NCBI GenBank assembly: GCA_005801425.1
Contig: SYDY01000019.1
Span: 1 to 64,000 of the forward strand
DNA length: 64,000 nt
Reading direction: 5' to 3'
Source: Bdellovibrionales bacterium
GTDB lineage: Bacteria; Myxococcota; XYA12-FULL-58-9; SYDY01
Numbering within the stretch: the first letter of the stretch is position 1; every line of letters begins with the position of its first letter. The position numbers and the translations under genes are program-made. Positions 1-64,000 of this stretch are shown here, in pieces. The notes under the pieces were generated by a model. It had not been told where the DNA came from, did not search any database, and saw only the letters and a program-made list of their open reading frames with translations.

Positions 1-492
1 ATCGAACGCGGAATTATCACAGTTGGTGAAGAAGTTGAAATCGAGGGCCTGCGTCCAACGATTAAGACCATTGTCACTGGTGTTGAAATGTTTCGCAAGC
101 TTCTTGACCAAGGCCAAGCAGGTGACAACGTAGGTTGCTTGCTTCGTGGTACCAAGCGAGAAGAAATCGAACGCGGCCAGGTTCTTGCTAAGCCGGGCTC
201 AATCAAACCGCACAGCAAGTTTAAGTGCGAAGTATATGTTCTTACCAAAGAAGAGGGCGGTCGTCATACACCGTTCTTCAATAACTATCGTCCTCAGTTT
301 TACTTCCGTACAACGGATGTGACTGGCAGCATCAAGCTTCCTGAAGGAACCGAGATGGTTATGCCTGGTGACAATATTGGAATGGATGTTGAATTGATTT
401 CACCGATTGGTATGGAAACCGAGCTTCGGTTTGCAATCCGCGAAGGTGGCCGTACAGTTGGCGCCGGCGTGGTGACTGAGATCGTGGAGTAA
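1..492 (+). CDS. tuf: Elongation factor Tu, C-terminal part (5' end outside window)
   Basis: The first 163 codons visible are the end of EF-Tu, the GTPase that delivers aminoacyl-tRNA to the ribosome. The frame is open from base 1, so the gene starts upstream of the window. What is seen is domain 2 (from about [14 protein letters not shown]) and domain 3 ([20 protein letters not shown], then [15 protein letters not shown] and the ending [15 protein letters not shown]), all highly typical. An internal ATG at 88 is not the start. rpmG follows after 3 bases, as in many genomes where a tuf copy sits ahead of secE-nusG. Whether a second tuf copy exists elsewhere cannot be seen. Confidence 0.98.
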
Positions 493-495
493 CAC

Positions 496-660
496 ATGGC
501 GTCGGGTCGAGATTTGATTGCGCTTCAATGTGAAGAGTGTAAACGAAAAAATTACACATCGACAAAGAATCGCAAAAAAACAACGGATAAACTTGCTTTT
601 AGCAAGTTTTGCCCATGGTGCCGTAAACACATGAGTCACAAAGAAGCGAAAATCAAATGA
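496..660 (+). CDS. rpmG: 50S ribosomal protein L33
   Basis: This 54-residue protein is a component of the large ribosomal subunit. It has the L33 signature: an early CEEC pair, the [12 protein letters not shown] stretch, then CPWC and a basic tail. The two CxxC pairs make a zinc ribbon, so this is the zinc-binding (C+) form. The ATG lies three bases after the tuf stop, which implies translation coupled to EF-Tu. The length matches the family norm (50-55 residues). Confidence 0.95.
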
Positions 661-740
661 TCTTCGTTACTTGGCTGAGAAACAATAGTTAATTAGAGAT
701 TGCGTTAACCATCGGTGCTCGGTATGACGTTTTCTCGTAC

Positions 741-817
741 AGGCCAGTAGCTCCAATTGGTAGAGCGACGGTCTCCAAAACCGTATGCTGTGGGTTCGAG
801 TCCCTCCTGGCCTGCCA
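741..817 (+). tRNA. trpT: tRNA-Trp (anticodon CCA)
   Basis: A 77-base cloverleaf can be folded by eye. The acceptor stem is AGGCCAG paired with CTGGCCT, followed by discriminator G and an encoded CCA tail at 815-817. The anticodon stem ACGGT/ACCGT encloses the loop CTCCAAA, giving anticodon CCA for Trp. The T arm contains GGGTTCGAGTCCC. It lies between rpmG and secE, a location seen in many bacteria, so it is probably co-transcribed and released by processing. Confidence 0.97.
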
Positions 818-842
818 TGTGTTTATTTGGGGAGGATGAACG

Positions 843-1232
843 ATGCAATCACGACAGAGGTACATCGTTGTTGGCGTGCTTTCTTTGATGCTGGTTGTGT
901 CAATGGTGTGCGCTCATGGTTTTAAATGGTTGTGGGACTATTTTGCCTGGTATGATCCAGCTCTTCTTGGCATTAGGGAGTTGCCACTAAGTGTTGCTTT
1001 GGGGTATGGTACCGGTCTTGTTGGTGTTTTGACGTGTTTTTTCAATCCGAGAGTAAACCTACTCATTGGCGAAGTCGCTGATGAGTTAGGTCGGGTCACA
1101 TGGCCCGCCCGGAAAGAAACAGCCGATTCTACGCTTTCTGTGGTTGTAACTGTGCTGATTTGTTCGGCTTATCTAGGTGTTTTAGACGCGCTATGGCTTT
1201 GGATAACCAATTGGCTTCTTAGTAGTGCTTGA
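843..1232 (+). CDS. secE: Preprotein translocase subunit SecE
   Basis: SecE is the small clamp subunit of the SecYEG protein-export channel in the inner membrane. The 129-residue protein is the long, three-span form known from E. coli. Hydrophobic segments lie near residues 8-25, 48-66 and 98-125. Just before the last span is the conserved amphipathic region EVADELGRVTWPARKET with the family's WP(A/S)R(K/S)E motif. GGGGAGGATGAACG precedes the ATG and supplies the ribosome binding site. It is followed by nusG, the standard order. Confidence 0.96.
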   Translation: MQSRQRYIVVGVLSLMLVVSMVCAHGFKWLWDYFAWYDPALLGIRELPLSVALGYGTGLVGVLTCFFNPRVNLLIGEVADELGRVTWPARKETADSTLSVVVTVLICSAYLGVLDALWLWITNWLLSSA

Positions 1233-1275
1233 AACCCCCTGATTTCGCTTTGTTTGTGTGCGGAGAGACGTGGTT

Positions 1276-1905
1276 ATGGATTCTGAGAAACCAAATGATA
1301 CGGTAATCGAAGAGTCGGCTGCGGATTCTTCTGCTTCAGCAGACCATCCTGTAGGGGACGTCCCTGCTAATTCTAATCTGAAATGGTACGTTGTTCATAC
1401 ACATTCAGGTTCGGAAAATCGTGCGAAAAGTTCGCTGGAAGAAAAAATACGCAGGGCTGGTTTGCAGGAGATGTTCGGTGAAATATTGGTGCCATCGGAA
1501 GATGTTGTTGAGCTGAATAAGAACGGCCAACGGCGTTCTGTTAAACGTAAATTTTTTCCAGGCTACATGCTCGTTCAGATGGAACTAAACGAGCGAACCT
1601 GGCATATCGTGAGATCTACGCCAAAAATCAGTGGATTTGTGGGTGGCACAACAGAACCACCCAGTATTCCAGAGCGTGAAGTGCAAAGGCTCACAAAAGA
1701 GATCGATGAAGGGACGCTTAAAGCCCAACCATCGATTCAATTTGTTGATGGTGATAACGTCCGAGTGGTTGATGGCCCCTTCGCAAACTTTAATGGTGTG
1801 ATAGAAGCGGTTAACCCAGATAAGGGCAAGGCGCGTGTGCTTGTTTCTATTTTTGGAAGATCAACACCGCTTGAGTTGGATTTTATACAAATCGAAAGAA
1901 CATAG
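1276..1905 (+). CDS. nusG: Transcription termination/antitermination factor NusG
   Basis: NusG binds RNA polymerase and couples transcription to the ribosome or to Rho. The NGN domain begins at KWYVVHTHSGSENRAK and includes FFPGYMLVQMEL and VRSTPKISGFVGG. The C-terminal KOW domain has DGDNVRVVDGPFANFNGVIE. A GTG at 1258 in the same frame is possible, but GGAGAG at 1262-1267 stands eight bases before the ATG at 1276, so that start (209 residues) is preferred. An acidic, low-complexity N-terminal extension of about 35 residues precedes the NGN domain, longer than in E. coli NusG. Confidence 0.96.
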   Translation: MDSEKPNDTVIEESAADSSASADHPVGDVPANSNLKWYVVHTHSGSENRAKSSLEEKIRRAGLQEMFGEILVPSEDVVELNKNGQRRSVKRKFFPGYMLVQMELNERTWHIVRSTPKISGFVGGTTEPPSIPEREVQRLTKEIDEGTLKAQPSIQFVDGDNVRVVDGPFANFNGVIEAVNPDKGKARVLVSIFGRSTPLELDFIQIERT

Positions 1906-1969
1906 GCGCCTGTGGTTGGTTCGGGCTTTATCTCCCAAATAACTGATCACTTCATGTGAGGGTTGTGCG

Positions 1970-2428
1970 ATGGCAAAGAAAATCGTTGGTAAAATTAAGC
2001 TTCAGGTCCCGGCTGGTAAGGCGAATCCATCACCACCTATTGGACCAGCGCTTGGGCAGCATGGTGTGAATATTATGGGATTCTGCAAAGAATTCAACGC
2101 CCGAACACAGGCCGAAACGGCATCTGGGATGATAATTCCAGTGATTATCACCGTTTATTCGGATCGTTCTTTTACGTTTGAAACGCGTACGCCTCCTGTG
2201 TCTATTCTGCTGAAGCAGATCACTGGGATGAAGGTTAGTAAAAAACCGGGCGCAGGTTCTAAAGAGCCGAATAAGCAAAAAGTTGGAACGGTTACGATGG
2301 CCCAGATCGAAGAGGTCGCCAAAAGAAAAATGGTTGATCTTAACGCGAAAGACCTTCAGGGTGCCATGAATATGATTATTGGAACAGCAAAAAGTATGGG
2401 GCTTGAGATTTCTGCCAAGCAAGCCTAG
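1970..2428 (+). CDS. rplK: 50S ribosomal protein L11
   Basis: L11 forms the GTPase-associated centre of the 50S subunit with 23S rRNA and the L10-L7/L12 stalk. The 152-residue protein carries the hallmark N-terminal run [20 protein letters not shown] followed by [16 protein letters not shown]. The C-terminal RNA-binding domain includes [19 protein letters not shown] and ends near [10 protein letters not shown]. It is slightly longer than E. coli L11 (142 residues). It sits directly before rplA as usual. Confidence 0.97.
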
Positions 2429-2485
2429 GTGTTTGACCGCAGGAGATCATGATGAATGATCGTTTGTACTGCATGGAGTATTTTG

Positions 2486-3196
2486 ATGTCTAAAGCCGGA
2501 AAACGTGCATTGGAAAATGCAGGTAAATTTGATGCTGTCAAACGTTATTCAGTCGAAGAAGCTCTTACTCTTTTGAAGTCTTTTAAAAGTGCTAAGTTCG
2601 ACGAATCCATAGATGTTGCTCTTCGATTGGGCGTGGATCCTAAAAAATCTGATCAGATGGTTCGTGGCGTGGCAAGTATGCCACACGGCACAGGAAAAAA
2701 GACCATCATTTTGGTTTTCGCCAAGGGTGAAAAGGCTGATGAAGCCCGTGCTGCAGGTGCAGATATTGTAGGTGCAGATGAAATTATCGAAAAGATAAAG
2801 GGTGGCTGGCTTGAATTTGATAAGGCGATAGCGACACCCGATATGATGCCTAAGATTGGACAGATCGCGAAAATTCTAGGTCCCCGTGGTTTGATGCCAA
2901 ACCCTAAAGTTGGCACTGTGACGCAAGATGTGACACGCGCAGTTCGTGAAGAAAAAGCGGGTCGTGTTGAATTCCGTGCTGAAAAAGCGGGTATTGTTCA
3001 CGTTGCTATCGGAAAAGTAAGCTTTTCTGTTAAGGGTTTGGAAGAGAATTTTTCTGTTCTTCTGGATCAGGTCATGAAGCTCAAGCCCCAAACGGCGAAG
3101 GGCACATATGTTCAGGGTATTACAATCTCGAGCACGATGGGGCCTGGGCTTAAAATTGACTTAGGAAGTATGGCCAGTGCTGGAGCAAAGGGGTAA
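2486..3196 (+). CDS. rplA: 50S ribosomal protein L1
   Basis: L1 forms the mobile L1 stalk at the ribosomal E site and in other bacteria represses its own operon. The frame is open from 2456, but the protein aligns with the family from MSKAGKRALENAGKF. GGAG at 2475-2478 lies seven bases before the ATG at 2486, so that start (236 residues) is chosen. Typical segments are ALRLGVDPKKSDQMVRG, MPHGTGK and the signature LGPRGLMPNPKVGTVT. The stop lies six bases before rplJ, leaving no room for the L10 leader hairpin seen in some species. Confidence 0.96.
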   Translation: MSKAGKRALENAGKFDAVKRYSVEEALTLLKSFKSAKFDESIDVALRLGVDPKKSDQMVRGVASMPHGTGKKTIILVFAKGEKADEARAAGADIVGADEIIEKIKGGWLEFDKAIATPDMMPKIGQIAKILGPRGLMPNPKVGTVTQDVTRAVREEKAGRVEFRAEKAGIVHVAIGKVSFSVKGLEENFSVLLDQVMKLKPQTAKGTYVQGITISSTMGPGLKIDLGSMASAGAKG

Positions 3197-3202
3197 TCGA
3201 CC

Positions 3203-3733
3203 ATGAATCGACAGGAAAAAGATCAGTTTGTTTCGACCATGACCGGGGAGATCACCTCGGCTGCTGCTGCAATGTTTGTAGATTTTACAGGCCTTAACGT
3301 CGAAACTGTTGAGAACTTTAGACGAAAAGTGCGTGCTGCTGATCTTAAATATACAGTTGTTAAAAATACGCTGATGAAACGTGTTCTTAATGATTGTTCA
3401 ATTAAAGATTCATTCGGGGTTCTTCATGGAACTCCTACAGGGGTGGTTCTGGGCTTTGACGATCCAGTTCGCGTTGCGAAGATCACTTGTGATTTTGCTG
3501 CGGAATGCGAGCATTTAAAGATCAAGGGAGGCATCCTTGAGGGCAATAGTCTTAACGCCAAAGAGGCGTTGGCACTTTCTAAAATGCCAGGTAAATCAGA
3601 GCTTCAGGCGTCGATCCTTCTCTTGGCCTTGAGTCCTGGACGAAATGTTTTGGGACAAATCAAGACACCTGCAGGGAAAATCGTTGGTGCTATTGACAAG
3701 CTGGTCGAAATGAAGGAGCAGGGGGACGCGTAA
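3203..3733 (+). CDS. rplJ: 50S ribosomal protein L10
   Basis: L10 anchors the L7/L12 dimers to the 50S stalk base. The 176-residue protein starts MNRQEKDQFVSTM and contains the family's early segment FVDFTGLNVETVENFRRKVR and VVKNTLMKRVL. The C-terminal helix that binds L12 (about residues 140-176) ends KLVEMKEQGDA. It starts six bases after rplA, so expression is coupled to L1. rplL follows after a 75-base gap. Confidence 0.96.
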   Translation: MNRQEKDQFVSTMTGEITSAAAAMFVDFTGLNVETVENFRRKVRAADLKYTVVKNTLMKRVLNDCSIKDSFGVLHGTPTGVVLGFDDPVRVAKITCDFAAECEHLKIKGGILEGNSLNAKEALALSKMPGKSELQASILLLALSPGRNVLGQIKTPAGKIVGAIDKLVEMKEQGDA

Positions 3734-3808
3734 TCGTCGCCCGCTTATCTGCACTTTGCAAATTGAGTCGGTTATTTAATTTTGTTTGGGGAGTATCAGG
3801 AGCTTGTT

Positions 3809-4219
3809 ATGACAGAAGCAACACAGAACTGGAGCTCAGGCGTTAAGGACCTTGGTGATAAGATTGTCGCTCTTTCGCTTTTGCAGGCGAAAGAATTGGG
3901 CGACTATCTTAAGAGTGAGTATGGCCTTGAGGCTGCGGCTGGCGGTGTTATGATGGCAGCTGGCCCTGCGGCTGGTGCTTCTGCTGCTGAAGCAGTAGAA
4001 GAACCCACAGAATTCAATGTAATTCTTGTGGATGCCGGCGCAGAGAAAATCAAGGTGATCAAAGAGGTACGTACAGCTACAGGACTTGGTTTGAAAGAAG
4101 CCAAAGACTTGGTAGAAGGTGCGCCCAAAACAGTCAAAGAAGCTATCTCGCGTGATGACGCAGAGGATCTCAAGAAAAAGCTTGAGGCCGCTGGCGCAAA
4201 AGTTGAGATTAAAGCTTAG
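3809..4219 (+). CDS. rplL: 50S ribosomal protein L7/L12
   Basis: L7/L12 is the flexible stalk protein that recruits translation GTPases. The open frame begins with a TTG at 3782, but AGGAG six bases before the ATG at 3809 and alignment with the family favour [16 protein letters not shown] as the N terminus (136 residues). There is an N-terminal dimerisation helix and an Ala/Gly-rich hinge near residues 45-60. The C-terminal domain contains [20 protein letters not shown] and [17 protein letters not shown]. Confidence 0.96.
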
Positions 4220-4485
4220 TTAAGTCACGAAGTCTTTTTTTTAGATCTCCCAGAGTATTTGGATTTCTAAAAGAAGAAAGACGGAGTGAATTCAAGGCAT
4301 TATATCCTTTTGGATGGTGTGCGTTCAAATTGTTGTGTTGAAACCAATGGTCCGGATAAATAGTGTCCGGCATTGTTTGGTGTCTTTGCGTTAAGTGTCT
4401 TCATGTAACAAGGCAGTTTGAGCAAAGTTCTTATTGGTATTGAACGTGTGCTTCCGAACCACCAGCAACGGAGCAATTTAGAAAC
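4220..4485 (+). other. rplL-rpoB spacer, 266 bases
   Basis: This is the largest non-coding gap in the ribosomal/RNA polymerase block. It starts with a run of eight T bases about 12 bases after the rplL stop, but I find no strong stem in front of it, so a classical terminator is not supported. GTCCGG occurs twice near 4350-4370 and could form only a four-base-pair stem. In other bacteria this spacer holds an attenuator and RNase III site that reduce rpoBC transcription relative to rplJL. A similar role here is an inference. Confidence 0.4.
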
Positions 4486-7400
4486 ATGGCTTCGCAGATC
4501 CAAGACAACTTCCGTATTCGGAAGGGCTTCGGCAAAATAAGAAGTCTGATCGACCTCCCCAATTTGATTTCTATTCAACGCAGCAGTTATGAAAAATTTC
4601 TGCAGCTTGATGTTGATCCTATGGGAAGAGAGGATACCGGTCTTCAGGCTGTGTTTCGGCGTGTATTTCCTATCAAAGATTTTAACGACACGGCGTCGTT
4701 GGACTTTGTGAAATATGAGGTCGATAGGCCCAAGTACGACGTCGATGAGTGTCATCAACGTGGTATGACTTATGCTGCACCGATGAAGGTATCGGTCAGG
4801 TTAATTGTCTGGGAAAAAGATGAATTAACGGGCGAGCAGCACATCCGATCTGTCAAAGAACAGGATGTTTATTTTGGCGAAATTCCGCTGATGACCGATC
4901 ACGGTACTTTTATTGTGAACGGTACGGAGCGGGTCATCGTATCTCAGTTACATCGAAGCCCAGGAGCTTTTTTCTTTGTAAATCAAGATAAAACCAAGTC
5001 GGCTTCATCTGGGAAACTGTTGCATAGTGCGCGAATTATTCCGAATCGTGGATCGTGGTTAGATTTAGAATTTGACACGAAAGATATTTTGAATGTTCGT
5101 ATTGATCGTCGCAGAAAGTTGCCAGCAACGGTTCTTTTGCGTGCGCTAGGATACAATACCCAGGAGTTACTTGATTATTTTTATGATACAGAAACCGTTT
5201 TTTTGCTTGGAAAAGATAAATACGAAAAATCGGTAAATATTGACTTGTTGCTTGGCCAACGTGCTACGCGAAATCTTAAAGATCCAGAAAGCGGACAAAT
5301 TATTGTTCGCAAAAACAGAAAGTTTACGAGATCGGCAATTCGTCAGATCCAAAGCGCGGGTATTGAGCGGATTGGGCTAGACGAAGAGGAAGTACTCGGA
5401 AGCGTGAGTGCTGGCGATGTTGTAAATCCAGCAACCGGTGAAGTTTTATTGGAAGTCAATGAAACCGTCACGCAAGAAAAGCTTAAATTGCTTCTTGATT
5501 CGGGAATCCAAGATTTTAAAATCCTATTTATTGATGGTCTCAATGTTGGATCCTATCTTCGCGATACGCTTTTGGTTGACAAGGTTGAGACTGAAGATGA
5601 GGCTGTTCTAGAGATTTACCGACGTCTTCGTCCAGGTGATCCACCAACGATCGAAACGGCACGCTCACTCTTTGGAAATTTATTTTTCAATCCTGAGAGA
5701 TATGATCTTTCGCGTGTAGGTCGGTTAAAGCTGAATCATAAGTTTGGTTTGGAAGAGCCAATAGAGAATACAGTTCTTACAAAACAAGACATAATGGAGG
5801 TTGTTCGCTATCTGCTTGAGCTGAAAAACGGGCGAGGTCAGGTTGATGATATCGACCATTTGGGAAATCGTCGTGTACGTGCAGTAGGCGAATTACTGGA
5901 AAATCAGTTTCGTGTGGGCTTGGTGCGCATGGAGCGTGCGATACGTGAACGCATGAGCTTGCAAGAGATTGAAACCCTCATGCCTCATGACCTTATGAAT
6001 GCAAAGCCTGTCTCAGCAGTGCTTAAAGAGTTTTTTGGTTCTTCGCAATTGTCTCAGTTCATGGATCAGACCAATCCTCTCAGTGAGGTAACACATAAGC
6101 GCCGTCTCTCCGCGCTTGGGCCAGGTGGTCTGACCCGTGAACGTGCGGGTTTTGAGGTTCGCGACGTTCATCCTACGCACTACGGTCGTATCTGTCCTAT
6201 TGAAACTCCTGAAGGGCCAAATATTGGGTTGATCGCCTCACTGGCAACATTTGCACGAGTTAATGAATATGGTTTTGTTGAGACACCATATCGTCGTGTC
6301 GAAGAGGGAAGAGTTACCGATCGGGTCGAGTTCTTCTCAGCGTTGCAAGAAGAGCAGCATGTCATTGCACAGGCCAATGCGCCGCTTGATGCACTTGGCG
6401 CATTCACAAATGAGATGGTGGCGGTACGCCATGCTGGTGATACGGTTATGTCACGACGGGAAGACGTAACCTTGATGGACGTTTCTCCTAAGCAACTTGT
6501 TTCCGTGGCGACATCACTCATTCCGTTTTTAGAGAATGATGATGCTAATCGTGCATTGATGGGCTCGAACATGCAACGGCAAGCAGTGCCGTTGTTGCGT
6601 ACAGAAGCCCCATTGGTTGGGACTGGCATGGAGAAACATGTTGCACTCGATTCGGGTGTGACAGTTACTGCACGCAGGTCTGGAACTGTTGCGGCTGTGG
6701 ATGCGACACGAATTGTTATCAAAACAGATGCTGTAGATGATAATACGGATGTTGCTCATGAAGTCGATATTTATAATTTGGTGAAGTTCCAGCGTTCCAA
6801 TCAAGATACATGTATCAACCAGAAGCCCATTGTGCGTCCTGGTGATCGTGTTGAAGTTGGCGATTGCATTGCCGATGGACCTGCAACGGATCATGGTGAG
6901 CTTGCACTTGGACGAAATCTACTTGTCGCTTTCATGCCATGGGGTGGTTATAACTTCGAGGATTCGATTCTTATTTCGGAACGAGTTGCTAAAGAAGATA
7001 TGTATACATCACTTCATATTGAAGAATATGAATGTGTTGCCCGTGATACTAAGTTGGGCAAAGAAGAAATTACCCGTGATATTCCCAACGTGGGGGAAGA
7101 AGCACTCAAGGATTTGGACGAAGCGGGCATTGTAAGAATGGGCGCTGAGGTCTCTTCGGGTGATATTCTTGTTGGCAAGATTACGCCTAAGGGTGAAACG
7201 CAACTTTCGCCAGAAGAGAAATTGTTACGCGCGATCTTCGGTGAGAAGGCTGGTGATGTACGTGATACTTCACTTCGTGTACCGCCTGGCGTTCAGGGAA
7301 CAATTATTGGTGCGCAAGTCTTTGCACGTAAGGGCATTGAAAAAGATGAGCGTGCACAGGCCATCGAAGATGAGAAAGAAGCACGGTTTCTCAAAGATCA

Positions 7401-8619
7401 AAACGATGAAATTCGTATTATCAAGGACAGTGCACGTGATCGAATCAGAGGCTTGTTGTTAGGGCGCGCACTCACTGCGCGTATCGTGGATAACAAGGGT
7501 CAGATACTTGCTCAAAAAGGCGATGTGATTACTGATCAGCTTCTCGAGTCTGTACGCGATAAATTTTTGGTGGATGTACTTGTTGGCGACTCGGCAATTG
7601 AAACGAAAGTTGTCGATATACTTAAGTCCCAAGAAGAACGTGTCGCATTGGTGAGAGTTACATTTGGGGAAAAGATCGCGCGTTTGAAAAAAGGCGATGA
7701 GCTTGCTCCTGGTGTTATCAAAATGGTCAAGGTCTATATCGCCATCAAGCGAAAGCTGCAGGTTGGTGATAAGATGGCGGGACGCCACGGCAACAAAGGT
7801 GTCATAAGTCGTATCTTGCCTATTGAGGATATGCCATATCTGGCGGACGGAACACCGGTGGACATTGTGCTCAATCCCTTGGGGGTTCCAAGCCGAATGA
7901 ACGTCGGACAGATCTTGGAAACACACCTTGGCTGGGGTGCAAAACGGGCGGGCGAGATATTGCAGAGTTACGTTGATCGTAACTTTGGATCCTCGCAAAT
8001 TCGTGAAATGCTTTTGCGATTTTACGATGAGCCGCATCTCGTTGCGCTCATCCGAAAGTTATCGGATGACGATATTGTTAAATTGGCGCGTAAGGTTTCT
8101 GGGGGTGTTCATTTCGCTACGCCTGTTTTTGAAGGCGCTAGTGAGGATGAAATCTGTGAAATTTTGGCACGGGCGGGTCTGCCTCGTCGTGGTCAAACGG
8201 TGCTATTTGATGGGCGTACGGGTGATCCATTTGATCAGGATGTGACCGTAGGCGTGTTGTATATGCTTAAGTTGCATCACCTTGTTGATGATAAAATCCA
8301 TGCACGCTCTATTGGGCCGTATTCGCTGGTGACACAGCAGCCCCTGGGTGGAAAAGCACAGTTTGGTGGTCAGCGTTTAGGTGAAATGGAAGTTTGGGCT
8401 ATGGAAGCCTATGGTGCAGCATATGCACTGCAAGAATTTTTGACTGTTAAGTCAGATGATGTTCAGGGGCGTACTCGTATGTACGAAGCAATTGTTAAAG
8501 GTGAGAATGTGCTTGAGTGCGGTATTCCTGAATCGTTTAGAGTTCTTACAAAAGAACTTCAAGCGTTGTGTTTGGATGTGGAGATGATCAACACCGACGG
8601 AAATATGACGGCGTCATAG
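4486..8619 (+). CDS. rpoB: DNA-directed RNA polymerase subunit beta
   Basis: RpoB is one of the two catalytic subunits of core RNA polymerase. The 1377-residue protein starts [18 protein letters not shown]. It has the beta lobe and protrusion segments, the rifampicin-binding cluster ([20 protein letters not shown] then [17 protein letters not shown]), and [10 protein letters not shown]. Late motifs include [15 protein letters not shown] and the C-terminal switch/clamp region [18 protein letters not shown]. In the rifampicin cluster the positions D, H, R and S look wild-type (sensitive form). It is followed by rpoC after 68 bases. Confidence 0.99.
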
Positions 8620-8687
8620 AGTACCGCATTGTTGCAAATTCATTGGTTTTCACGTGATGCGCAAAGCGCAGACAATGGAGTTGTCAG

Positions 8688-11600
8688 GTGAAGGACATCT
8701 TCTCATTTTTGGAAAAGCCAGCTGAGTCACAGGATTTTGATGCGATCAAAGTTTCGGTGGCGAGTCCTGAAAAAATTCGTGAGTGGTCTCATGGCGAGGT
8801 AAAAAAGCCGGAGACCATTAACTATCGCACCTTCAAGCCTGAGCGTGATGGTTTGTTTTGCGCCAAGATTTTTGGGCCAGTTAAAGATTACGAATGTAAT
8901 TGTGGCAAATACAAGCGCATGAAGCACCGCGGTATCGTGTGTGAAAAATGCGGTGTCGAAGTTATTCAGTCGAAAGTGCGACGTGAGCGGATGGGACACA
9001 TTGTGTTGGCTACGCCTGTTGCGCATATCTGGTTTCTTCGTTCGTTGCCGTCACGCATTGGTGCGGTGCTTGATCTTACTCTCAAGGAACTTGAGAAAGT
9101 ATTGTATTGCGAAGCCTATGTGGTGACGGATCCTGGCAAAACGGATTTGCCTCTAGGACAATTGCTTACCGAAGATGATTACCAACAGCTGGAAGAGCAA
9201 CATGGCCCTGAGGGCTTTGGTGCTGATATGGGTGGTGAAGCCATTCGAGATCTGCTGAAGGTTGTTGATATCGAAGCGCTTTGCCTACAGCTGCGTGGAG
9301 AGATGGTTGGTACAAGCTCTGAAGCCAAGCGAAAGAAGTTGGCCAAGCGTTTAAAGGTGTCAGAAGCGCTTCGCTCGTCAGGAAATCGCCCTGAAAATAT
9401 GATGCTAGAAGTGATTCCTGTGCTTCCACCTGATCTTCGTCCATTGGTGCCACTTGATGGTGGCCGTTTTGCTACTTCGGATCTCAATGATCTGTATCGT
9501 CGTGTGATTAATCGAAACAATCGATTAAAGCGACTCCAGGAGCTTAATGCGCCTGAAATCATTATTCGCAATGAAAAGCGGATGTTGCAGGAGGCGGTTG
9601 ACGCACTTTTTGATAATGGACGTCGTGGCAAAAGTATTACTGGTCCTAGCCGTCGTCCGTTAAAATCTCTCTCTGATATGATCAAAGGGAAGCAAGGGCG
9701 ATTTCGTCAAAATCTGCTTGGTAAACGCGTCGATTATAGTGCGCGATCTGTCATTGTAGTAGGACCCGAGCTCAAGCTACATCAGTGCGGTATTCCTAAG
9801 GTAATGGCGATCGAGCTTTTCAAGCCATTTATTTATAATAAGCTTGAGGAACGCGGCTATGTGACCACCATTAAAAGTGCGAAAAAAATGGTGGAAAAAG
9901 AGAAAGCGGAAGTTTGGGATATCCTGGATGAGGTTATTCGTGAGCATCCTGTTTTGCTTAATCGTGCACCCACATTGCACCGACTTGGTATGCAGGCATT
10001 TGAACCTGTCTTAATCGAAGGCAAGGCAATACAGCTGCATCCTCTGGTTTGTACCGCATTCAATGCCGACTTTGACGGTGATCAAATGGCAGTGCATGTG
10101 CCATTATCGGTTGAGGCACAGCTTGAAGCACGTGTTCTGATGATGTCAACAAACAACATTCTCAGTCCAGCTCACGGAAAACCGATTATTGTCCCCAGCC
10201 AGGATATCGTTCTTGGCTGCTATTATATGACTCGAGAAAAATCTGGTGCAAAAGGCACCGGAATGCACTTTTCGGGGCCTGATGAGGTGCAAGCCGCCTA
10301 TGACCATGGTGTTTTAGATCTACAGGCATCTATTGAATGTCGTATCAAAGGTGAGCGTATCAAGACGACTACAGGTCGAATTATTTTGTACGGAATTATG
10401 CCGGAAGGTCTACCGTTTTCCTTGCTTAACCGCGTCATGGATAAGCGGACGCTGGGTGATCTGATAGATCAGTGTTATCGACGCTGTGGCCAAAAAGCGA
10501 CAGTGTTATTAGCTGACCATTTGAGAACTGTTGGATATCGACATGCAACCATGGCGGGAATATCGATTTCTATCCATGATATGCGTATTCCAGCGAAGAA
10601 GCAGTCATTTGTTGATTGGGCGCAGGGGCAAGTTCACGAGATTGAAAATCAGTATACCGAAGGTCTTATTACTGACGGTGAACGATACAATAAGGTTATT
10701 GATATTTGGTCGCGTGTGGCCGAGGAACTTGAAGGCGAGCTGATGAATGAAATCGGCTCCGAAATTATTCGTGATGAAGATGGGGTTGAAAAGTCTGTCC
10801 CATCCTTTAACCCTATTTATATTATGGCGGATTCTGGTGCGCGTGGATCACGCCAGCAAATCAAGCAGCTTGCAGGTATGCGAGGCCTTATGGCCAAGCC
10901 TTCGGGTGAAATTATTGAAACGCCAATTACTTCCAATTTCCGTGAGGGGTTAAGCGTACTTCAATACTTCATATCTACGCACGGTGCCCGTAAGGGGCTC
11001 GCAGATACTGCGTTGAAAACCGCGAATTCGGGTTATTTGACCAGACGTCTCGTGGATGTTGCCCAAGACACCGTGGTTACCGAGTTTGACTGTGGAACCC
11101 TTGATGGTATCGATATTGAGCCGCTCATTGAAGCAGGTGAGATTATTGAGCCTTTGGGAGATCGCATCCTTGGTCGTGTGGCTTTGGATGATATTATTCA
11201 TCCGCATACAGATGAAGTGATTGTGGCTGCTGCAGAAGAGATCGATGAACGTAAAGTTATTGCGATCAATGATTCTCCGATCCGTCATGTACGCGTACGT
11301 TCGCCGCTGACCTGTCAGGCTCGTCGTGGTATGTGTATCGAGTGTTACGGGCGTGATCTTGCGCGTGGGCACAAGGTTAATATCGGCGAAGCTGTGGGCG
11401 TTATTGGAGCACAATCTATTGGTGAACCTGGAACACAGCTGACTATGCGTACGTTCCATATTGGTGGTATTGCTTCAGGTAAAGCGATCCAATCAACGCT
11501 CGAAGCGCGTGGAAACGGTATCGTTCGATATTTAGATCTCAATACTGTAACGAAGGCTGACGGCACAATTATCGTGATGAATCGCAATGGTGAAGTTGCG

Positions 11601-12854
11601 GTGATGGACGAAGGTGAACGTGAGCGCGAGCGATACAGCATCAATTATGGTGCTCACCTTAAAATTGTAAATGGTGGTGCAGTTAAAGCGGGCGAGACCA
11701 TTTGTGAATGGGATCCTTTTGCCGTGCCAATTCTCACTGAAGTGGCAGGTACTGTTAAATACGGTGACGTTATTGAAGGCGTTACGATGATTGAACAACT
11801 CGATGAAGTGACGGGGTTGTCACGTAAGCGTGTTGTAGAATCAAAAGATAAAGATACCCGACCACGTATTTCGATTAAAAATCCAGATGGGACAACTGTT
11901 CGGATCCCCAATTCGGAGAACGAGGCACGGTATTTCTTGCCGATCGGAACGAATATCGCTGGAAACGAAGGCGTCCATGTTGAGGCCGGTGATGTTATCG
12001 CCAGGATACCACGTGAAACGACCAAGGATAAAGATATTACAGGTGGCTTGCCACGCGTTGCAGAGCTTTTAGAAGCGCGAAAACCCAAAGATCATGCCAT
12101 GATTTCAGAAATTGATGGTGTGGTTCGTTTTGGCAAGGACGCGAAGGGCAAGCGAAAAGTAGTGGTTGTTCCTGATGTGGGCGATCCTGCCGAATACTTG
12201 GTTCCTAAAGGTCGCCATCTTACGGTTCAAGAAGGTGATCGTGTGCGCGCAGGTGAAGCACTTATGGACGGTGCTGCCAATCCTCATGATATTTTACGTG
12301 TTATGGGCGAGAAGCAATTGGGTCGTTATCTCGTCGATGAAATTCAGGAAGTATATCGTCTGCAAGGTGTTCGCATTAATGACAAACATATTGAAACCAT
12401 TGTGCGTCAAATGTTGCGTCGTGTGCGTGTGAAGGATGTGGGAGACACCATATTCCTCATGGATGAGCATGTTGAAAAAGGAATATTCGGGGAAGAAAAC
12501 GAACGTGTGATGCAGGCGGGGGGCCGACCAGCGATCGGTGAACCGATGTTACTTGGGATCACGAAGGCGTCGTTGTCAACGGAGTCCTTTATTTCTGCAT
12601 CGTCATTTCAAGAGACTACCAAAGTTCTTACGGAAGCTGCATTGGCAGGCCGTGTGGATTATTTGGCCGGTCTTAAAGAAAACGTCATTATGGGTCGTTT
12701 GATTCCAGCTGGTACGGGACTTACGGGCTATAGCAAGTTGAATGCTGTTGTCGATCCTGAATTACTGGAAGCTGATGAAGAATACCTGATGACCATGGAA
12801 GAGCGAGAAGGACCACTTCTTGCAAGCCTGCCTGGCATTGCTGTCAACGAGTAA
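8688..12854 (+). CDS. rpoC: DNA-directed RNA polymerase subunit beta'
   Basis: RpoC carries the active-site magnesium of RNA polymerase. The 1388-residue protein begins with GTG at 8688, preceded by TGGAG. The N-terminal zinc-binding element (CNCGKYK, then CEKCGVEV) is intact. The catalytic loop [16 protein letters not shown] supplies the three metal-binding Asp residues. The second zinc site is [13 protein letters not shown], next to the bridge/trigger-loop region [16 protein letters not shown]. The C-terminal part ([18 protein letters not shown]-like, here with SASSFQ) and the tail are typical. No large lineage-specific insertion was recognised. Confidence 0.99.
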
Positions 12855-12904
12855 TATAGCTGCTCCAGGGGATCGCGCAGTCTATTGATAGGGGCGGAGA
12901 ACCC

Positions 12905-13483
12905 GTGAAAGCATCATTTGTTGTTAGTGGATCGGGCCCAGAGCATCTTCACGATGTGGGCGATGCTGAGGTAGGTTTTATCGGCCGCTCGAATGTTGGT
13001 AAGAGTTCCTTGTTAAATTCAATTATGGGAACCCATGCTCTCGTTCGCGTATCACGTACGCCTGGACGAACCCGTCTTATGAATCAATTTCTATGGCAGG
13101 ATCAAGTTGCACTTGTTGACTTGCCTGGGTATGGTTATGCAAAGGCAGGTCGTAAAGATTTGTCGGAGATGCAGGCCGTGCTTCGCGCCTATTTAGGGAG
13201 TCATCGTGCAAGCGCGATGGTTCTCCTCGTTGATATTCGCCGTGAAGATGTCTCTTCGCTTGATCGCGGTGTGATGCAAGTTGTTCTAGAGACCAGTACC
13301 CCTGTCTTGGTGGTATGTACAAAAGCCGATCAAGTGCCAAAAAATCGTTTATTGCACCATGTTCGGCAAATTGAGAGCAGCTTGGATATTGCACCAGGGT
13401 GCAGCTTAGCGGTTTCTAGTCAATCGGGTCTGGGCATTGTCGAATTGCGTAAGCGTTTGCTTGAGGTTAGAAAGTGGACATAA
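12905..13483 (+). CDS. engB: Ribosome biogenesis GTP-binding protein EngB/YsxC
   Basis: This 192-residue GTPase of the TRAFAC class is needed for 50S subunit assembly in bacteria studied. The P-loop G1 motif is GFIGRSNVGKSS near residue 27, G2/G3 include RTPGRTR and DLPGYGYA, and the G4 motif is CTKADQ. GTG at 12905 is preceded by GGCGGAG. It follows rpoC by 50 bases and may read on from that operon. The length is typical of the family. Confidence 0.94.
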   Translation: MKASFVVSGSGPEHLHDVGDAEVGFIGRSNVGKSSLLNSIMGTHALVRVSRTPGRTRLMNQFLWQDQVALVDLPGYGYAKAGRKDLSEMQAVLRAYLGSHRASAMVLLVDIRREDVSSLDRGVMQVVLETSTPVLVVCTKADQVPKNRLLHHVRQIESSLDIAPGCSLAVSSQSGLGIVELRKRLLEVRKWT

Positions 13484-13500
13484 GGGTGAGGAGATCCCTT

Positions 13501-14064
13501 ATGGGTTTTTTCTTACTATGGCCTGTTCTTGTTGCTGGGGTTCATGGACCACTCTTAGATCGTGTAGTGGCGGTGGTTGAGGGCGATCCCATTACGCAAA
13601 GCGAGTTGGTTATGGAGTTTCGCCTTGCGCTGGCTATGCGTGCGGGTGAAGCGGTCGCAATGAATGAGGACTCTAGAGATCTTGTCGTTCGTTTTCTTCG
13701 AGATTATTTGATCACACAGCTATTACTTGCAGATCAGGCCCGTCGTTATGGGGCTGAAGATCCGAGTGAGCTCGCCATTGATCAGTCAATTCAGGGTTTG
13801 CATTCAAAATTTCCCACTCAAGATTCTTATGAGGATTTTCTTCGTAAATTTGGAATAGGTGAGGCGCGCGTCCGAGATATTTTTCGACGCGATTTACGCA
13901 ATGAAATGTTTTTGGCTAAACAGTTTGGAGCCGAGACAAAGAGTTCTGATGTGCGTGCCAAGCGCCTTGAGCATTGGCTTGCACAGATTCGTTCATCTGC
14001 CTCTATTTTGATGATGGGCCGGGGTGGAGTATTGGAGCCACTCACGCGAATGAGTGGGCCGTGA
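13501..14064 (+). CDS. SurA N-terminal domain-like exported protein without PPIase domain
   Basis: This is a predicted exported protein of 187 residues. A GTG at 13474 overlaps engB, but GAGGAGA at 13488-13494 stands six bases before the ATG at 13501, which also gives a clean signal peptide (MGFFLLWPVLVAGVHG). The segment LLDRVVAVVEGDPITQSEL is the classical start of the SurA N-terminal chaperone domain, which binds unfolded outer-membrane proteins in the periplasm. Helical sequence follows to the end, and no parvulin isomerase domain is present. It may be a stand-alone chaperone. The stop overlaps the rimI start (GTGA). Confidence 0.75.
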   Translation: MGFFLLWPVLVAGVHGPLLDRVVAVVEGDPITQSELVMEFRLALAMRAGEAVAMNEDSRDLVVRFLRDYLITQLLLADQARRYGAEDPSELAIDQSIQGLHSKFPTQDSYEDFLRKFGIGEARVRDIFRRDLRNEMFLAKQFGAETKSSDVRAKRLEHWLAQIRSSASILMMGRGGVLEPLTRMSGP

Positions 14065-14489
14065 ATATCAATATCGCAGATTGTACGTATGATGACGTGT
14101 TCTCCATTTTATTGACGGATACGGGATGGAATGAACGTCAGTATATGGAAGAGCTTACTGCAAAGACGGCCCGTGGTTTGGCAGCACGGATCGATGGGTG
14201 CACTGTAGGGGTGATCTTTTGGCGTCAAGCATTTGAAGTTGCTGAAATTACGATGTTGGCTGTTGCTCCCGCATGGCACCGTAGAGGGATTGCACGGCTA
14301 TTATTAAAATCTATGCTGAAAAACCTTTGTGAAAACGGTGCACACGAGATCCTTCTTGAAGTACGTGTGTCAAATACCGCGGCTCGGTCTCTTTATCTGA
14401 GCGCAGGGTTTGTCGAAATTGCATGGCGTAGCCTTTATTACGCGAACCCTGATGAGGATGCATTGGTGATGTCGTTACGATTGTCTTGA
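14061..14489 (+). CDS. rimI: Ribosomal protein S18-alanine N-acetyltransferase RimI-like GNAT
   Basis: This 142-residue GNAT acetyltransferase resembles RimI, which acetylates the N-terminal Ala of ribosomal protein S18. The acetyl-CoA-binding motif A reads VAPAWHRRGIARLLL, preceded by EITMLAV. The C-terminal EVRVSNTAARSLYLSAGF is characteristic of RimI. The frame is open further upstream, but the GTG at 14061 overlaps the previous stop by four bases (GTGA), which decides the start. The substrate assignment rests on family resemblance only; other GNAT substrates are possible. Confidence 0.8.
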   Translation: MNINIADCTYDDVFSILLTDTGWNERQYMEELTAKTARGLAARIDGCTVGVIFWRQAFEVAEITMLAVAPAWHRRGIARLLLKSMLKNLCENGAHEILLEVRVSNTAARSLYLSAGFVEIAWRSLYYANPDEDALVMSLRLS

Positions 14490-14533
14490 CCTACCCCGCC
14501 GATCCCTTGCTAGACGTGTTTGCGGGGGATCCT

Positions 14534-16018
14534 ATGCAAAGCAACACATCATCGATTTTGGATTTATTGTATAAAGCGGGCGAGGCCTTTTTACCAATCG
14601 CTTTGCTTTTGGTTGTCGTCGCACTTGTTGTGATGCGGCTTCCTTCTCAAAAACTAGGTCATTCATCGGCATTTTTGCGTCGACGTGTTGCGAATTGGTT
14701 ACCACTGGGCCTCACCTATGCGCTTCTCTATATGGGCCGCTACAATTTAACTGTGAGCAAAAATGCGCTTGGCGATCTGATGACCAAAGCGGATTTTGGG
14801 ACCATATTTTTCTGGGGGACACTTACGTATGGCTGTGCATTTGTAATCAATGGGCCTCTGACCGATGCACTTGGTGGAAAGCGTGCAATGTTACTTGCAA
14901 CGAGTGGGTCAGCAGTTGCAAATGGTTTACTCGGATTTGTAACCTATCTATTGGTTTCTTCTGACAGTGGAATTGGCGTAGAACTTCTTTCCTCACGCCG
15001 CGTGTTGACCTACTCGATACTTTACGCGGTCAATATGTATTTCCAAAGCTTTGGTGCTGTTTCAATTGTGAAGGTGAATGCCCATTGGTTTCATCTTAAA
15101 GAGCGCGGCGTTTTTGGGGGTGTGTTTGGTATTTTGATATCGTTGGGGATCTATTTTGCCTTTGATCTGGGGCAGATGATTGTAGATCATGCAGATCTCT
15201 GGTGGGTATTTTATACGCCAGCGGTTTTGCTTACGTGTGCTTTTGGGGTCAACAGAATTATGGTGAAGGATAGCCCTGTTGCAGCGGGTTTTCCTGATCT
15301 TGATACGGCTGATGCATCGTCGAGTGATGATGGCCAAGTACTATCAGCTTTGACGATAGCGAAGAAGATGCTTAATAATCCAGTGATTTTAACCATTGCC
15401 TTGGTTGAATTTTGCAGTGGATTTTTACGAAACGCCATTATGCACTGGTACATCGTATTCGCCAAAGAAACAGGCATTATGGGGAGTTTTGTTGCAAAAC
15501 ACTGGGGAATGATGCTTTGCATGGCAGGCATTTTAGGAGGGGTACTGGCGGGTACAATTTCAGATCGCCTTTTCCAATCGCGCAGGGGACCGGTGTCGGC
15601 GGTGTTGTATTTTCTTATGGTTGCTGGATCTGCTGCCTGTTTTTTTGCGCTGGATTCGGTGATGCTGGGGTGGATCGTTGTGGGAATGTCTATGTGCATT
15701 ATCGGTGTGCATGGTATGCTTTCTGGTACAGCAAGCATGGATTTTGGTGGGCGAAAAAATGTGGGTGTTGCGGTTGGTATGATCGACGGTTTTGTCTATT
15801 TGGGCACAGCATTTCAATCTTTGGTGCTGGGCTATATTCTTCCTTCAGGTCCTCTTGCAAAAGATGCGCTTGCCTGGAAAGTGTGGCCCATGGCCATGTT
15901 GCCGATGGCGATTTTAGGTTTTTTTTTGGCGATGCGGATTTGGAATGCCAAACCTGAGGCAAAATCAAGGCCCAATCAGTTGGATGGATTTGCAGAAGAT
16001 GCTGTGAAAGCGGCCTAA
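14534..16018 (+). CDS. Major facilitator, organophosphate:phosphate antiporter (GlpT/UhpT-like)
   Basis: This 494-residue polytopic inner-membrane protein belongs to the OPA branch of the major facilitator superfamily, which exchanges sugar phosphates or glycerol-3-phosphate for phosphate. The conserved region near LTYALLYMGRYNLTVSKNAL, followed by the loop GPLTDALGGKRAML, supports this. About twelve hydrophobic spans are visible, split by a Ser/Asp-rich central loop. A TTG at 14486 is possible, but GGGGGA six bases before the ATG at 14534 is better. Most OPA members lack the extra N-terminal span seen here. The substrate is unknown. Confidence 0.8.
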   Translation: MQSNTSSILDLLYKAGEAFLPIALLLVVVALVVMRLPSQKLGHSSAFLRRRVANWLPLGLTYALLYMGRYNLTVSKNALGDLMTKADFGTIFFWGTLTYGCAFVINGPLTDALGGKRAMLLATSGSAVANGLLGFVTYLLVSSDSGIGVELLSSRRVLTYSILYAVNMYFQSFGAVSIVKVNAHWFHLKERGVFGGVFGILISLGIYFAFDLGQMIVDHADLWWVFYTPAVLLTCAFGVNRIMVKDSPVAAGFPDLDTADASSSDDGQVLSALTIAKKMLNNPVILTIALVEFCSGFLRNAIMHWYIVFAKETGIMGSFVAKHWGMMLCMAGILGGVLAGTISDRLFQSRRGPVSAVLYFLMVAGSAACFFALDSVMLGWIVVGMSMCIIGVHGMLSGTASMDFGGRKNVGVAVGMIDGFVYLGTAFQSLVLGYILPSGPLAKDALAWKVWPMAMLPMAILGFFLAMRIWNAKPEAKSRPNQLDGFAEDAVKAA

Positions 16019-16036
16019 GTTCTCAGCTAGGCTTTT
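16013..16036. terminator. Weak hairpin at convergent gene ends
   Basis: GCCTA at 16013-16017 can pair with TAGGC at 16028-16032, followed by four T bases. It sits between the convergent antiporter gene and the repeat protein gene. The stem is only five base pairs, so a terminator role is tentative. Confidence 0.3.
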
Positions 16037-16448
16037 AACAAAATAATTTGTCTTCTTCTGACCAATTTTTGTGAAAACCATCATCGTAGGTTGCCGGCTG
16101 TAAAGTGGTACTTGTGTTTTCTTGTGTACGTGCCGATGTTTCGACTCGTGATGCTTCAGCGGCGTATCGGTCGAGCGCGATGTCTAAAGTTGGATCCCAC
16201 ATGTGGTTATTTCGCGATGATGTGCTGAAGTCATGCGCACGGACGTACAAAATATTTGATGCTTCACTGCGAGGTTGCGCTAGGGCTGAAGGTGTTGGTG
16301 GTGGGGTTGCGTATTCGGATCTGCGTGACGTCTCAACTTCGTAGCGATTAAGTTGAATATCTAGATTGGGATCTCCTGTTGGGGAGGGTTGGCTAAAATC
16401 GTGTCCACGAGCGAACAATATATTGGAAGTTTCGCACGATATGCGCAT
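16035..16448 (-). CDS. Unrecognised protein with two internal repeats
   Basis: I do not recognise this 137-residue protein. It contains two similar units: residues 8-42 (SNILFARGHDF, then DPNLDIQLNRYEVETSR) and residues 64-101 (SNILYVRAHDF, then DPTLDIALDRYAAEASR). A Pro-rich linker (TPPPTP) joins them. There is no signal peptide or membrane span. The frame is open to 16520, but GAAAGG six bases before the ATG at 16448 and the dehydrogenase stop at 16459 favour this start. It is the last gene of the cluster running from 21364. The repeat conservation shows it is a real protein; its function is unknown. Confidence 0.7.
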   Translation of the reverse strand: MRISCETSNILFARGHDFSQPSPTGDPNLDIQLNRYEVETSRRSEYATPPPTPSALAQPRSEASNILYVRAHDFSTSSRNNHMWDPTLDIALDRYAAEASRVETSARTQENTSTTLQPATYDDGFHKNWSEEDKLFC

Positions 16449-16458
16449 CGCCATCCTT

Positions 16459-18087
16459 TCACGGTTGTGGTCCTGCGCCGCGTTCAGCCAATCTCGTGGC
16501 GTTTGCGAGGGTGCGATCACGCATCAATCGATCTGTTTCCCATGATGCGTGTTCGAGCATGCAGGCCATCATAAGGCTATGGCCAAGATGCATCGCGAAC
16601 CGCCGTGCATGGGCTTCGCGCTTCGCAGGATGGCTGGCTGTGGTATTCCACCAGGCACATGCACAAGCTAGCCATGTTTCGCAGATCGATGCAAATGGGG
16701 TATGTGCGAAAGGTGCCAAACGCTGTTTGATCATGCTGACCAATGTTTCCATTCCGCCTGCGGTTGTAAGGCCCCGGAGCAATTCGAGAGACAGCACATT
16801 GGTTGTTCCTTCCCAGATAGGAAGAACTTGGGCATCGCGCAGTAATTCAGGTAATCCTGTATCCTCAATATAGCCTGCGCCGCCAAAACATTCGAGAACT
16901 TCGCTTGCATGGCTTACTGCCATTTTTCCTGTAAGTAATTTTGTAAGAGGCATGATGGCGCGCACTGCTGCTGCGTGTGCAGGGGGTAAATCACCGGCAT
17001 TTAATTGTTCGAGTTGGTCGGCCGCAAAAAATGCCAAATGAAATGCACCTTCCCATTGTGCTTCAAGATCATCAAGTGTTTCGCGATGCAATGGCTTCTC
17101 ACAAAGCGGTGCACCAAAGGCGACACGTTTTTTTGCATAATCGTTGGCCAGATCAAGTCCTCGTCGCATGCTAGATATCGAACATATGGCATTCCACAGG
17201 CGTGTGACATTGAGCATGTGGCTCATGTTGCGAACACCATTGTGTGGTTCTGCAACCAACATTGCGGGCGTTCCATCAAGTTCAAGTTCGGCAGTGGGGA
17301 CGTGTCTTGTCCCAAGCTTGTCTTTAAGTCGGCTGACATGAATGTTTTGTAGAAAACCGTTTTTATCACGCAGTTGGACGAGGAATAGCGCAAGGCCTTT
17401 GCCGCCTTCGGGGTTTCCAACAGGACGTGCAAGTGTGAGGGCAACGTTTGCTGTTACTGCGGACGTAAACCATTTGTTGCCAGTTAAATACCATATTCCA
17501 TCGATGCATTGCGCTGTGGTTTGCGTTAGGCCTACGTCAGAGCCTCCAGTGCGTTCTGTCATCCATTGGCCTGATGTCCATGCTTGTTGGGGATCACGAT
17601 GGATCAAACGTGGAAGGACATCTTCTGCGAGAGATGCTGCAGAGGGATTATTTTGTGCAAGTAAAGTGAGGCTTTGTGCACATCCATCGGTCATGGCGAG
17701 TGGGCACGTATAGACCTGGCTTGATGGTGCGAAGAGGTAAACCAAGGCCATTTGATGGATCCGTCGATGCTGTCCGGAGCCATAGGGAATGGCGACGAGC
17801 CCCATTTCAGCCGCAATTTCGGCATATCGTTCCCATGAGCGCGCGACATGAATGGTGTGTACGGGATGGCCCCATGGATCGATGGGAATATGCACAGGTT
17901 CTTCAAGTCGACAACGTTGCGCAAGAGAATACATTTCCCCTGCGGCGAGATCGCCCATGCGTGATAGATCGGGCTCTATATGCTTCAGGCCCGCTGGGCC
18001 CAGGTACCGTAGCATGGTTCGCTGAAGTAATATATCGTTGAGATAGGTATTCGAAAGTTGTGGGGGTTCTTGAAAGAACGCATTCAT
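16459..18087 (-). CDS. Acyl-CoA dehydrogenase, AidB-like
   Basis: This 542-residue FAD enzyme resembles AidB and related long acyl-CoA dehydrogenases. The N-terminal extension, with a DPWGHPVHTIH-type segment, is a feature of the AidB branch. The middle has the MTERTGGSDVG motif and WYLTGNKWFTSA, typical of the FAD/substrate site. The C-terminal helical domain has VLECFGGAGYIEDTGLPELL. It starts 12 bases after the plsB stop. Its presence behind a glycerol-3-phosphate acyltransferase suggests a role in acyl-chain metabolism, although E. coli AidB acts in the alkylation response. The substrate is not deducible. Confidence 0.85.
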   Translation of the reverse strand: MNAFFQEPPQLSNTYLNDILLQRTMLRYLGPAGLKHIEPDLSRMGDLAAGEMYSLAQRCRLEEPVHIPIDPWGHPVHTIHVARSWERYAEIAAEMGLVAIPYGSGQHRRIHQMALVYLFAPSSQVYTCPLAMTDGCAQSLTLLAQNNPSAASLAEDVLPRLIHRDPQQAWTSGQWMTERTGGSDVGLTQTTAQCIDGIWYLTGNKWFTSAVTANVALTLARPVGNPEGGKGLALFLVQLRDKNGFLQNIHVSRLKDKLGTRHVPTAELELDGTPAMLVAEPHNGVRNMSHMLNVTRLWNAICSISSMRRGLDLANDYAKKRVAFGAPLCEKPLHRETLDDLEAQWEGAFHLAFFAADQLEQLNAGDLPPAHAAAVRAIMPLTKLLTGKMAVSHASEVLECFGGAGYIEDTGLPELLRDAQVLPIWEGTTNVLSLELLRGLTTAGGMETLVSMIKQRLAPFAHTPFASICETWLACACAWWNTTASHPAKREAHARRFAMHLGHSLMMACMLEHASWETDRLMRDRTLANATRLAERGAGPQP

Positions 18088-18099
18088 GACGCAGTTTAA

Positions 18100-20682
18100 C
18101 TATGATGCCAAGAAGCGTGCAAGATGCGTGATGAACTTTTCTAATTCGGCTTCGGCATACGCATCAGTGAGTTGTACGTGCGCTTTATTATCACGCGTAT
18201 CGATGCGAATAACACCCATACGCGTAAAACTATCAAGTGCACCTTTGATTAATATGCCGCTTGTTGCTTCTGGTCTGCGAATGATGCCTTCGAGGAATGC
18301 ACGGCGTCCGCCTTCAAAGGCCCGTGTTTCTAATTCTTTTTGCCACATGGGAAACGCATGCAATTCACGTAATGCGCATGCGGTGCACCAGTATGCTTCT
18401 ATGAAGTTATCAAGAAGATGTGCGAGTTGACGCAATGAAACATCGTCGGTGGGATGTAGCATATTGTTGGTACGGTGGACGTAGCCGATATCTATTAACA
18501 ACTGACTTGCTTCTGTGTAGCCTGCAGAAAAATCGATACCGTGTTTGTATACAAACTCGCGCTTAAAAAGCCGAGAAAGAAAGAGCGTTTCTTCCCGGAC
18601 AACAGGTTCTTCATCTTGTGGAAAGGCCAAAATACTACGCGCAAGAAGAGCACCTGGGGCGAAGTGATTCATTAACCCGTTTTTATGGTAGTCGACCAAA
18701 ATGCGTGATTCTTCTGGGACACGAAACACGGGTTCACTGTCTTGTCTGCCAGCATATTCAACGGCGAGAAGCCCATCAGAAGCCAAACGCTCGCTTGCAG
18801 TAATAAGGCCTTGATTGACTTGTGCGAGATCTGCGAGGGCGGATGTTACTGGAACACCGATGTGTCGCAAGTAGCGCAAAAGAGCATGGCTTGTAGCAAG
18901 AAATCGTTGTCTGGATAGTCCACGTTGTGCATGGGCGAGCAGGGCGGCTGAACCAACAGAGGTTGGGGTTGCGACAAGTGTCTCATTGATTCCACTGAGA
19001 AGCTTGAATCCTAAGCGCTCGGTGAGAATACGCCAACTGTCATCTTTGTCAGGGGTGCCTTCGGAAAATGTGCGAAGAGAAATCGGTTCACCAAAATTAA
19101 GAAGCACGCGTCCGTAGCGTGAGCGCAGGATCTGTGTTGATTTGATAAGTCCGGTGATGCTTTCTTTATGTTTATCACCACCGGTCAATTCGTGCTTATA
19201 GGCGCTCGCTTCGATGATACGCTCGTAATCGACACTTACCGGAACAAACATCAATTCTTGTTCGGGATTACGTCGCCATGCATCGACCAGAATGCGCAAA
19301 ATTCCAAATTTGGGCATCAGAAGTTTGCCGGTTCGACTGCGTGTGCCTTCGGGGAAAAATTCAATGGATGTACTTGTTCGCACAAGTTCTGTGACGTATG
19401 CGCGAAATACGGCGGTATACAGCGGTGAATCTTTAAATGATCGTCGTAGAAAAAAAGCACCACAACGTCGAAAGATCGGGCCTAGAGGGAAGAATGATAA
19501 ATTGGCACCGGCCGCTATATGGGGCGGCGTAATCCCACGTGTCCAAAGCGTATAGGATAGAACAAGATAATCGATATGGCTGCGGTGGCATGGGCAGAAA
19601 ACAAGTGGACCTTTGCGAGATGCATCAAGGGCACGTTGCAGTCCGGGTTCGTCTACCGAGATGCCATCGTAAATACGATTAAAAATGATCGATAAAAAAC
19701 GTGAGATCCCACGTACATACTCTACATTGTAGAGCGCAGCGATTTGACCTAAATATTTACGAGCTTTTTCTTCTACGAATGAAATATTTTTCCCGGTGCG
19801 TTCTTGTTCTTCGGAAATAGCCACTTGTAATTCAGGATCGCGTAGGACTTGTCTGAAGGTACGTTCGATGGCGGGTAATTCAGGGCCAGCGATAACCCGT
19901 TGTTCGGCTTGGAGTCGTTTGTTGAGTTCATGGCTGAGATGACGTGCTTGCGATGCGCGTGTGCGTTCTGCATCCGTTGCGAGGTACGCTTTTAGATCGA
20001 TGGGATCTGCACATCGTATGTCGGCATTTCGGAACACGGCGAAGAGTGATATGATGTGCCGAAGCGTGCTTAATCGACGTCGATGACCCAAAAGGCGATC
20101 AGGCCACGAACCTCCGACCGCGCTACTGTCTTGGGCTTCGGCCAAGACCTGTGGCACGAAAAAAATGGGTCGATCCGATTGCGCTTGTGCTTCAATAATT
20201 CCTTCGAGCAAGCTAACCCCTTCACGACGTTCCAAGGTCGGCTGTGGGGTGGGAAGAAGCATAAAAACGGTACCTCCGGCGATCGTTGCAAGATAGGCCT
20301 GTTTGCCTATTTCGCTTAGATGTGCTGGAGCTATGGCTTCAATTGTTGATTCGGACGGCGCGCTCAAAGTTCTGCTAACCGGTTGAAACCATTTGATGCC
20401 CGTGCCACCAATAAAGTCGGCCCAAGGCAATCCGGATTGCTCAAGCAAATGGTTGTAAAACAGCGCAATCCAAGCACTTTCTCCGCGGACGACGTGAACG
20501 ATGGTTCCCTGATTGTGCAATTCTTTGAGTGTGTTGATGGTTGTTTCAGGAAAATGGGATCGGGAGAACAAATGCCGGAAACACCATCGCAAAATAGGGC
20601 CATACTTGCGGTGCGTACGCGGTGTACGCGCTGGCAACCGGGTAACTGCATGGGATGTTGTGGGTGCTTTGGCATTCATCAT
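18100..20682 (-). CDS. plsB: Glycerol-3-phosphate 1-O-acyltransferase PlsB
   Basis: PlsB transfers the first acyl chain to glycerol-3-phosphate at the inner membrane and so commits carbon to phospholipid. The catalytic HX4D motif is in CPCHRSHIDYL (His366, Asp371), and FFPEGTRSRTGK (about 443) binds the phosphate. The start is set by TGATG at 20684-20680, where the upstream gene's stop overlaps this ATG. That gives 860 residues, slightly longer than E. coli PlsB. An extra N-terminal frame to 20772 overlaps the membrane-protein gene and is not needed. It is translationally coupled to a small membrane protein and a cyclic nucleotide-binding protein. Confidence 0.93.
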   Translation of the reverse strand: MMNAKAPTTSHAVTRLPARTPRTHRKYGPILRWCFRHLFSRSHFPETTINTLKELHNQGTIVHVVRGESAWIALFYNHLLEQSGLPWADFIGGTGIKWFQPVSRTLSAPSESTIEAIAPAHLSEIGKQAYLATIAGGTVFMLLPTPQPTLERREGVSLLEGIIEAQAQSDRPIFFVPQVLAEAQDSSAVGGSWPDRLLGHRRRLSTLRHIISLFAVFRNADIRCADPIDLKAYLATDAERTRASQARHLSHELNKRLQAEQRVIAGPELPAIERTFRQVLRDPELQVAISEEQERTGKNISFVEEKARKYLGQIAALYNVEYVRGISRFLSIIFNRIYDGISVDEPGLQRALDASRKGPLVFCPCHRSHIDYLVLSYTLWTRGITPPHIAAGANLSFFPLGPIFRRCGAFFLRRSFKDSPLYTAVFRAYVTELVRTSTSIEFFPEGTRSRTGKLLMPKFGILRILVDAWRRNPEQELMFVPVSVDYERIIEASAYKHELTGGDKHKESITGLIKSTQILRSRYGRVLLNFGEPISLRTFSEGTPDKDDSWRILTERLGFKLLSGINETLVATPTSVGSAALLAHAQRGLSRQRFLATSHALLRYLRHIGVPVTSALADLAQVNQGLITASERLASDGLLAVEYAGRQDSEPVFRVPEESRILVDYHKNGLMNHFAPGALLARSILAFPQDEEPVVREETLFLSRLFKREFVYKHGIDFSAGYTEASQLLIDIGYVHRTNNMLHPTDDVSLRQLAHLLDNFIEAYWCTACALRELHAFPMWQKELETRAFEGGRRAFLEGIIRRPEATSGILIKGALDSFTRMGVIRIDTRDNKAHVQLTDAYAEAELEKFITHLARFLAS

Positions 20683-20951
20683 CAAAAAACCGGTGTGTTG
20701 AGTGAAATATCTATGCCAAAGACGAATCGGAGTAAAAGATATATTAAGCCGCATGAAAGAAGAAGAACCCACAAGCCTGCAGAGGCCATGCAGGCCAGGC
20801 TCACGCCGGCAAGCAGCGCACCGATTAGTATGACGGGTTCTGCGATGCGCCTTATGGGATCCAGCGAAGCCGACAGTTGTGGCATAAGCAAAACGGATAA
20901 AGCGGACTTAGGACTCGCATGGATTTCTTTGGACTTTTTCATACGACTCAT
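20682..20951 (-). CDS. Small membrane protein coupled to plsB
   Basis: This is an 89-residue protein I do not recognise. It has a basic N terminus (MSRMKKSKE) and two closely spaced hydrophobic segments near residues 38-55 and 58-75, separated by a short turn, so it should be a membrane hairpin. Its ATG overlaps the stop of the cyclic nucleotide-binding gene (ATGA), and its stop overlaps the plsB start (TGATG). The double coupling argues strongly that it is real and works with PlsB or its regulator, perhaps as a membrane anchor; that role is an inference. Confidence 0.75.
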   Translation of the reverse strand: MSRMKKSKEIHASPKSALSVLLMPQLSASLDPIRRIAEPVILIGALLAGVSLACMASAGLWVLLLSCGLIYLLLRFVFGIDISLNTPVF

Positions 20952-21364
20952 CGTTGGTTGCTCTTTCGTAAACGTGACACAAGCACCCGAATGATCCCAC
21001 GGGAAAGTTCTGGTTTTTCCATCATGATTTCCAAAAAATCACTTTGTGCAATTCGTAAAAAAACGGCATCGGAGAGACATGTAACGGTTCCTGATCGCTG
21101 TTCATTATCAAGGATCGCCATTTCTCCGAAACATTGCCTTGTCCCAAGTTCTGCCACCGTTTTTTCTTGCACTTCGATACGAACGCGTCCATCCACAATC
21201 AAGTACATGGAATCGCCAGGATCTCCTTCTGCGAAGACCCGTTGTCCGGTTGAGAGTTCAACTTCTTCGGCGATGTTGGCAATGCCGGAGAGTTCCTCAC
21301 TGGGAATATCGACAAAAAGTTCCACGCCCCCCAAAAAGAGGACACGTTCTACGGTGCTAATCAC
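20948..21364 (-). CDS. Cyclic nucleotide-binding domain protein
   Basis: A single CNB domain fills most of this 138-residue protein. The phosphate-binding cassette reads FGEMAILDNEQRSGTV, with the Glu and Arg that contact ribose and phosphate present, and the earlier beta roll has EGDPGDSMYLIVDGRVRI. It should therefore bind cAMP or a related nucleotide. There is no DNA-binding domain, unlike Crp. TTG at 21370 is possible, but GGAG seven bases before GTG at 21364 favours the latter. It is the first gene of the plsB cluster and may make phospholipid synthesis responsive to a cyclic nucleotide (inference). Confidence 0.85.
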   Translation of the reverse strand: MISTVERVLFLGGVELFVDIPSEELSGIANIAEEVELSTGQRVFAEGDPGDSMYLIVDGRVRIEVQEKTVAELGTRQCFGEMAILDNEQRSGTVTCLSDAVFLRIAQSDFLEIMMEKPELSRGIIRVLVSRLRKSNQR

Positions 21365-21524
21365 ACCCAAACTCCATGTTTTAACCTGTTAATCCATCTC
21401 TTAAATGAGGCAACACCTGACTTTGTCACATGCTGTCCCACAGAGGAAGGGGGGCTGTGCGTAGAAAAGAACGACGTCGGCCGGCTATGGCGCTCTTGGG
21501 GGGTATCGGTTAAACATCGCGTAA

Positions 21525-22217
21525 ATGGGAGAATTTTCAGACATTTTGTGCGCAGCTCGTGTGGCATTGGATGTTCAGGCTGAGCTCGGATTGCAAGGCT
21601 TACCCGCGCCTATGGAAAATCATAGGTATGAAAAACCGTTGAATTTTCCTGTTGTTAGGGCTGCCTTTGAGTCTTTAATGGCGATCCAAGAAAATATTGG
21701 TGACTGCAAACGGTGTAAATTGTCATCGGGTCGCACACATGTGGTCTTTGGTGTGGGAGATCCTAAGGCGCGATTGATGTTTGTTGGGGAGGCCCCTGGC
21801 AGAGATGAAGATCTCCAAGGTGAGCCTTTTGTGGGCGCGGCAGGGCAATTGCTCGATAAAATGATTGTGGCCATGGGGCTTAAGCGATCGGGGGTGTACA
21901 TCGCGAACATTGTAAAATGCCGCCCGCCGGGGAATCGGGATCCCGAATCGGATGAAATTGCACAATGTGAGCCGTTTTTACGTCGACAAATCGCTTCTGT
22001 AAGGCCAGATGTCATTGTGGCGCTTGGACGTTTTGCTGTTCAGGCGTTGTTGCGGGATCCTGCCCCAATTTCCCGACAACGTGGTCATTGGCGGGAGTAT
22101 GAGGGGATAGCTTTGATGCCGACCTTTCACCCGGCTTATTTGCTGAGAAATCCAGATGAAAAACGAAAGGTATGGGATGATCTAAAGATCGTGATGGCGC
22201 GTCTTGGAACACTATAG
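21525..22217 (+). CDS. Uracil-DNA glycosylase, family 4 (iron-sulfur)
   Basis: This DNA repair enzyme removes uracil from DNA. The 230-residue protein has the family 4 pattern: Cys pair CKRCKL near residue 65, [17 protein letters not shown] as active-site motif 1, and [12 protein letters not shown] near the end as motif 2. Two further Cys ([11 protein letters not shown] and later QCEPF) complete the ligands for a 4Fe-4S cluster. The first 50 residues are a poorly conserved lead. No strong ribosome binding site is seen for the ATG at 21525, so the exact start is uncertain. It is divergent from the CNB-plsB cluster. Confidence 0.92.
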
Positions 22218-22239
22218 AGGGTATGCTATAGTCTATAAT
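22204..22239 (+). promoter_or_regulatory. Candidate sigma-70 promoter of the 22314 gene
   Basis: TTGGAA at 22204-22209 and TATAGT at 22227-22232 are spaced by 17 bases. A perfect TATAAT lies just after, at 22234-22239, without a good -35 partner. The element overlaps the end of the glycosylase gene and would place transcription start near 22240-22247. Confidence 0.45.
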
Positions 22240-22313
22240 TGTTGCCCTGGGCTTGACCAGTGCTTTCTCTCTTCGGTAAAAGGCATCGTAGCTGAAATCC
22301 AGCCAATGAAATC

Positions 22314-22847
22314 ATGAAGTTCTCTTTAGATTACAAAGTATCGGCCCAAGAAGGCAAAGTGAGTTCGGAACAGGTGCTCCAGAACATCGATCGCTATCGT
22401 GGCGATCTGTGTCCACCGGAGCAGCTGGAAGGGTCACTCGTTTTGTTTCTTGAAGGCAAGGAAGTTCCTCTCGATTACAGTGAGCCACTGCTGCGTTTAA
22501 TGGCAGTATGGCTTCGCAAAGCCATGTGGGCGATGGGTGGAGACACCGAGACCTTGGCACTTCGCAATAGCGAAGAATGCTTTGGTCTTATACCCGCAGG
22601 CAGTAGTGTGGAGGTCAGTTTTTTTACTGGCACCGAAGAGGAGATAGAAGAATTCGTTCTTACACCCACGAAAATTCAAGTCTCGCAATTGATGACCTCA
22701 AGCCTGAGTACGGCTGAGCGTATGATTGCAATGCTTGAGCAAGCGTGTGGCAAGGTGGACGAAGACGACGATTTCCAAGATTTGCGTATCGCTTTGGGAG
22801 AAGCGCGAAAAGCGTGGCACGATAAGGAATTGCACGAACGCCGTTAA
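22314..22847 (+). CDS. Hypothetical protein, soluble, acidic
   Basis: I do not recognise this 177-residue protein. It has no signal peptide and no membrane span. The first half is predicted alpha/beta ([29 protein letters not shown]). The second half is helical and acidic, with VDEDDDF and a charged tail. The Shine-Dalgarno sequence is weak. A promoter-like sequence lies upstream at 22204-22239. Its last four bases overlap the convergent lysC stop (TTAA shared). Confidence 0.65.
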
Positions 22848-23905
22848 GGCACGTGTGCTTCCAGTCGATTGTGTAAAAGACAAACTCCTTTTGCGACGTC
22901 GTTTCTATTCAAGACAAACCCTTTGCCGAATGTGGCGTCGATTGTATCCACGATATGGATACCTTCGTCCACGAGATGCTTCGCAAGAAGGTTAAGTGGC
23001 GCATTTGCTCCCAAGGGTGTCACCAAACCTTGCCGCTCTTGAATATCACGGGTGTTCGCGTCGGTCATATCGACGTAGCGGCCGTTGTTTCCTACACCGA
23101 TTTGCGGCCATCGTGTGTCATCGGACAGCATTATCTGACGATGCCCAACAATAGCCCAGAGCCGTGTTTTTACTTTGGGACTGAGCACGGTATGGCGGGC
23201 TGATGTGTCGCCTGTCTTATAGGCCTCGACAGAGATAGAAGAAGACCGTGCGGTTTCTACGGCACGGGCATTAAGAACTTTGGCTCCGGCTTGTGCCATA
23301 GCCAGCATAAAATCATAATCGATTTCGGGCATATGCTGTGCATTGGGGCACTCGCGCGGATCTGCAGTGTACACGCCATCTACATCTGAAAAAATCATGC
23401 AGCGATCGGCATGCAGTGCTCCAGCCAGAGCAACGGCGGTGAGATCTGACCCACCACGACCCAGGGTGGTTATTTCTCGTTTGATACTTACGCCTTGGTA
23501 ACCGGCGACAATGGCAATATCTCCTTGGGCCAATGCCTCTTCAATACGTGCTGGACGAATTTCTAAAATGCGTGCCCCTTGGTGTTTGTCTTCGGTGATG
23601 ATGCCCGATTGGCTTCCGGTGAGTGACGTTGAGCGTCCGCCTTGTGCATGGATGGCCATGGAAAAAAGTGCCATTGAGATGCGCTCGCCGGCGGTAAGCA
23701 ACATGTCTAGCTCGCGTTGTGGCGGATTTTCAGTGATCGACCGTGCTTGGGCGAGCAGTGTGTCTGTGGTATTGCCCATGGCGCTGACCACCACGACCAA
23801 TCGGTGATTTTGTTGTTGAAAATCGACGACTTGTTTTGCGACTGCCTGAATTTTCGCAATATCTGCCAGAGAGCTTCCGCCAAATTTACAGATCCACGTT
23901 GCCAT
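22844..23905 (-). CDS. lysC: Aspartate kinase, short form
   Basis: Aspartokinase phosphorylates aspartate, the first step toward lysine, threonine and methionine. The kinase domain is clear: KFGGSSLAD at the N terminus, [27 protein letters not shown] and [13 protein letters not shown]. At 353 residues it is shorter than the usual 400-450. After the catalytic domain only about 110 residues remain, with one recognisable ACT-like unit near the end ([20 protein letters not shown]) and a shrunken region where the other would be. Feedback control by lysine or threonine may thus be altered. Homoserine dehydrogenase, a later enzyme of the pathway, is at 47424. Confidence 0.9.
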
Positions 23906-23935
23906 GGGATCAGCGTAGCAAAATGCGATGAAATG

Positions 23936-24361
23936 TTAAAACGGTTTGACGATCGCAAGGATCGTGATGCCAATCAGCAAGAACGTAGGTATCTCGTTGA
24001 ATATGCGATACCAACGATGTGATTTTTTATTTTTATCGGCCGCGAATTTTTTCATTAATGCACCACACACGTGGTGGTATCCGATGAGTACGATAACCAA
24101 TGTGAGTTTGGCATGCAGCCAACCTTGGCTTTTGTACATGTTCCATGCGTAGCCGTTGAGTAGTGCAAGACCTGTAATGATGGTGAATAGCATGGCGGGC
24201 GTCATGATGTAGCGATAGAGCCTTCGCTCCATGATTTTGAATCGTTCTATGCCAGGCGTATCGGTTGTGCTTGCGTGATACACAAATAAGCGTGGCAGAT
24301 AAAATAGACCTGCAAACCAAGCGACCATGGCAATGATGTGAAATGCTTTAATCAGTAACAT
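23936..24361 (-). CDS. hemJ: Protoporphyrinogen oxidase HemJ family membrane protein
   Basis: HemJ oxidises protoporphyrinogen IX to protoporphyrin IX in heme synthesis. The 141-residue protein has four membrane spans and the family signature at the start (KAFHIIAMVAWFAGLFYLPRLFVYH), with the functional His near residue 8. GWLHAKLTLVIVLIGYHH contains another conserved His/Lys set, and NEIPTFLLI lies near the end. It begins one base after the parA stop, so the two are co-transcribed. No other heme gene is in the window. Confidence 0.92.
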   Translation of the reverse strand: MLLIKAFHIIAMVAWFAGLFYLPRLFVYHASTTDTPGIERFKIMERRLYRYIMTPAMLFTIITGLALLNGYAWNMYKSQGWLHAKLTLVIVLIGYHHVCGALMKKFAADKNKKSHRWYRIFNEIPTFLLIGITILAIVKPF

Positions 24362-24362
24362 A

Positions 24363-25229
24363 TTATCCTACAGCCTCCTTGGGGATGTTTGCGTTGAGCT
24401 TTAACATAACTTCATGAGCAAGTGCACGGTATGCGATGGCACCTGGGCTTGTGATTGCGTATTGAAAAACGGATTGTCCCTGCATATGGGCGCGATTGAG
24501 ACTCGCATTTTGTGGAATTTGTGTCGCAAATAGGGCTTCTGCAAACATATCGCGAAAGCTTTGGCTGATACTTTCGTTGATGCGTTTGGTTCGGACATCC
24601 ACGCGCGTCGCAAGGATCCCAAGCACATTTAGCGATTGCCCTAATCGTTTACGTAAGGTTGTTACCGTGTCGAGCATATCGCTGACACCTTCAAGCGCCA
24701 ACACCGACATATCGGCCGGAATGATTACATGCTCTGCCGCACAAAGTGCGTTCAGCGTGAGCGTGCCAATGTTGGGCGGACAATCGATGAGAATGATATC
24801 GTGATGGGTTCGTGCAACGTCAAGGGCGCCACGAAGTATAAATTCTTTGCCAATTTTTGCTGATAAAACCATTTCTGTTTCGGCAAGGCGCTTGTCCGAG
24901 CCAGCAAGCATCAGTTGGGGCGTGGGGCTTAGGCGAACGACTTCTTGTACATCGTTGAGATGACCTAGCATGACGTCGCTGAATGTGGGGGATGGGGCGG
25001 GCGGAGAGCCGAGAGCTGCAGCGACGTGGGCTTGCGGATCGAGATCGATCAAAAGCACATGACAACCGAGTTCTGCCATGGCAGTGGCAAGATTGACTGC
25101 AGTGGTTGTTTTTCCGACACCTCCTTTGCTGGATGCGATGGCGATTGTGGTCGCATTGCGGCTGCCTCGCTCGGGGTTTTTAGAAACCATGTGGCGTAAA
25201 TGTTCGGTAATGCGGTGTCGGATGTCCAA
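24363..25229 (-). CDS. ParA/Soj family ATPase, orphan
   Basis: This is a deviant Walker ATPase of the ParA family, which positions DNA or protein cargo. The Walker A motif is SSKGGVGKTTTAVNLA near residue 30, followed by LLIDLDPQAHV. The later DCPPNIGTLTLNAL is the Walker B-like segment. The frame extends to 25547, but AGAGG six bases before TTG at 25229 gives a 288-residue protein; an ATG at 25190 lacks a binding site. No parB lies nearby. The gene is divergent from a sigma factor and transcribed into hemJ. The cargo is unknown. Confidence 0.85.
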   Translation of the reverse strand: MDIRHRITEHLRHMVSKNPERGSRNATTIAIASSKGGVGKTTTAVNLATAMAELGCHVLLIDLDPQAHVAAALGSPPAPSPTFSDVMLGHLNDVQEVVRLSPTPQLMLAGSDKRLAETEMVLSAKIGKEFILRGALDVARTHHDIILIDCPPNIGTLTLNALCAAEHVIIPADMSVLALEGVSDMLDTVTTLRKRLGQSLNVLGILATRVDVRTKRINESISQSFRDMFAEALFATQIPQNASLNRAHMQGQSVFQYAITSPGAIAYRALAHEVMLKLNANIPKEAVG

Positions 25230-25310
25230 TTGTAACCTCTGCTGTGGGTTCGCTTGTCTTTTTTTAGCACTATGGGAATAATGCGGTGGGTTCCAGGGGT
25301 TCATAAGCAT

Positions 25311-25946
25311 ATGGGCTTTTTTTCGCAAACACAGAACGTTCACGTTGATCAGATCGAAGGGCTGTTGCAGGCGAACCTTGATGTTCTGTATCGGGTTGCT
25401 TTGCGTTATACCCGTGATGCGTCTTCGGCGCAGGATCTGGTTCAGGATGCAGCCATTCGCTGCTTGCGTTTTCGACACCGTTATACCCCGGGTACCAATT
25501 TCCGCGCGTGGTCGCTTACGATCCTCACCAATATTTTTAGACAACAATATCGTCGTTTAAAACATGAGCGATCGATTTTGTTGGATCCAGATGCTGTCGA
25601 ACAAGTTCACGGAAGTCATCCAGGGACGCTCCAGCCTGAAGAGGCGTTCTTTGATGGACTGTTGGGTGATGAAGTGACACATGCGCTTGACAAGCTTGGC
25701 GATGATCATCGCGCGGTGCTTGTTTTGTGTGATTTAGAGGGTGTTTCTTATAAAGACGCTTCAGACATATTGGATGTTCCCATTGGGACAGTGATGAGCC
25801 GTTTGTATCGTGCGAGACGTCTTGTTCGCTTGGAACTCCATGGATTGGCTGTGGAACGTGGTTTTGCAGCCCAAGAAAAACGTGAGGAAAACGACGAGAA
25901 TGTATTACCATTGCGCCGTGAATGGGTACGAAAGGGGGCGTCGTGA
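25311..25946 (+). CDS. ECF-family RNA polymerase sigma factor
   Basis: This 211-residue sigma-70 family factor has only regions 2 and 4, the ECF layout. Region 2 spans LYRVALRYTRDASSAQDLVQDA and FRAWSLTILTNIFRQQYRR. Region 4 has LDKLGDDHRAVLVLCDLEGVS and the helix-turn-helix KDASDILDVPIGTVMSRLYRAR. ATG codons at 25272 and 25281 are also possible; 25311 has AGGGG eleven bases upstream. The acidic/basic tail (about 30 residues) extends beyond region 4. Its stop overlaps the anti-sigma start (TGATG), so the two are made together. Confidence 0.93.
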   Translation: MGFFSQTQNVHVDQIEGLLQANLDVLYRVALRYTRDASSAQDLVQDAAIRCLRFRHRYTPGTNFRAWSLTILTNIFRQQYRRLKHERSILLDPDAVEQVHGSHPGTLQPEEAFFDGLLGDEVTHALDKLGDDHRAVLVLCDLEGVSYKDASDILDVPIGTVMSRLYRARRLVRLELHGLAVERGFAAQEKREENDENVLPLRREWVRKGAS

Positions 25947-26671
25947 TGGGTGCTATGCCATGTTGCGAAGCGCAGACGTTACTCCCATTATGGCTTGATG
26001 GGGAACTTCCAGGGAATGAAGGCCTTGAGATCGAGCAACATCTTGCAGCGTGTATCGATTGCTCACGCAGTGTTAAAGTCGATGTCTCTGTGCGTCGCGC
26101 ATTGATGCGCAGTACGTTGGGTGGTTGTGCACCCCATGGCTTGCGAACGCGTGTTGATTCTTCTTGTCGGAGTGAGCGACGCGTGGCACAAAATCGTCGA
26201 ACGTGGCGGGTTGTCTCTGCCGCGTCACTGTGCGTGATTGCTGCTCTTTTAACGATGCGCCGAGGGATATCGGATCTTTCGTTAGAGCATATGATGGCAC
26301 GCCATGCTGGAAATTTAAAAATGGATGTGGAATCGGAAGAACTCAAACCGGTTCAGCAATATTTAAGTGGGCATTTACCCTTTTCAGTTCATTTTCCGTC
26401 ATTTCATGAGAAAGTTGTACCGCAGCGTTTGGGTGCGCGTGTGATCCAATTGGATAATCGTGATGCAGCCTACATTCGTTACGATACGTCTCGTGGACGT
26501 ATTTCGTTGGTGGTATCTCCGGATATGTCTCAATGGCCTGTGGAGGAAGAGCAGGTCGTGCGCCGTGTGCATGGTTACTCTGTGACCAGATGGCGTGATG
26601 GTGGCTTGGTGTATTCTGTGGTGACCGACGAACCTGAAGTGGTTCGTTTTGCGTTTCCAGAACGATTCTAA
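25946..26671 (+). CDS. Anti-sigma factor with zinc-binding N-domain and one membrane span
   Basis: This is the probable inhibitor of the preceding ECF factor. The N-terminal anti-sigma domain has the zinc motif with Cys6/Cys7, His32, Cys36 and Cys39 (HLAACIDC), the ZAS pattern often linked to redox sensing. A membrane span lies near residues 88-103 (VVSAASLCVIAALL). About 135 residues follow outside the membrane with no recognised domain. The start at 25946 is fixed by TGATG overlap with the sigma gene. It should hold the sigma factor at the membrane until an envelope or thiol signal releases it. Confidence 0.88.
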   Translation: MGAMPCCEAQTLLPLWLDGELPGNEGLEIEQHLAACIDCSRSVKVDVSVRRALMRSTLGGCAPHGLRTRVDSSCRSERRVAQNRRTWRVVSAASLCVIAALLTMRRGISDLSLEHMMARHAGNLKMDVESEELKPVQQYLSGHLPFSVHFPSFHEKVVPQRLGARVIQLDNRDAAYIRYDTSRGRISLVVSPDMSQWPVEEEQVVRRVHGYSVTRWRDGGLVYSVVTDEPEVVRFAFPERF

Positions 26672-26676
26672 CGCTA

Positions 26677-28896
26677 CTATTTTCGCAGACGTGATTCGAT
26701 TGAAATTTTGATGGTGTAATGGATGCCTGCGTACTTGCTAAATAGAGTGCGCATGATGTTACCGCTTAAGCGCAAACAGACACAAGGCGTTGTTGTGTAA
26801 ATGGTTGCTCGGCGTGTGCGTCCTGGATGAATTGCCGCGATCTCGCCGAAGAAATTATCGTCATCGGTATGTGCGATCGTTGACATGATATCGCCATCAA
26901 CAATAACGCTCACAGTACCCTCACACAGCAAGTAAAAATCATCTCCGATCTCTCCTTGTTGAATAACAGTATGATTTTTTTCGAATTGAACTTTATCACC
27001 ATAGGCGGCAATTTGATTTCGCACCGAAAGATCTAAATGTCGGAAAAGTTCGGCGGATCCGACCATCGGACGGTGTTCCCAGATCGTACGGATTTTTTTC
27101 TCTAAGCCCTTCGCATGGAAATATTCATCAAGAAACGAACCGTTTATTTCAAACAATTCCATGGGTGTTTCGGCAGTGATGGTTGCCGTATTATGACCTC
27201 GGGCATCGACCAATTCGATGTGTCCAAAAAATTCGCCGGGGCGTAATTCTGTTATTTTTTCATTGTGACTGTTCCACACTGAGGCAATCCCAGACACAAT
27301 GATGCTGAACATCGAACGGGGGTCTTGTTCTCCTTCGTGTGCAAGGATGCTTTGACTGCTGATTGTGCGTGTTTTTCCTTTGAAGAGCATGGCAGAAAAC
27401 CAGGCAGGATCATCGACCTCTAAAAATTTGAGTGCACGCAACAAGCGTGCTGGGATAGCGGGGTGCAGCGGACGTGGCGTGATATGTGTGATGAGTTGTC
27501 CCGGTTCAGCAAGACGATGACCAAAACTTCGGGTATGCGCATTATCGGGGCAATGATAATAAAGAATGTCATTGGGATTGCCTTCCCAATCTTTGGGATG
27601 CCCATGAATAATCGATTCACCTACGTCGGCAAAATAGGTGCTGTTTTCAATGCGTTTGCTTGGAATAAGATTACGTAGAGATTGAAACATGTTTTGGTTT
27701 AAGATCCCGCATTGAAGCATCTCGTCGAGGCCTGCGTGATGGATCGTATCACCCGATACTTGAATACTGTGTTTATGGCCGCCACCATCATTCATTGCCA
27801 CATGGACACCAATGGTCGGAATAGAATGTGCTGTGTAGAAAAAATTAAATTCAGCGCCCAACATTTCAAAAGGTTCACCCGGGGTCACGCGTTGGTAGTC
27901 GATATAACCCGCAACATCTTCTTCCGATTCGCCGAAATGGCATGCCAGCTTGGCAAGTGCAGAACGATAAATGGGTTCGGCGGTGATGACTTTGGGACGT
28001 TGCCCTGCAAGAATAAGTTCGACAAACGCACCCATGTGGTCTTCATGACAATGGCTAAGAATAATCGCATCAATGTCGTCGCAGCTTATTCCTTGGCTTT
28101 GAAGAAGATAACGTGTTCCCACGGGACCGTCGTAAACGACTGCGCGGCCGTTGATCCAAAATAAAAATCCTGTCGTTGGACCACTGAGGTCGAATCCACT
28201 GCGTGTGCCGAGCGCTTTGATTCCAAAAGTAATGGGCGTTTGGGTGATGGAGGGTGTTTTGAGTGTTGCAAAAGGGGTCACAGGCCCATGGATTGAGAGA
28301 TCAATAGGCTGTGTTTTATTTTGTGTACGAATCAAAAATTCATGCGGTGCTGTGCGTGCAATATGAACAGAGTCATCTAACAGTTGGATTTTCCCACTTC
28401 GATCAAAACATACAATATCCACCGACTCGTTGATTTCACATTGGCGATTGTCTTTTTTGACGGCGAGATGTCGACTTATATTGGCCAGTATCGTGGCGAT
28501 GTCATCGGGAACGAGGCGTTTTCCCTGTGGGTCGCGATAGCTTTGCATTTGCGCAAGCGAGGGACCGTAGAGTGTTATCTCTAATGCACGTTTGATTCCA
28601 TCACGTTGTTCTGGGTCACATACGAGGACCAATCGTTCATTTTCTAAACGGCGATTGAATGCTGCACCATAGACAAACAAAAATTCATACAGAAAAAATT
28701 CTGGACTGAATTGGGGTGTGGCAGCGACCAGAAGTGTTTGTGGTGCCACAAGAATGCGCGGAAACGGGATGCTATGTTGGTTGCAGAAATATTTCGTTGC
28801 TTTAAATGCATCGGAGGGTGCACCAAACAAGATCGACCCGCGAGATGTGAGGGCCAGTTTTGCACCAGGATACGGGCTGAAAATGTCGAGTGACAT
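26677..28896 (-). CDS. Metallo-beta-lactamase domain fused to two cyclic nucleotide-binding domains
   Basis: This 739-residue protein has three parts. Residues 1-220 have no recognised domain. Residues 230-470 form a metallo-beta-lactamase fold with the metal motif SHCHEDHMG (281-289), His357, SGDT (Asp383) and HGHP (431-434), so the hydrolase site looks intact. Residues 500-595 and 612-725 are CNB domains. The first has FGHIELVDARGHNTAT, lacking the usual Glu and Arg. The second has FGEIAAIHPGRTRRAT and should bind nucleotide. No signal peptide is seen. A cyclic-nucleotide-controlled hydrolase or phosphodiesterase is plausible. It ends five bases from the anti-sigma gene. Confidence 0.88.
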   Translation of the reverse strand: MSLDIFSPYPGAKLALTSRGSILFGAPSDAFKATKYFCNQHSIPFPRILVAPQTLLVAATPQFSPEFFLYEFLFVYGAAFNRRLENERLVLVCDPEQRDGIKRALEITLYGPSLAQMQSYRDPQGKRLVPDDIATILANISRHLAVKKDNRQCEINESVDIVCFDRSGKIQLLDDSVHIARTAPHEFLIRTQNKTQPIDLSIHGPVTPFATLKTPSITQTPITFGIKALGTRSGFDLSGPTTGFLFWINGRAVVYDGPVGTRYLLQSQGISCDDIDAIILSHCHEDHMGAFVELILAGQRPKVITAEPIYRSALAKLACHFGESEEDVAGYIDYQRVTPGEPFEMLGAEFNFFYTAHSIPTIGVHVAMNDGGGHKHSIQVSGDTIHHAGLDEMLQCGILNQNMFQSLRNLIPSKRIENSTYFADVGESIIHGHPKDWEGNPNDILYYHCPDNAHTRSFGHRLAEPGQLITHITPRPLHPAIPARLLRALKFLEVDDPAWFSAMLFKGKTRTISSQSILAHEGEQDPRSMFSIIVSGIASVWNSHNEKITELRPGEFFGHIELVDARGHNTATITAETPMELFEINGSFLDEYFHAKGLEKKIRTIWEHRPMVGSAELFRHLDLSVRNQIAAYGDKVQFEKNHTVIQQGEIGDDFYLLCEGTVSVIVDGDIMSTIAHTDDDNFFGEIAAIHPGRTRRATIYTTTPCVCLRLSGNIMRTLFSKYAGIHYTIKISIESRLRK

Positions 28897-28989
28897 GGTG
28901 TGCTTTTGCCCCTTTACATCCTTGATGTGTTATCGGACGTGTGCTGTTTGTCGGCATCTGTGCATGAGATCTCTTATAATCGAATTATC

Positions 28990-29751
28990 ATGCATGTGTT
29001 GGTGGTGGAAAAAGATCGGCCTTCTTGTGAAAAAATAGTTACGCTTCTTGAGGGGCTCGGTGTGGCAAGTATTGTCGCCTTGGATCCCATAGAAGCCATC
29101 CTATCGGCAAAAGCCAATCGCCCTGTGGCGATTGTATTATCAGCCGATCTGGGTTCCTCAAGCGGCTATGCTTTGTGCAGTAAATTTAAACGCGATCCTG
29201 ATCTCCAAGCTATCCCAGTGCTCATCATTGCGGAGGATGCTGATCCGGATACTTTTTTGAGGCATCAGCAGTTGAAAACCGGTGCCCAAGTTTATTTGCA
29301 TGGGGCGCGCATTCAGGAACAACTTGGTCCCGCTTTGTTGCAATATCTGCCGAACTTAAACGCTCAGATGGAGATCCCAACGATGCATGATACGAGAAAG
29401 CAGGATGGTATCCAATCGGAGTTGGATCAATTGCTTCGCCATATGGAAGAGTCCCATGAGGATGGTCATATGGCTCCTATCCTGCCGTTGCCCGACGAGT
29501 TTCATGCCATCGTTCGTGAGGCCATGGTGTCTCAACCTGACATGACAACAAGTGCAGAGACTGATGAGCGACAGCTTAGGCTTGCGTTGGAATCGGTACA
29601 GTCAGACCTCGTTTTTGCTTCCCATGAGCGTGCTGAGCTTGAGCAGGAGGTTGCACGTCTTAAAGAAGAAAACACAGTGCTTACCTCACAACGCGATATG
29701 GTTCGTGATGCCATACGGCACGTCCTCGAAGTCGTTAAAAACATTAAATGA
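28990..29751 (+). CDS. FrzS-like pseudo-receiver with C-terminal coiled coil
   Basis: This 253-residue protein has a response-regulator receiver fold at residues 1-120 and a coiled coil at about 190-253 (QLRLALESVQSDLV and onwards, with heptads of E, L, K). The receiver looks non-canonical: at the phosphorylation position, eight residues before the Gly of SSSGYALC, there is Ser51 rather than Asp, and the usual Lys before the last strand is replaced (VYLHGAR). Asp53 is nearby. This resembles the Myxococcus motility protein FrzS. The middle (residues 130-185) is disordered. CdnL/CarD lies downstream. The start is ATG at 28990; upstream codons in the frame are not needed. Confidence 0.75.
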   Translation: MHVLVVEKDRPSCEKIVTLLEGLGVASIVALDPIEAILSAKANRPVAIVLSADLGSSSGYALCSKFKRDPDLQAIPVLIIAEDADPDTFLRHQQLKTGAQVYLHGARIQEQLGPALLQYLPNLNAQMEIPTMHDTRKQDGIQSELDQLLRHMEESHEDGHMAPILPLPDEFHAIVREAMVSQPDMTTSAETDERQLRLALESVQSDLVFASHERAELEQEVARLKEENTVLTSQRDMVRDAIRHVLEVVKNIK

Positions 29752-29779
29752 ATAAATATCCACAACCCTCTGGACGTCG

Positions 29780-29808
29780 TTGACGATCCACCCCTGAATG
29801 TGTTATAA
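29780..29808 (+). promoter_or_regulatory. Strong candidate promoter of carD/cdnL
   Basis: TTGACG at 29780-29785 and TTATAA at 29803-29808 are spaced by exactly 17 bases, close to the sigma-70 consensus. It lies in the 105-base gap before the CarD-family gene and would start transcription about 29815, leaving a leader of about 40 bases. Confidence 0.65.
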
Positions 29809-29856
29809 CCCTCCTCTGTTTCTGTGTTCAATCTGCATACGAACGGATGGCGCGCT

Positions 29857-30390
29857 ATGCAAAAGAGTCGATCTGAATCACGAATAGTTGAGAAGACAAC
29901 GACTCCCGGGGAGTTTCGCGTTGGGGACAAGGCCGTATATCCGGCTCATGGCGTGGGTGAAGTCACCGCCATAGAAAACCGTGAGTTTTCAGGACAGACG
30001 CAACAGTTTTATATTTTGCGGATCCTTGAGAATGGTATGACGGTAATGATCCCAACAAACAACATTCGCGGTTTGCGCGAAGTCATCAGCGCCGACAAAG
30101 TGGATCGCGTGTTTGAGATCCTTCGCGGTAAGAGCTTGAGTGTTGATACCACCACATGGAATCGTCGTTACCGCGAGTACATGGAAAAGATCAAAACAGG
30201 TTCGATCTTTGAAGTGGCCGAAGTTCTGCGCGATCTCTATCTCCTCAAATTCGACAAAGACCTTTCTTTTTGCGAATTGAAACTTCTGGATACCGCACGC
30301 GGTCTGCTTCTCAAAGAGCTTGCAGTGGCACAAAACTGCGATGAAGAAGCAGTTGAAGAAGAGTTTCGTCGCATTTTTAGTCGCCAATAA
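29857..30390 (+). CDS. cdnL: CarD/CdnL family transcription regulator
   Basis: CarD/CdnL proteins bind the RNA polymerase beta subunit and stabilise open promoter complexes, especially at rRNA promoters. The N-terminal domain is visible: GEFRVGDKAVYPAHGVGEVT, the Tudor-like RNAP-interaction fold, ending near VMIPTNNIRGLREVIS. The C-terminal helical domain runs from about residue 80, including WNRRYREYMEKIKTGSIFEVAEVLRDLY. The frame is open from 29824, but ATG at 29857 (177 residues) fits the family; residues 1-20 are a basic lead. A near-consensus promoter lies upstream. No HMGA-like tail is present, so it is CdnL-type rather than CarD proper. Confidence 0.93.
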   Translation: MQKSRSESRIVEKTTTPGEFRVGDKAVYPAHGVGEVTAIENREFSGQTQQFYILRILENGMTVMIPTNNIRGLREVISADKVDRVFEILRGKSLSVDTTTWNRRYREYMEKIKTGSIFEVAEVLRDLYLLKFDKDLSFCELKLLDTARGLLLKELAVAQNCDEEAVEEEFRRIFSRQ

Positions 30391-30404
30391 GACCGGGGTG
30401 GGTG

Positions 30405-31031
30405 ATGACCGGTCTAGGTCTTGATGATGTGATCTCCGAGCATCGGCAGAAACATACCCGCCGTCATCGTCGCATTTTACGACAAATTATTTTTATGGTT
30501 GCATGCGTTGCAGCGGGGATCTGGTTTATTTGGGGACAGCGCGATGAGATCCGCTATGCTTTCGCAACCAATCACCCGCCTGTCGATATTGGCGATGTGG
30601 CCCATGTGTCTCCCGCAGATTTACCACACAATGCGTTTGTAAAACTTCGCGGGATCACGGAACATCGCGGTATGGAGCAGATGCTTGTTCGTGGCATCGC
30701 TTGGCGTCATCGATTCCAATATTTCCGATTGCTAGGCTCACGAGGGATTTTTGTCGAGGTGGATCCTGAGCGTGATCCCATCGGCACCGTCACCCAGATC
30801 CAGGTTTCTGGTAGAGTGGTCGATCCGAATCATGATCAACGCTATGCACACTTGTTTGCAGCCTATGATAATAATTTTGGTTCAATGGAGCGCGCTCAGA
30901 TACGTATAGTGCAAGTCGGTGTTGAGCCGGGTATTTGGGGACGCAACGCTTATCTTTTGTTTTTTACGATGTTGTCTTTATTGGTTATTGCAAACATCGT
31001 TTCGATTGTTCGTAAAATACGAGAAAATTAG
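30405..31031 (+). CDS. Hypothetical protein with two membrane spans
   Basis: I do not recognise this 208-residue protein. A basic N terminus (HRQKHTRRHRRILRQ) is followed by a span near residues 27-45. A soluble domain of about 130 residues has a beta-rich look (VKLRGITEHRGMEQ, GTVTQIQVSGRVVD, reminiscent of an OB-like fold). A second span lies near 183-203, with a short basic tail. The middle domain should lie outside the membrane. It starts 15 bases after cdnL and may be co-transcribed. GTG at 30402 is an alternative start. Its stop overlaps the convergent small gene by four bases. Confidence 0.65.
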   Translation: MTGLGLDDVISEHRQKHTRRHRRILRQIIFMVACVAAGIWFIWGQRDEIRYAFATNHPPVDIGDVAHVSPADLPHNAFVKLRGITEHRGMEQMLVRGIAWRHRFQYFRLLGSRGIFVEVDPERDPIGTVTQIQVSGRVVDPNHDQRYAHLFAAYDNNFGSMERAQIRIVQVGVEPGIWGRNAYLLFFTMLSLLVIANIVSIVRKIREN

Positions 31032-31285
31032 ACGACGTGTTGGGTCTCTATATCTTCACCATTTGCGCGGTGTCGCTGTGACCAATAATTGCGCATGCGT
31101 TCTGCAGCGGCTTGTCGGGCTTCGGCGGTCCATCCTCTGCGACTGCGTGTTTTTTTGAATTTACCATCGGAACGCAAATTGCTTAGGCATCGTTCGAGTT
31201 CTGCAATGGCGTGTTCGATGCGATTTCGTTCATCGTAGAGTTCTTCTAGCGCAGTTTCAATTGAATCACTGGCTTTTTCTGACAT
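31028..31285 (-). CDS. Small basic protein with N-terminal coiled coil
   Basis: This is an 85-residue protein. Residues 5-40 form a charged helix likely to coil (IETALEELYDERNRIEHAI). Residues 45-75 are basic, with RRGWTAEARQAAAERMRNYW. That motif resembles the short basic helices found in small bacterial DNA- or RNA-associated proteins. GGAG six bases before the ATG supports translation. The stop codon shares TTAG with the convergent membrane protein gene. A function as a nucleic-acid binder is a guess from composition only. Confidence 0.6.
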   Translation of the reverse strand: MSEKASDSIETALEELYDERNRIEHAIAELERCLSNLRSDGKFKKTRSRRGWTAEARQAAAERMRNYWSQRHRANGEDIETQHVV

Positions 31286-31387
31286 CGTTTACTCCAACCT
31301 TGCGGGCGAAACTTACATGAGCCTATGCAGAAAGACAATCAAGATGTGCACTGTTTCAACACAGTGAAAAGCTGTAGATCCCATCCC

Positions 31388-32782
31388 ATGCAAAATCACA
31401 CAGAAAAGGCCATCGCGTATTTTGACCAGCACGCTGAAAATTATCTTGAAGAGTTGAAAACCTTGGTGCGTATTCCGAGTATTTCGTTTGCAGGATTTCC
31501 TGCGTCGGCACCGCGTGCGAGCGCTGAAGCGACAGCCGATCTTTTGAGGCGGTCAGGTTTTGATCATGTGGCGTTATTGGAAATAGAAGGTGCACATCCT
31601 TATATCTATGGTGAACACTGTAAGCATTCAGGGGCGCCGACGGTGCTGCTTTATGCCCACCATGATGTCCAACCTGTGGGGGATCGTTCGGTATGGTTGA
31701 GCGATCCGTTCGAGCCATCGATACGCGAAGGTCGTATGTATGGTCGCGGTGCGGCCGATGACAAAGCAGGGATTTCTGTTCATGCAAGTGCAGTAGATAG
31801 TTGCTTGCGTTCGTGTGGGGAGCTGCCGCTCAATGTGAAAATTCTGATTGAGGGCGAAGAAGAAACGGGTTCGGATCATTTGGCTGAATTTCTTCGTGTC
31901 CACAAAGATCGTTTGCGTGCCGATGTGATGGTGCTCACCGATACGGCTAACTTTGATACGGGTGTGCCGTCGCTTACGGTGGGCTTGCGTGGCTTGATTG
32001 CGCTTGATCTCGAAGTGCGAAGTATGAAGCAGTCGCTGCATTCGGGGATGTGGGGTGGACCTTTGCCTGATCCAGCGATGGCGTTGGCTAAGATCTTGGC
32101 GTCTTTGGTGGATGAGCTGGGTGATATTGCAATCCCTGGATTTTGCGATCGTGTACGCCCATTGAACCCAAAGCAACGCCAAGGATTGGAGGATCTTCCT
32201 CCAACGCGTGAAGATTTTCGTACTCAGGCAGGACTCCTTGATGGCGTGTCTTTGCTGACTGCAGACAATCCTCATGCATCCATTTGGTGGAAGCCAAGTT
32301 TAACAATTAATGCTGTGCAAGCATCGTCTCGCGAAGAAGCACGCAATGTTTTATTGGACAGCGCTTGGGCCCGCGTGAGCGTTCGTTTGGTTGCGGATAT
32401 GAATCCGGAGGCATGTTTGGATCTTTTGGAATCACATATTCGTGCGAATGCACCATGGGGTGTGGAGGTGGTGTGCCGTCCAGACGGAAGTGCGGGTGCA
32501 TGGTTGACGGAAGCATCGCATCCGGTGTTTGAAGCTGCAGAACGGGCACTGGAACGGGGTTATGGTGCCAAGACAGTATACATGGGTTGTGGTGGATCTA
32601 TTCCATTTGTAGCGACGATGTGCCGTGAATTGGGGGGGATCCCCGCATTGTTGATTGGCGTTGAAGATCCATACACCAATGCCCATGGCGAAAATGAAAG
32701 TCTCGATTTATCCGATTGGAAAAAAGCGACCCATGCCGCTATTTATCTATACGACGAACTTGCGCGATGTTTGCAGAAATAA
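31388..32782 (+). CDS. M20 family metallopeptidase (dipeptidase-like)
   Basis: This 464-residue zinc peptidase of the M20/ArgE/DapE family probably cleaves dipeptides or acylated amino acids. The metal ligands are visible: His in YAHHDVQPVG, bridging Asp in GRGAADDKAG, the catalytic Glu in IEGEEETGSDH, an Asp in VLTDT, and a His in NAHGENESL. The dimerisation insert includes SLHSGMWGG. ATG at 31325 is an alternative start, but the sequence aligns with the family from MQNHTEKAIAYFD. No strong ribosome binding site is seen for either. xthA follows 14 bases downstream. Confidence 0.88.
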   Translation: MQNHTEKAIAYFDQHAENYLEELKTLVRIPSISFAGFPASAPRASAEATADLLRRSGFDHVALLEIEGAHPYIYGEHCKHSGAPTVLLYAHHDVQPVGDRSVWLSDPFEPSIREGRMYGRGAADDKAGISVHASAVDSCLRSCGELPLNVKILIEGEEETGSDHLAEFLRVHKDRLRADVMVLTDTANFDTGVPSLTVGLRGLIALDLEVRSMKQSLHSGMWGGPLPDPAMALAKILASLVDELGDIAIPGFCDRVRPLNPKQRQGLEDLPPTREDFRTQAGLLDGVSLLTADNPHASIWWKPSLTINAVQASSREEARNVLLDSAWARVSVRLVADMNPEACLDLLESHIRANAPWGVEVVCRPDGSAGAWLTEASHPVFEAAERALERGYGAKTVYMGCGGSIPFVATMCRELGGIPALLIGVEDPYTNAHGENESLDLSDWKKATHAAIYLYDELARCLQK

Positions 32783-32796
32783 ATAAAGGAGACATC

Positions 32797-33564
32797 ATGC
32801 GGATCGCAACATGGAACGTGAATTCTGTGCGGGCGCGTAAAGAACGCATACTTAAGATGTTGGCCCAACACCAACCCGATGTTTTGTGCTTGCAAGAACT
32901 CAAAGGCGTGGATGAAATATTTCCATTCGATGAAATCAGAGAAGCAGGATATCACGCCGCCGTTTATGGGCAGTCGACATACAATGGCGTAGCTATTTTA
33001 AGCAAAGTCCCTCCTAAGAATGTGATGCGTGGTTTTCTCGACGATGTGGAGGATACACAGGCACGTATCATTGCGGCCACAGTTTCGGATATTCAGATTA
33101 TTTCTGTTTATGTCCCCAACGGTGCCGAAGTGGGGTGTGACAAATATCATTACAAATTGGCTTGGATCGATAGATTGCGTGCATATCTCGATCGCAATTT
33201 TACCAGCGAAGATCCTCTGGTGTTGTGTGGCGATTTTAATATGGCTGACGATGAACGCGATATTGCATATCCCGAAAAATGGGCCAACACCGTGCTGTGC
33301 CATCCCGATGTATTGGAAGCATTTTCTCATGTCGCTGAATTTGGACTTGAAGATGCTTTTCGTGCTGTGAATCCGGATGAAGGCAATTACTCATGGTGGA
33401 ATTACCGCACATTTTTTTTAAAACAAAATGATGGATTGCGTATTGACCATATTTGGTCAACTGCACCGATGATCGAACGTGCACGCCATGCCTTTGTGGA
33501 TCGGGATGAGCGTCAAGGTGATGGCCCATCGGATCATGTTCCGGTTATTGTCGATTTTGATTAG
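32797..33564 (+). CDS. xthA: Exodeoxyribonuclease III
   Basis: This AP endonuclease/3'-5' exonuclease of base excision repair has 255 residues. Motifs include WNVNSVRARKERI at the N terminus, LCLQELKG (metal-binding Glu), YVPNGAEVG, GDFNMADDERD, SWWNYR, RIDHIWST and the catalytic SDHVPVIVD ending. AAAGGAG six bases before the ATG at 32797 sets the start, although the frame is open from 32716 inside the peptidase gene. It overlaps no other gene. A long inverted repeat lies 50 bases downstream. Confidence 0.96.
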   Translation: MRIATWNVNSVRARKERILKMLAQHQPDVLCLQELKGVDEIFPFDEIREAGYHAAVYGQSTYNGVAILSKVPPKNVMRGFLDDVEDTQARIIAATVSDIQIISVYVPNGAEVGCDKYHYKLAWIDRLRAYLDRNFTSEDPLVLCGDFNMADDERDIAYPEKWANTVLCHPDVLEAFSHVAEFGLEDAFRAVNPDEGNYSWWNYRTFFLKQNDGLRIDHIWSTAPMIERARHAFVDRDERQGDGPSDHVPVIVDFD

Positions 33565-33614
33565 GGTGTGATGTTAAGCGGGAAAATTGGTTTGTCACGC
33601 TGGACCTCTCTGCC

Positions 33615-33754
33615 TCGCCATCCGTGTGCAGTTTCCTCCCGCCTTCCACAAAAGCCACGTGACGCGCATGATGTTTGAAATTTGATTGTCTTTTTTTTTA
33701 TCGCGTCACAACGCTTTTGTGGAAGGCGGGAGGAAACTGCACACGCAATGGCGA
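33615..33754. repeat. Long near-perfect inverted repeat
   Basis: A palindromic element of about 140 bases fills the gap between xthA and the convergent lipoprotein gene. Core arms of 32 bases match perfectly: 33624-33655 (begins GTGTGCAGTTTCC, ends CACAAAAGC) and 33713-33744. Matching continues outward (TCGCCAT at both ends) and inward (GTGACGCG, 33659-33666, against 33702-33709) with short mismatches, so arms span about 52 bases. The 35-base centre contains a run of nine T bases. No open frame or transposase is present. It could act as a bidirectional terminator or be a small repeat element. GCCATCCGTGTG also recurs at 53770. Confidence 0.85.
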
Positions 33755-33827
33755 AAGAACGATAATCGATTCAATTTTTATGATGAATATGCAGCTTGTT
33801 CGATGTGTGACCGCGTAAGGTCAGTGA

Positions 33828-34439
33828 TTAAGGCGCTTCATCATCTGCTTTGGGTTTTATCTTGGCCAGTTGTTCGACCATTTGAAGCAACGCTTTGCCC
33901 ATCAGTTTGGATATGGCCTGTGCTGCATGGCCAGAACTTGCATCAGTAAGTTTTTCACGCTGATCAAACGTATATCGAAATAAGACGTTTCGTGTGTGAA
34001 AATCGATCATGACAATCGATATGGCCAAATGAGCTTGCGGCGTCATTGCGAAGGATTCGACATCAAGGGCGATCAACTCACCATGCATTTCATAGGTGGG
34101 CTGTTTGTCTGCGAGGTGTGATGTCGCTGTGTCAAAGAGACCGCTTTGTGTAAGTTTGTCTGCGATGATGTTGGGGAGCAAACGTTTGGGTCTTGCAACC
34201 CAAAGTTCGTGTGCACGGTAATCCAGCTCAAAGCGGCCTTGGCGAACAACAATTTGGCTGCGTTCATAGGCATCGGGTACGGAAAATTCGCGGACATAAA
34301 GGACCCCTCCGAGCCGTTTTTCTGTCTTGGGGAATGCGACTTCAGGATCGATGATAAATACCCGTGTGTTGGGCGAACGTCCCCCAATGCAGCCGATCAT
34401 AAAAAAAACGACGAGCAATGCAAATGCGCGTATTACCAT
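33828..34439 (-). CDS. ABC-transporter auxiliary lipoprotein (PqiC/DUF330-like)
   Basis: This 203-residue lipoprotein has a signal peptide and lipobox (FFMIGC, Cys17). It resembles the ABC-type transport auxiliary component family, outer-membrane partners of MCE-type lipid transporters. Segments such as GGVLYVREFSVPDAYERSQIV and RAHELWVARPKRLLPNIIADKL fit that family. It begins two bases after the mlaD stop, completing an mlaE-mlaF-mlaD-lipoprotein operon. In this arrangement it may take the place of the MlaC/MlaA components or of a PqiC-type ring; which one cannot be seen. Confidence 0.78.
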   Translation of the reverse strand: MVIRAFALLVVFFMIGCIGGRSPNTRVFIIDPEVAFPKTEKRLGGVLYVREFSVPDAYERSQIVVRQGRFELDYRAHELWVARPKRLLPNIIADKLTQSGLFDTATSHLADKQPTYEMHGELIALDVESFAMTPQAHLAISIVMIDFHTRNVLFRYTFDQREKLTDASSGHAAQAISKLMGKALLQMVEQLAKIKPKADDEAP

Positions 34440-34441
34440 GT

Positions 34442-35446
34442 TTACTCCTGGCCTCGGATGAGGGCACCGGGATCTTGGGCGATAATTCTTCCAAATTCTT
34501 CCATATCTTCTGCAGCTTTGCGTAGGCTTTGCATGGTCGCAGTGAGGTCTTCTTGACCCGTTCGAACCGTGACTTCAACGCTCGACAATGTTCGATTAAG
34601 CGTTCTCATGGTGTTTTTTAGCTCACTGATGGCAATGCCCGCTTCTTCCTCGGAAAATCGTCGTTCAACGTGTCGGCCTGCATCGCGCACTGCGATGACC
34701 GCGTTCCTCAATTCTCCAGGCTCAAGATCTGTTAAAGGATCTCGAATTGCTTTGAGTGTTTTTTCAAAAGAGGCAGAGGAGCTATCGATGGCATTTTGTA
34801 ATTTTTGTGAGAGTGCAGGGATCTCGCCACGGGTTGCACCAATAGCATCTAGGGCACGTTGCGTGGGAAGGCGATTTGTATTGAGAAACGCATTGGCTGT
34901 GTTGGCCAGCTGTGTTGTGGCATCAATCATATTTTCTGCGCGTACTCTGTTTGCGGCACTGGACCACTGCGCAAATTGATTGAGCACCATCTCTGCTTTG
35001 ATAGCGATATCTTCGGCGCGTCCCGTGATGCGATCAATAAAAGATGCACCTGCGGGAATAAGTGATCCCGGTTTGATGCGCGGCCGATCGGGATCGCCTC
35101 CCGTTAAGTTGACGGTACGTACGCCTGTTATGCCGCTGGTATCGAGTACTGCGCGAATGCCTTCATACAACGGTAAATCTTTTTCGACGGCGATGGTAAT
35201 TTCGACGGTACCGCCTCCATCCTCTAGGACTTGCATGTCTTCAACACGACCGACGGGAACCCCCCAGTGCTTAACCGGCGCACTTGCTGAAAGTCCACCG
35301 ACACTTTCTTGAAATCTGATCCTGTAGCGATCTCTCGGTGAAAAGATATTAAGACCTGTCAGTGTAAGCATGGTGAGCAGTAAGATCAACAAGCCACCGA
35401 GAAAAAATAATCCAAGACGGATTTTTTGTGCATGGGATAATTTCAT
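34442..35446 (-). CDS. mlaD: MCE domain protein, MlaD-like substrate-binding subunit
   Basis: This 334-residue protein is the membrane-anchored MCE-domain subunit of a lipid transport system. One N-terminal span (residues 9-30) is followed by a single MCE domain: VGGLSASAPVKHWGVPVGRVED and VLDTSGITGVRTVNLTGGDPD. A long helical region of about 190 residues follows, expected to form a coiled bundle or tunnel. MlaD of E. coli is 183 residues; this is the longer type common in other groups. The start overlaps the mlaF stop by four bases. Confidence 0.9.
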   Translation of the reverse strand: MKLSHAQKIRLGLFFLGGLLILLLTMLTLTGLNIFSPRDRYRIRFQESVGGLSASAPVKHWGVPVGRVEDMQVLEDGGGTVEITIAVEKDLPLYEGIRAVLDTSGITGVRTVNLTGGDPDRPRIKPGSLIPAGASFIDRITGRAEDIAIKAEMVLNQFAQWSSAANRVRAENMIDATTQLANTANAFLNTNRLPTQRALDAIGATRGEIPALSQKLQNAIDSSSASFEKTLKAIRDPLTDLEPGELRNAVIAVRDAGRHVERRFSEEEAGIAISELKNTMRTLNRTLSSVEVTVRTGQEDLTATMQSLRKAAEDMEEFGRIIAQDPGALIRGQE

Positions 35447-36240
35447 GATGCTTTCCCCCGCATGATCTCTGCGAAAATTGAATTTGTATGTGTTTGTTGG
35501 GCAGGGATGCGATCAAAAAATGCCCTAACTTCAGGAATTGTAGAGGCCTGCACCTGCTTTGGTGTCCCGTCAAAAATAATATTTCCAGAATGTAACATGG
35601 TGATGGTATCGGCGATGGCTTCGATGCTGGATAATTCGTGGGTGATGATCAAAACAGTCATGCCGAATCGATCACGTAAGTTGATGATGAGTTGGTCAAT
35701 GCCCGCAGCGGTGATGGGATCGAGGCCTGCAGAGGGTTCGTCGCAGATCAACAATTCAGGACCCATCACCATCGCACGGGCTAGGGCTGCTCGTTTGCGC
35801 ATGCCTCCAGAAAGTTCTTCGGGCAACATACGATGTGCGTCGTGGAGTCCAACCACAGCAAGCATGCTTCCTACCACATCACTGATCAGTTCTTCGGTGA
35901 GATTGGTGTGTTCTCGCAGAGGGAGTGCTACATTGTCGTAAATATCAAGACTCCCCAGAAGTGCGCCGCCTTGAAAAAGAATGCCGATACGTTGAGATAG
36001 GAGATGTGCTGATTCGTTATTGATGGAACTTGTTTCTTCACCGAGTACCGTAATTATTCCTGCCATCGGCTGGGCGAGGCCGATAATATTTTTGAGAAGT
36101 GTGCTTTTACCGCAACCCGAACCACCGACGAGAACATGCACTTGCCCGCGCATAACACGCATGCTTACGTCACAGAGAACAATACGTTCGCCATATCCTA
36201 CTGTGACATTGTCTACATTGATGACCATTTCTTCGACCAT
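35443..36240 (-). CDS. mlaF: ABC transporter ATP-binding protein, MlaF-like
   Basis: This 265-residue ATPase drives the MCE-type lipid transporter. It has Walker A (VGGSGCGKST, near residue 38), the Q-loop, the signature LSGGMRKRAALARAMV, Walker B (LLICDEPSAGLDP) and the switch His (ITHELSS). It follows the permease stop directly: TAG then ATG, with GGAG five bases before the start. The order mlaE-mlaF-mlaD matches other proteobacteria except that mlaE comes first here. Its role in phospholipid asymmetry or lipid import is by family. Confidence 0.93.
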   Translation of the reverse strand: MVEEMVINVDNVTVGYGERIVLCDVSMRVMRGQVHVLVGGSGCGKSTLLKNIIGLAQPMAGIITVLGEETSSINNESAHLLSQRIGILFQGGALLGSLDIYDNVALPLREHTNLTEELISDVVGSMLAVVGLHDAHRMLPEELSGGMRKRAALARAMVMGPELLICDEPSAGLDPITAAGIDQLIINLRDRFGMTVLIITHELSSIEAIADTITMLHSGNIIFDGTPKQVQASTIPEVRAFFDRIPAQQTHTNSIFAEIMRGKAS

Positions 36241-37302
36241 CTAAGCTCCAAAATAAAACAGCAAACTGCATATTGCGTCCGCTACAATGACGCCACTGAT
36301 ACTAGCTACCACACTTTTGGTTGTATTGTTGCCCACTGCCTCGGTACCACCATAGGTAGATAATCCAATATAGGCGCTGACAGAAACAATGATGTTTGCA
36401 AATAGGACGCTTTTGATAAGTCCTGTGACCATATCCTTAAGATAAAGCGATTCGTACAATCGTGAGACGAATGCTTCAGGTCCAATATCGAGATAAAGAA
36501 TCGACATCACAAATCCGCCGATCATGGCGAAAGTTTCGGTGAGAACGGTGAGTAGGGGTTGCACCAAAATAAGCGCAATGGCGCGAGGTGTGACAAGAAA
36601 TCGGATAGGGCCCAATCCCATGGCGCGCAGGGCATCCACTTCTTCTGAAATGACCATCGCACCAAGTTGTGCCGCGACCGCAGATCCGGATCGGCCAGCG
36701 ATGAGAATGGCAGTGATGAGTGGTCCCAGTTCTCGGGTAATAGACACCGTGAGAAGGTCGACCACAAAGACGCTCGCGCCAAATTGGCGCAGTTGTGCGA
36801 CGGCTTGAAGGGCCAGTGTTCCGCCGATGAGAAATGCAATCAGGGCGATGATAGGGAATGCACGCGCTCCCATCAGCGATGCTTGATACAAAATCAGATC
36901 CCATCGCATACGACGAGGACGCGTGAATTCGCGAAGGATATACCAAAGGAGATCTGCTGCAAACGTGGCATAGCCAAACATGTAGCGAGCGCTTTGGTAG
37001 GTCGAAAGGCCCAAATGATCGATATAGGGCAGGAAAGGACGCATGATAGGCTTGGCCGGTGGCGCAGGAAGCGCGTTTAAAACGCCGCGCATTTCATCGT
37101 TTAATCCTAGGAAGGCGAGTGGTGATCCTGCTTCTTTGGCATTGCGTGCGCATTGCAATAATACTGCTGCACCAATGTGATCGATACGTTGTACTTGGCT
37201 AAGATCGACAATGGTCGCACCATCGTGCAAGGCTTGGGTGACGATGCCGAGAGTGCTCACCGCCGTGGATGCATCAAGGTTACCTGCCAATGCGATGGTC
37301 AT
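36241..37302 (-). CDS. mlaE: MlaE-like permease with N-terminal STAS domain
   Basis: This 353-residue inner-membrane permease belongs to the MlaE family. Residues 1-85 are a STAS/MlaB-like domain (MTIALAGNLDASTAV, VDLSQVQRIDHIGAAVLLQ), so MlaB and MlaE functions are joined in one chain. The permease part has five or so spans, with the family motif IRELGPLITAILIAGRSGSA-type sequence (here SITRELGPLITAILIAGRSG) and EVDALRAMGL. It starts 21 bases after queG and overlaps no gene. Fused STAS-MlaE occurs in several groups. Confidence 0.93.
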   Translation of the reverse strand: MTIALAGNLDASTAVSTLGIVTQALHDGATIVDLSQVQRIDHIGAAVLLQCARNAKEAGSPLAFLGLNDEMRGVLNALPAPPAKPIMRPFLPYIDHLGLSTYQSARYMFGYATFAADLLWYILREFTRPRRMRWDLILYQASLMGARAFPIIALIAFLIGGTLALQAVAQLRQFGASVFVVDLLTVSITRELGPLITAILIAGRSGSAVAAQLGAMVISEEVDALRAMGLGPIRFLVTPRAIALILVQPLLTVLTETFAMIGGFVMSILYLDIGPEAFVSRLYESLYLKDMVTGLIKSVLFANIIVSVSAYIGLSTYGGTEAVGNNTTKSVVASISGVIVADAICSLLFYFGA

Positions 37303-37323
37303 GGGATCCGATATTACCCCTGT

Positions 37324-38457
37324 TCATGGTAACCGGTTAAGTGGCTTCGATGTATTTTTTTGTTGTGCACATGAAAGCTCCTCGCGAACCCAGTGATCTT
37401 CCTCGTGCAGTTCAGCATCGGCCAGCGCTTGTAAGGCGCTTGGTGTTTGGATTTGGCCCAATGCCCATGCAGCATGGCCTCGAATCAATGGATAAATGCT
37501 GCCAAGTGCCGAAATAAGCACATCGGTAAAAATAGGATCACGCGTATTGCCGAGCACAACGGCTGCATTTCTTCCCAGTTGTGCACGATTTGCCCGCGCA
37601 AGTGCACTGCCTTTGACGAGTTTCCGATAACCACTTGCGGTAAGAGTTAAAAGTTGTGTCGCGGTGATGGCTTGGGTGCTTGCGCGTGCTTTTAGTCGTG
37701 GCTCTATGGCTCGTTCTTGTTTGGATGCGTTAAACGGACAAACCGATTGGCATATGTCGCATCCAAAGAGATGTTGTCCAATAAGCGGTCGAAGATCGCG
37801 CGGGATGGGGCCTTGATTTTCGATGGTGAGATAAGAAATGCAGCGTTTGGCGTCTAACTGCCTCGGTCCTACGAATGCACCGGTTGGGCAGGCAATCAAA
37901 CAAAGTTTGCAACTGCCGCACCGCTCTCGTGCTGGGGGGTCGGGTTCTAGCGCAAGTGTTGTGATGAGACTTCCTAGCAATACGTAACTTCCGAGTCCTG
38001 GCACGATGGCCATGCACGATTTGCCGATGAAGGCCACGCCAGCGCGCGCGGCCGCTTCACGTTCAAGAATGGGTGCTGTGTCGACGCATGCCCGAAAACG
38101 GGCTTCGGGAACGCGCGTTTCAATGCGTGCTGCAAGTTCTCTCAGTTTTTCCTTGATCACCTGATGGTAGTCATCGCCTTGTGCATAGGCTGCGATGGTT
38201 TGAGTATTCTGTGCATTTGGACGTGGGTGGGGAATAGCCACCACAATCATGCTGAGTGCACCCTCTAACAAGGCTGTGGGATCTGCTCTGTCTGAATGCT
38301 GTAACATGAAATCCATGTCGGCGTGGTGACCCTGTAGGATCCACTGTTTGAATCGTTCAGCAGCTTCGGTGAAGTATTCAGTGGTTGTAACGCCCCAGCG
38401 CGTGAAGCCCAATTCAGTGGCAATCGCGTCAAGTTGTTGCCTTGGTAGCGTTGGCAT
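37324..38457 (-). CDS. queG: Epoxyqueuosine reductase
   Basis: QueG reduces epoxyqueuosine to queuosine in tRNA, using cobalamin and two 4Fe-4S clusters. The 377-residue protein has RDTAPILEREAA-type sequence (here CVDTAPILEREAAARAG) and FIGKSCMAIVPGLGSY. The iron-sulfur clusters come from CGSCKLCLIACPTGAF and CDICQSVCPFN. A C-terminal HEAT-like tail (AAVVLGNTRDP, HAAWALGQI) is present. The start at 38457 is set by TGA-GT-ATG after rlmN; the longer frame to 38520 lies inside rlmN. Both tRNA/rRNA-modifying genes head the mla operon. Confidence 0.94.
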   Translation of the reverse strand: MPTLPRQQLDAIATELGFTRWGVTTTEYFTEAAERFKQWILQGHHADMDFMLQHSDRADPTALLEGALSMIVVAIPHPRPNAQNTQTIAAYAQGDDYHQVIKEKLRELAARIETRVPEARFRACVDTAPILEREAAARAGVAFIGKSCMAIVPGLGSYVLLGSLITTLALEPDPPARERCGSCKLCLIACPTGAFVGPRQLDAKRCISYLTIENQGPIPRDLRPLIGQHLFGCDICQSVCPFNASKQERAIEPRLKARASTQAITATQLLTLTASGYRKLVKGSALARANRAQLGRNAAVVLGNTRDPIFTDVLISALGSIYPLIRGHAAWALGQIQTPSALQALADAELHEEDHWVREELSCAQQKNTSKPLNRLP

Positions 38458-38459
38458 AC

Positions 38460-39542
38460 TCAAGCGGCAGGAAGGGTTTGCAATACGGTGGGTAGTACGG
38501 CCTCGCCCAGTTGGCCGCATGCAGCGGCAATGTCTTGCCCGCGCGGGGTACGAAGCCAGGCACCATAGCCGCGTTTGCGCAATTCTTCTTGAAAGCGCGC
38601 GACCGTAGCGCGGCTCGGCGTTTCAAACGGGGTTTTATTGTGGGCATTCAAGGGAAGAAGATTAATTTTTACTGGAATACCATCAAGTAGTTTGGCGAGA
38701 CGTTGGGCATCTTCAACACTATCGTTGATGTCCTTAAGTAACACGTATTCAATGGTAAATCGTCGTCTTGGTGCCAGTGGATACCTGCGAAGTGCGCCCA
38801 ACAATTCGGCAATGGGCCATTTCTTGTTGATTGGCATGATTTTGGTTCTGATTTCGTCGGTGGTGGCATTGAGTGAAATGGCCAATTGCGTATTGACGGC
38901 GCGTCCCAAGTCATCAATGCGGGGGACGATACCCGAGGTGCTCACGGTGATCCGACGGGTTGAAAACGAGAGTCCCATGGGTTCGAGCATCACTTTGCAG
39001 GCTTGCACCACGTTATCAAAGTTAAGCAGAGGTTCGCCCATGCCCATAAACACAATGTTGGTTATTTGCGCACCAGGGCCTTGAGGGAGCAGATCGGCCC
39101 TTACTGCAAGAACTTGGCCGATAATCTCACCCGCTGTAAGATCACGATGTCGTTTGATGCTGGCGGTGAAGCAAAATTTGCATCCGACTGCGCAGCCTGT
39201 CTGGCTTGAGACGCACAGGGTATTGGTACCACGGCCTGCTGCAACCTCAGGGATGTAAACAGCCTCGTAGGCGCCGACTGCACCGTCTGAGAATTGATAT
39301 TTGCGCGTGCCATCGGTTGAAACCTGAACTTGAGCTGGGGGTACAGGGGTAATCGGCATTTCTGCGTCTATTTTTGCGCGCAGTTCATGGGCCAATGTCG
39401 AAATTTCGCTGGCGTGGCCAATACCTTTTCGAAAGACGGCCTCAAAGACTTGGTCACCACGAAACTTTGAATGTCCCCATGTGGCCACAAGTTCCCGCCA
39501 CGCCTCTCGCGTGAGTCCTAGGCCCATACATCGATTGTCCAT
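38460..39542 (-). CDS. rlmN: Dual-specificity RNA methyltransferase RlmN
   Basis: RlmN is a radical SAM enzyme that methylates C2 of A2503 in 23S rRNA and A37 in some tRNAs. The 360-residue protein has the cluster motif SSQTGCAVGCKFCFTA (CxxxCxxC). It also has the GMGEPLLN loop, TVSTSGIVPRI, LAISLNATTD and the C-terminal catalytic Cys in DIAAACGQLG. An ATG at codon 6 (39527) is an alternative start. It is the first gene of a tight minus-strand run with queG and the mla genes, so one promoter upstream near 39600 could serve all. Confidence 0.95.
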   Translation of the reverse strand: MDNRCMGLGLTREAWRELVATWGHSKFRGDQVFEAVFRKGIGHASEISTLAHELRAKIDAEMPITPVPPAQVQVSTDGTRKYQFSDGAVGAYEAVYIPEVAAGRGTNTLCVSSQTGCAVGCKFCFTASIKRHRDLTAGEIIGQVLAVRADLLPQGPGAQITNIVFMGMGEPLLNFDNVVQACKVMLEPMGLSFSTRRITVSTSGIVPRIDDLGRAVNTQLAISLNATTDEIRTKIMPINKKWPIAELLGALRRYPLAPRRRFTIEYVLLKDINDSVEDAQRLAKLLDGIPVKINLLPLNAHNKTPFETPSRATVARFQEELRKRGYGAWLRTPRGQDIAAACGQLGEAVLPTVLQTLPAA

Positions 39543-39609
39543 GGCGCAAAATACCCTATGGGCCGTCTGTATTCAATATGTGGTTATGTGGTTTTTTTAT
39601 TACATTATG

Positions 39610-39639
39610 TTGACATTTTTACTAGGTATATCGTTGTAT
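39610..39639 (+). promoter_or_regulatory. Candidate promoter in rlmN-RHH intergenic region
   Basis: A perfect TTGACA at 39610-39615 is followed 18 bases later by TTGTAT at 39634-39639. The surrounding DNA is AT-rich, unlike neighbouring coding DNA. A promoter on the other strand serving rlmN could also lie here but is not pinned down. Confidence 0.4.
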
Positions 39640-39662
39640 TCTATTGGCTTTTTGTGTGGGTA

Positions 39663-39690
39663 TTGACAACTGATAGGGTCCCTATGTAAT
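39663..39690 (+). promoter_or_regulatory. Promoter with embedded palindrome before twin RHH genes
   Basis: TTGACA at 39663-39668 and TGTAAT at 39685-39690 are spaced by 16 bases. The spacer holds ATAGGGTCCCTAT (39673-39685), a perfect 13-base palindrome that overlaps the start of the -10. That placement suits an operator for a repressor. The downstream genes encode ribbon-helix-helix proteins, which often bind such palindromes and repress themselves. Confidence 0.55.
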
Positions 39691-39764
39691 GTCACTGTGC
39701 TTATTTAGTATAGAAGTAACCCTGTAATCGAATTTTGTACCGTTACTTGAGGTATCCTAGTAGA

Positions 39765-39783
39765 AGGGTCCATAACGGTCCCT
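39765..39783 (+). promoter_or_regulatory. Second AGGG/CCCT element, possible operator
   Basis: AGGGTCC at 39765-39771 and GGTCCCT at 39777-39783 repeat the AGGGTCCCT core of the promoter palindrome, here opened by a short insert. The element lies 25 bases before the first RHH start codon. With the 39673-39685 palindrome, it suggests cooperative binding. Confidence 0.45.
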
Positions 39784-39807
39784 GATTCGTTACCACGGAG
39801 CCGCATC

Positions 39808-40002
39808 ATGAAGCGCACAGATAAGCGTAAACAAAGTTTGTATTTTCCAGAAGAAATGCTGAAAGAAATCCAGCATGAGGCCAATCGTCAAGATCGGTCT
39901 TTGTCGTGGATCGTCCAGCAGGCTTGGCGTATTGCCCGCGAGGAAATTAAACGTTTTCCTTCCGTTAACGACGTCGTAGGCGACGATGATGTCGAGGAAT
40001 AA
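39808..40002 (+). CDS. Ribbon-helix-helix regulator, first of a pair
   Basis: This 64-residue protein has a ribbon-helix-helix fold: a short beta strand (KQSLYFPEEML) followed by two helices (KEIQHEANRQDRSLSWIVQQA, WRIAREEIK) and an acidic tail. It closely resembles its neighbour (see 40005) and small RHH proteins I associate with myxobacteria. As a dimer it would insert the strand pair in the major groove. A binding site is likely the AGGG/CCCT palindrome upstream. ATG at 39808 is preceded by CACGGAG. Confidence 0.85.
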   Translation: MKRTDKRKQSLYFPEEMLKEIQHEANRQDRSLSWIVQQAWRIAREEIKRFPSVNDVVGDDDVEE

Positions 40003-40004
40003 TC

Positions 40005-40220
40005 GTGGAAAAAGGGAAAACGCGTAGGCAAGCTCTCTACTTTCCTTCTGACATGCTTGATGAACTTCAAGTTGAAGCCGAGCGGCTCGATCGCTCTTTC
40101 AGCTGGTTGATTCAGCAGGCATGGCGGTTGGCACGTACTGAAATGGCCAAAGTGCCAAGCACCACCGACTACTTGCCCGATCTTAACGACGACGACGAAG
40201 AAGAACTTAGATCAGCCTGA
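40005..40220 (+). CDS. Ribbon-helix-helix regulator, second of a pair
   Basis: This 71-residue protein is a paralogue of the preceding one: RRQALYFPSDML, DELQVEAERLDRSFSWLIQQ and AWRLARTEM align without gaps to the first. It starts with GTG two bases after the first stop, so the two are co-translated. The tail is longer and more acidic (DLNDDDEEE). The strand residues facing DNA (Q, L, F) are the same in both, so the two could bind the same sites or form heterodimers. This is an inference. Confidence 0.83.
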   Translation: MEKGKTRRQALYFPSDMLDELQVEAERLDRSFSWLIQQAWRLARTEMAKVPSTTDYLPDLNDDDEEELRSA

Positions 40221-40250
40221 TTTAGGTTTGTACGCGTGCCTCGCTGTTAT

Positions 40251-40763
40251 TTATGGCAGTGTAATATCGCCATTTATGGGGATCTCCATCATTTCTCCCG
40301 AAACGCTGGCCTCTGCTGTCAGCGTGTATGGGATTTTTCCCGCCTTCAATCTTTTAAACAATCCCGCGTGTGTGCTTTTACTTATATGACTCTGTACGTC
40401 GACGTACAAGGTGGCATAGCCCGTAAGCTGGGGATCCCATGATAGCCTGTGGCTTTCTATGGCTTTTGCATCGATCTGTACGTGGATAATCAAATTTTTG
40501 ATCGCAACGGGAAACGGATTGCTGTTGTAAAGCGCAATTTCTGTAGAAAACTCCAGATCATCATCGCGTGTGCGCCAAAGTTGAGATCTGGCGCTGAGAG
40601 TGGGCTTGCTTGGGGTTTGTATTTTGACCGGCTGTTTTGGAGCTATGGATACTTGGAACGAGGGGCTGATGATGGATGTCTTGCGCGTATGAATCGCCGG
40701 ACTGCATCCATGGAACACCGAAAGTACACCGAGAATAAGAAGACTGCGCGGTGGCAAGACCAT
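40251..40763 (-). CDS. Predicted lipoprotein with LEA14-like domain
   Basis: This is a 170-residue exported protein. The start is ATG at 40763 (or GTG at 40772). A hydrophobic signal (LLILGVLSVFHGC) ends in a likely lipobox Cys near residue 20. The remainder has beta-strand rhythm, with DLEFSTEIALYNSNPFPVAI and IHVQIDAKAI typical of the LEA14/water-stress fold. No partner gene is implied: it is 48 bases upstream of a PfkB kinase stop on the same strand. Its function is unknown. Confidence 0.65.
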   Translation of the reverse strand: MVLPPRSLLILGVLSVFHGCSPAIHTRKTSIISPSFQVSIAPKQPVKIQTPSKPTLSARSQLWRTRDDDLEFSTEIALYNSNPFPVAIKNLIIHVQIDAKAIESHRLSWDPQLTGYATLYVDVQSHISKSTHAGLFKRLKAGKIPYTLTAEASVSGEMMEIPINGDITLP

Positions 40764-40811
40764 GCAAGTCACATGGTATGTTACTTGGGGGTCGTGATCA
40801 AAATACGTGGT

Positions 40812-41759
40812 TTAAATGGCGCGGTGGGACATGGCATGCGCGGGTGGTTTTGCTGAGAGGTGTTCGAGTCCACCCTCAAGCTGCGCCAAACGTTTTTCGA
40901 TGCTGTGGGTGTTGGCCATGCGAAGTCCCTCAACACCAAATTGTTCGACGGTAAACGATGCCACAACGCTACCGCGTAGCAACGCACCACGCCACGCAGG
41001 CTCCGCCAAATTATCGCAACTGGCGAGGTAACCCATCATGGCACCTGCAAATGAATCACCCGCACCCGTGGGATCACGTACAAGGGGCACACGGTATGCG
41101 GGAACTTGGATGATCCCATCGTGAAGGTACATGCAGGCCCCATCGGCAGCCTGCTTGATCACCAACACTTGGGGCCCCATACCGAAGATAACCTCGGCTG
41201 CGCGCGCAAGATCGGTTTCTTTGGATAGCAACCGTGCTTCTGTTTCGTTGATGCACAACATATCAACGAGTTCCAGTGTATGAATAAGTTCTTCACGGGC
41301 GCTGTTGATCCAATAATTCATGGTATCGAGAGCGACCCATTTTGGAGGATCCAGCTGCTCAAGTACTTTGCGTTGAATACTTGGTTGAATATTTCCTAAA
41401 ACCACGTAGGGGGTTTTGCGCCAATCTTCTGGAATAGTGCCATCGAATGTTTTAAATACGCCGAGCTGTGTTTCAAGGGTTTCGGCGTTGCTCAGATCAC
41501 CGTCGTACTTCCCATCCCAACGAAATGTTCGACCATTCGGATTGATGACGATCCCCGCCGTATCGATACCATGGCGATGAAACATGGCGAGATGTTCGTT
41601 CGGAAAATCATTGCCAACCACACCCACCATACGAGGTGTGGCCCAGTGACATGCGGCAAGGCTCAAATAACTGGCTGCTCCTCCAAGCATCTCAGTTCGC
41701 TTGCCTGACGGTGTTTCAACGCTATCGAACGCAATACTACCCACTACGAGGATGCTCAT
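40812..41759 (-). CDS. PfkB family carbohydrate/nucleoside kinase
   Basis: This 315-residue kinase of the ribokinase/PfkB family has the family's N-terminal glycine pair region (MLGGAASYLSLAACH) and the C-terminal signature DPTGAGDSFAGAMMGYL with catalytic Asp. VALDTMNYWINS and CINETEARLL are typical of the sugar kinase core. The start is ATG at 41759; a longer frame to 41792 lacks support. It could act on adenosine, a sugar or a sugar phosphate; the substrate is not clear. Confidence 0.86.
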   Translation of the reverse strand: MSILVVGSIAFDSVETPSGKRTEMLGGAASYLSLAACHWATPRMVGVVGNDFPNEHLAMFHRHGIDTAGIVINPNGRTFRWDGKYDGDLSNAETLETQLGVFKTFDGTIPEDWRKTPYVVLGNIQPSIQRKVLEQLDPPKWVALDTMNYWINSAREELIHTLELVDMLCINETEARLLSKETDLARAAEVIFGMGPQVLVIKQAADGACMYLHDGIIQVPAYRVPLVRDPTGAGDSFAGAMMGYLASCDNLAEPAWRGALLRGSVVASFTVEQFGVEGLRMANTHSIEKRLAQLEGGLEHLSAKPPAHAMSHRAI

Positions 41760-41798
41760 CAGTGCAGATCTCCAAGATAAGGGAGGGATCAAATGAAC

Positions 41799-42227
41799 TT
41801 ATTGGCGACTGTAGTTGTTGAGGTCAAGCGACGCGAAAAATTGTGATATTTCGATCGCGGCATTTTCGGCACTGTCGGAACCATGGACCGCATTATTTCC
41901 GATGCTTTGGGCATACTTGGCACGGATGGTGCCAGCGTCGGCCTGTGCTGGATTGGTTGCACCCATCAAAGTACGATAGCGACTGACTGCATTTTCGCCT
42001 TCGATACAGCTTACAACGACTGGGCCGCTGATCATGAACTCAACCAATTCGCCAAAAAATGGTCGGGCGCTGTGCACCGCATAAAATGCTTCGGCTTGGC
42101 GTTTTGTGAGCCACTGCATGCGCGTGGCCAAGATCTTAAATCCAGCGCCTTCAAGCATTGCAAGGATATTGCCGACATTGCCTGCGGCTACTGCATCGGG
42201 TTTGATAATTGAAAATGTGCGTTCCAT
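41799..42227 (-). CDS. ndk: Nucleoside diphosphate kinase
   Basis: Ndk transfers the gamma-phosphate of ATP to nucleoside diphosphates. At 142 residues it matches the family. The motifs are [31 protein letters not shown], and the active-site segment [16 protein letters not shown] containing the phosphorylated His near residue 117. It lies 9 bases after the sucD stop on the same strand, so it is likely co-transcribed with succinyl-CoA synthetase, whose product can be a nucleoside triphosphate. Confidence 0.97.
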
Positions 42228-42236
42228 AATAATACC

Positions 42237-43109
42237 TCAGGCCATAGCCAATTTAAGTGTTGCAGCGATCATGGATGGATCATGTGTGATGTGGATGCCA
42301 GCGGCTTTCATGGCTGCGAATTTTGCAGCCGCAGTGCCTTTGCCACCTGCGATAATAGCGCCTGCGTGTCCCATCCGTTTGCCGGCCGGGGCTGTGGCGC
42401 CTGCAATAAACCCTGCGATGGGCTTGGTCATATTGCTTTGGGCCCACTCGGCCGCTTCTTCTTCGGCACTGCCACCTATTTCGCCAATCATGATGATCCC
42501 ATGGGTATTGGGATCTTGATTGAAGAGATCGAGGCAATCGATGAAGTTGGTGCCGTTGATGGGATCACCGCCAATACCGATGCAGGTACTTTGTCCAATG
42601 CCGAGGGCAGTGAGCTGGCCCACGGCTTCGTACGTCAGTGTGCCCGAACGCGATACCACGCCCACATGCCCAGGAAGATGAATGTGTCCTGGCATGATGC
42701 CAATTTTGCATTCACCTGGCGTGATCACGCCGGGGCAGTTGGGTCCAATAAGGCGCGTCTTCGAGCCTTTGAGTGCATGCTTGACCGTTACCATATCCAA
42801 GATAGGAATACCCTCGGTGATGCACACCACAAGCGGTAAGCCTGCATCGGCTGCTTCAAGGATCGCATCGGCAGCAAATGCGGGGGGGACGTAAATAACA
42901 CTGGCGTTGGCGCCTGTGGCACGTACGGCTTCTGCGACGGTATCAAAGACAGGCACTTTGTCGGCAAAGAGGGTGCCACCACGTCCTGGTGTGACACCTG
43001 CGACGACCTGTGTGCCATATTCCATCATCAACTTGGCGTGGAAGGATCCTGCGCCGCCGGTGATGCCTTGAATGATCAATTTCGTGTTTTTATTGACGAG
43101 AACGCTCAT
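42237..43109 (-). CDS. sucD: Succinyl-CoA synthetase alpha subunit
   Basis: This is the alpha subunit of the TCA-cycle enzyme that couples succinyl-CoA cleavage to ATP or GTP formation. The 290-residue protein has the CoA-binding N-domain ([18 protein letters not shown]) and the phosphorylated His in [14 protein letters not shown] (near residue 246). The family segment [18 protein letters not shown] is present. The ATG overlaps the sucC stop by four bases. The subunit pair is normal. Confidence 0.97.
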
Positions 43110-44302
43110 GAAACGCTCCTCCCTGTTGCAGCGGCAACAACTTTCTTTGCCGCATCATGCATATCTCCCGCAGGGGTGATCGCAAGTCCGCTTTCGGCCA
43201 GAATTTTTTTACCGAGATCGACATTGGTGCCTTCAAGTCGAACAACCAAAGGAACCGCGAGGCCTACTTCGCGCGCGGCACCCACAACACCATTGGCGAT
43301 GACGTCACATTTTGCGATACCCGCAAAAATATTGACCAAAATCGCTTTGACGTTGGGATCGGCCAAAATGATTTTAAAGGCTTGGGTGACTTGGGCTTCC
43401 GTCGCTCCGCCGCCCACATCGAGGAAATTTGAAGGCGATCCACCCGCATTTTTGATGCTGTCCATGGTGGCCATGGCAAGTCCTGCACCATTCACCAAAC
43501 ACCCGATGCTGCCTTCAAGGGCTACATAGGACAAACCGGCGTCGTGGGCTTCGGTTTCTTTGGGATCTTCTTCGTCGATGTCGCGAAGCTCTTGGATCTC
43601 GGGATGACGAAAGAGGGCATTCGCGTCAAAAGTGACCTTTGCATCCAACGCTTTGACTTCGCCTTCGGCGGTGATCACCAACGGATTCACCTCAACGAGC
43701 GACGCATCGGTGGCTGTAAACATCGTGTACAAGCCCGCAAATAGTTTTGCGGCCTGAGACGCTGTTTGGCCTTCGAGCCCCAGGGCCTTGGCGATTTTTC
43801 TGCCATGATAGGGCTTCATGCCGGTGGCAGGATCGATACGCTCTGTCATGATGAGCTCGGGTGTTTCTTCTGCCACCTTTTCGATGTCCATACCGCCTTC
43901 GGTACTTACGATGAACGCAACACGGCTGGTGTCGCGATCCAAAACCACACCAGCGTACAGTTCGGTTGCTATATTGCTCGCTTCTTCAACGAGAATTTGC
44001 TTGACCTGCTGCCCCTCGGGGCCTGTCTGATGGGTGATTAGGTGATTGCCTAAGAGGCTTGCTGCAAATGCAGCAGCATCCTCAGGCGTTTTGACGACTT
44101 TGACACCGTGGACGGAGGGATTTTCCCGAAGGGAACCCTTACCACGACCGCCTGCATGAATTTGCGCTTTCACAACAACGGTGCCGCCTATTTTTAAGGC
44201 TGCGTCGCGCGCTTCATCCGGGGTTTTGGCGATGATCCCACGGGGTACGGGAATACCGTATTTCCGAAATAGTGCCTTGGCTTGAAATTCGTGGATTTTC
44301 AC
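43106..44302 (-). CDS. sucC: Succinyl-CoA synthetase beta subunit
   Basis: This is the beta subunit with the ATP-grasp nucleotide-binding fold. The 398-residue protein begins [23 protein letters not shown] at 44302 is the start because the family begins at this point, although the frame is open to 44374. Typical motifs are [20 protein letters not shown]-type VEVNPLVIT, and [15 protein letters not shown]. The Gln-Val interplay that sets ATP or GTP specificity cannot be judged by eye. The gene is divergent from greA. Confidence 0.96.
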
Positions 44303-44446
44303 AGGGGTCTCACAGGAAAAAGGGAAACATGTGCTTGTGCGGCGCTTGTAACAGTCCATGAGGTGGGTGTGCAAGATCGAGTGATGCCACTTTGAGATGG
44401 CTCTTTGCTCTTGCTACGACGCTTGTCCGTTGCATATCAAACGCCT

Positions 44447-44920
44447 ATGTCTACATTCCCTCTGACCCCCGAAGGCCATGAACGACTCAAGGAAGAGCTG
44501 AAAAGGCTTAAAACGGTTGACCGACCTCGGATCAGCCAAGAAATAGGGACGGCCCGTGAGCTGGGGGATTTGTCTGAAAACTTTGAGTACCATGCGGCCA
44601 AAGATCGACAGGGCCTTATTGAAGCTAAAATTCGTATGCTTGAAGATCAGATGTCTCGGGCTGAAGTGATTGACCCACGCACGTTTTCGGGTGACCGTGT
44701 GGTGTTTGGTGCGACAGTAACTATCTTGGACATCGAAACAGACGACGAAAAAACCTATCGCATCGTGGGTGAATACGAAGCCGATCTGACCCAAGGCAGT
44801 ATTTCGATCACATCACCCTTGGCCCGCGCACTTATTGGTCGCGAAGTGGGCGATGAAGTACAGATCCCTGGGAAAGCAGGAAAACGTACTGTGGAAATTT
44901 CGGATGTTATTTTCAAGTGA
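44447..44920 (+). CDS. greA: Transcription elongation factor GreA
   Basis: GreA stimulates RNA cleavage by backtracked RNA polymerase. The 157-residue protein has the N-terminal coiled-coil finger (TPEGHERLKEELKRLK, IGTARELGDLSENFEYH) whose acidic tip carries Asp/Glu residues. The C-terminal FKBP-like domain has SITSPLARALIGREVGDEVQ. The open frame starts at 44405, but ATG at 44447 fits the family. Its stop overlaps the recG start (GTGA). Confidence 0.96.
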   Translation: MSTFPLTPEGHERLKEELKRLKTVDRPRISQEIGTARELGDLSENFEYHAAKDRQGLIEAKIRMLEDQMSRAEVIDPRTFSGDRVVFGATVTILDIETDDEKTYRIVGEYEADLTQGSISITSPLARALIGREVGDEVQIPGKAGKRTVEISDVIFK

Positions 44921-47334
44921 GTGTTTTTTTAGATCTTCTCGATATTCTTGAAGCGCCGTTGCGTATTGCCAAACAAGGCCCCGAACAATTTTTACGCATT
45001 GCGGACTTGGGCCCTACGCTTATTCGGATGCTTGATCGCGTGGACGCACATGGGTTGTTAGAACCGCAAAAAATGTGGGTAAAAACGTTTCGTGAACGTT
45101 GTGCGCATATTTCTACGGAAGCGCGTTCGGGTCATCGTGAGGCGATCGCTCTTTGGGGCTTGATTCAAGCAGCGCGAGTCGTGCCTGTTGTCGCAACTAA
45201 AGTCGTTGCATCTGCGAATGCACTCGCACCGGATGCATTGGTGCAATACGTGAAAGGTGTTGGTCCGAAGCTTGCAACATCATTGAATGAACATGGGATC
45301 CTCACTGTTGCAGATCTGCTTTGTTATTTTCCACGACGCTTTGAAGGGCATCAGGGGACTTCTGTTGCGCAATTGATGCCCGAGATGACAGCCTCTGTTT
45401 TTGTCACAGTGGCGCGTGTGCCACAATTGCGTGGCTTTGGTGGCAAAACATCGCTTTCTGTATTGGTGCGCGATGATTCTGGATTTGTGCAATTGAAATG
45501 GTTTCGTGTCCCGGGTGGAAAAACGTTTGCCGATAAATTCCAGATGGGTCGCAAGCTGCGTGCCACAGGAAAAACAAGCAGCTTCGGCAATCAAATGCAA
45601 ATGGTTCACCCTACGGTTGTCTTTGATGGTGACGCCGAAATCCAAGCGCCATCGGATGCCATTGTTTCGTGGTATTCTGAGATCCCAGGCGTACGTCAGC
45701 AGCATCTTCGAAAAATAATTGTTGCAGCTTCTGGAAGTATTGCCGCACTCCATGATCCGTTGCCTGTGACGCTGCGGAAAATGCGAGGTCTTCCTGCTTT
45801 GCGTGATTGTGCGCAGGCATTGCATTTTCCCGAAGATCTTAAAGCCGTGGATACGCTCAATGAACGCAAAACACCATGGCAACGTCGTTTGGCCTATGAA
45901 GAATTTTTACTGCTGCAACTTGCCATGCTTCGAAGAAAACAAGTGGGGACAAAATCGTCTGGCCTTGCATTGTCGAAACTTAAATTGACAGAACGTGCAG
46001 CGCGTTTGTTTCCGTTTCCACTCACAGGTGCGCAAAAACGTGTGCTCGATATTCTTGAGCGCGATATGGGTTCAGGACATGCCATGCAGCGTTTATTGCA
46101 AGGCGATGTGGGCAGTGGAAAAACAGCGGTAGCATTATCGGCCGCAGCGGGTGTGGTGAGCTCGGGATATCAAGCGGCGATCATGGTTCCTACGGAAGTT
46201 CTGGCCGACCAGCATTTTCGAGGTGCGAAAAAATGGCTTGAGCCTCAAGGGATCCGTGTGGCGTTGCTGACGGGTGGAATGCGAACGGCTGGGCGTCGTG
46301 CGGTGTTGGAAGAATTGGCATCCGGTCAGTTGGATGTGGTGATTGGAACCCATGCGCTGATCCAAGACGGGGTACAATTTAAATGTCTTGGTCTTGCGGT
46401 CATCGACGAACAGCATCGTTTTGGTGTTTTACAGCGGGCGAGCTTGGCATCGTTTGATCGATCAGGATCTCATGTGCTTCCTCACACGTTGGTAATGACT
46501 GCAACACCTATTCCACGCACGCTTGCCATGACGGTGTATGGTGATTTGGATGTGGCTATTCTTGATGAATTGCCGCCAGGACGAACGCCGATCAAGACCT
46601 ATTTGTGTCGCGAGAAAGAGCGTGAAGATGTTTACGCGAAAGTGCGTGTGGCAATCACCGAAGGGCGGCAAGCCTATGTTGTTCTTCCGTTGGTGGAAGA
46701 TTCGGACAAAGAAGGTGTTGAGCATTTGCGATCGGCCACAGAAACTGCAGAAGAACTTTCCGGTGGTTTTTTGCATGGCTTGCGTGTTGGTCTTTTGCAC
46801 GGCCGTATGAGCAGCTACGACAAAGATACGGCTTTGCGTGATTTTGCAGCCGGTGAGATCCAAGTGCTTGTTTCTACCACGGTGATTGAAGTCGGTATCG
46901 ATGTGGCCAATGCCACGGTGATGGTCATCGAAAATGCAGAACGTTTTGGTTTAAGCCAATTGCATCAATTGCGTGGACGCGTGGGGCGCGGTGCACACGC
47001 GAGTACGTGTTATTTGGTGCCAGGTTTCACCCGTTCAGAAGATGCATGGCAACGACTTTCTGTCATGACAAAAACATCCGATGGATTTGTGATTGCCGAA
47101 GAAGATCTAGCGATCCGAGGTCCGGGTGATTTTGTGGGGATCCGTCAGGCGGGTGTACCGCTTCTTAGTTATGCCAATCTTGCCCGCGATGGTGATTTGT
47201 TGGAAGTTGCCCGTGATGATGCCCGTGCTATTTTGCAAGAAGATCCTGAACTTACCCATGACGTTCATCAAGCGCTAAGGCTGACACTTGAGGAGCGCTG
47301 GGAGAAACGTTTGGGGCTTGCGGCGGTGGCTTAG
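44917..47334 (+). CDS. recG: ATP-dependent DNA helicase RecG
   Basis: RecG reverses stalled replication forks and branch-migrates Holliday junctions. The protein has 805 residues, longer than the E. coli form (693) by an N-terminal extension of about 110 residues before the wedge domain. The wedge OB-fold follows (GVGPKLATSLNEHGILTVADLL, ...). Helicase motifs are LLQGDVGSGKTAVALSAA (Walker A), VIDEQHRFGV (DExH type), MTATPIPRTLAMTVYGDLD, VSTTVIEVGIDVANATVMVI, and QLHQLRGRVGRG. The GTG start overlaps the greA stop. Confidence 0.96.
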   Translation: MSVFLDLLDILEAPLRIAKQGPEQFLRIADLGPTLIRMLDRVDAHGLLEPQKMWVKTFRERCAHISTEARSGHREAIALWGLIQAARVVPVVATKVVASANALAPDALVQYVKGVGPKLATSLNEHGILTVADLLCYFPRRFEGHQGTSVAQLMPEMTASVFVTVARVPQLRGFGGKTSLSVLVRDDSGFVQLKWFRVPGGKTFADKFQMGRKLRATGKTSSFGNQMQMVHPTVVFDGDAEIQAPSDAIVSWYSEIPGVRQQHLRKIIVAASGSIAALHDPLPVTLRKMRGLPALRDCAQALHFPEDLKAVDTLNERKTPWQRRLAYEEFLLLQLAMLRRKQVGTKSSGLALSKLKLTERAARLFPFPLTGAQKRVLDILERDMGSGHAMQRLLQGDVGSGKTAVALSAAAGVVSSGYQAAIMVPTEVLADQHFRGAKKWLEPQGIRVALLTGGMRTAGRRAVLEELASGQLDVVIGTHALIQDGVQFKCLGLAVIDEQHRFGVLQRASLASFDRSGSHVLPHTLVMTATPIPRTLAMTVYGDLDVAILDELPPGRTPIKTYLCREKEREDVYAKVRVAITEGRQAYVVLPLVEDSDKEGVEHLRSATETAEELSGGFLHGLRVGLLHGRMSSYDKDTALRDFAAGEIQVLVSTTVIEVGIDVANATVMVIENAERFGLSQLHQLRGRVGRGAHASTCYLVPGFTRSEDAWQRLSVMTKTSDGFVIAEEDLAIRGPGDFVGIRQAGVPLLSYANLARDGDLLEVARDDARAILQEDPELTHDVHQALRLTLEERWEKRLGLAAVA

Positions 47335-47348
47335 AGCTATCTTCGATT

Positions 47349-47363
47349 GCCAAGATCCTTGGC
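47349..47363. terminator. Short GC-rich hairpin after recG
   Basis: GCCAAG and CTTGGC form a six-base-pair stem with a three-base loop, followed by GGTTTC. It lies 15 bases after the recG stop in the 89-base gap before homoserine dehydrogenase. The T run is short, so efficiency is doubtful. Confidence 0.35.
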
Positions 47364-47423
47364 GGTTTCAATAATTCGAGGTATTTACATAGATAGGGGT
47401 GGGAGCAACGCGAGGTGGTAGTT

Positions 47424-48761
47424 ATGAACCCAGGAAAGTCCTCCCATCGACCTTTGTCCGATACAACGCGGCTTGGTTTGATAGGTCTCGGCACTGTGGG
47501 GGGGGGCGTTGCGGAGATCCTCGCTAAGCATCAAGATCTCATTGTTGCGCGTTCAGGTGCGAGTATGGAAATTGTACGTGCCGCCGTGCGTGATGTTGAT
47601 CGCGTGCGAGAAGGTGCGGCGCACCACGTTCGGTTGACGACTAAGATCGAAGATATTGTGTCGGCACCTGATGTCGACATTGTGGTGGAGCTGATGGGCG
47701 GTGTTGACGCAGCCTATAAACATATTAGGCGTGCACTTGAGAACGGTAAGCCTGTGGTGACCGCAAACAAGGCGGTATTGGCGCAACATGGTCCGGAGCT
47801 TTATGCTATTGCAGCGGCACATGGTGTTGACGTTTATTTTGAAGCGGCTGTGGCGGGTGGGATCCCGATCATTCGTACGATGCGTGAAGGATTGGCGGCA
47901 GATAGGATCACGGCAGTGCGTGGGATCCTTAATGGCACGACCAATTTTGTTTTAGGGCTCATGGGTGAAGGGCAAAGTTACGGTGAAGCACTGGCGGAAG
48001 CGCAACGTCGTGGTTATGCCGAGTCAGATCCTACTATCGATGTGAATGGTCGCGATGCGGCTGATAAGCTGACGATATTGGCCCATCTTGCGTATGGCGT
48101 TGAAGTGCGACCTCAGGATTTTCCTGTGGTAGGGATAGAGTCGCTTACGCCGGAAGTTTTGCGCGATGCCCATGATCTGGGTTTTGCGGTTAAGCTTTTG
48201 GGGATTGCAAAGCGTGTGGGTTCAAGTCGTGCCATGCGTTTGGACTTGCGTGTTCACCCTACGTTTGTACCCCTAGAACACCAATTGGCGTCTGTGCCTG
48301 GCGCACAAAATGCTATTTCGGTCGTAAGTGATGCACTTGGGCAAACGTTGTACCAAGGTCCAGGTGCGGGTGGCATGCCTACAGGCAGCGCTGTGGTATC
48401 CGATCTTATCGAGGCTGCGCGCAGTTTGCGATTGGGCGTATCTGGGCGGGTTAAGGCGAGCCGCAAAGCAGCCATGGCCCTTGTGGATCCTGCAGATGCG
48501 CGTGCCTGTTTTTATTTGCGTTTTCTCGTAGACGACAAACCAGGCGTTCTTGCAGCGATCACACGCATTCTTGCCGATCATAAAATCAGTCTTGAGACGG
48601 TACTTCAACGCAGCCGTTGTAAAATCGATGGTGATGTTCCGTTGCTTCTTGTGACCCACGAAACAACCCAAGGTGCTGTGGACGCTGCGATCCAAGAAGT
48701 TAAAAAACTACGTACAGTGCGCAACGGGCATCATCATGTGCCGATCATGGAGGTCATGTAG
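47424..48761 (+). CDS. hom: Homoserine dehydrogenase
   Basis: This 445-residue enzyme reduces aspartate semialdehyde to homoserine, feeding threonine and methionine synthesis. The NAD(P)-binding motif is GLIGLGTVGGGVAEIL. The catalytic region includes PVVTANKAVLA, RGILNGTTNFVLGLM and DVNGRDAADKLTILAHLAYG. A C-terminal ACT domain (VDDKPGVLAAITRILADHKIS) is present for feedback control, probably by threonine. GAGG precedes ATG at 47424, eight bases away; a GTG at 47415 is less suited. The aspartate kinase of the pathway is encoded at 22844. Confidence 0.95.
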   Translation: MNPGKSSHRPLSDTTRLGLIGLGTVGGGVAEILAKHQDLIVARSGASMEIVRAAVRDVDRVREGAAHHVRLTTKIEDIVSAPDVDIVVELMGGVDAAYKHIRRALENGKPVVTANKAVLAQHGPELYAIAAAHGVDVYFEAAVAGGIPIIRTMREGLAADRITAVRGILNGTTNFVLGLMGEGQSYGEALAEAQRRGYAESDPTIDVNGRDAADKLTILAHLAYGVEVRPQDFPVVGIESLTPEVLRDAHDLGFAVKLLGIAKRVGSSRAMRLDLRVHPTFVPLEHQLASVPGAQNAISVVSDALGQTLYQGPGAGGMPTGSAVVSDLIEAARSLRLGVSGRVKASRKAAMALVDPADARACFYLRFLVDDKPGVLAAITRILADHKISLETVLQRSRCKIDGDVPLLLVTHETTQGAVDAAIQEVKKLRTVRNGHHHVPIMEVM

Positions 48762-48870
48762 GGCGAATTTCTAAAAATAAATGAAAATAAACCTTGTTCT
48801 GTTCTTAAGTTGTCCCTACCTTTTAGGTAGAGCCCGCAATCACCTTAGGGTGAAGAAAGGACAAAGCATC

Positions 48871-49065
48871 GTGCTCACCGCCTTGATCATTGAGCAGGTT
48901 AAACGGCGTGAACGTGAGAAAGCTTATCAAAAGGAACGTCCTTTTCTGGAAGTTCCAAGACCCCATCCCGACGATGAACGTCGTCAGGAACGAAATGGGG
49001 GATTTCAAAAACAAAACAATAACGATGAAACGGCACCGCGTGGGGTGATTGTCATTCAGTTGTAA
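48871..49065 (+). CDS. Small charged protein, unknown
   Basis: This 64-residue protein starts at GTG 48871, with AAGGA nine bases upstream. The frame is open further to 48781, but the upstream part lacks a ribosome site and resembles non-coding sequence. The protein begins with VLTALIIEQVKRRERE, a short hydrophobic helix then a basic run, and continues with a Pro/charged tail ending [10 protein letters not shown] do not know its function. It overlaps the end of convergent trpD by 14 bases. Confidence 0.5.
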   Translation: MLTALIIEQVKRREREKAYQKERPFLEVPRPHPDDERRQERNGGFQKQNNNDETAPRGVIVIQL

Positions 49066-50068
49066 TAGCGATCAGCGCATCGAGGCGCCCAAGGGCTTCT
49101 CCTGAACTGAGGATCTCGTGGGCGCGCTCTGTTCCTTGTTTGAGATCGCGGGCTTTGCCTGCAATGCAAATCGCTGCTCCTGCGTTGATTGCCACGGCAT
49201 CGCGCATTGCACCTTTGTTTTTTCCACGCAAAATTTCGCGCATGATCTCTGCATTTCTTTTGGCGTCCCCACCTGCAAGATCGTCAATGTTTGCACGGGC
49301 AATGCCTACGTCTTCAGGGCGGATTGTAAATTCGCGTACTCCAGTGCCTGTCCATTCTGCCACATGGGTATCAGCACAAACGCTGATTTCATCCAGTCCA
49401 TCATCGCTATGAACAACCCAGGCTCGCAATGTGCCGAGTCTACCGAGTGCTCCGGCAAGTGGAACAAGAAAATGCTTGCTGAATACGCCCATCAATTGGT
49501 GCGTCGCATGGGCTGGGTTGGTAAGAGGCCCAAGTAAATTAAAGAGTGTGCGTACGCCCAATGTTTGTCGCACGGTGGCGGCATGTCGCATGGCAGGATG
49601 AAATTCTGGCGCGAACAAAAATCCGATCCCTGCTTCGCGAATACATCGCTGCACAACATCGAGAGGCGCTGCAATATTAACACCGGAAGCAACCAGTACA
49701 TCGGCGCTGCCCGATTTGCTGCTGATGGCGCGATTGCCGTGTTTGGCAACGGTGATGCCTGCTGCGGCCACCACAAAAGAAACCGCCGTAGATATGTTGA
49801 ATGTGTGCGCGCCGTCGCCTCCCGTGCCACATGTGTCAAAAATGGGCGTGTCGGCTTTGATGTGTATGGCAGACATACGTGAGCGCATGGCCTCTGCGGC
49901 GCCAGTGATCTCATCAACGGTTTCGCCTTTGCAGCGAAGTGCAATCAAAAACCCGGCAATCTGAATTTCATGAACTTTACCATCCATGATCTCACCCATC
50001 GTACGTCGCATCACATCTTGGGGGAGATGTTTTCCATCGATGAGTGTTTTGATTTGATCGGTTAACAC
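49052..50068 (-). CDS. trpD: Anthranilate phosphoribosyltransferase
   Basis: TrpD adds phosphoribose to anthranilate, the second step of tryptophan synthesis. The 338-residue protein has the Gly-rich PRPP-binding motif [18 protein letters not shown], then [17 protein letters not shown] and LLGPLTNPA, all typical. It has no fused TrpG domain; TrpG is separate and overlaps this start by seven bases. The stop overlaps the convergent small gene. Confidence 0.95.
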
Positions 50069-50631
50069 GCGAGAAACCCTTCCAGAAGCTTTTTGCCGTG
50101 TTCTGTGAGAATCGATTCCGGATGAAACTGCACACCTTCCGCGCCGGTGGGTTGGTGTCTTATTCCCATGATTTCTTTCGGATTGTTGTGCACGGTGGCA
50201 CTTATTTTAAAATCACGGGGAAGAGAGTTTTTATCGACAATCAACGAATGATAGCGGGTGGCCGCAAAGGGCTGTGGCATAAAACGAAAAATCGTTTTTC
50301 CATCATGGGCAATCTGCGATGTTTTTCCATGCATAATACGATCGGCACGAACGACGCGCCCCCCGAAGGCTTGCGCAAGCGCCTGATGGCCCAGACAAAC
50401 ACCGAGCAAAGGGATTCGTCCTGCAAAATAGCGAATAGCATCCAGTGAAATGCCTGCACTGTCGGGATTTCCGGGGCCTGGTGAAATAAGAATACGCGCT
50501 GGTTTCATATCAGCGATTTCTTGCACGGAGGCGGCATCATTGCGCACGACATGAACCTCGGCGCCAAGCTCACAGAGGTATTGATAAATGTTGTAGGTAA
50601 ACGAATCATAGTTATCGATAATGACTATCAT
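50062..50631 (-). CDS. trpG: Anthranilate/para-aminobenzoate synthase glutamine amidotransferase subunit
   Basis: This 189-residue class I glutamine amidotransferase supplies ammonia to TrpE. The catalytic Cys is in [16 protein letters not shown], and the His/Glu pair is in [14 protein letters not shown]. The N terminus ([20 protein letters not shown]) is standard. Its ATG overlaps the trpE stop by four bases. As folC and a chorismate enzyme are adjacent, dual use in para-aminobenzoate synthesis is possible. Confidence 0.94.
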
Positions 50632-52031
50632 CTTTTACACCCCGATGCTGCCCATTCTGCGGCACGAAAGACTGCGCGGGCTTTGTGTTCTGTTTCATCG
50701 GCTTCTTTGACAGGATCGCTGTCATCGACAATGCCTGCACCGGCTTGCATCACAAAAGTATGATCTATTTTTGTGAGCGTACGAATGGCAATGCCAAAGT
50801 TTGCATCGCCATTGGGGCAAAAATATCCGACTGCGCCGCCATAAATACCCCGCCTGCGATTTTCTAGTTCGTCGATAATTTGCATGGCGCGAACTTTTGG
50901 GGCGCCGCTGAGTGTGCCTGCGGGAAATGCGGCACGCAGTGCATCAAAAGCCGTAAATGAAGGGTCGAGCATGCCATCTACTTGGCTTACGATGTGCATG
51001 ACATGTGAATAGTTTTCGACGACCATGAGTTCGCTCACTTGTACAGAACCTGGGACAGCAACGCGCCCAATATCGTTTCGGCCCAGATCGACAAGCATGA
51101 TATGTTCGGCGATTTCTTTGGGATCCGATAAAAGATCGCGTGCATGTTGCGCATCTTTTTCTTTATTGTGGCTGCGTGGCCTTGTCCCTGCAATGGGACG
51201 CACGGTGATCTTTCTTTCCTGAACACGCACCATTACTTCGGGCGATGCACCTGATATTTGTAGATTGGGCACGTCAAAATGAAACATGTAGGGCGATGGA
51301 TTGATCATGCGAAGACCACGATACACATCAAATGCGTGGCTTGTTGCGGGCAATTCAAATCGGCGTGACAAAACAACTTGGATGATGTCGCCTTGCTTGA
51401 TGTGTTGTTTTGCCATTTTCACCCTTTCAATGAACGCTTCACGACTGTCGATGGCAATAGGTTCATGCCATTCGGAAATTTTCGGAAGTTCATGAGGCAA
51501 TCCTTCTGCCAGCGCTGCCATACTTTTTCCAAGGATCTCCTGATTCGATGCATAGAGGGTGAGGGTGTGTTCGTGATTGTTAAAGGCAGCCAATAATTCG
51601 GGTTCAAAAAAATAAAGATCGGGAACTTCGGCTTTCCCAGGGGGCGTGCCTTTTTGGAGAATAGGCTCAAAACCGCGAACGGCATCGTAAGCGACGTAAC
51701 CGAATATCCCGCCCACAAAGGGCGGCGTGCCTGGCGCATGTTGAAGCGGATTTTTTAACAGACATTCTTCGAGCGCTGTTAACGGATCACTGCAGGCAAT
51801 GTGTTGTATGCCGGAGGTATTTGTGACTGTAAGCGTGTTCTCGCCCACATGAAACACACGTTTTGCTCCAAAACCTAGGACCGAATTTGCCGACCATTGC
51901 CGTGGTCCTTCAACACTCTCGAGAAGAAAACTGTGGGACCATCCCATACGCCGCAATTTTAAATACGTACTGACAGGGGTATCCAAATCAGCATGCAGGC
52001 ATTGAATTGCATATTTTTCATTTATGGTCAT
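50628..52031 (-). CDS. trpE: Anthranilate synthase component I
   Basis: TrpE converts chorismate to anthranilate. The 467-residue protein has the chorismate-binding C-terminal domain: [70 protein letters not shown] and [12 protein letters not shown]. The N-terminal tryptophan-binding region is divergent. It could also act as PabB, but the TrpD neighbour favours tryptophan. It starts 16 bases after the preceding gene; no Trp-rich leader peptide was seen. Confidence 0.93.
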
Positions 52032-52047
52032 GTATGTCGATATTTAG

Positions 52048-52491
52048 TCAGTTGTGGTGTGCAAAGTCCATGGTGATGAGCTCGTCTCGCTGATCATGGG
52101 TGAAGGGGAGATCAGGGGCTTTTAGAAAGATGTCGATCCATACGGTGGGGCTTTGTGCGGTGGTGTGTTGCGGCGCTATCCAGAGAACCGAGCTATCGAA
52201 ATAACGGGTGTCGAGAGGTCGCCTGTCGTTGGCGATCGGGATTGTTCCGTTGGGCAGTGTGATCCTTACAATATCGGGCGCGATGCGTTTGATTTCAGGC
52301 GTACAATGCCCATGGGTCGCAATGAATATGCGCGAGGCTTCTTGGTAATGCTGAAAGCCGATCCGCTTGACGTCACAGTCATTGTTGAAAAGTTGGGATT
52401 GTCCAAAAAGCAGAAATACCCAAAAAGCCATGAATGTGATTTTAGTGGGAATGGCGTGATGTTGCCAATTAACCGTCAACAGGTGGATCAC
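52048..52491 (-). CDS. Hypothetical exported protein
   Basis: I do not recognise this 147-residue protein. It starts with GTG at 52491, overlapping the end of folC by 23 bases, with GGGA about seven bases upstream. An ATG at 52431 would remove 20 residues and leave the hydrophobic stretch MAFWVFLLFGQSQ at the N terminus, as in a signal peptide. The remainder is beta-rich with no known motif. It sits between folC and trpE on the same strand and is probably co-transcribed. Confidence 0.55.
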   Translation of the reverse strand: MIHLLTVNWQHHAIPTKITFMAFWVFLLFGQSQLFNNDCDVKRIGFQHYQEASRIFIATHGHCTPEIKRIAPDIVRITLPNGTIPIANDRRPLDTRYFDSSVLWIAPQHTTAQSPTVWIDIFLKAPDLPFTHDQRDELITMDFAHHN

Positions 52492-53713
52492 GTGCTATCC
52501 CGCACAGCAATGCCAACGCATCGGCAACGAGAAACAGGGATCCTGTGATAACGACGAGGTTATTTGGGGAGTGCTTTGTTGTTTCAAGGGCAGCGTGGAG
52601 CGATGGGTGGATCTTGGCTTTTATTCCTAGTTTGTAGGCGGTTTTGGCCAATTCTTCAGATGTTCTCGACCGCCCGGATGTACATGGGCAAAGGTGGATT
52701 TCATGTGCGCGTGTTTTCCATGGCCGCAAAATCTCGCCGATGTCTTTGTCGTGTAGGCTTGAGAGGATAAGCGAGATCGGACGGTTTTGAGCACGTGGAT
52801 CTTGTGCGAGGGCATCGATGAGCGCGTGAGCTCCAGCTGGATTGTGTGCGCCGTCAAGGAGCGTCCGATCGTCAATCCATTGGTATCTTCCAGGATTCAA
52901 ATAACGGTGCAATGCCCGATCCATGGTTGCGTTTGAAGTTTCATCGGCATCGCCTGTGAGGGTTTGGTATGCCGCCATTGCCGTTGCCAGATTGTCGATT
53001 TGATATGCTGCAAGTTGATGTTTATTGACCAAAGCTGTGGCACATATGCGGGTGCACGAGGCGTCAATGATCGGGCATGCGAGATCTTGTGCACGGTTTT
53101 CGATCACAGATCGGGCTTGAACGTTTTGCTGTGCAATAACAACCGGAATACCTTTTTCTAAAATCCCAGCTTTCTCTTGGGCGATTTCCTCGATGGAATG
53201 GCCAAGATACATCTGATGATCGAGATCGATAGGCGTTATGACCGTGAGACATTTTTGTGCCACATTGGTTGCATCAAGGCGACCACCCAGGCCAACTTCC
53301 ATGATCCTCCACTTTGTGTTTGCGCGCTTAAATTCTAAAAATGCTATGGCGGTGATGCATTCAAAAAATGTAGGCAATTCGTTGCAAGCAAGTTTGATTG
53401 ATTCATAGTGGGAGACGGCGTGATCTTGTGTTATTTCTTCGCCATTCACCCGAATGCGTTCTGTGAATCGTAAAAGATGGGGTGATGTGAACAATCCCAC
53501 CGAATCGCCGTGTTCTAAAAGAGCGGCTTCTAAGAAACGCGACGTGGAGCCTTTTCCGTTGGTTCCCGCGACTACAATTGTTTTTGAATGGTGTTCGGGA
53601 TGTTCCAAACGCCCAAGCAGATCGCGCATACGCTCTAACCCGAGGGTAAATCTCCCTGTGCCCCTGGGATAGATGGATTGAAGCATGGCGATGTAGGCGG
53701 CTGAGGACTCCAT
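52469..53713 (-). CDS. folC: Folylpolyglutamate synthase / dihydrofolate synthase
   Basis: FolC adds glutamate residues to dihydropteroate or folate. The 414-residue protein has the Mur-ligase type fold. The P-loop is VVAGTNGKGSTSRFLE, followed by GLFTSPHLLRFTERIRVNG, EVGLGGRLDATN and TPIDLDHQMYLG. The C-terminal region includes LLDGAHNPAGAHAL. ATG at 53713 (MESSAAYIAMLQSI) fits the family; the longer frame to 53803 crosses the intergenic palindrome and is not coding. It is followed by the exported protein and trpE. Confidence 0.92.
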   Translation of the reverse strand: MESSAAYIAMLQSIYPRGTGRFTLGLERMRDLLGRLEHPEHHSKTIVVAGTNGKGSTSRFLEAALLEHGDSVGLFTSPHLLRFTERIRVNGEEITQDHAVSHYESIKLACNELPTFFECITAIAFLEFKRANTKWRIMEVGLGGRLDATNVAQKCLTVITPIDLDHQMYLGHSIEEIAQEKAGILEKGIPVVIAQQNVQARSVIENRAQDLACPIIDASCTRICATALVNKHQLAAYQIDNLATAMAAYQTLTGDADETSNATMDRALHRYLNPGRYQWIDDRTLLDGAHNPAGAHALIDALAQDPRAQNRPISLILSSLHDKDIGEILRPWKTRAHEIHLCPCTSGRSRTSEELAKTAYKLGIKAKIHPSLHAALETTKHSPNNLVVITGSLFLVADALALLCGIARDPPVDG

Positions 53714-53769
53714 AGGGCCATCATAATACGTTAATATGGTTATTGTATCTGATTTTTTGCAGTGTCTCG

Positions 53770-53801
53770 GCCATCCGTGTGAGGACCTGCACACGGATGG
53801 C
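53770..53801. repeat. Perfect 12-base-pair palindromic hairpin
   Basis: GCCATCCGTGTG (53770-53781) and CACACGGATGGC (53790-53801) form a perfect 12-base-pair stem with an eight-base loop. It lies between the cyclase stop (53871) and the folC start. It may terminate transcription of the cyclase gene, although no T run follows. The left arm also occurs at the edge of the large inverted repeat at 33615, so the two may belong to one repeat family. Confidence 0.75.
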
Positions 53802-53870
53802 AAGGCAATGATAACGAGACGCTTAAATATGATCGATAAATGACGCTGCGTGGCTAAATGATGACACGCC

Positions 53871-56159
53871 CTATTTCGCAGTCATATTCCACACACCATC
53901 CCATGGTATTTCGGGGGGTGTGGTGAGCATCGTTTTGCATCGCGTCAGGAACATATCGGAGACAGGGTCGTTGGGTATGTGCTGGTTTCTTATTTCGGCA
54001 AATAGCGTGGAGGCTTCATTCCATTGCATGGCGCGGTACATGGCCAAGGCTTGGGCAAAGAGTGCCATGGCGTGGGTTTCTTGTTCGTTTGGTGTGCCCC
54101 TGCCTCGGATCTCATAAATTTTGACAGGTTCATGCCGTCCTACCACGCGAACGATATCTATTTCGCGTCCATAGATCGCATGTTTGGATGCTTCATACGT
54201 ATCGGAAGATACCACGATATGCGTTCCGTAAACTTTGTTGATTCCTTCGAGCCGTGAGGCCAAATTGACGTGATCGCCCATCGCCGTATAGGCGAATCGA
54301 ACATGTGAACCCATGTTGCCAATACTCATGGGGCCGGTCGACAAGCCGATCCCAATATCTATATGCGGCAAATTAAATTTCGTCCATTTTGATCGCAGAT
54401 CTTTGAGTGCATCAAGCATATCCAATGCGACCAGACATCCTCGCTCAGCGTGATTGTCATAGATTGCAGGTGCACCAAAAATCGCCATGATGGCATCGCC
54501 AACATACTTGTCTAGGGTACCATCGTAGCGAAGAATAATATCGGTCATGGGGGTTAGGTAGCTGTTGAGGAGCTGTACAAGCTGTTCTGGAGAAAGTTGC
54601 TCACTGATGGTTGTGAAGCCGCGTATGTCGCTGAAAAGAACGGTACACACACGCCTTTCCCCACCCAGCTTTAATTTCGAAGTGTCCCGTAACATTTCTT
54701 CGATCACGTTTTTATTAAGATAAAGTTGAAATGCAGAACGGATTTGGGCCTTTTCTTTCCCTTCGGTCATGTATCCGTAAATGGAAAGTGCAATAAATGT
54801 AATGATGATTTGAAGCGTTGGGATCACCGATAAAATCCAAATACCGCGAGGAAACAAAAACCCGAGATCGATGGTATAAAACAGTGCAAGTGCACATATG
54901 ACGGCCATCGTTGCAGGCAGAGCACTCATGCGAGGGATTAAATATCCCATGGCAATGGCTGCGGCGAGGTAGGCCAGTGCTTCAATTAACGCAATGCCAA
55001 ACCAACGATCCAGATGATGGCCATCCAAAATATTTTGAATGGCGGTGGCGTGGACGTAGACACCGGGTGTTCCTGATGAGAATGCGGTGGGTACAAGATC
55101 AATATTGAGTCCTGCAGCAGTGAAACCGAACAAAATAATTTTGTTGTTAAGAAACCCTTTGGGAATATGCTCATCCACAATATCTGCAATGCTGATGCTT
55201 TCAAAAATTTCTTCAGGGGGTCCGTAATGGCGTAAAAGAAGTCGTCCATGGCGATCCAATGGGATGTGACCGGTCTCTTGTCCAAGGAGTGATGCGACAC
55301 CGACCAATGTTTCTGTTCCCGCAAGCATTTCAACGATGGGTTTAATGGTGGCATTCGTGGCTACTGCGGATGTTAAAAGGGCGAGTGACGGAAAAAGTAA
55401 ATTGTCATACTGAGAAAACAGGTTGAGGCGTCGTACAACACCATCGCGGTCACGTGGTGCATTGATAAATGCAAAATGTTTGGCTTCTTGCACAAGGGCA
55501 GCGAGAGGTGCTTGTACGCCGACGGTTTTGGATACAGGGAGATCTTGAATATGTCCGTGGTTTGCGGGCTGCAGCACGCTCATTGTTTCCCCGTCATGGG
55601 TGCTTACCACGTGTTCATATAATGTGTTGATCCCCGAAGGACGAATGCTTTGTTGATCACGCAGAATTTCGTTGGGATCGATCCCTGCCATATCACTTTT
55701 ACGGAAAAAATTGATGTAACCTAAAATCGTCCTCTCTTGATATTCAGCAATCGCTTCAGCCAGCACAGTCTCCTGATGTTGATCTCTATTTTGTGCGTGA
55801 TCACTGAAAACGGCATCAAAGCTGATAGCCAGGGGCTCATGTGCTGTCGCATGGGTGATAAATGCTGCGATCACCTCTCTGTTCCATGGCCATAGCCCAA
55901 ATCGTGCGATGGCCTGCTCATCGATGGCAGCAATGACAACATCGGCCCCTTGTTGAGGTCTTTCGGTGCCTCGCGCGATCAATTTTTGATCTAACGTTTT
56001 AAGTTCGAGCAAATGTATGAAACCCGAATGTGAGAGAATGCCTTCGTTTGTGATATTGAGTTCGATGGTGAGGTGCAACGAGACAGCTGCGATCCCGATG
56101 CTTAGAGCGATAAGCCATGGGATGAGCCGCATTCGAGTCTTTTTTTCTTGGTCCGTCAC
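53871..56159 (-). CDS. CHASE2-domain adenylate cyclase
   Basis: This 762-residue membrane-bound class III cyclase makes cyclic nucleotide. One span (13-30) is followed by an extracytoplasmic CHASE2 sensor (about 35-375) and three spans (385-460). The cyclase domain (about 500-680) has metal-binding Asp511 (FSDIRGF) and Asp555 (VGDAIMA), Lys551 for adenine, Thr624, and the Asn632/Arg636 catalytic pair (DHVNLASRLE). These residues indicate ATP as substrate. A C-terminal tail of about 75 residues follows. It may feed the CNB proteins at 20948 and 26677. Confidence 0.93.
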   Translation of the reverse strand: MTDQEKKTRMRLIPWLIALSIGIAAVSLHLTIELNITNEGILSHSGFIHLLELKTLDQKLIARGTERPQQGADVVIAAIDEQAIARFGLWPWNREVIAAFITHATAHEPLAISFDAVFSDHAQNRDQHQETVLAEAIAEYQERTILGYINFFRKSDMAGIDPNEILRDQQSIRPSGINTLYEHVVSTHDGETMSVLQPANHGHIQDLPVSKTVGVQAPLAALVQEAKHFAFINAPRDRDGVVRRLNLFSQYDNLLFPSLALLTSAVATNATIKPIVEMLAGTETLVGVASLLGQETGHIPLDRHGRLLLRHYGPPEEIFESISIADIVDEHIPKGFLNNKIILFGFTAAGLNIDLVPTAFSSGTPGVYVHATAIQNILDGHHLDRWFGIALIEALAYLAAAIAMGYLIPRMSALPATMAVICALALFYTIDLGFLFPRGIWILSVIPTLQIIITFIALSIYGYMTEGKEKAQIRSAFQLYLNKNVIEEMLRDTSKLKLGGERRVCTVLFSDIRGFTTISEQLSPEQLVQLLNSYLTPMTDIILRYDGTLDKYVGDAIMAIFGAPAIYDNHAERGCLVALDMLDALKDLRSKWTKFNLPHIDIGIGLSTGPMSIGNMGSHVRFAYTAMGDHVNLASRLEGINKVYGTHIVVSSDTYEASKHAIYGREIDIVRVVGRHEPVKIYEIRGRGTPNEQETHAMALFAQALAMYRAMQWNEASTLFAEIRNQHIPNDPVSDMFLTRCKTMLTTPPEIPWDGVWNMTAK

Positions 56160-56223
56160 TTTCCATAATATAGCCGATTCTTTGGGCTACATCGAATTAC
56201 CTGTGTATTATGGGGGCGTGCGA

Positions 56224-56607
56224 ATGGCCTTGGTATTTGCTTTTTCGTTGTTTGCTCATGCATGCAGTGCTGCTCATCCTTATTTTTCCAGGACGAAATT
56301 ATTGTCTGATACAACGGATACCCAGGGGCCATATCCTATTGAGGTGCGACTTGTTTCCGAAAGCGGTATTCGTGATGCCCGAACGTATGTTCGTCTGCGG
56401 GGCTCCAGCAGTTTTTCGCCGTTGCCCATGACACGTATTTCCGGTGATGCACATGATGGACTTTGGAATGTCACGTTGGCTGGTGCGCCTGTTGATACGG
56501 TGTATGAGTATTATCTTGAAGCTTCAGATCGCGATGATAGTATTGTGAGGCTTCCAAGCGATGCACCGACGACGTGGTACACGTTTCGTGTGATGAGCAG
56601 TCTCTAA
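56224..56607 (+). CDS. Small exported protein, unknown
   Basis: This 127-residue protein has an N-terminal signal peptide (MALVFAFSLFAHACSAAHP). The rest is beta-rich (YPIEVRLVSESGIRDARTYVRLR, LWNVTLAGAPVDTVYEYYLEASD), resembling an immunoglobulin-like or fibronectin III-like fold. The frame is open to 56017 inside the divergent cyclase gene, but GGGGG seven bases before ATG at 56224 and the signal peptide fix the start. It is convergent with the barrel protein gene; the two stops are adjacent. Confidence 0.65.
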   Translation: MALVFAFSLFAHACSAAHPYFSRTKLLSDTTDTQGPYPIEVRLVSESGIRDARTYVRLRGSSSFSPLPMTRISGDAHDGLWNVTLAGAPVDTVYEYYLEASDRDDSIVRLPSDAPTTWYTFRVMSSL

Positions 56608-57303
56608 CTAACTAAAAAACCCGATGGCCATGCCCAAGCTTGTCGCGACGTTGTCTTGTGCGTTGACCATCAACCACCATTGGACATCGGCAAAGATACG
56701 CAGTGCAATGTCTCGTTTTACAAACCATTCAAAGCCGGGTGTAATATGTAGGGCGGGAATATTCACGTGTGGCATGAAATCTGTACTGCCGTTTGGGGCA
56801 TCGCATAGTGCAGTGTTTGTGCACTTAGACTCTGAAGGCGAAGAAAAAATTCGCTGATAAGACACCCCCAATTGAATATAGGGCCTATAACGATCGGTTA
56901 GGATCATCCACCGCACAGCAGCGCCTGCTTGCAAGCCCAGTAGGGTGCCTTGTACTTTGGAGGCCAGCTTATCATAGGCCTGCTCAGAAGCGTTTCCAGA
57001 GGGGGAACCATACGCATACACGTTGATTGCCGCAAAGGGGACGAGCCAGAAGTGATCGGACATCATTTTGAATGCGCCATCAAAACCCAATCGAAAGCCT
57101 GTTCGATAGCGAAAGGGCCTGTCGCTGGCTGCAAGCTGTTGATCTCCCGAGCCAACAGCAGGGGGCCGGCTGATAACCCAACCCCCCATGTCAAAGGCAA
57201 AACTGGTGTTTTTGTATTGAGCCTCGGCAGTGCCTGATGTGGCAATACTGGCCATAAAGATTGCTGCAAGGACAAGAAGACGTGTATTTATGTTAGGAGG
57301 CAT
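56608..57303 (-). CDS. Predicted outer-membrane beta-barrel protein
   Basis: This 231-residue exported protein has a signal peptide (NTRLLVLAAIFMASIATSGTAEA, cleavage before QYKN). It has alternating amphipathic strands (FRYRTGFRLGFDGAF, YRPYIQLGVSYQRIF, DIALRIFADVQWWLMV) and ends with an aromatic residue near the C terminus (GMAIGFFS). That pattern suggests an 8- to 10-strand barrel. One disulphide-like Cys pair (CTNTALC) is seen. ATG at 57303 is preferred; the longer frame to 57339 lacks a signal start. Its function is unknown. Confidence 0.65.
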   Translation of the reverse strand: MPPNINTRLLVLAAIFMASIATSGTAEAQYKNTSFAFDMGGWVISRPPAVGSGDQQLAASDRPFRYRTGFRLGFDGAFKMMSDHFWLVPFAAINVYAYGSPSGNASEQAYDKLASKVQGTLLGLQAGAAVRWMILTDRYRPYIQLGVSYQRIFSSPSESKCTNTALCDAPNGSTDFMPHVNIPALHITPGFEWFVKRDIALRIFADVQWWLMVNAQDNVATSLGMAIGFFS

Positions 57304-57339
57304 ACGCTTTGTGGTAAGCGCCAGATCGATAAAAGTCAA

Positions 57340-57361
57340 TTCTCATGCAGTTCTCGTGCAG
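57340..57361 (+). promoter_or_regulatory. Tandem 11-base repeat in divergent region
   Basis: TTCTCATGCAG (57340-57350) is followed immediately by TTCTCGTGCAG (57351-57361), one mismatch. A spacing of 11 bases is one helical turn, as expected for a dimer binding to one face of DNA. The repeat lies between the barrel gene and the TPR protein gene, so it may control either. Confidence 0.45.
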
Positions 57362-57426
57362 TTGCGAATGTGCTTTGTTTCCGGTTACGTTAGAAAGTGT
57401 GCATGTAAGTAAGAAAGGGGTCCCCC

Positions 57427-58497
57427 GTGCGTTATGTGGTACGTTTTATCGGCATTTTTGTTCTTGGGTGTCTCCCCGCGGCTTGTGCTTTTTGCATAGA
57501 TAAAGTGGTTCCGCAGCCTGCCATTGAGCATACGACGTTCTGTGCGCAATATTTACAAGAGGGTAAATTGGCCGAGGCAGAATCTCGCTGCCGATTGGCC
57601 ATTGAGTATGCGCCAACCTATGCGGAGCCTTACAATTTGCTTGGCGCTCTCGAATACACACGGGGTCGCAAAGATCTCGCCCGCGATTACTATAAAAAGG
57701 CATTGGCGCTGCGCAATGATTTTGCCGAGGCGCACAACAATATGGGCGTTCTTATCTTGGAAGACGGCGAAACGGGTTTTGCCTGTGATCAGTTTCGTGC
57801 GGCCCTTGAAATTGATCCTGGCTATATGGACGCGCGTATTAATCTCGCTCGTTGCTATTATTCAAGCAAGGAAATCGAACGTTCACGCAATGAATACATG
57901 AAATGCATGGAAATTGATCCAAGATCGTGTGATTGCCGCATGGGCTTGGGGGTTGTGGCATTGCAACAAGAACGTTTTCAGGAAGCAAAAACGCAATTCC
58001 AGAGCCTTGTTGAGATTTGTCCCAATTCGGCAGAAGGATTTTTTAACTTATGTGTCACGTACCATCGCTTAAATCGGTGCGGCGATGCAGTGGGCGCTTG
58101 TATGAGTGCATTGGCCATCAAACCTGATTATGCAGAAGCGCGTGCCAATCTGACTGCGGCGTATGAGTGTTCGGCACTTGAAGACAAAGCAGTTGCGGGT
58201 TACGTGCGCCGGCTTATTGCCGATCCGGGCAATCCAGAGCTTCATTTTAATCTTGCAGCGGCATACGAAGAGAAGGGGCTTCTTGATCGAGCACTCACCG
58301 AATATCTCAACGCGATCAAGCTCGATCCCAACCATGTTTTGGCATATTACCGCGCAGCGCGTTTGTATGATCAGCAACTTCGCTCTGCCGAAACCGTTGA
58401 AGCGTGTAAAGGTTTTGTTGACAGGGTTCGTGGTGATGAGTTTTCTGAAGAGAAGCGTTGGTGTACCGGACGTATTCAGGAACTTCAGTACAAGTAG
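57427..58497 (+). CDS. Exported TPR-repeat protein, Cys-rich
   Basis: This 356-residue protein has a signal sequence (FIGIFVLGCLPAACAF) with lipobox-like Cys15 or Cys20. From about residue 35 it consists of tetratricopeptide repeats (for example AEPYNLLGALEYTRGRKDLARDYYKK, AEAHNNMGVLILEDGETG, and PELHFNLAAAYEEKGLLDRAL), at least seven units. About 19 Cys residues are present, unusual for a TPR protein and suggesting disulphides in the periplasm. It may act like the pilus assembly lipoproteins PilF/Tgl, but this is speculative. GTG is preceded by AAGGGG. Confidence 0.75.
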   Translation: MRYVVRFIGIFVLGCLPAACAFCIDKVVPQPAIEHTTFCAQYLQEGKLAEAESRCRLAIEYAPTYAEPYNLLGALEYTRGRKDLARDYYKKALALRNDFAEAHNNMGVLILEDGETGFACDQFRAALEIDPGYMDARINLARCYYSSKEIERSRNEYMKCMEIDPRSCDCRMGLGVVALQQERFQEAKTQFQSLVEICPNSAEGFFNLCVTYHRLNRCGDAVGACMSALAIKPDYAEARANLTAAYECSALEDKAVAGYVRRLIADPGNPELHFNLAAAYEEKGLLDRALTEYLNAIKLDPNHVLAYYRAARLYDQQLRSAETVEACKGFVDRVRGDEFSEEKRWCTGRIQELQYK

Positions 58498-58509
58498 GGC
58501 ATTTCATCA

Positions 58510-59526
58510 ATGATAAGGTTAACTGCGGTTATAGAGCTAGAAGGTCAGGCGCCGCGCGCTTTGACGTATGAGTCCAACGCGACGTCGATCATCTTAGGTC
58601 GTGACGAGAGCGCCGACTTTCGCATCCCATTATCGACGGTATCTAGGCAACATATTCGTATTACCGAAACGGATGGCGTGCACTTCATCGAAGATCTTGG
58701 TTCTACCCATGGCACGATGCTTAATGGAATCAAGCTTCGCGCCCATGACAAGGCCATTCTTAACGATGCTGCAATCATCGAAGTTACTCGCGCGAAGATC
58801 ACATGCAGCATTGCGCGTACACGTGTGGCCGTGGCCGATGGTGCTGAAGGTACGCAAGTGATTGCAGCGCGTGCCGTGGAAGGAATTTTGGGTCGACTTG
58901 GTGAAGCGCATGGCGAAGGACCTTTTTTGCGTGTTGTGGCTGGGCCTGACGAAGGTCGGCGCTTGGTGCTCTCGGGCACGGGTTCCGAATGGAGTATTGG
59001 ACGATCGCGTGATTGCGAATTCATGTTTGACGATCAAAATATTTCGCGCAAGCATGCAATCATCCGCAAGGATTGGCATGGTTTTTTGATCGAAGATGCG
59101 GGATCGCGCAATGGTGTGTTGATTGCAGGCAGGCGCATTACGCAGCCGCGTCGTATGCGTGATCGCGATGAAATTACCGTGGGTCCTCTGCGCTTGCTTT
59201 TTATTGATCCCGACGCCGAGCTTCTTGAGGCGCTCAAAGAGGTTCCAGGTTTTGAAGTGAATGATCCACCCTCTGAACTCGAGCCTGATCTGTCTGTGAT
59301 GGGATCACCGGGATCTGATCAGGTTTCATCTTCTGCATTGAACCCCGTGAGCTCAGCGCAGTCCCCTGTACCTCTCGCCGAAGAGGCATCGAAATCGGAC
59401 AGTGCGAATGTTTCTTCAACATCGATGGCGAAACGTTTCAATATCCCTGTCGAATGGATCATCGCAGGGGTTGTGGGCATTGTGACGATTGTGCTCGCCA
59501 TGTTTATTTTGGCGGTTGTGGTTTAG
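58510..59526 (+). CDS. Two-FHA-domain protein with C-terminal membrane anchor
   Basis: This 338-residue protein has two forkhead-associated domains that bind phosphothreonine. The first (residues 5-95) has ILGRDESADFRIPLSTVSRQHI and EDLGSTHGTMLNG. The second (about 145-235) has WSIGRSRDCEFMFDDQNISRKHA and EDAGSRNGVLIAG. Both conserve the Gly-Arg, Ser-Arg-x-His and Asn. A Ser/Pro-rich linker leads to a C-terminal span (residues 315-337), so the FHA domains face the cytoplasm. It starts 12 bases after the TPR gene. A partner kinase is not in the window. Confidence 0.85.
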   Translation: MIRLTAVIELEGQAPRALTYESNATSIILGRDESADFRIPLSTVSRQHIRITETDGVHFIEDLGSTHGTMLNGIKLRAHDKAILNDAAIIEVTRAKITCSIARTRVAVADGAEGTQVIAARAVEGILGRLGEAHGEGPFLRVVAGPDEGRRLVLSGTGSEWSIGRSRDCEFMFDDQNISRKHAIIRKDWHGFLIEDAGSRNGVLIAGRRITQPRRMRDRDEITVGPLRLLFIDPDAELLEALKEVPGFEVNDPPSELEPDLSVMGSPGSDQVSSSALNPVSSAQSPVPLAEEASKSDSANVSSTSMAKRFNIPVEWIIAGVVGIVTIVLAMFILAVVV

Positions 59527-60662
59527 ATACTCAACGCCTGATCTAAATCTTCAAGCAAGTCGTTGACATCTTCAATACCGACGGAGATGCGGATCAGACC
59601 ATCATTGATGCCAAGCTGGGCACGGATGTGCGCGGGGATCGACGCGTGGGTCATGAGTGCAGGATGCTCAATCAACGATTCAACACCACCCAGTGATTCG
59701 GCAAGCGCAAATATTTTAACACTTTTAAGAAAACGCTCGGCTTGGGGGAGACCGCCTTCGAGAATAAAAGTGATCATGCCCCCAAACGCACTCATTTGGG
59801 ATGCAGCGATGGCATGACCCGGATGTGTTTTAAGGCCAGGATACATCACGCGTTCAATACGTTTATGCTCCACAAGATAGGCCGCGATGCGCGATGCATT
59901 TTCGCAATGGGCCTTCATGCGCAAAGGAAGGGTTTTCATACCGCGCAGGACAAGCCATGCATCCCAAGGTCCTGGAACATTGCCCAAAGAATTGCGCAAA
60001 AATCCGAGACGTTTGGCATGGGTATCGTTGTTGGTGCATGCAGCGCCGCCGATGACGTCGGAATGTCCACCCATGTATTTGGTGGTAGAATGCACCACGA
60101 TGTCACAACCAAGCTCAAGCGGTCGTTGTAGGATGGGTGTTGCAAACGTGTTGTCGCAGATCACCACCAATTCATGCGCGTGGGCTTTGGTGCTTAACGC
60201 TTTAAGATCGATAATTTTAAGCAACGGATTGGACGGTGTTTCAAGCCACAAGGCTTTGGTGTTGGGCCGCAGGGCACCCTCCAGTGCGTTGACATCACCG
60301 AGATCTACAAACGTAAATTCGAGCCCATGGGTGGCCATCACTTGAGTGAAAAGACGATGGGTTCCACCGTACACATCGTCATTGCATACGATATGGTCGC
60401 CCGCTTTAAAAAGATGCATGACGGTGGCAGCCGCCGCACATCCGCTTGCAAATGCAAAGGCATGGCTGGCACTTTCTAAATCGGCGATATTGCGCTCAAG
60501 GGCTTCGCGGGTTGGATTTTGTGTACGCGAATATTCGTAGCCTGTATGTTCACCCGGACCGTGCTGAACATAGGTGGACGTTTGAAACACCGGTGTCATG
60601 ATAGCACCGGTGATGGCCTCTGGATGTTGTCCTGCATGGATGGCACGTGTTGCAATGCGCAT
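59523..60662 (-). CDS. Cystathionine gamma-synthase / gamma-lyase family enzyme
   Basis: This 379-residue PLP enzyme of the Cys/Met metabolism family interconverts cystathionine, homocysteine and cysteine precursors. The active-site Lys is in HSTTKYMGGHSDVIGG. GYEYSRTQNPTREALE near the N terminus and ETPSNPLLKIID are typical. Its C terminus ends GIEDVNDLLEDLDQAL. Synthase (MetB) and lyase (MccB) cannot be separated by eye. ATG at 60662 is chosen over TTG at 60698, without a strong ribosome binding site. The stop shares TTAG with the convergent FHA gene. Confidence 0.92.
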   Translation of the reverse strand: MRIATRAIHAGQHPEAITGAIMTPVFQTSTYVQHGPGEHTGYEYSRTQNPTREALERNIADLESASHAFAFASGCAAAATVMHLFKAGDHIVCNDDVYGGTHRLFTQVMATHGLEFTFVDLGDVNALEGALRPNTKALWLETPSNPLLKIIDLKALSTKAHAHELVVICDNTFATPILQRPLELGCDIVVHSTTKYMGGHSDVIGGAACTNNDTHAKRLGFLRNSLGNVPGPWDAWLVLRGMKTLPLRMKAHCENASRIAAYLVEHKRIERVMYPGLKTHPGHAIAASQMSAFGGMITFILEGGLPQAERFLKSVKIFALAESLGGVESLIEHPALMTHASIPAHIRAQLGINDGLIRISVGIEDVNDLLEDLDQALSI

Positions 60663-60709
60663 GTATGGAGATGTAACGCGTGTGTGGCGTTGGTTCAATA
60701 CCGGAGGAA

Positions 60710-61903
60710 TTACAGGCGGGTGGTTCCTTCCGCAAAGTCAATTTCAGCCATTTTGGCCATGACTTGCGCAGAGCCAACTTGTCCCGCAGGGTAAAAATGG
60801 AATCGATTATTTTCCTGGGGTGTAAGTTTCGATGCAATTTTTTTAGGGAGTTTCTTTTCGGCCCCGTCGTAGCACGAAATGATAACGGCCTTGGTTGTTA
60901 ATTGTTGTTTGGCGACCGCTTGGGCCCAGGTCATTATTTTGACCCGATTTTCATCGGTGATGCGTTGTTTGCTGGATACCCATTTTACGAGTTTAAGGGC
61001 CGCAGTGTAGGAGGTGGCGGGGCCGCCATCGATGAGGCGTGCGATTTGTTGATAGATTTCGAGATCGGCCTCTTTGCTATCACCCCAAAATGCGATTTCT
61101 GATTTTTTGGGCGCGTTCAGCAGTACCCACAACATATGTTCGACTTTGGTGGCTACCCGATTGCCCAAGAAATTGTCTCCCCATGATCGCAGGTGGACGC
61201 CTAAGTCGGGGATGACCATGGCATCATTTGTAGCGGCTTCTTGGAGTCCTTTTGTAATTTCTCTTTGAAATACCCATGGACTTGAAGAAACAGCGGCGAC
61301 ATGGGTGCCCTTCTCACGGATCGCCGTGATGACATCTTGGGTTCCGGGGACCCATGTAAATATTTGTTTGGTCTTGGATTTTAGGCCTTGCCAGAGAAAA
61401 GCGATTTTATTCTTAGGCCATTGCCGTAGGGTATAGTCGATATCTGAGAAAAGTATCTTGGACGGTCCGGGTCCGAGACGTGTGATGGATACATGTTTTA
61501 GGTGTGTTGGATCGCTGCCTGGTGGACCAATGCGCAATGTTTCATGGGGGCGGGGTGTGGGGATGTTGGCCTGCAAGCTGAAGGCACCGTCGTGTTGTCT
61601 TACGGGGGTAAGGCTTGCTGTGACTGCTCTTCCGTTGACAGTAAGTTCAATGAACTTAGGAGGATTGAGCGGGTGCTTAAGCTCTGGTTTGGCCCAATCA
61701 TTCCAGCGCTGTAAAATGCTTTTTGGGCTGCGTATGCGTATTGAGGCTCTACGACGTGGCGAGTGTTCTCCAGGTTGTCGATGGCTTCGGCCTTGGCAGG
61801 AAAATGTAGAGGAGCCATCGCCGTTGTCTCTAAGTACAGCCTGTGTTGCGGTGGCGCTTGCCCCCCACGAAGCAACGCGACTTAAACTTTGATATGGTGC
61901 CAT
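60710..61903 (-). CDS. App1-like phosphatase-domain protein (DUF2183)
   Basis: This 397-residue protein contains the DUF2183 (App1 catalytic) HAD-like domain. The nucleophile motif is LFSDIDYTLRQW (Asp-x-Asp), with SSSPWVFQREI and WGDSKEADLEIY as later acid motifs. In fungi App1 is a phosphatidate phosphatase. The N-terminal 170 residues include a Ser/Arg-rich stretch and a beta-rich unit. AAGGAG five bases before ATG is a very good ribosome binding site. No signal peptide is obvious. A phosphatidate phosphatase role is possible but unproven. Confidence 0.85.
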   Translation of the reverse strand: MAPYQSLSRVASWGASATATQAVLRDNGDGSSTFSCQGRSHRQPGEHSPRRRASIRIRSPKSILQRWNDWAKPELKHPLNPPKFIELTVNGRAVTASLTPVRQHDGAFSLQANIPTPRPHETLRIGPPGSDPTHLKHVSITRLGPGPSKILFSDIDYTLRQWPKNKIAFLWQGLKSKTKQIFTWVPGTQDVITAIREKGTHVAAVSSSPWVFQREITKGLQEAATNDAMVIPDLGVHLRSWGDNFLGNRVATKVEHMLWVLLNAPKKSEIAFWGDSKEADLEIYQQIARLIDGGPATSYTAALKLVKWVSSKQRITDENRVKIMTWAQAVAKQQLTTKAVIISCYDGAEKKLPKKIASKLTPQENNRFHFYPAGQVGSAQVMAKMAEIDFAEGTTRL

Positions 61904-61949
61904 GACTTCTCCTTATGACATAAAACGCAGAGTCAGAGGTGGACCATAG

Positions 61950-61981
61950 CGCAATCCCAGGAAAGATCCAGGGATGGTGCG
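61950..61981. terminator. Intergenic hairpin downstream of DUF2231 gene
   Basis: CGCA-ATCCC-(A)-GG pairs with CC-(A)-GGGAT-(GG)-TGCG around a six-base loop, giving an 11-base-pair stem with an A-A mismatch and a two-base bulge. It lies 36 bases past the DUF2231 stop on that strand. No T run is seen, so a Rho-independent terminator is uncertain. Confidence 0.35.
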
Positions 61982-62016
61982 TCATAAAGGATTATTTGAT
62001 GTATTTTTATTAGGCG

Positions 62017-62568
62017 CTAAAAAGGAAGGTAATCAGAGCCGTAAACCATGACGCCACCCAAGTGAGCGCCATACGTCATGATGCCGATGCAGATGAGGCT
62101 CATGAATAAGATCGCGTAGCGGTTCATCTTTTTCAGTCGGAGTACGAGGCCTATAAGCGCTATGGCTGCCGCAATAAACATCACATTGCGGTGAACAATT
62201 GCCTCATCGATAGCTTCCGTGGCGCCTGCATATTCTTGAAAGCGCAAAAGACCGCTGCCTATGGCGGGAAGAAAACTTAAAACCGTGCCGATGTGAAGGA
62301 TTTTAAGCGCTTTTTCGAGGCCCCCAATAGCAAATAGGATCACCAGTATATCGGCCAGGGCAAGGGCGGTTGCCCATCCAATGGGCAAATGCACCAGGGG
62401 TGGATGGAAGCGTCCAATCAGCATAAGCGGCGTAAGTTCTTCGCTGGGCACGGGGGTATCAATCATTTCCCCATCGTCGATCACTTCGATTTGCTCTTCT
62501 TGATCCGCCACTGCGGGTGCAGCGAAGAATAAGGATGTGATTAAAAATAGCGCGTTAAAACGATTCAT
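62017..62568 (-). CDS. DUF2231 family inner-membrane protein
   Basis: This 183-residue protein has a signal-like N terminus, an acidic segment (residues 22-45) and four membrane spans. The start of the DUF2231 domain is RFHPPLVHLPIGWATALALAD. Its His residues (RFHPPLVH) and a later His (IVHRN) are candidates for heme binding. GAGG seven bases before the ATG supports the start. It is 9 bases downstream of the Rieske gene on the same strand, so the two may form one electron-transfer unit. Confidence 0.85.
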   Translation of the reverse strand: MNRFNALFLITSLFFAAPAVADQEEQIEVIDDGEMIDTPVPSEELTPLMLIGRFHPPLVHLPIGWATALALADILVILFAIGGLEKALKILHIGTVLSFLPAIGSGLLRFQEYAGATEAIDEAIVHRNVMFIAAAIALIGLVLRLKKMNRYAILFMSLICIGIMTYGAHLGGVMVYGSDYLPF

Positions 62569-62577
62569 GGTTTTGCC

Positions 62578-63042
62578 TCAATCTGGAAGGGTTAAAATAA
62601 TGCGGTCGCCATCAATTTTTGCTTCGTAGACTTCAAGATCTATTTTGGCAGGGCCGCCCATGACTTTGCCTTCTAGGGTAAAGGCCGACTTGTGGCATTT
62701 ACAATGAAAGTCTCCTGAATCACTGACAAATCTGACTTTGCATTTTTTATGGGTGCATTCGGGATTGATGGCAACAATGGAGGATTCATCCTTGCGTACA
62801 AAAAGCACGTCACGATCTTTGATTTTAAGCATCGCAGACCCGCCGGGTGTGGCCAAGGCGTCTTTGATCGGAAATGCCACTTTTTTGGCATGGGCAAGTG
62901 CGCTTGGAAATGTTGCAAGCAATAAGACTGCACCAGCAAACCATTTCATGAAACCACGTCGGCTTTCGGCCCACGCTTCTAGTTTGTTGGTGGATGTTAA
63001 TGTTGCTTGTTCTGAGTGGTCATGATCACACATCTTTTGCAT
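62578..63042 (-). CDS. Rieske 2Fe-2S protein, Tat-exported
   Basis: This protein of about 154 residues holds a Rieske iron-sulfur domain. Cluster ligands are in NPECTHKKC and FHCKCHKSAF, matching C-x-H and C-x-x-H. A twin-arginine signal (ESRRGFMKWFAGAVLLLATF) near residue 30 implies export of the folded protein, or anchoring if uncleaved. ATG at 63042 (MQKMCDHDHSEQ) or 63033 is likely; the start is uncertain. The early Cys-Asp-His-Asp-His run is unusual. Redox partner: the adjacent DUF2231 membrane protein. It may act in a cytochrome bc-like or oxygenase-related chain. Confidence 0.88.
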   Translation of the reverse strand: MQKMCDHDHSEQATLTSTNKLEAWAESRRGFMKWFAGAVLLLATFPSALAHAKKVAFPIKDALATPGGSAMLKIKDRDVLFVRKDESSIVAINPECTHKKCKVRFVSDSGDFHCKCHKSAFTLEGKVMGGPAKIDLEVYEAKIDGDRIILTLPD

Positions 63043-63129
63043 CGTAACATTGCTGTGGAGAAAATAAAGAGACATCAAACTTTAGCCAAAAAATTGTGAA
63101 ATACACAGCTACCCCAGAAAGAATAAAAC

Positions 63130-64000
63130 ATGCTGGCATACGCTGTTCTTTTAAGCCTTGCAGGAATTGTGGCCCTTGCGTCAGGGGCCGGAATTTTAGT
63201 CGCGACAAAACTTTTCGTGGTGTTCATGTTCGGGATGCTTGTCCCTATGGCTTGGCTTATGGGTTGGGATAAGGAGATCGATTTATCACGATCTTTAATT
63301 TCATTGACCCTCGGAATTTTACCCATAGGTATGCTGGCTCTCGTATGCGCTAGGATTGGCGTGGAGATCGGTTACGCTGCTATCATCCTTACAGCGGTAG
63401 GTGCTATCATCGCTTTGTCTCGCCCGTTCAATCCAACGAAAATATTGAATATTACGCCATGGACGGCACTGTACGGATTGGCATGTGTCGTAGCATTTTC
63501 TGGATATTTGCTTAATGCGAGTGGTGGTGCACCTCACATGACGCATATGCCAATGCCAATTTGGAGCCGGGATCAGCAAGAGCATTTTTTGCATGTGCTG
63601 GAATTGGCAACAAGTCGCAAGTTTCCTCCGGTGTCCCTGAATCGACATGGAATGCTAACCTATGGACATTTGCTTGGCCAAGCATGGAGTGCCGCGATAG
63701 CAAATATGTCTCATGCCACGCCGCGTGCTGTCTTTGTTTTGTTGCATCCTCTTCTGACGATTTTAGGATCCTCATCTGTTTTGTATCTTATCCTTCAACG
63801 GTGGAATATTAACAAAAAACTTAGCTGGTGTGTCCCATTGATAGGCTGGTTGTTGCCCATGGACACGTTGCTGTTTATGCGACACGCATCCGTTAACTAT
63901 TTCACTAAAGGACAGCCTCTGGCGCGTATCGTAAAAGAATCATGGTACATGTTCCACCAATCTTCTATCAACTTGTACGGTATATTTATCTGTTTGGTGA
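63130..64000 (+). CDS. Polytopic membrane protein, 3' end outside window
   Basis: From ATG at 63130 the frame stays open to the window edge (290 codons). The N terminus LAYAVLLSLAGIVALASGAGI starts a run of hydrophobic segments, with at least six membrane spans visible. A stretch between spans has SRDQQEHFLHVLELA and SLNRHGMLTYGHLLGQAW, which could be a loop with catalytic charged residues, as in membrane glycosyltransferases. I cannot name the family. AGAAAG precedes the ATG. It is divergent from the Rieske gene. Confidence 0.6.
   Translation, partial: MLAYAVLLSLAGIVALASGAGILVATKLFVVFMFGMLVPMAWLMGWDKEIDLSRSLISLTLGILPIGMLALVCARIGVEIGYAAIILTAVGAIIALSRPFNPTKILNITPWTALYGLACVVAFSGYLLNASGGAPHMTHMPMPIWSRDQQEHFLHVLELATSRKFPPVSLNRHGMLTYGHLLGQAWSAAIANMSHATPRAVFVLLHPLLTILGSSSVLYLILQRWNINKKLSWCVPLIGWLLPMDTLLFMRHASVNYFTKGQPLARIVKESWYMFHQSSINLYGIFICLV

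What the first reader, a model, noticed from the sequence alone, without database searches (positions are those of the whole stretch)
16035..21364. Cyclic nucleotide-binding protein, membrane hairpin and PlsB are translationally coupled
The CNB gene, an 89-residue two-span protein and plsB overlap by ATGA then TGATG. An AidB-like dehydrogenase and a repeat protein follow within 12 and 10 bases. The CNB cassette keeps its Glu and Arg, so it should bind nucleotide, yet it has no DNA-binding domain. This suggests direct control of the first step in phospholipid synthesis by cAMP or a similar messenger, with the small protein as membrane adaptor. I know of no described system of this type.
Basis: partly seen in the sequence, partly recalled or inferred. 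Interest (0 to 1): 0.62.

Follow-up and report, generated by a model that had tools for sequence, protein, structure and literature searches.

The report
Relocated transporter-partner cAMP-domain gene before plsB
A small protein that probably binds a cyclic nucleotide sits just ahead of a phospholipid-synthesis gene in one order of myxobacteria-like bacteria, but its relatives almost everywhere else sit beside a nucleotide-carrier membrane protein, so it is most likely that carrier's sensor whose gene moved, not a dedicated switch for lipid synthesis.

Summary
On the minus strand a 138-residue cyclic nucleotide-binding (CNB) gene, an 89-residue two-span gene and plsB overlap (ATGA, TGATG). E83 and R92 are kept, and the model matches cAMP receptor proteins. 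CNB directly precedes plsB in all 8 sampled genomes of the order (six families).

CNB orthologs elsewhere in the phylum mostly sit beside a TLC/NTT nucleotide-carrier protein with HEAT repeats, never beside plsB. Among 195 phylum genomes, 74 have the CNB, 75 the NTT-HEAT protein and 73 both. Some genomes fuse them. The plsB-linked CNBs form one clade inside this family, next to genome G011, and the order's now unlinked NTT-HEAT genes are likewise sister to G011's. G011 reads NTT-HEAT, CNB, two-span gene in a row, so the "membrane adaptor" probably belongs to that system too.

Best reading: the detached sensor of an NTT-HEAT carrier, relocated once to the head of plsB. Direct control of PlsB is not excluded but has no support beyond adjacency. 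Adjacent and fused NTT-HEAT-cNBD systems were described in 2017; I found no description of the plsB placement.

The parts
20948..21364 (-). stand-alone cyclic nucleotide-binding domain protein, 138 aa from the GTG start (ORF extends to TTG at 21370); ortholog of the cNBD partner of NTT-HEAT proteins
20682..20951 (-). 89-aa two-span membrane protein, start overlaps the CNB stop (ATGA); homologs between CNB and plsB in family f5 and behind NTT-HEAT-CNB in G011
18100..20682 (-). plsB, glycerol-3-phosphate acyltransferase, 860 aa, start overlaps the small-gene stop (TGATG)
16459..18087 (-). AidB-like acyl-CoA dehydrogenase, 12 nt after plsB; not found downstream of plsB in the rest of the order
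16035..16454 (-). repeat protein of unknown function (two ~50-aa repeats), no relatives found in the sampled loci; start ATG 16454 or 16448
21525..22217 (+). uracil-DNA glycosylase-superfamily gene, divergent neighbour of CNB in 8 of 8 genomes of the order (directly or one gene away); control for local synteny

Best explanation
The CNB protein is the separate cNMP-sensing subunit of an NTT-HEAT membrane carrier (TLC-family carrier domain plus HEAT repeats). Its gene, together with a two-span membrane gene, once followed the NTT-HEAT gene. In the ancestor of this order it moved a few genes to the 5' side of plsB, where it is now translationally coupled to plsB. The carrier gene stays elsewhere in the genome (G000:C32:54355-57084). 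Most likely mechanism: cAMP or a similar cNMP binds the E83/R92 cassette, moves the C-terminal helices, and through contact with the HEAT repeats changes the carrier's activity; co-expression with plsB ties the amount of sensor to membrane synthesis. Shown here by sequence: domain identity, intact cassette, co-occurrence with NTT-HEAT, gene fusions, tree position, a single origin of the plsB arrangement. Inferred: ligand binding, contact with the HEAT repeats, carrier substrate, co-transcription, any effect on PlsB.
For: Co-occurrence: CNB in 74 and NTT-HEAT in 75 of 195 phylum genomes, both in 73, neither in 119; the three exceptions are genomes 70-86% complete. Both appear or are missing together in at least six families with mixed presence. 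Outside the order 55 of 69 CNB places lie within 8 kb of an NTT-HEAT gene, 50 of them downstream of it on the same strand (27 within 150 nt); none is next to plsB. CNB of this family is fused to NTT-HEAT in several lineages, e.g. G011:C90 at 51% identity to the window protein, and in Fidelibacterota, Chloroflexota and Acidobacteriota. All 8 genomes of the order keep an NTT-HEAT gene; the 7 read in full have no CNB of their own fused or beside them. Trees: plsB-linked CNBs are one clade (96/96) inside the NTT-HEAT-linked family, next to G011; the order's NTT-HEAT genes are also sister to G011's. G011 has NTT-HEAT, CNB, two-span gene, then cytc, engB, surA-like and rimI-like genes convergent with plsB, i.e. 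the same neighbourhood in another arrangement. Published context: NTT-HEAT followed by or fused to a cNBD (PMC5381601). Ligand site: E83/R92 kept, model pLDDT 91, best PDB matches are cAMP receptor proteins.
Against: In this order the CNB gene has stayed with plsB, not with NTT-HEAT, across six families whose PlsB proteins are mostly 40-50% identical (40-68%), which hints at some use of the plsB link. Vertical inheritance alone could keep both CNB and NTT-HEAT. No binding or activity data. The window CNB evolves fast (branch 0.92 against 0.10-0.30 in its order), so its role could have shifted. Support joining G011's CNB to the order clade is moderate (89/56).
Confidence: 0.62

Rival explanations
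1. One reading: the CNB protein, anchored by the two-span protein, binds PlsB and switches the first step of phospholipid synthesis on or off with cAMP or a similar messenger.
For: CNB directly upstream of plsB, same strand, in 8 of 8 genomes of the order; intact cassette; a CHASE2-cyclase gene in the same window; control of PlsB activity after translation is known to matter in E. coli (PMC7439487, title and start of abstract only).
Against: The same protein is present in 66 other genomes of the phylum away from plsB and mostly with NTT-HEAT; the two-span gene is absent in 4 of 8 plsB-linked genomes and occurs behind NTT-HEAT-CNB in G011; UDG adjacency is about equally conserved.
Confidence: 0.12
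2. Shared sensor: CNB serves both the NTT-HEAT carrier and PlsB, so that one cNMP signal matches nucleotide or phosphate-compound traffic to membrane synthesis.
For: Near-obligate co-occurrence with NTT-HEAT plus order-wide retention beside plsB.
Against: No direct sign of PlsB contact; not needed to explain the data.
Confidence: 0.14
3. Hitchhiking: the local rearrangement placed CNB before plsB by accident, and the pair is kept only because the whole block evolves slowly or because plsB uses the CNB promoter.
For: The divergent genes UDG and aspartokinase are also kept around the block, and the engB/surA-like/rimI-like genes lie on the other side of plsB in several members; one origin of the arrangement.
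Against: The tight coupling (gaps of 2-53 nt, or overlaps through the small gene) is kept, while genes downstream of plsB turn over freely.
Confidence: 0.12

Closest known systems
NTT-HEAT / NTT-HEAT-cNBD proteins and the separate cNBD gene behind NTT-HEAT (Major et al. 2017, PMC5381601)
   Same: Same CNB family by tree and identity (about 44-57% to separate copies outside the order, 51% to a fused copy); same partner protein present in the genome
   Different: In this order the cNBD gene is no longer beside NTT-HEAT; it heads the plsB operon, with or without a two-span gene
CRP/PKA-type cyclic nucleotide-binding domain (Pfam PF00027)
   Same: Fold and phosphate-binding cassette Glu and Arg
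   Different: No DNA-binding, kinase or channel domain; the A after R-S is G in the window protein (33 of 35 relatives have A)
PlsB glycerol-3-phosphate acyltransferase (NCBIfam TIGR03703 / PRK04974)
   Same: Homology over most of the length, acyltransferase motifs present
   Different: Below the curated equivalog cutoffs (396 of 610 and 387 of 618.5 bits); the operon head is a CNB gene

Membership tests
Cyclic nucleotide-binding domain PF00027 | Significant profile match over the whole domain | tested here: met
   E=5.9e-21, 74.7 bits against cutoff 27.5
Cyclic nucleotide-binding domain PF00027 | Phosphate-binding cassette Glu and Arg | tested here: met
   FGEMAILDNEQRSGT, E83 and R92; E 34/35 and R 35/35 in the family
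Cyclic nucleotide-binding domain PF00027 | Binds cAMP or cGMP | not testable with these tools
   Only motif and model similarity to cAMP receptor proteins
cNBD partner of NTT-HEAT | Gene adjacent to, or fused with, NTT-HEAT | tested here: not met
   In the window's order NTT-HEAT is on another contig; met in most places outside the order
cNBD partner of NTT-HEAT | Clusters with NTT-HEAT-linked cNBDs in a tree | tested here: met
   Clade nested in that family, next to G011
cNBD partner of NTT-HEAT | NTT-HEAT present in the same genome | tested here: met
   G000:C32:54355-57084, TLC and HEAT; 8 of 8 genomes of the order
cNBD partner of NTT-HEAT | Physical contact with NTT-HEAT | not testable with these tools
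   No assay or complex prediction available
PlsB | Acyltransferase motifs HX4D, GxxFxRR, FxEGTRS, VPV | tested here: met
   HRSHID 366, GAFFLRRSF 408, FFPEGTRSR 442, FVPVSVDY 479
PlsB | Passes NCBIfam equivalog cutoff | tested here: not met
   396.4 of 610 bits (PRK04974) and 387.4 of 618.5 (plsB), still the best matches; filed as a PlsB homolog with intact motifs, not as a certified equivalog

The most novel reading that the evidence does not exclude
A cNMP sensor that evolved as a subunit of the NTT-HEAT carrier was handed over to, or is shared with, PlsB in one order of Myxococcota, so that cAMP or a similar messenger sets phospholipid synthesis; alternatively the link betrays a so far unknown role of NTT-HEAT carriers in membrane lipid precursor traffic.
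Probability: 0.2. Interest if true: 0.75.

Novelty: new variant of a known kind. Interest (0 to 1): 0.45.

Why it matters
NTT-HEAT-cNBD proteins are widespread, from cyanobacteria to oomycetes, with NTT-HEAT also in chlamydiae, but were described as uncharacterised (PMC5381601). Near-perfect co-occurrence of NTT-HEAT with a separate CNB protein makes that pair a clear target, and the order in which the CNB gene moved to plsB offers a natural experiment: it can show whether the sensor works on the carrier, on phospholipid synthesis, or on both.

Tried and rejected
Pfam and NCBIfam scans of the two-span protein and its close homologs gave nothing. A greedy longest-ORF gene caller missed genes in GC-rich loci and was replaced by a homology-weighted one. 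Weak profile hits of the two-span family in G033 and G030 (about 540-aa proteins) were set aside as unlikely; small hits in G010 and G013 look like distant relatives but do not lie beside a CNB of this family. A paper search for CNB domain with PlsB found none. Relative-rate comparison in the order (identity of the window's protein to the others, then of the others among themselves: CNB 58/73%, NTT-HEAT 38/50%, plsB 41/49%, UDG 58/55%) hints that CNB and NTT-HEAT sped up together in this genome, but eight genomes are too few to lean on.

Full report
Observation. The minus-strand genes are as described: CNB (20948-21364), an 89-residue two-span protein (20682-20951) and plsB (18100-20682), joined by ATGA and TGATG overlaps, then an AidB-like dehydrogenase 12 nt on and a repeat protein. 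The CNB domain is clear, has no other domain, keeps Glu83 and Arg92, and an AlphaFold model (mean pLDDT 91) matches cAMP receptor proteins best in the PDB. Whether it binds a nucleotide was not measured.

Conservation. In all eight sampled genomes of the order (six families) a single CNB ortholog lies upstream of plsB on the same strand. The two-span gene lies between them in the window genome and in the three genomes of family f5 only. The dehydrogenase and repeat gene were not found in relatives' loci. As a control, the divergent UDG gene is beside the CNB gene (directly or one gene away) in 8 of 8 as well, so part of this conservation is a slowly evolving block.

What the CNB protein is. 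The same CNB family (mostly 44-63% identity, single copy in nearly all genomes that have it) occurs through the phylum, which the record titles of matching contigs show to be Myxococcota/'Deltaproteobacteria'. Outside the order it is never next to plsB. It usually follows a roughly 960-residue protein with a TLC ATP/ADP-carrier domain and HEAT repeats. Of 195 genomes, 74 have the CNB, 75 the NTT-HEAT protein and 73 both; the exceptions are genomes 70-86% complete. Fisher's p of 3e-50 ignores shared ancestry, but presence and absence switch together within at least six families. In G011, Fidelibacterota, Chloroflexota and others the two are one protein. Major et al. 2017 had already noted NTT-HEAT genes followed by, or fused to, a cNBD, and suggested that cAMP might tune the carrier (PMC5381601).

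How it got to plsB. In a tree of 105 CNB domains the eight plsB-linked ones form one clade (96/96) inside the NTT-HEAT-linked family, next to the two copies of G011. The order's NTT-HEAT genes, now elsewhere in the genome and without a CNB of their own, are likewise sister to G011's (SH-aLRT 99). In G011 the CNB is preceded by NTT-HEAT and followed by a homolog of the two-span protein (profile E=3e-8), then by cytochrome-like, engB, surA-like and rimI-like genes that converge on plsB. The last of these also converge on plsB in members of the order. The simplest account is one local rearrangement that carried CNB, with or without the two-span gene, to the front of plsB.

Function. Co-occurrence and fusion argue that CNB works with NTT-HEAT. 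The plsB link then means co-expression, or at most a second client. Direct cAMP control of PlsB stays possible, and would matter because PlsB activity is a control point of membrane synthesis in E. coli (PMC7439487, title and start of abstract only), but nothing beyond adjacency supports it, and the proposed membrane adaptor is missing in half of the plsB-linked genomes.

Limits. Many genomes are drafts, so the 14 CNB places outside the order without a nearby NTT-HEAT may partly be contig ends. The CNB tree has few columns and moderate support at the G011 node. No complex could be predicted with the tools at hand. The names of the order and families are not given by the genome tool.

Verdict. 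Observation confirmed; interpretation partly supported; a new arrangement of a known, uncharacterised system.

Noticed in passing
G000:C100:31492-32514 (locus L004:1126-3243, L228): A CNB domain with an intact cassette (VGEMAIIDQRPRSAD) is inserted in 2-oxoglutarate dehydrogenase E1 between the N-terminal motif (aa 16-48) and the E1 core. Seven genomes in three families (f1, f7, f14; 39-48% identity to the window genome's copy) have it. It suggests a cNMP-responsive TCA-cycle enzyme; a paper search found no title that suggests a description.
   Followed up: partly
window 26677-28896, minus strand: Metallo-beta-lactamase-fold protein with two C-terminal CNB domains, 739 aa.
   Followed up: partly
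G000:C3:45082-45321 (L003): Protein phosphatase 2C-like protein with a C-terminal CNB domain (PP2C read by eye, CNB by Pfam model).
   Followed up: no
window 53871-56159, minus strand: CHASE2 plus adenylate/guanylate cyclase catalytic domain, a possible source of the cNMP.
   Followed up: partly
window 14486-16018, plus strand: MFS protein closest to the organophosphate antiporters (PgtP/GlpT/UhpC, below cutoffs), convergent with the plsB operon; might import glycerol-3-phosphate, the PlsB substrate.
   Followed up: partly
L224 (G010:C17:65263-65388) and L226 (G013:C5:61599-61754): Small two-span proteins ending in LGIRIDLDP / MGIRINIDP look like distant relatives of the window's two-span protein, not beside a CNB gene of this family.
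   Followed up: partly
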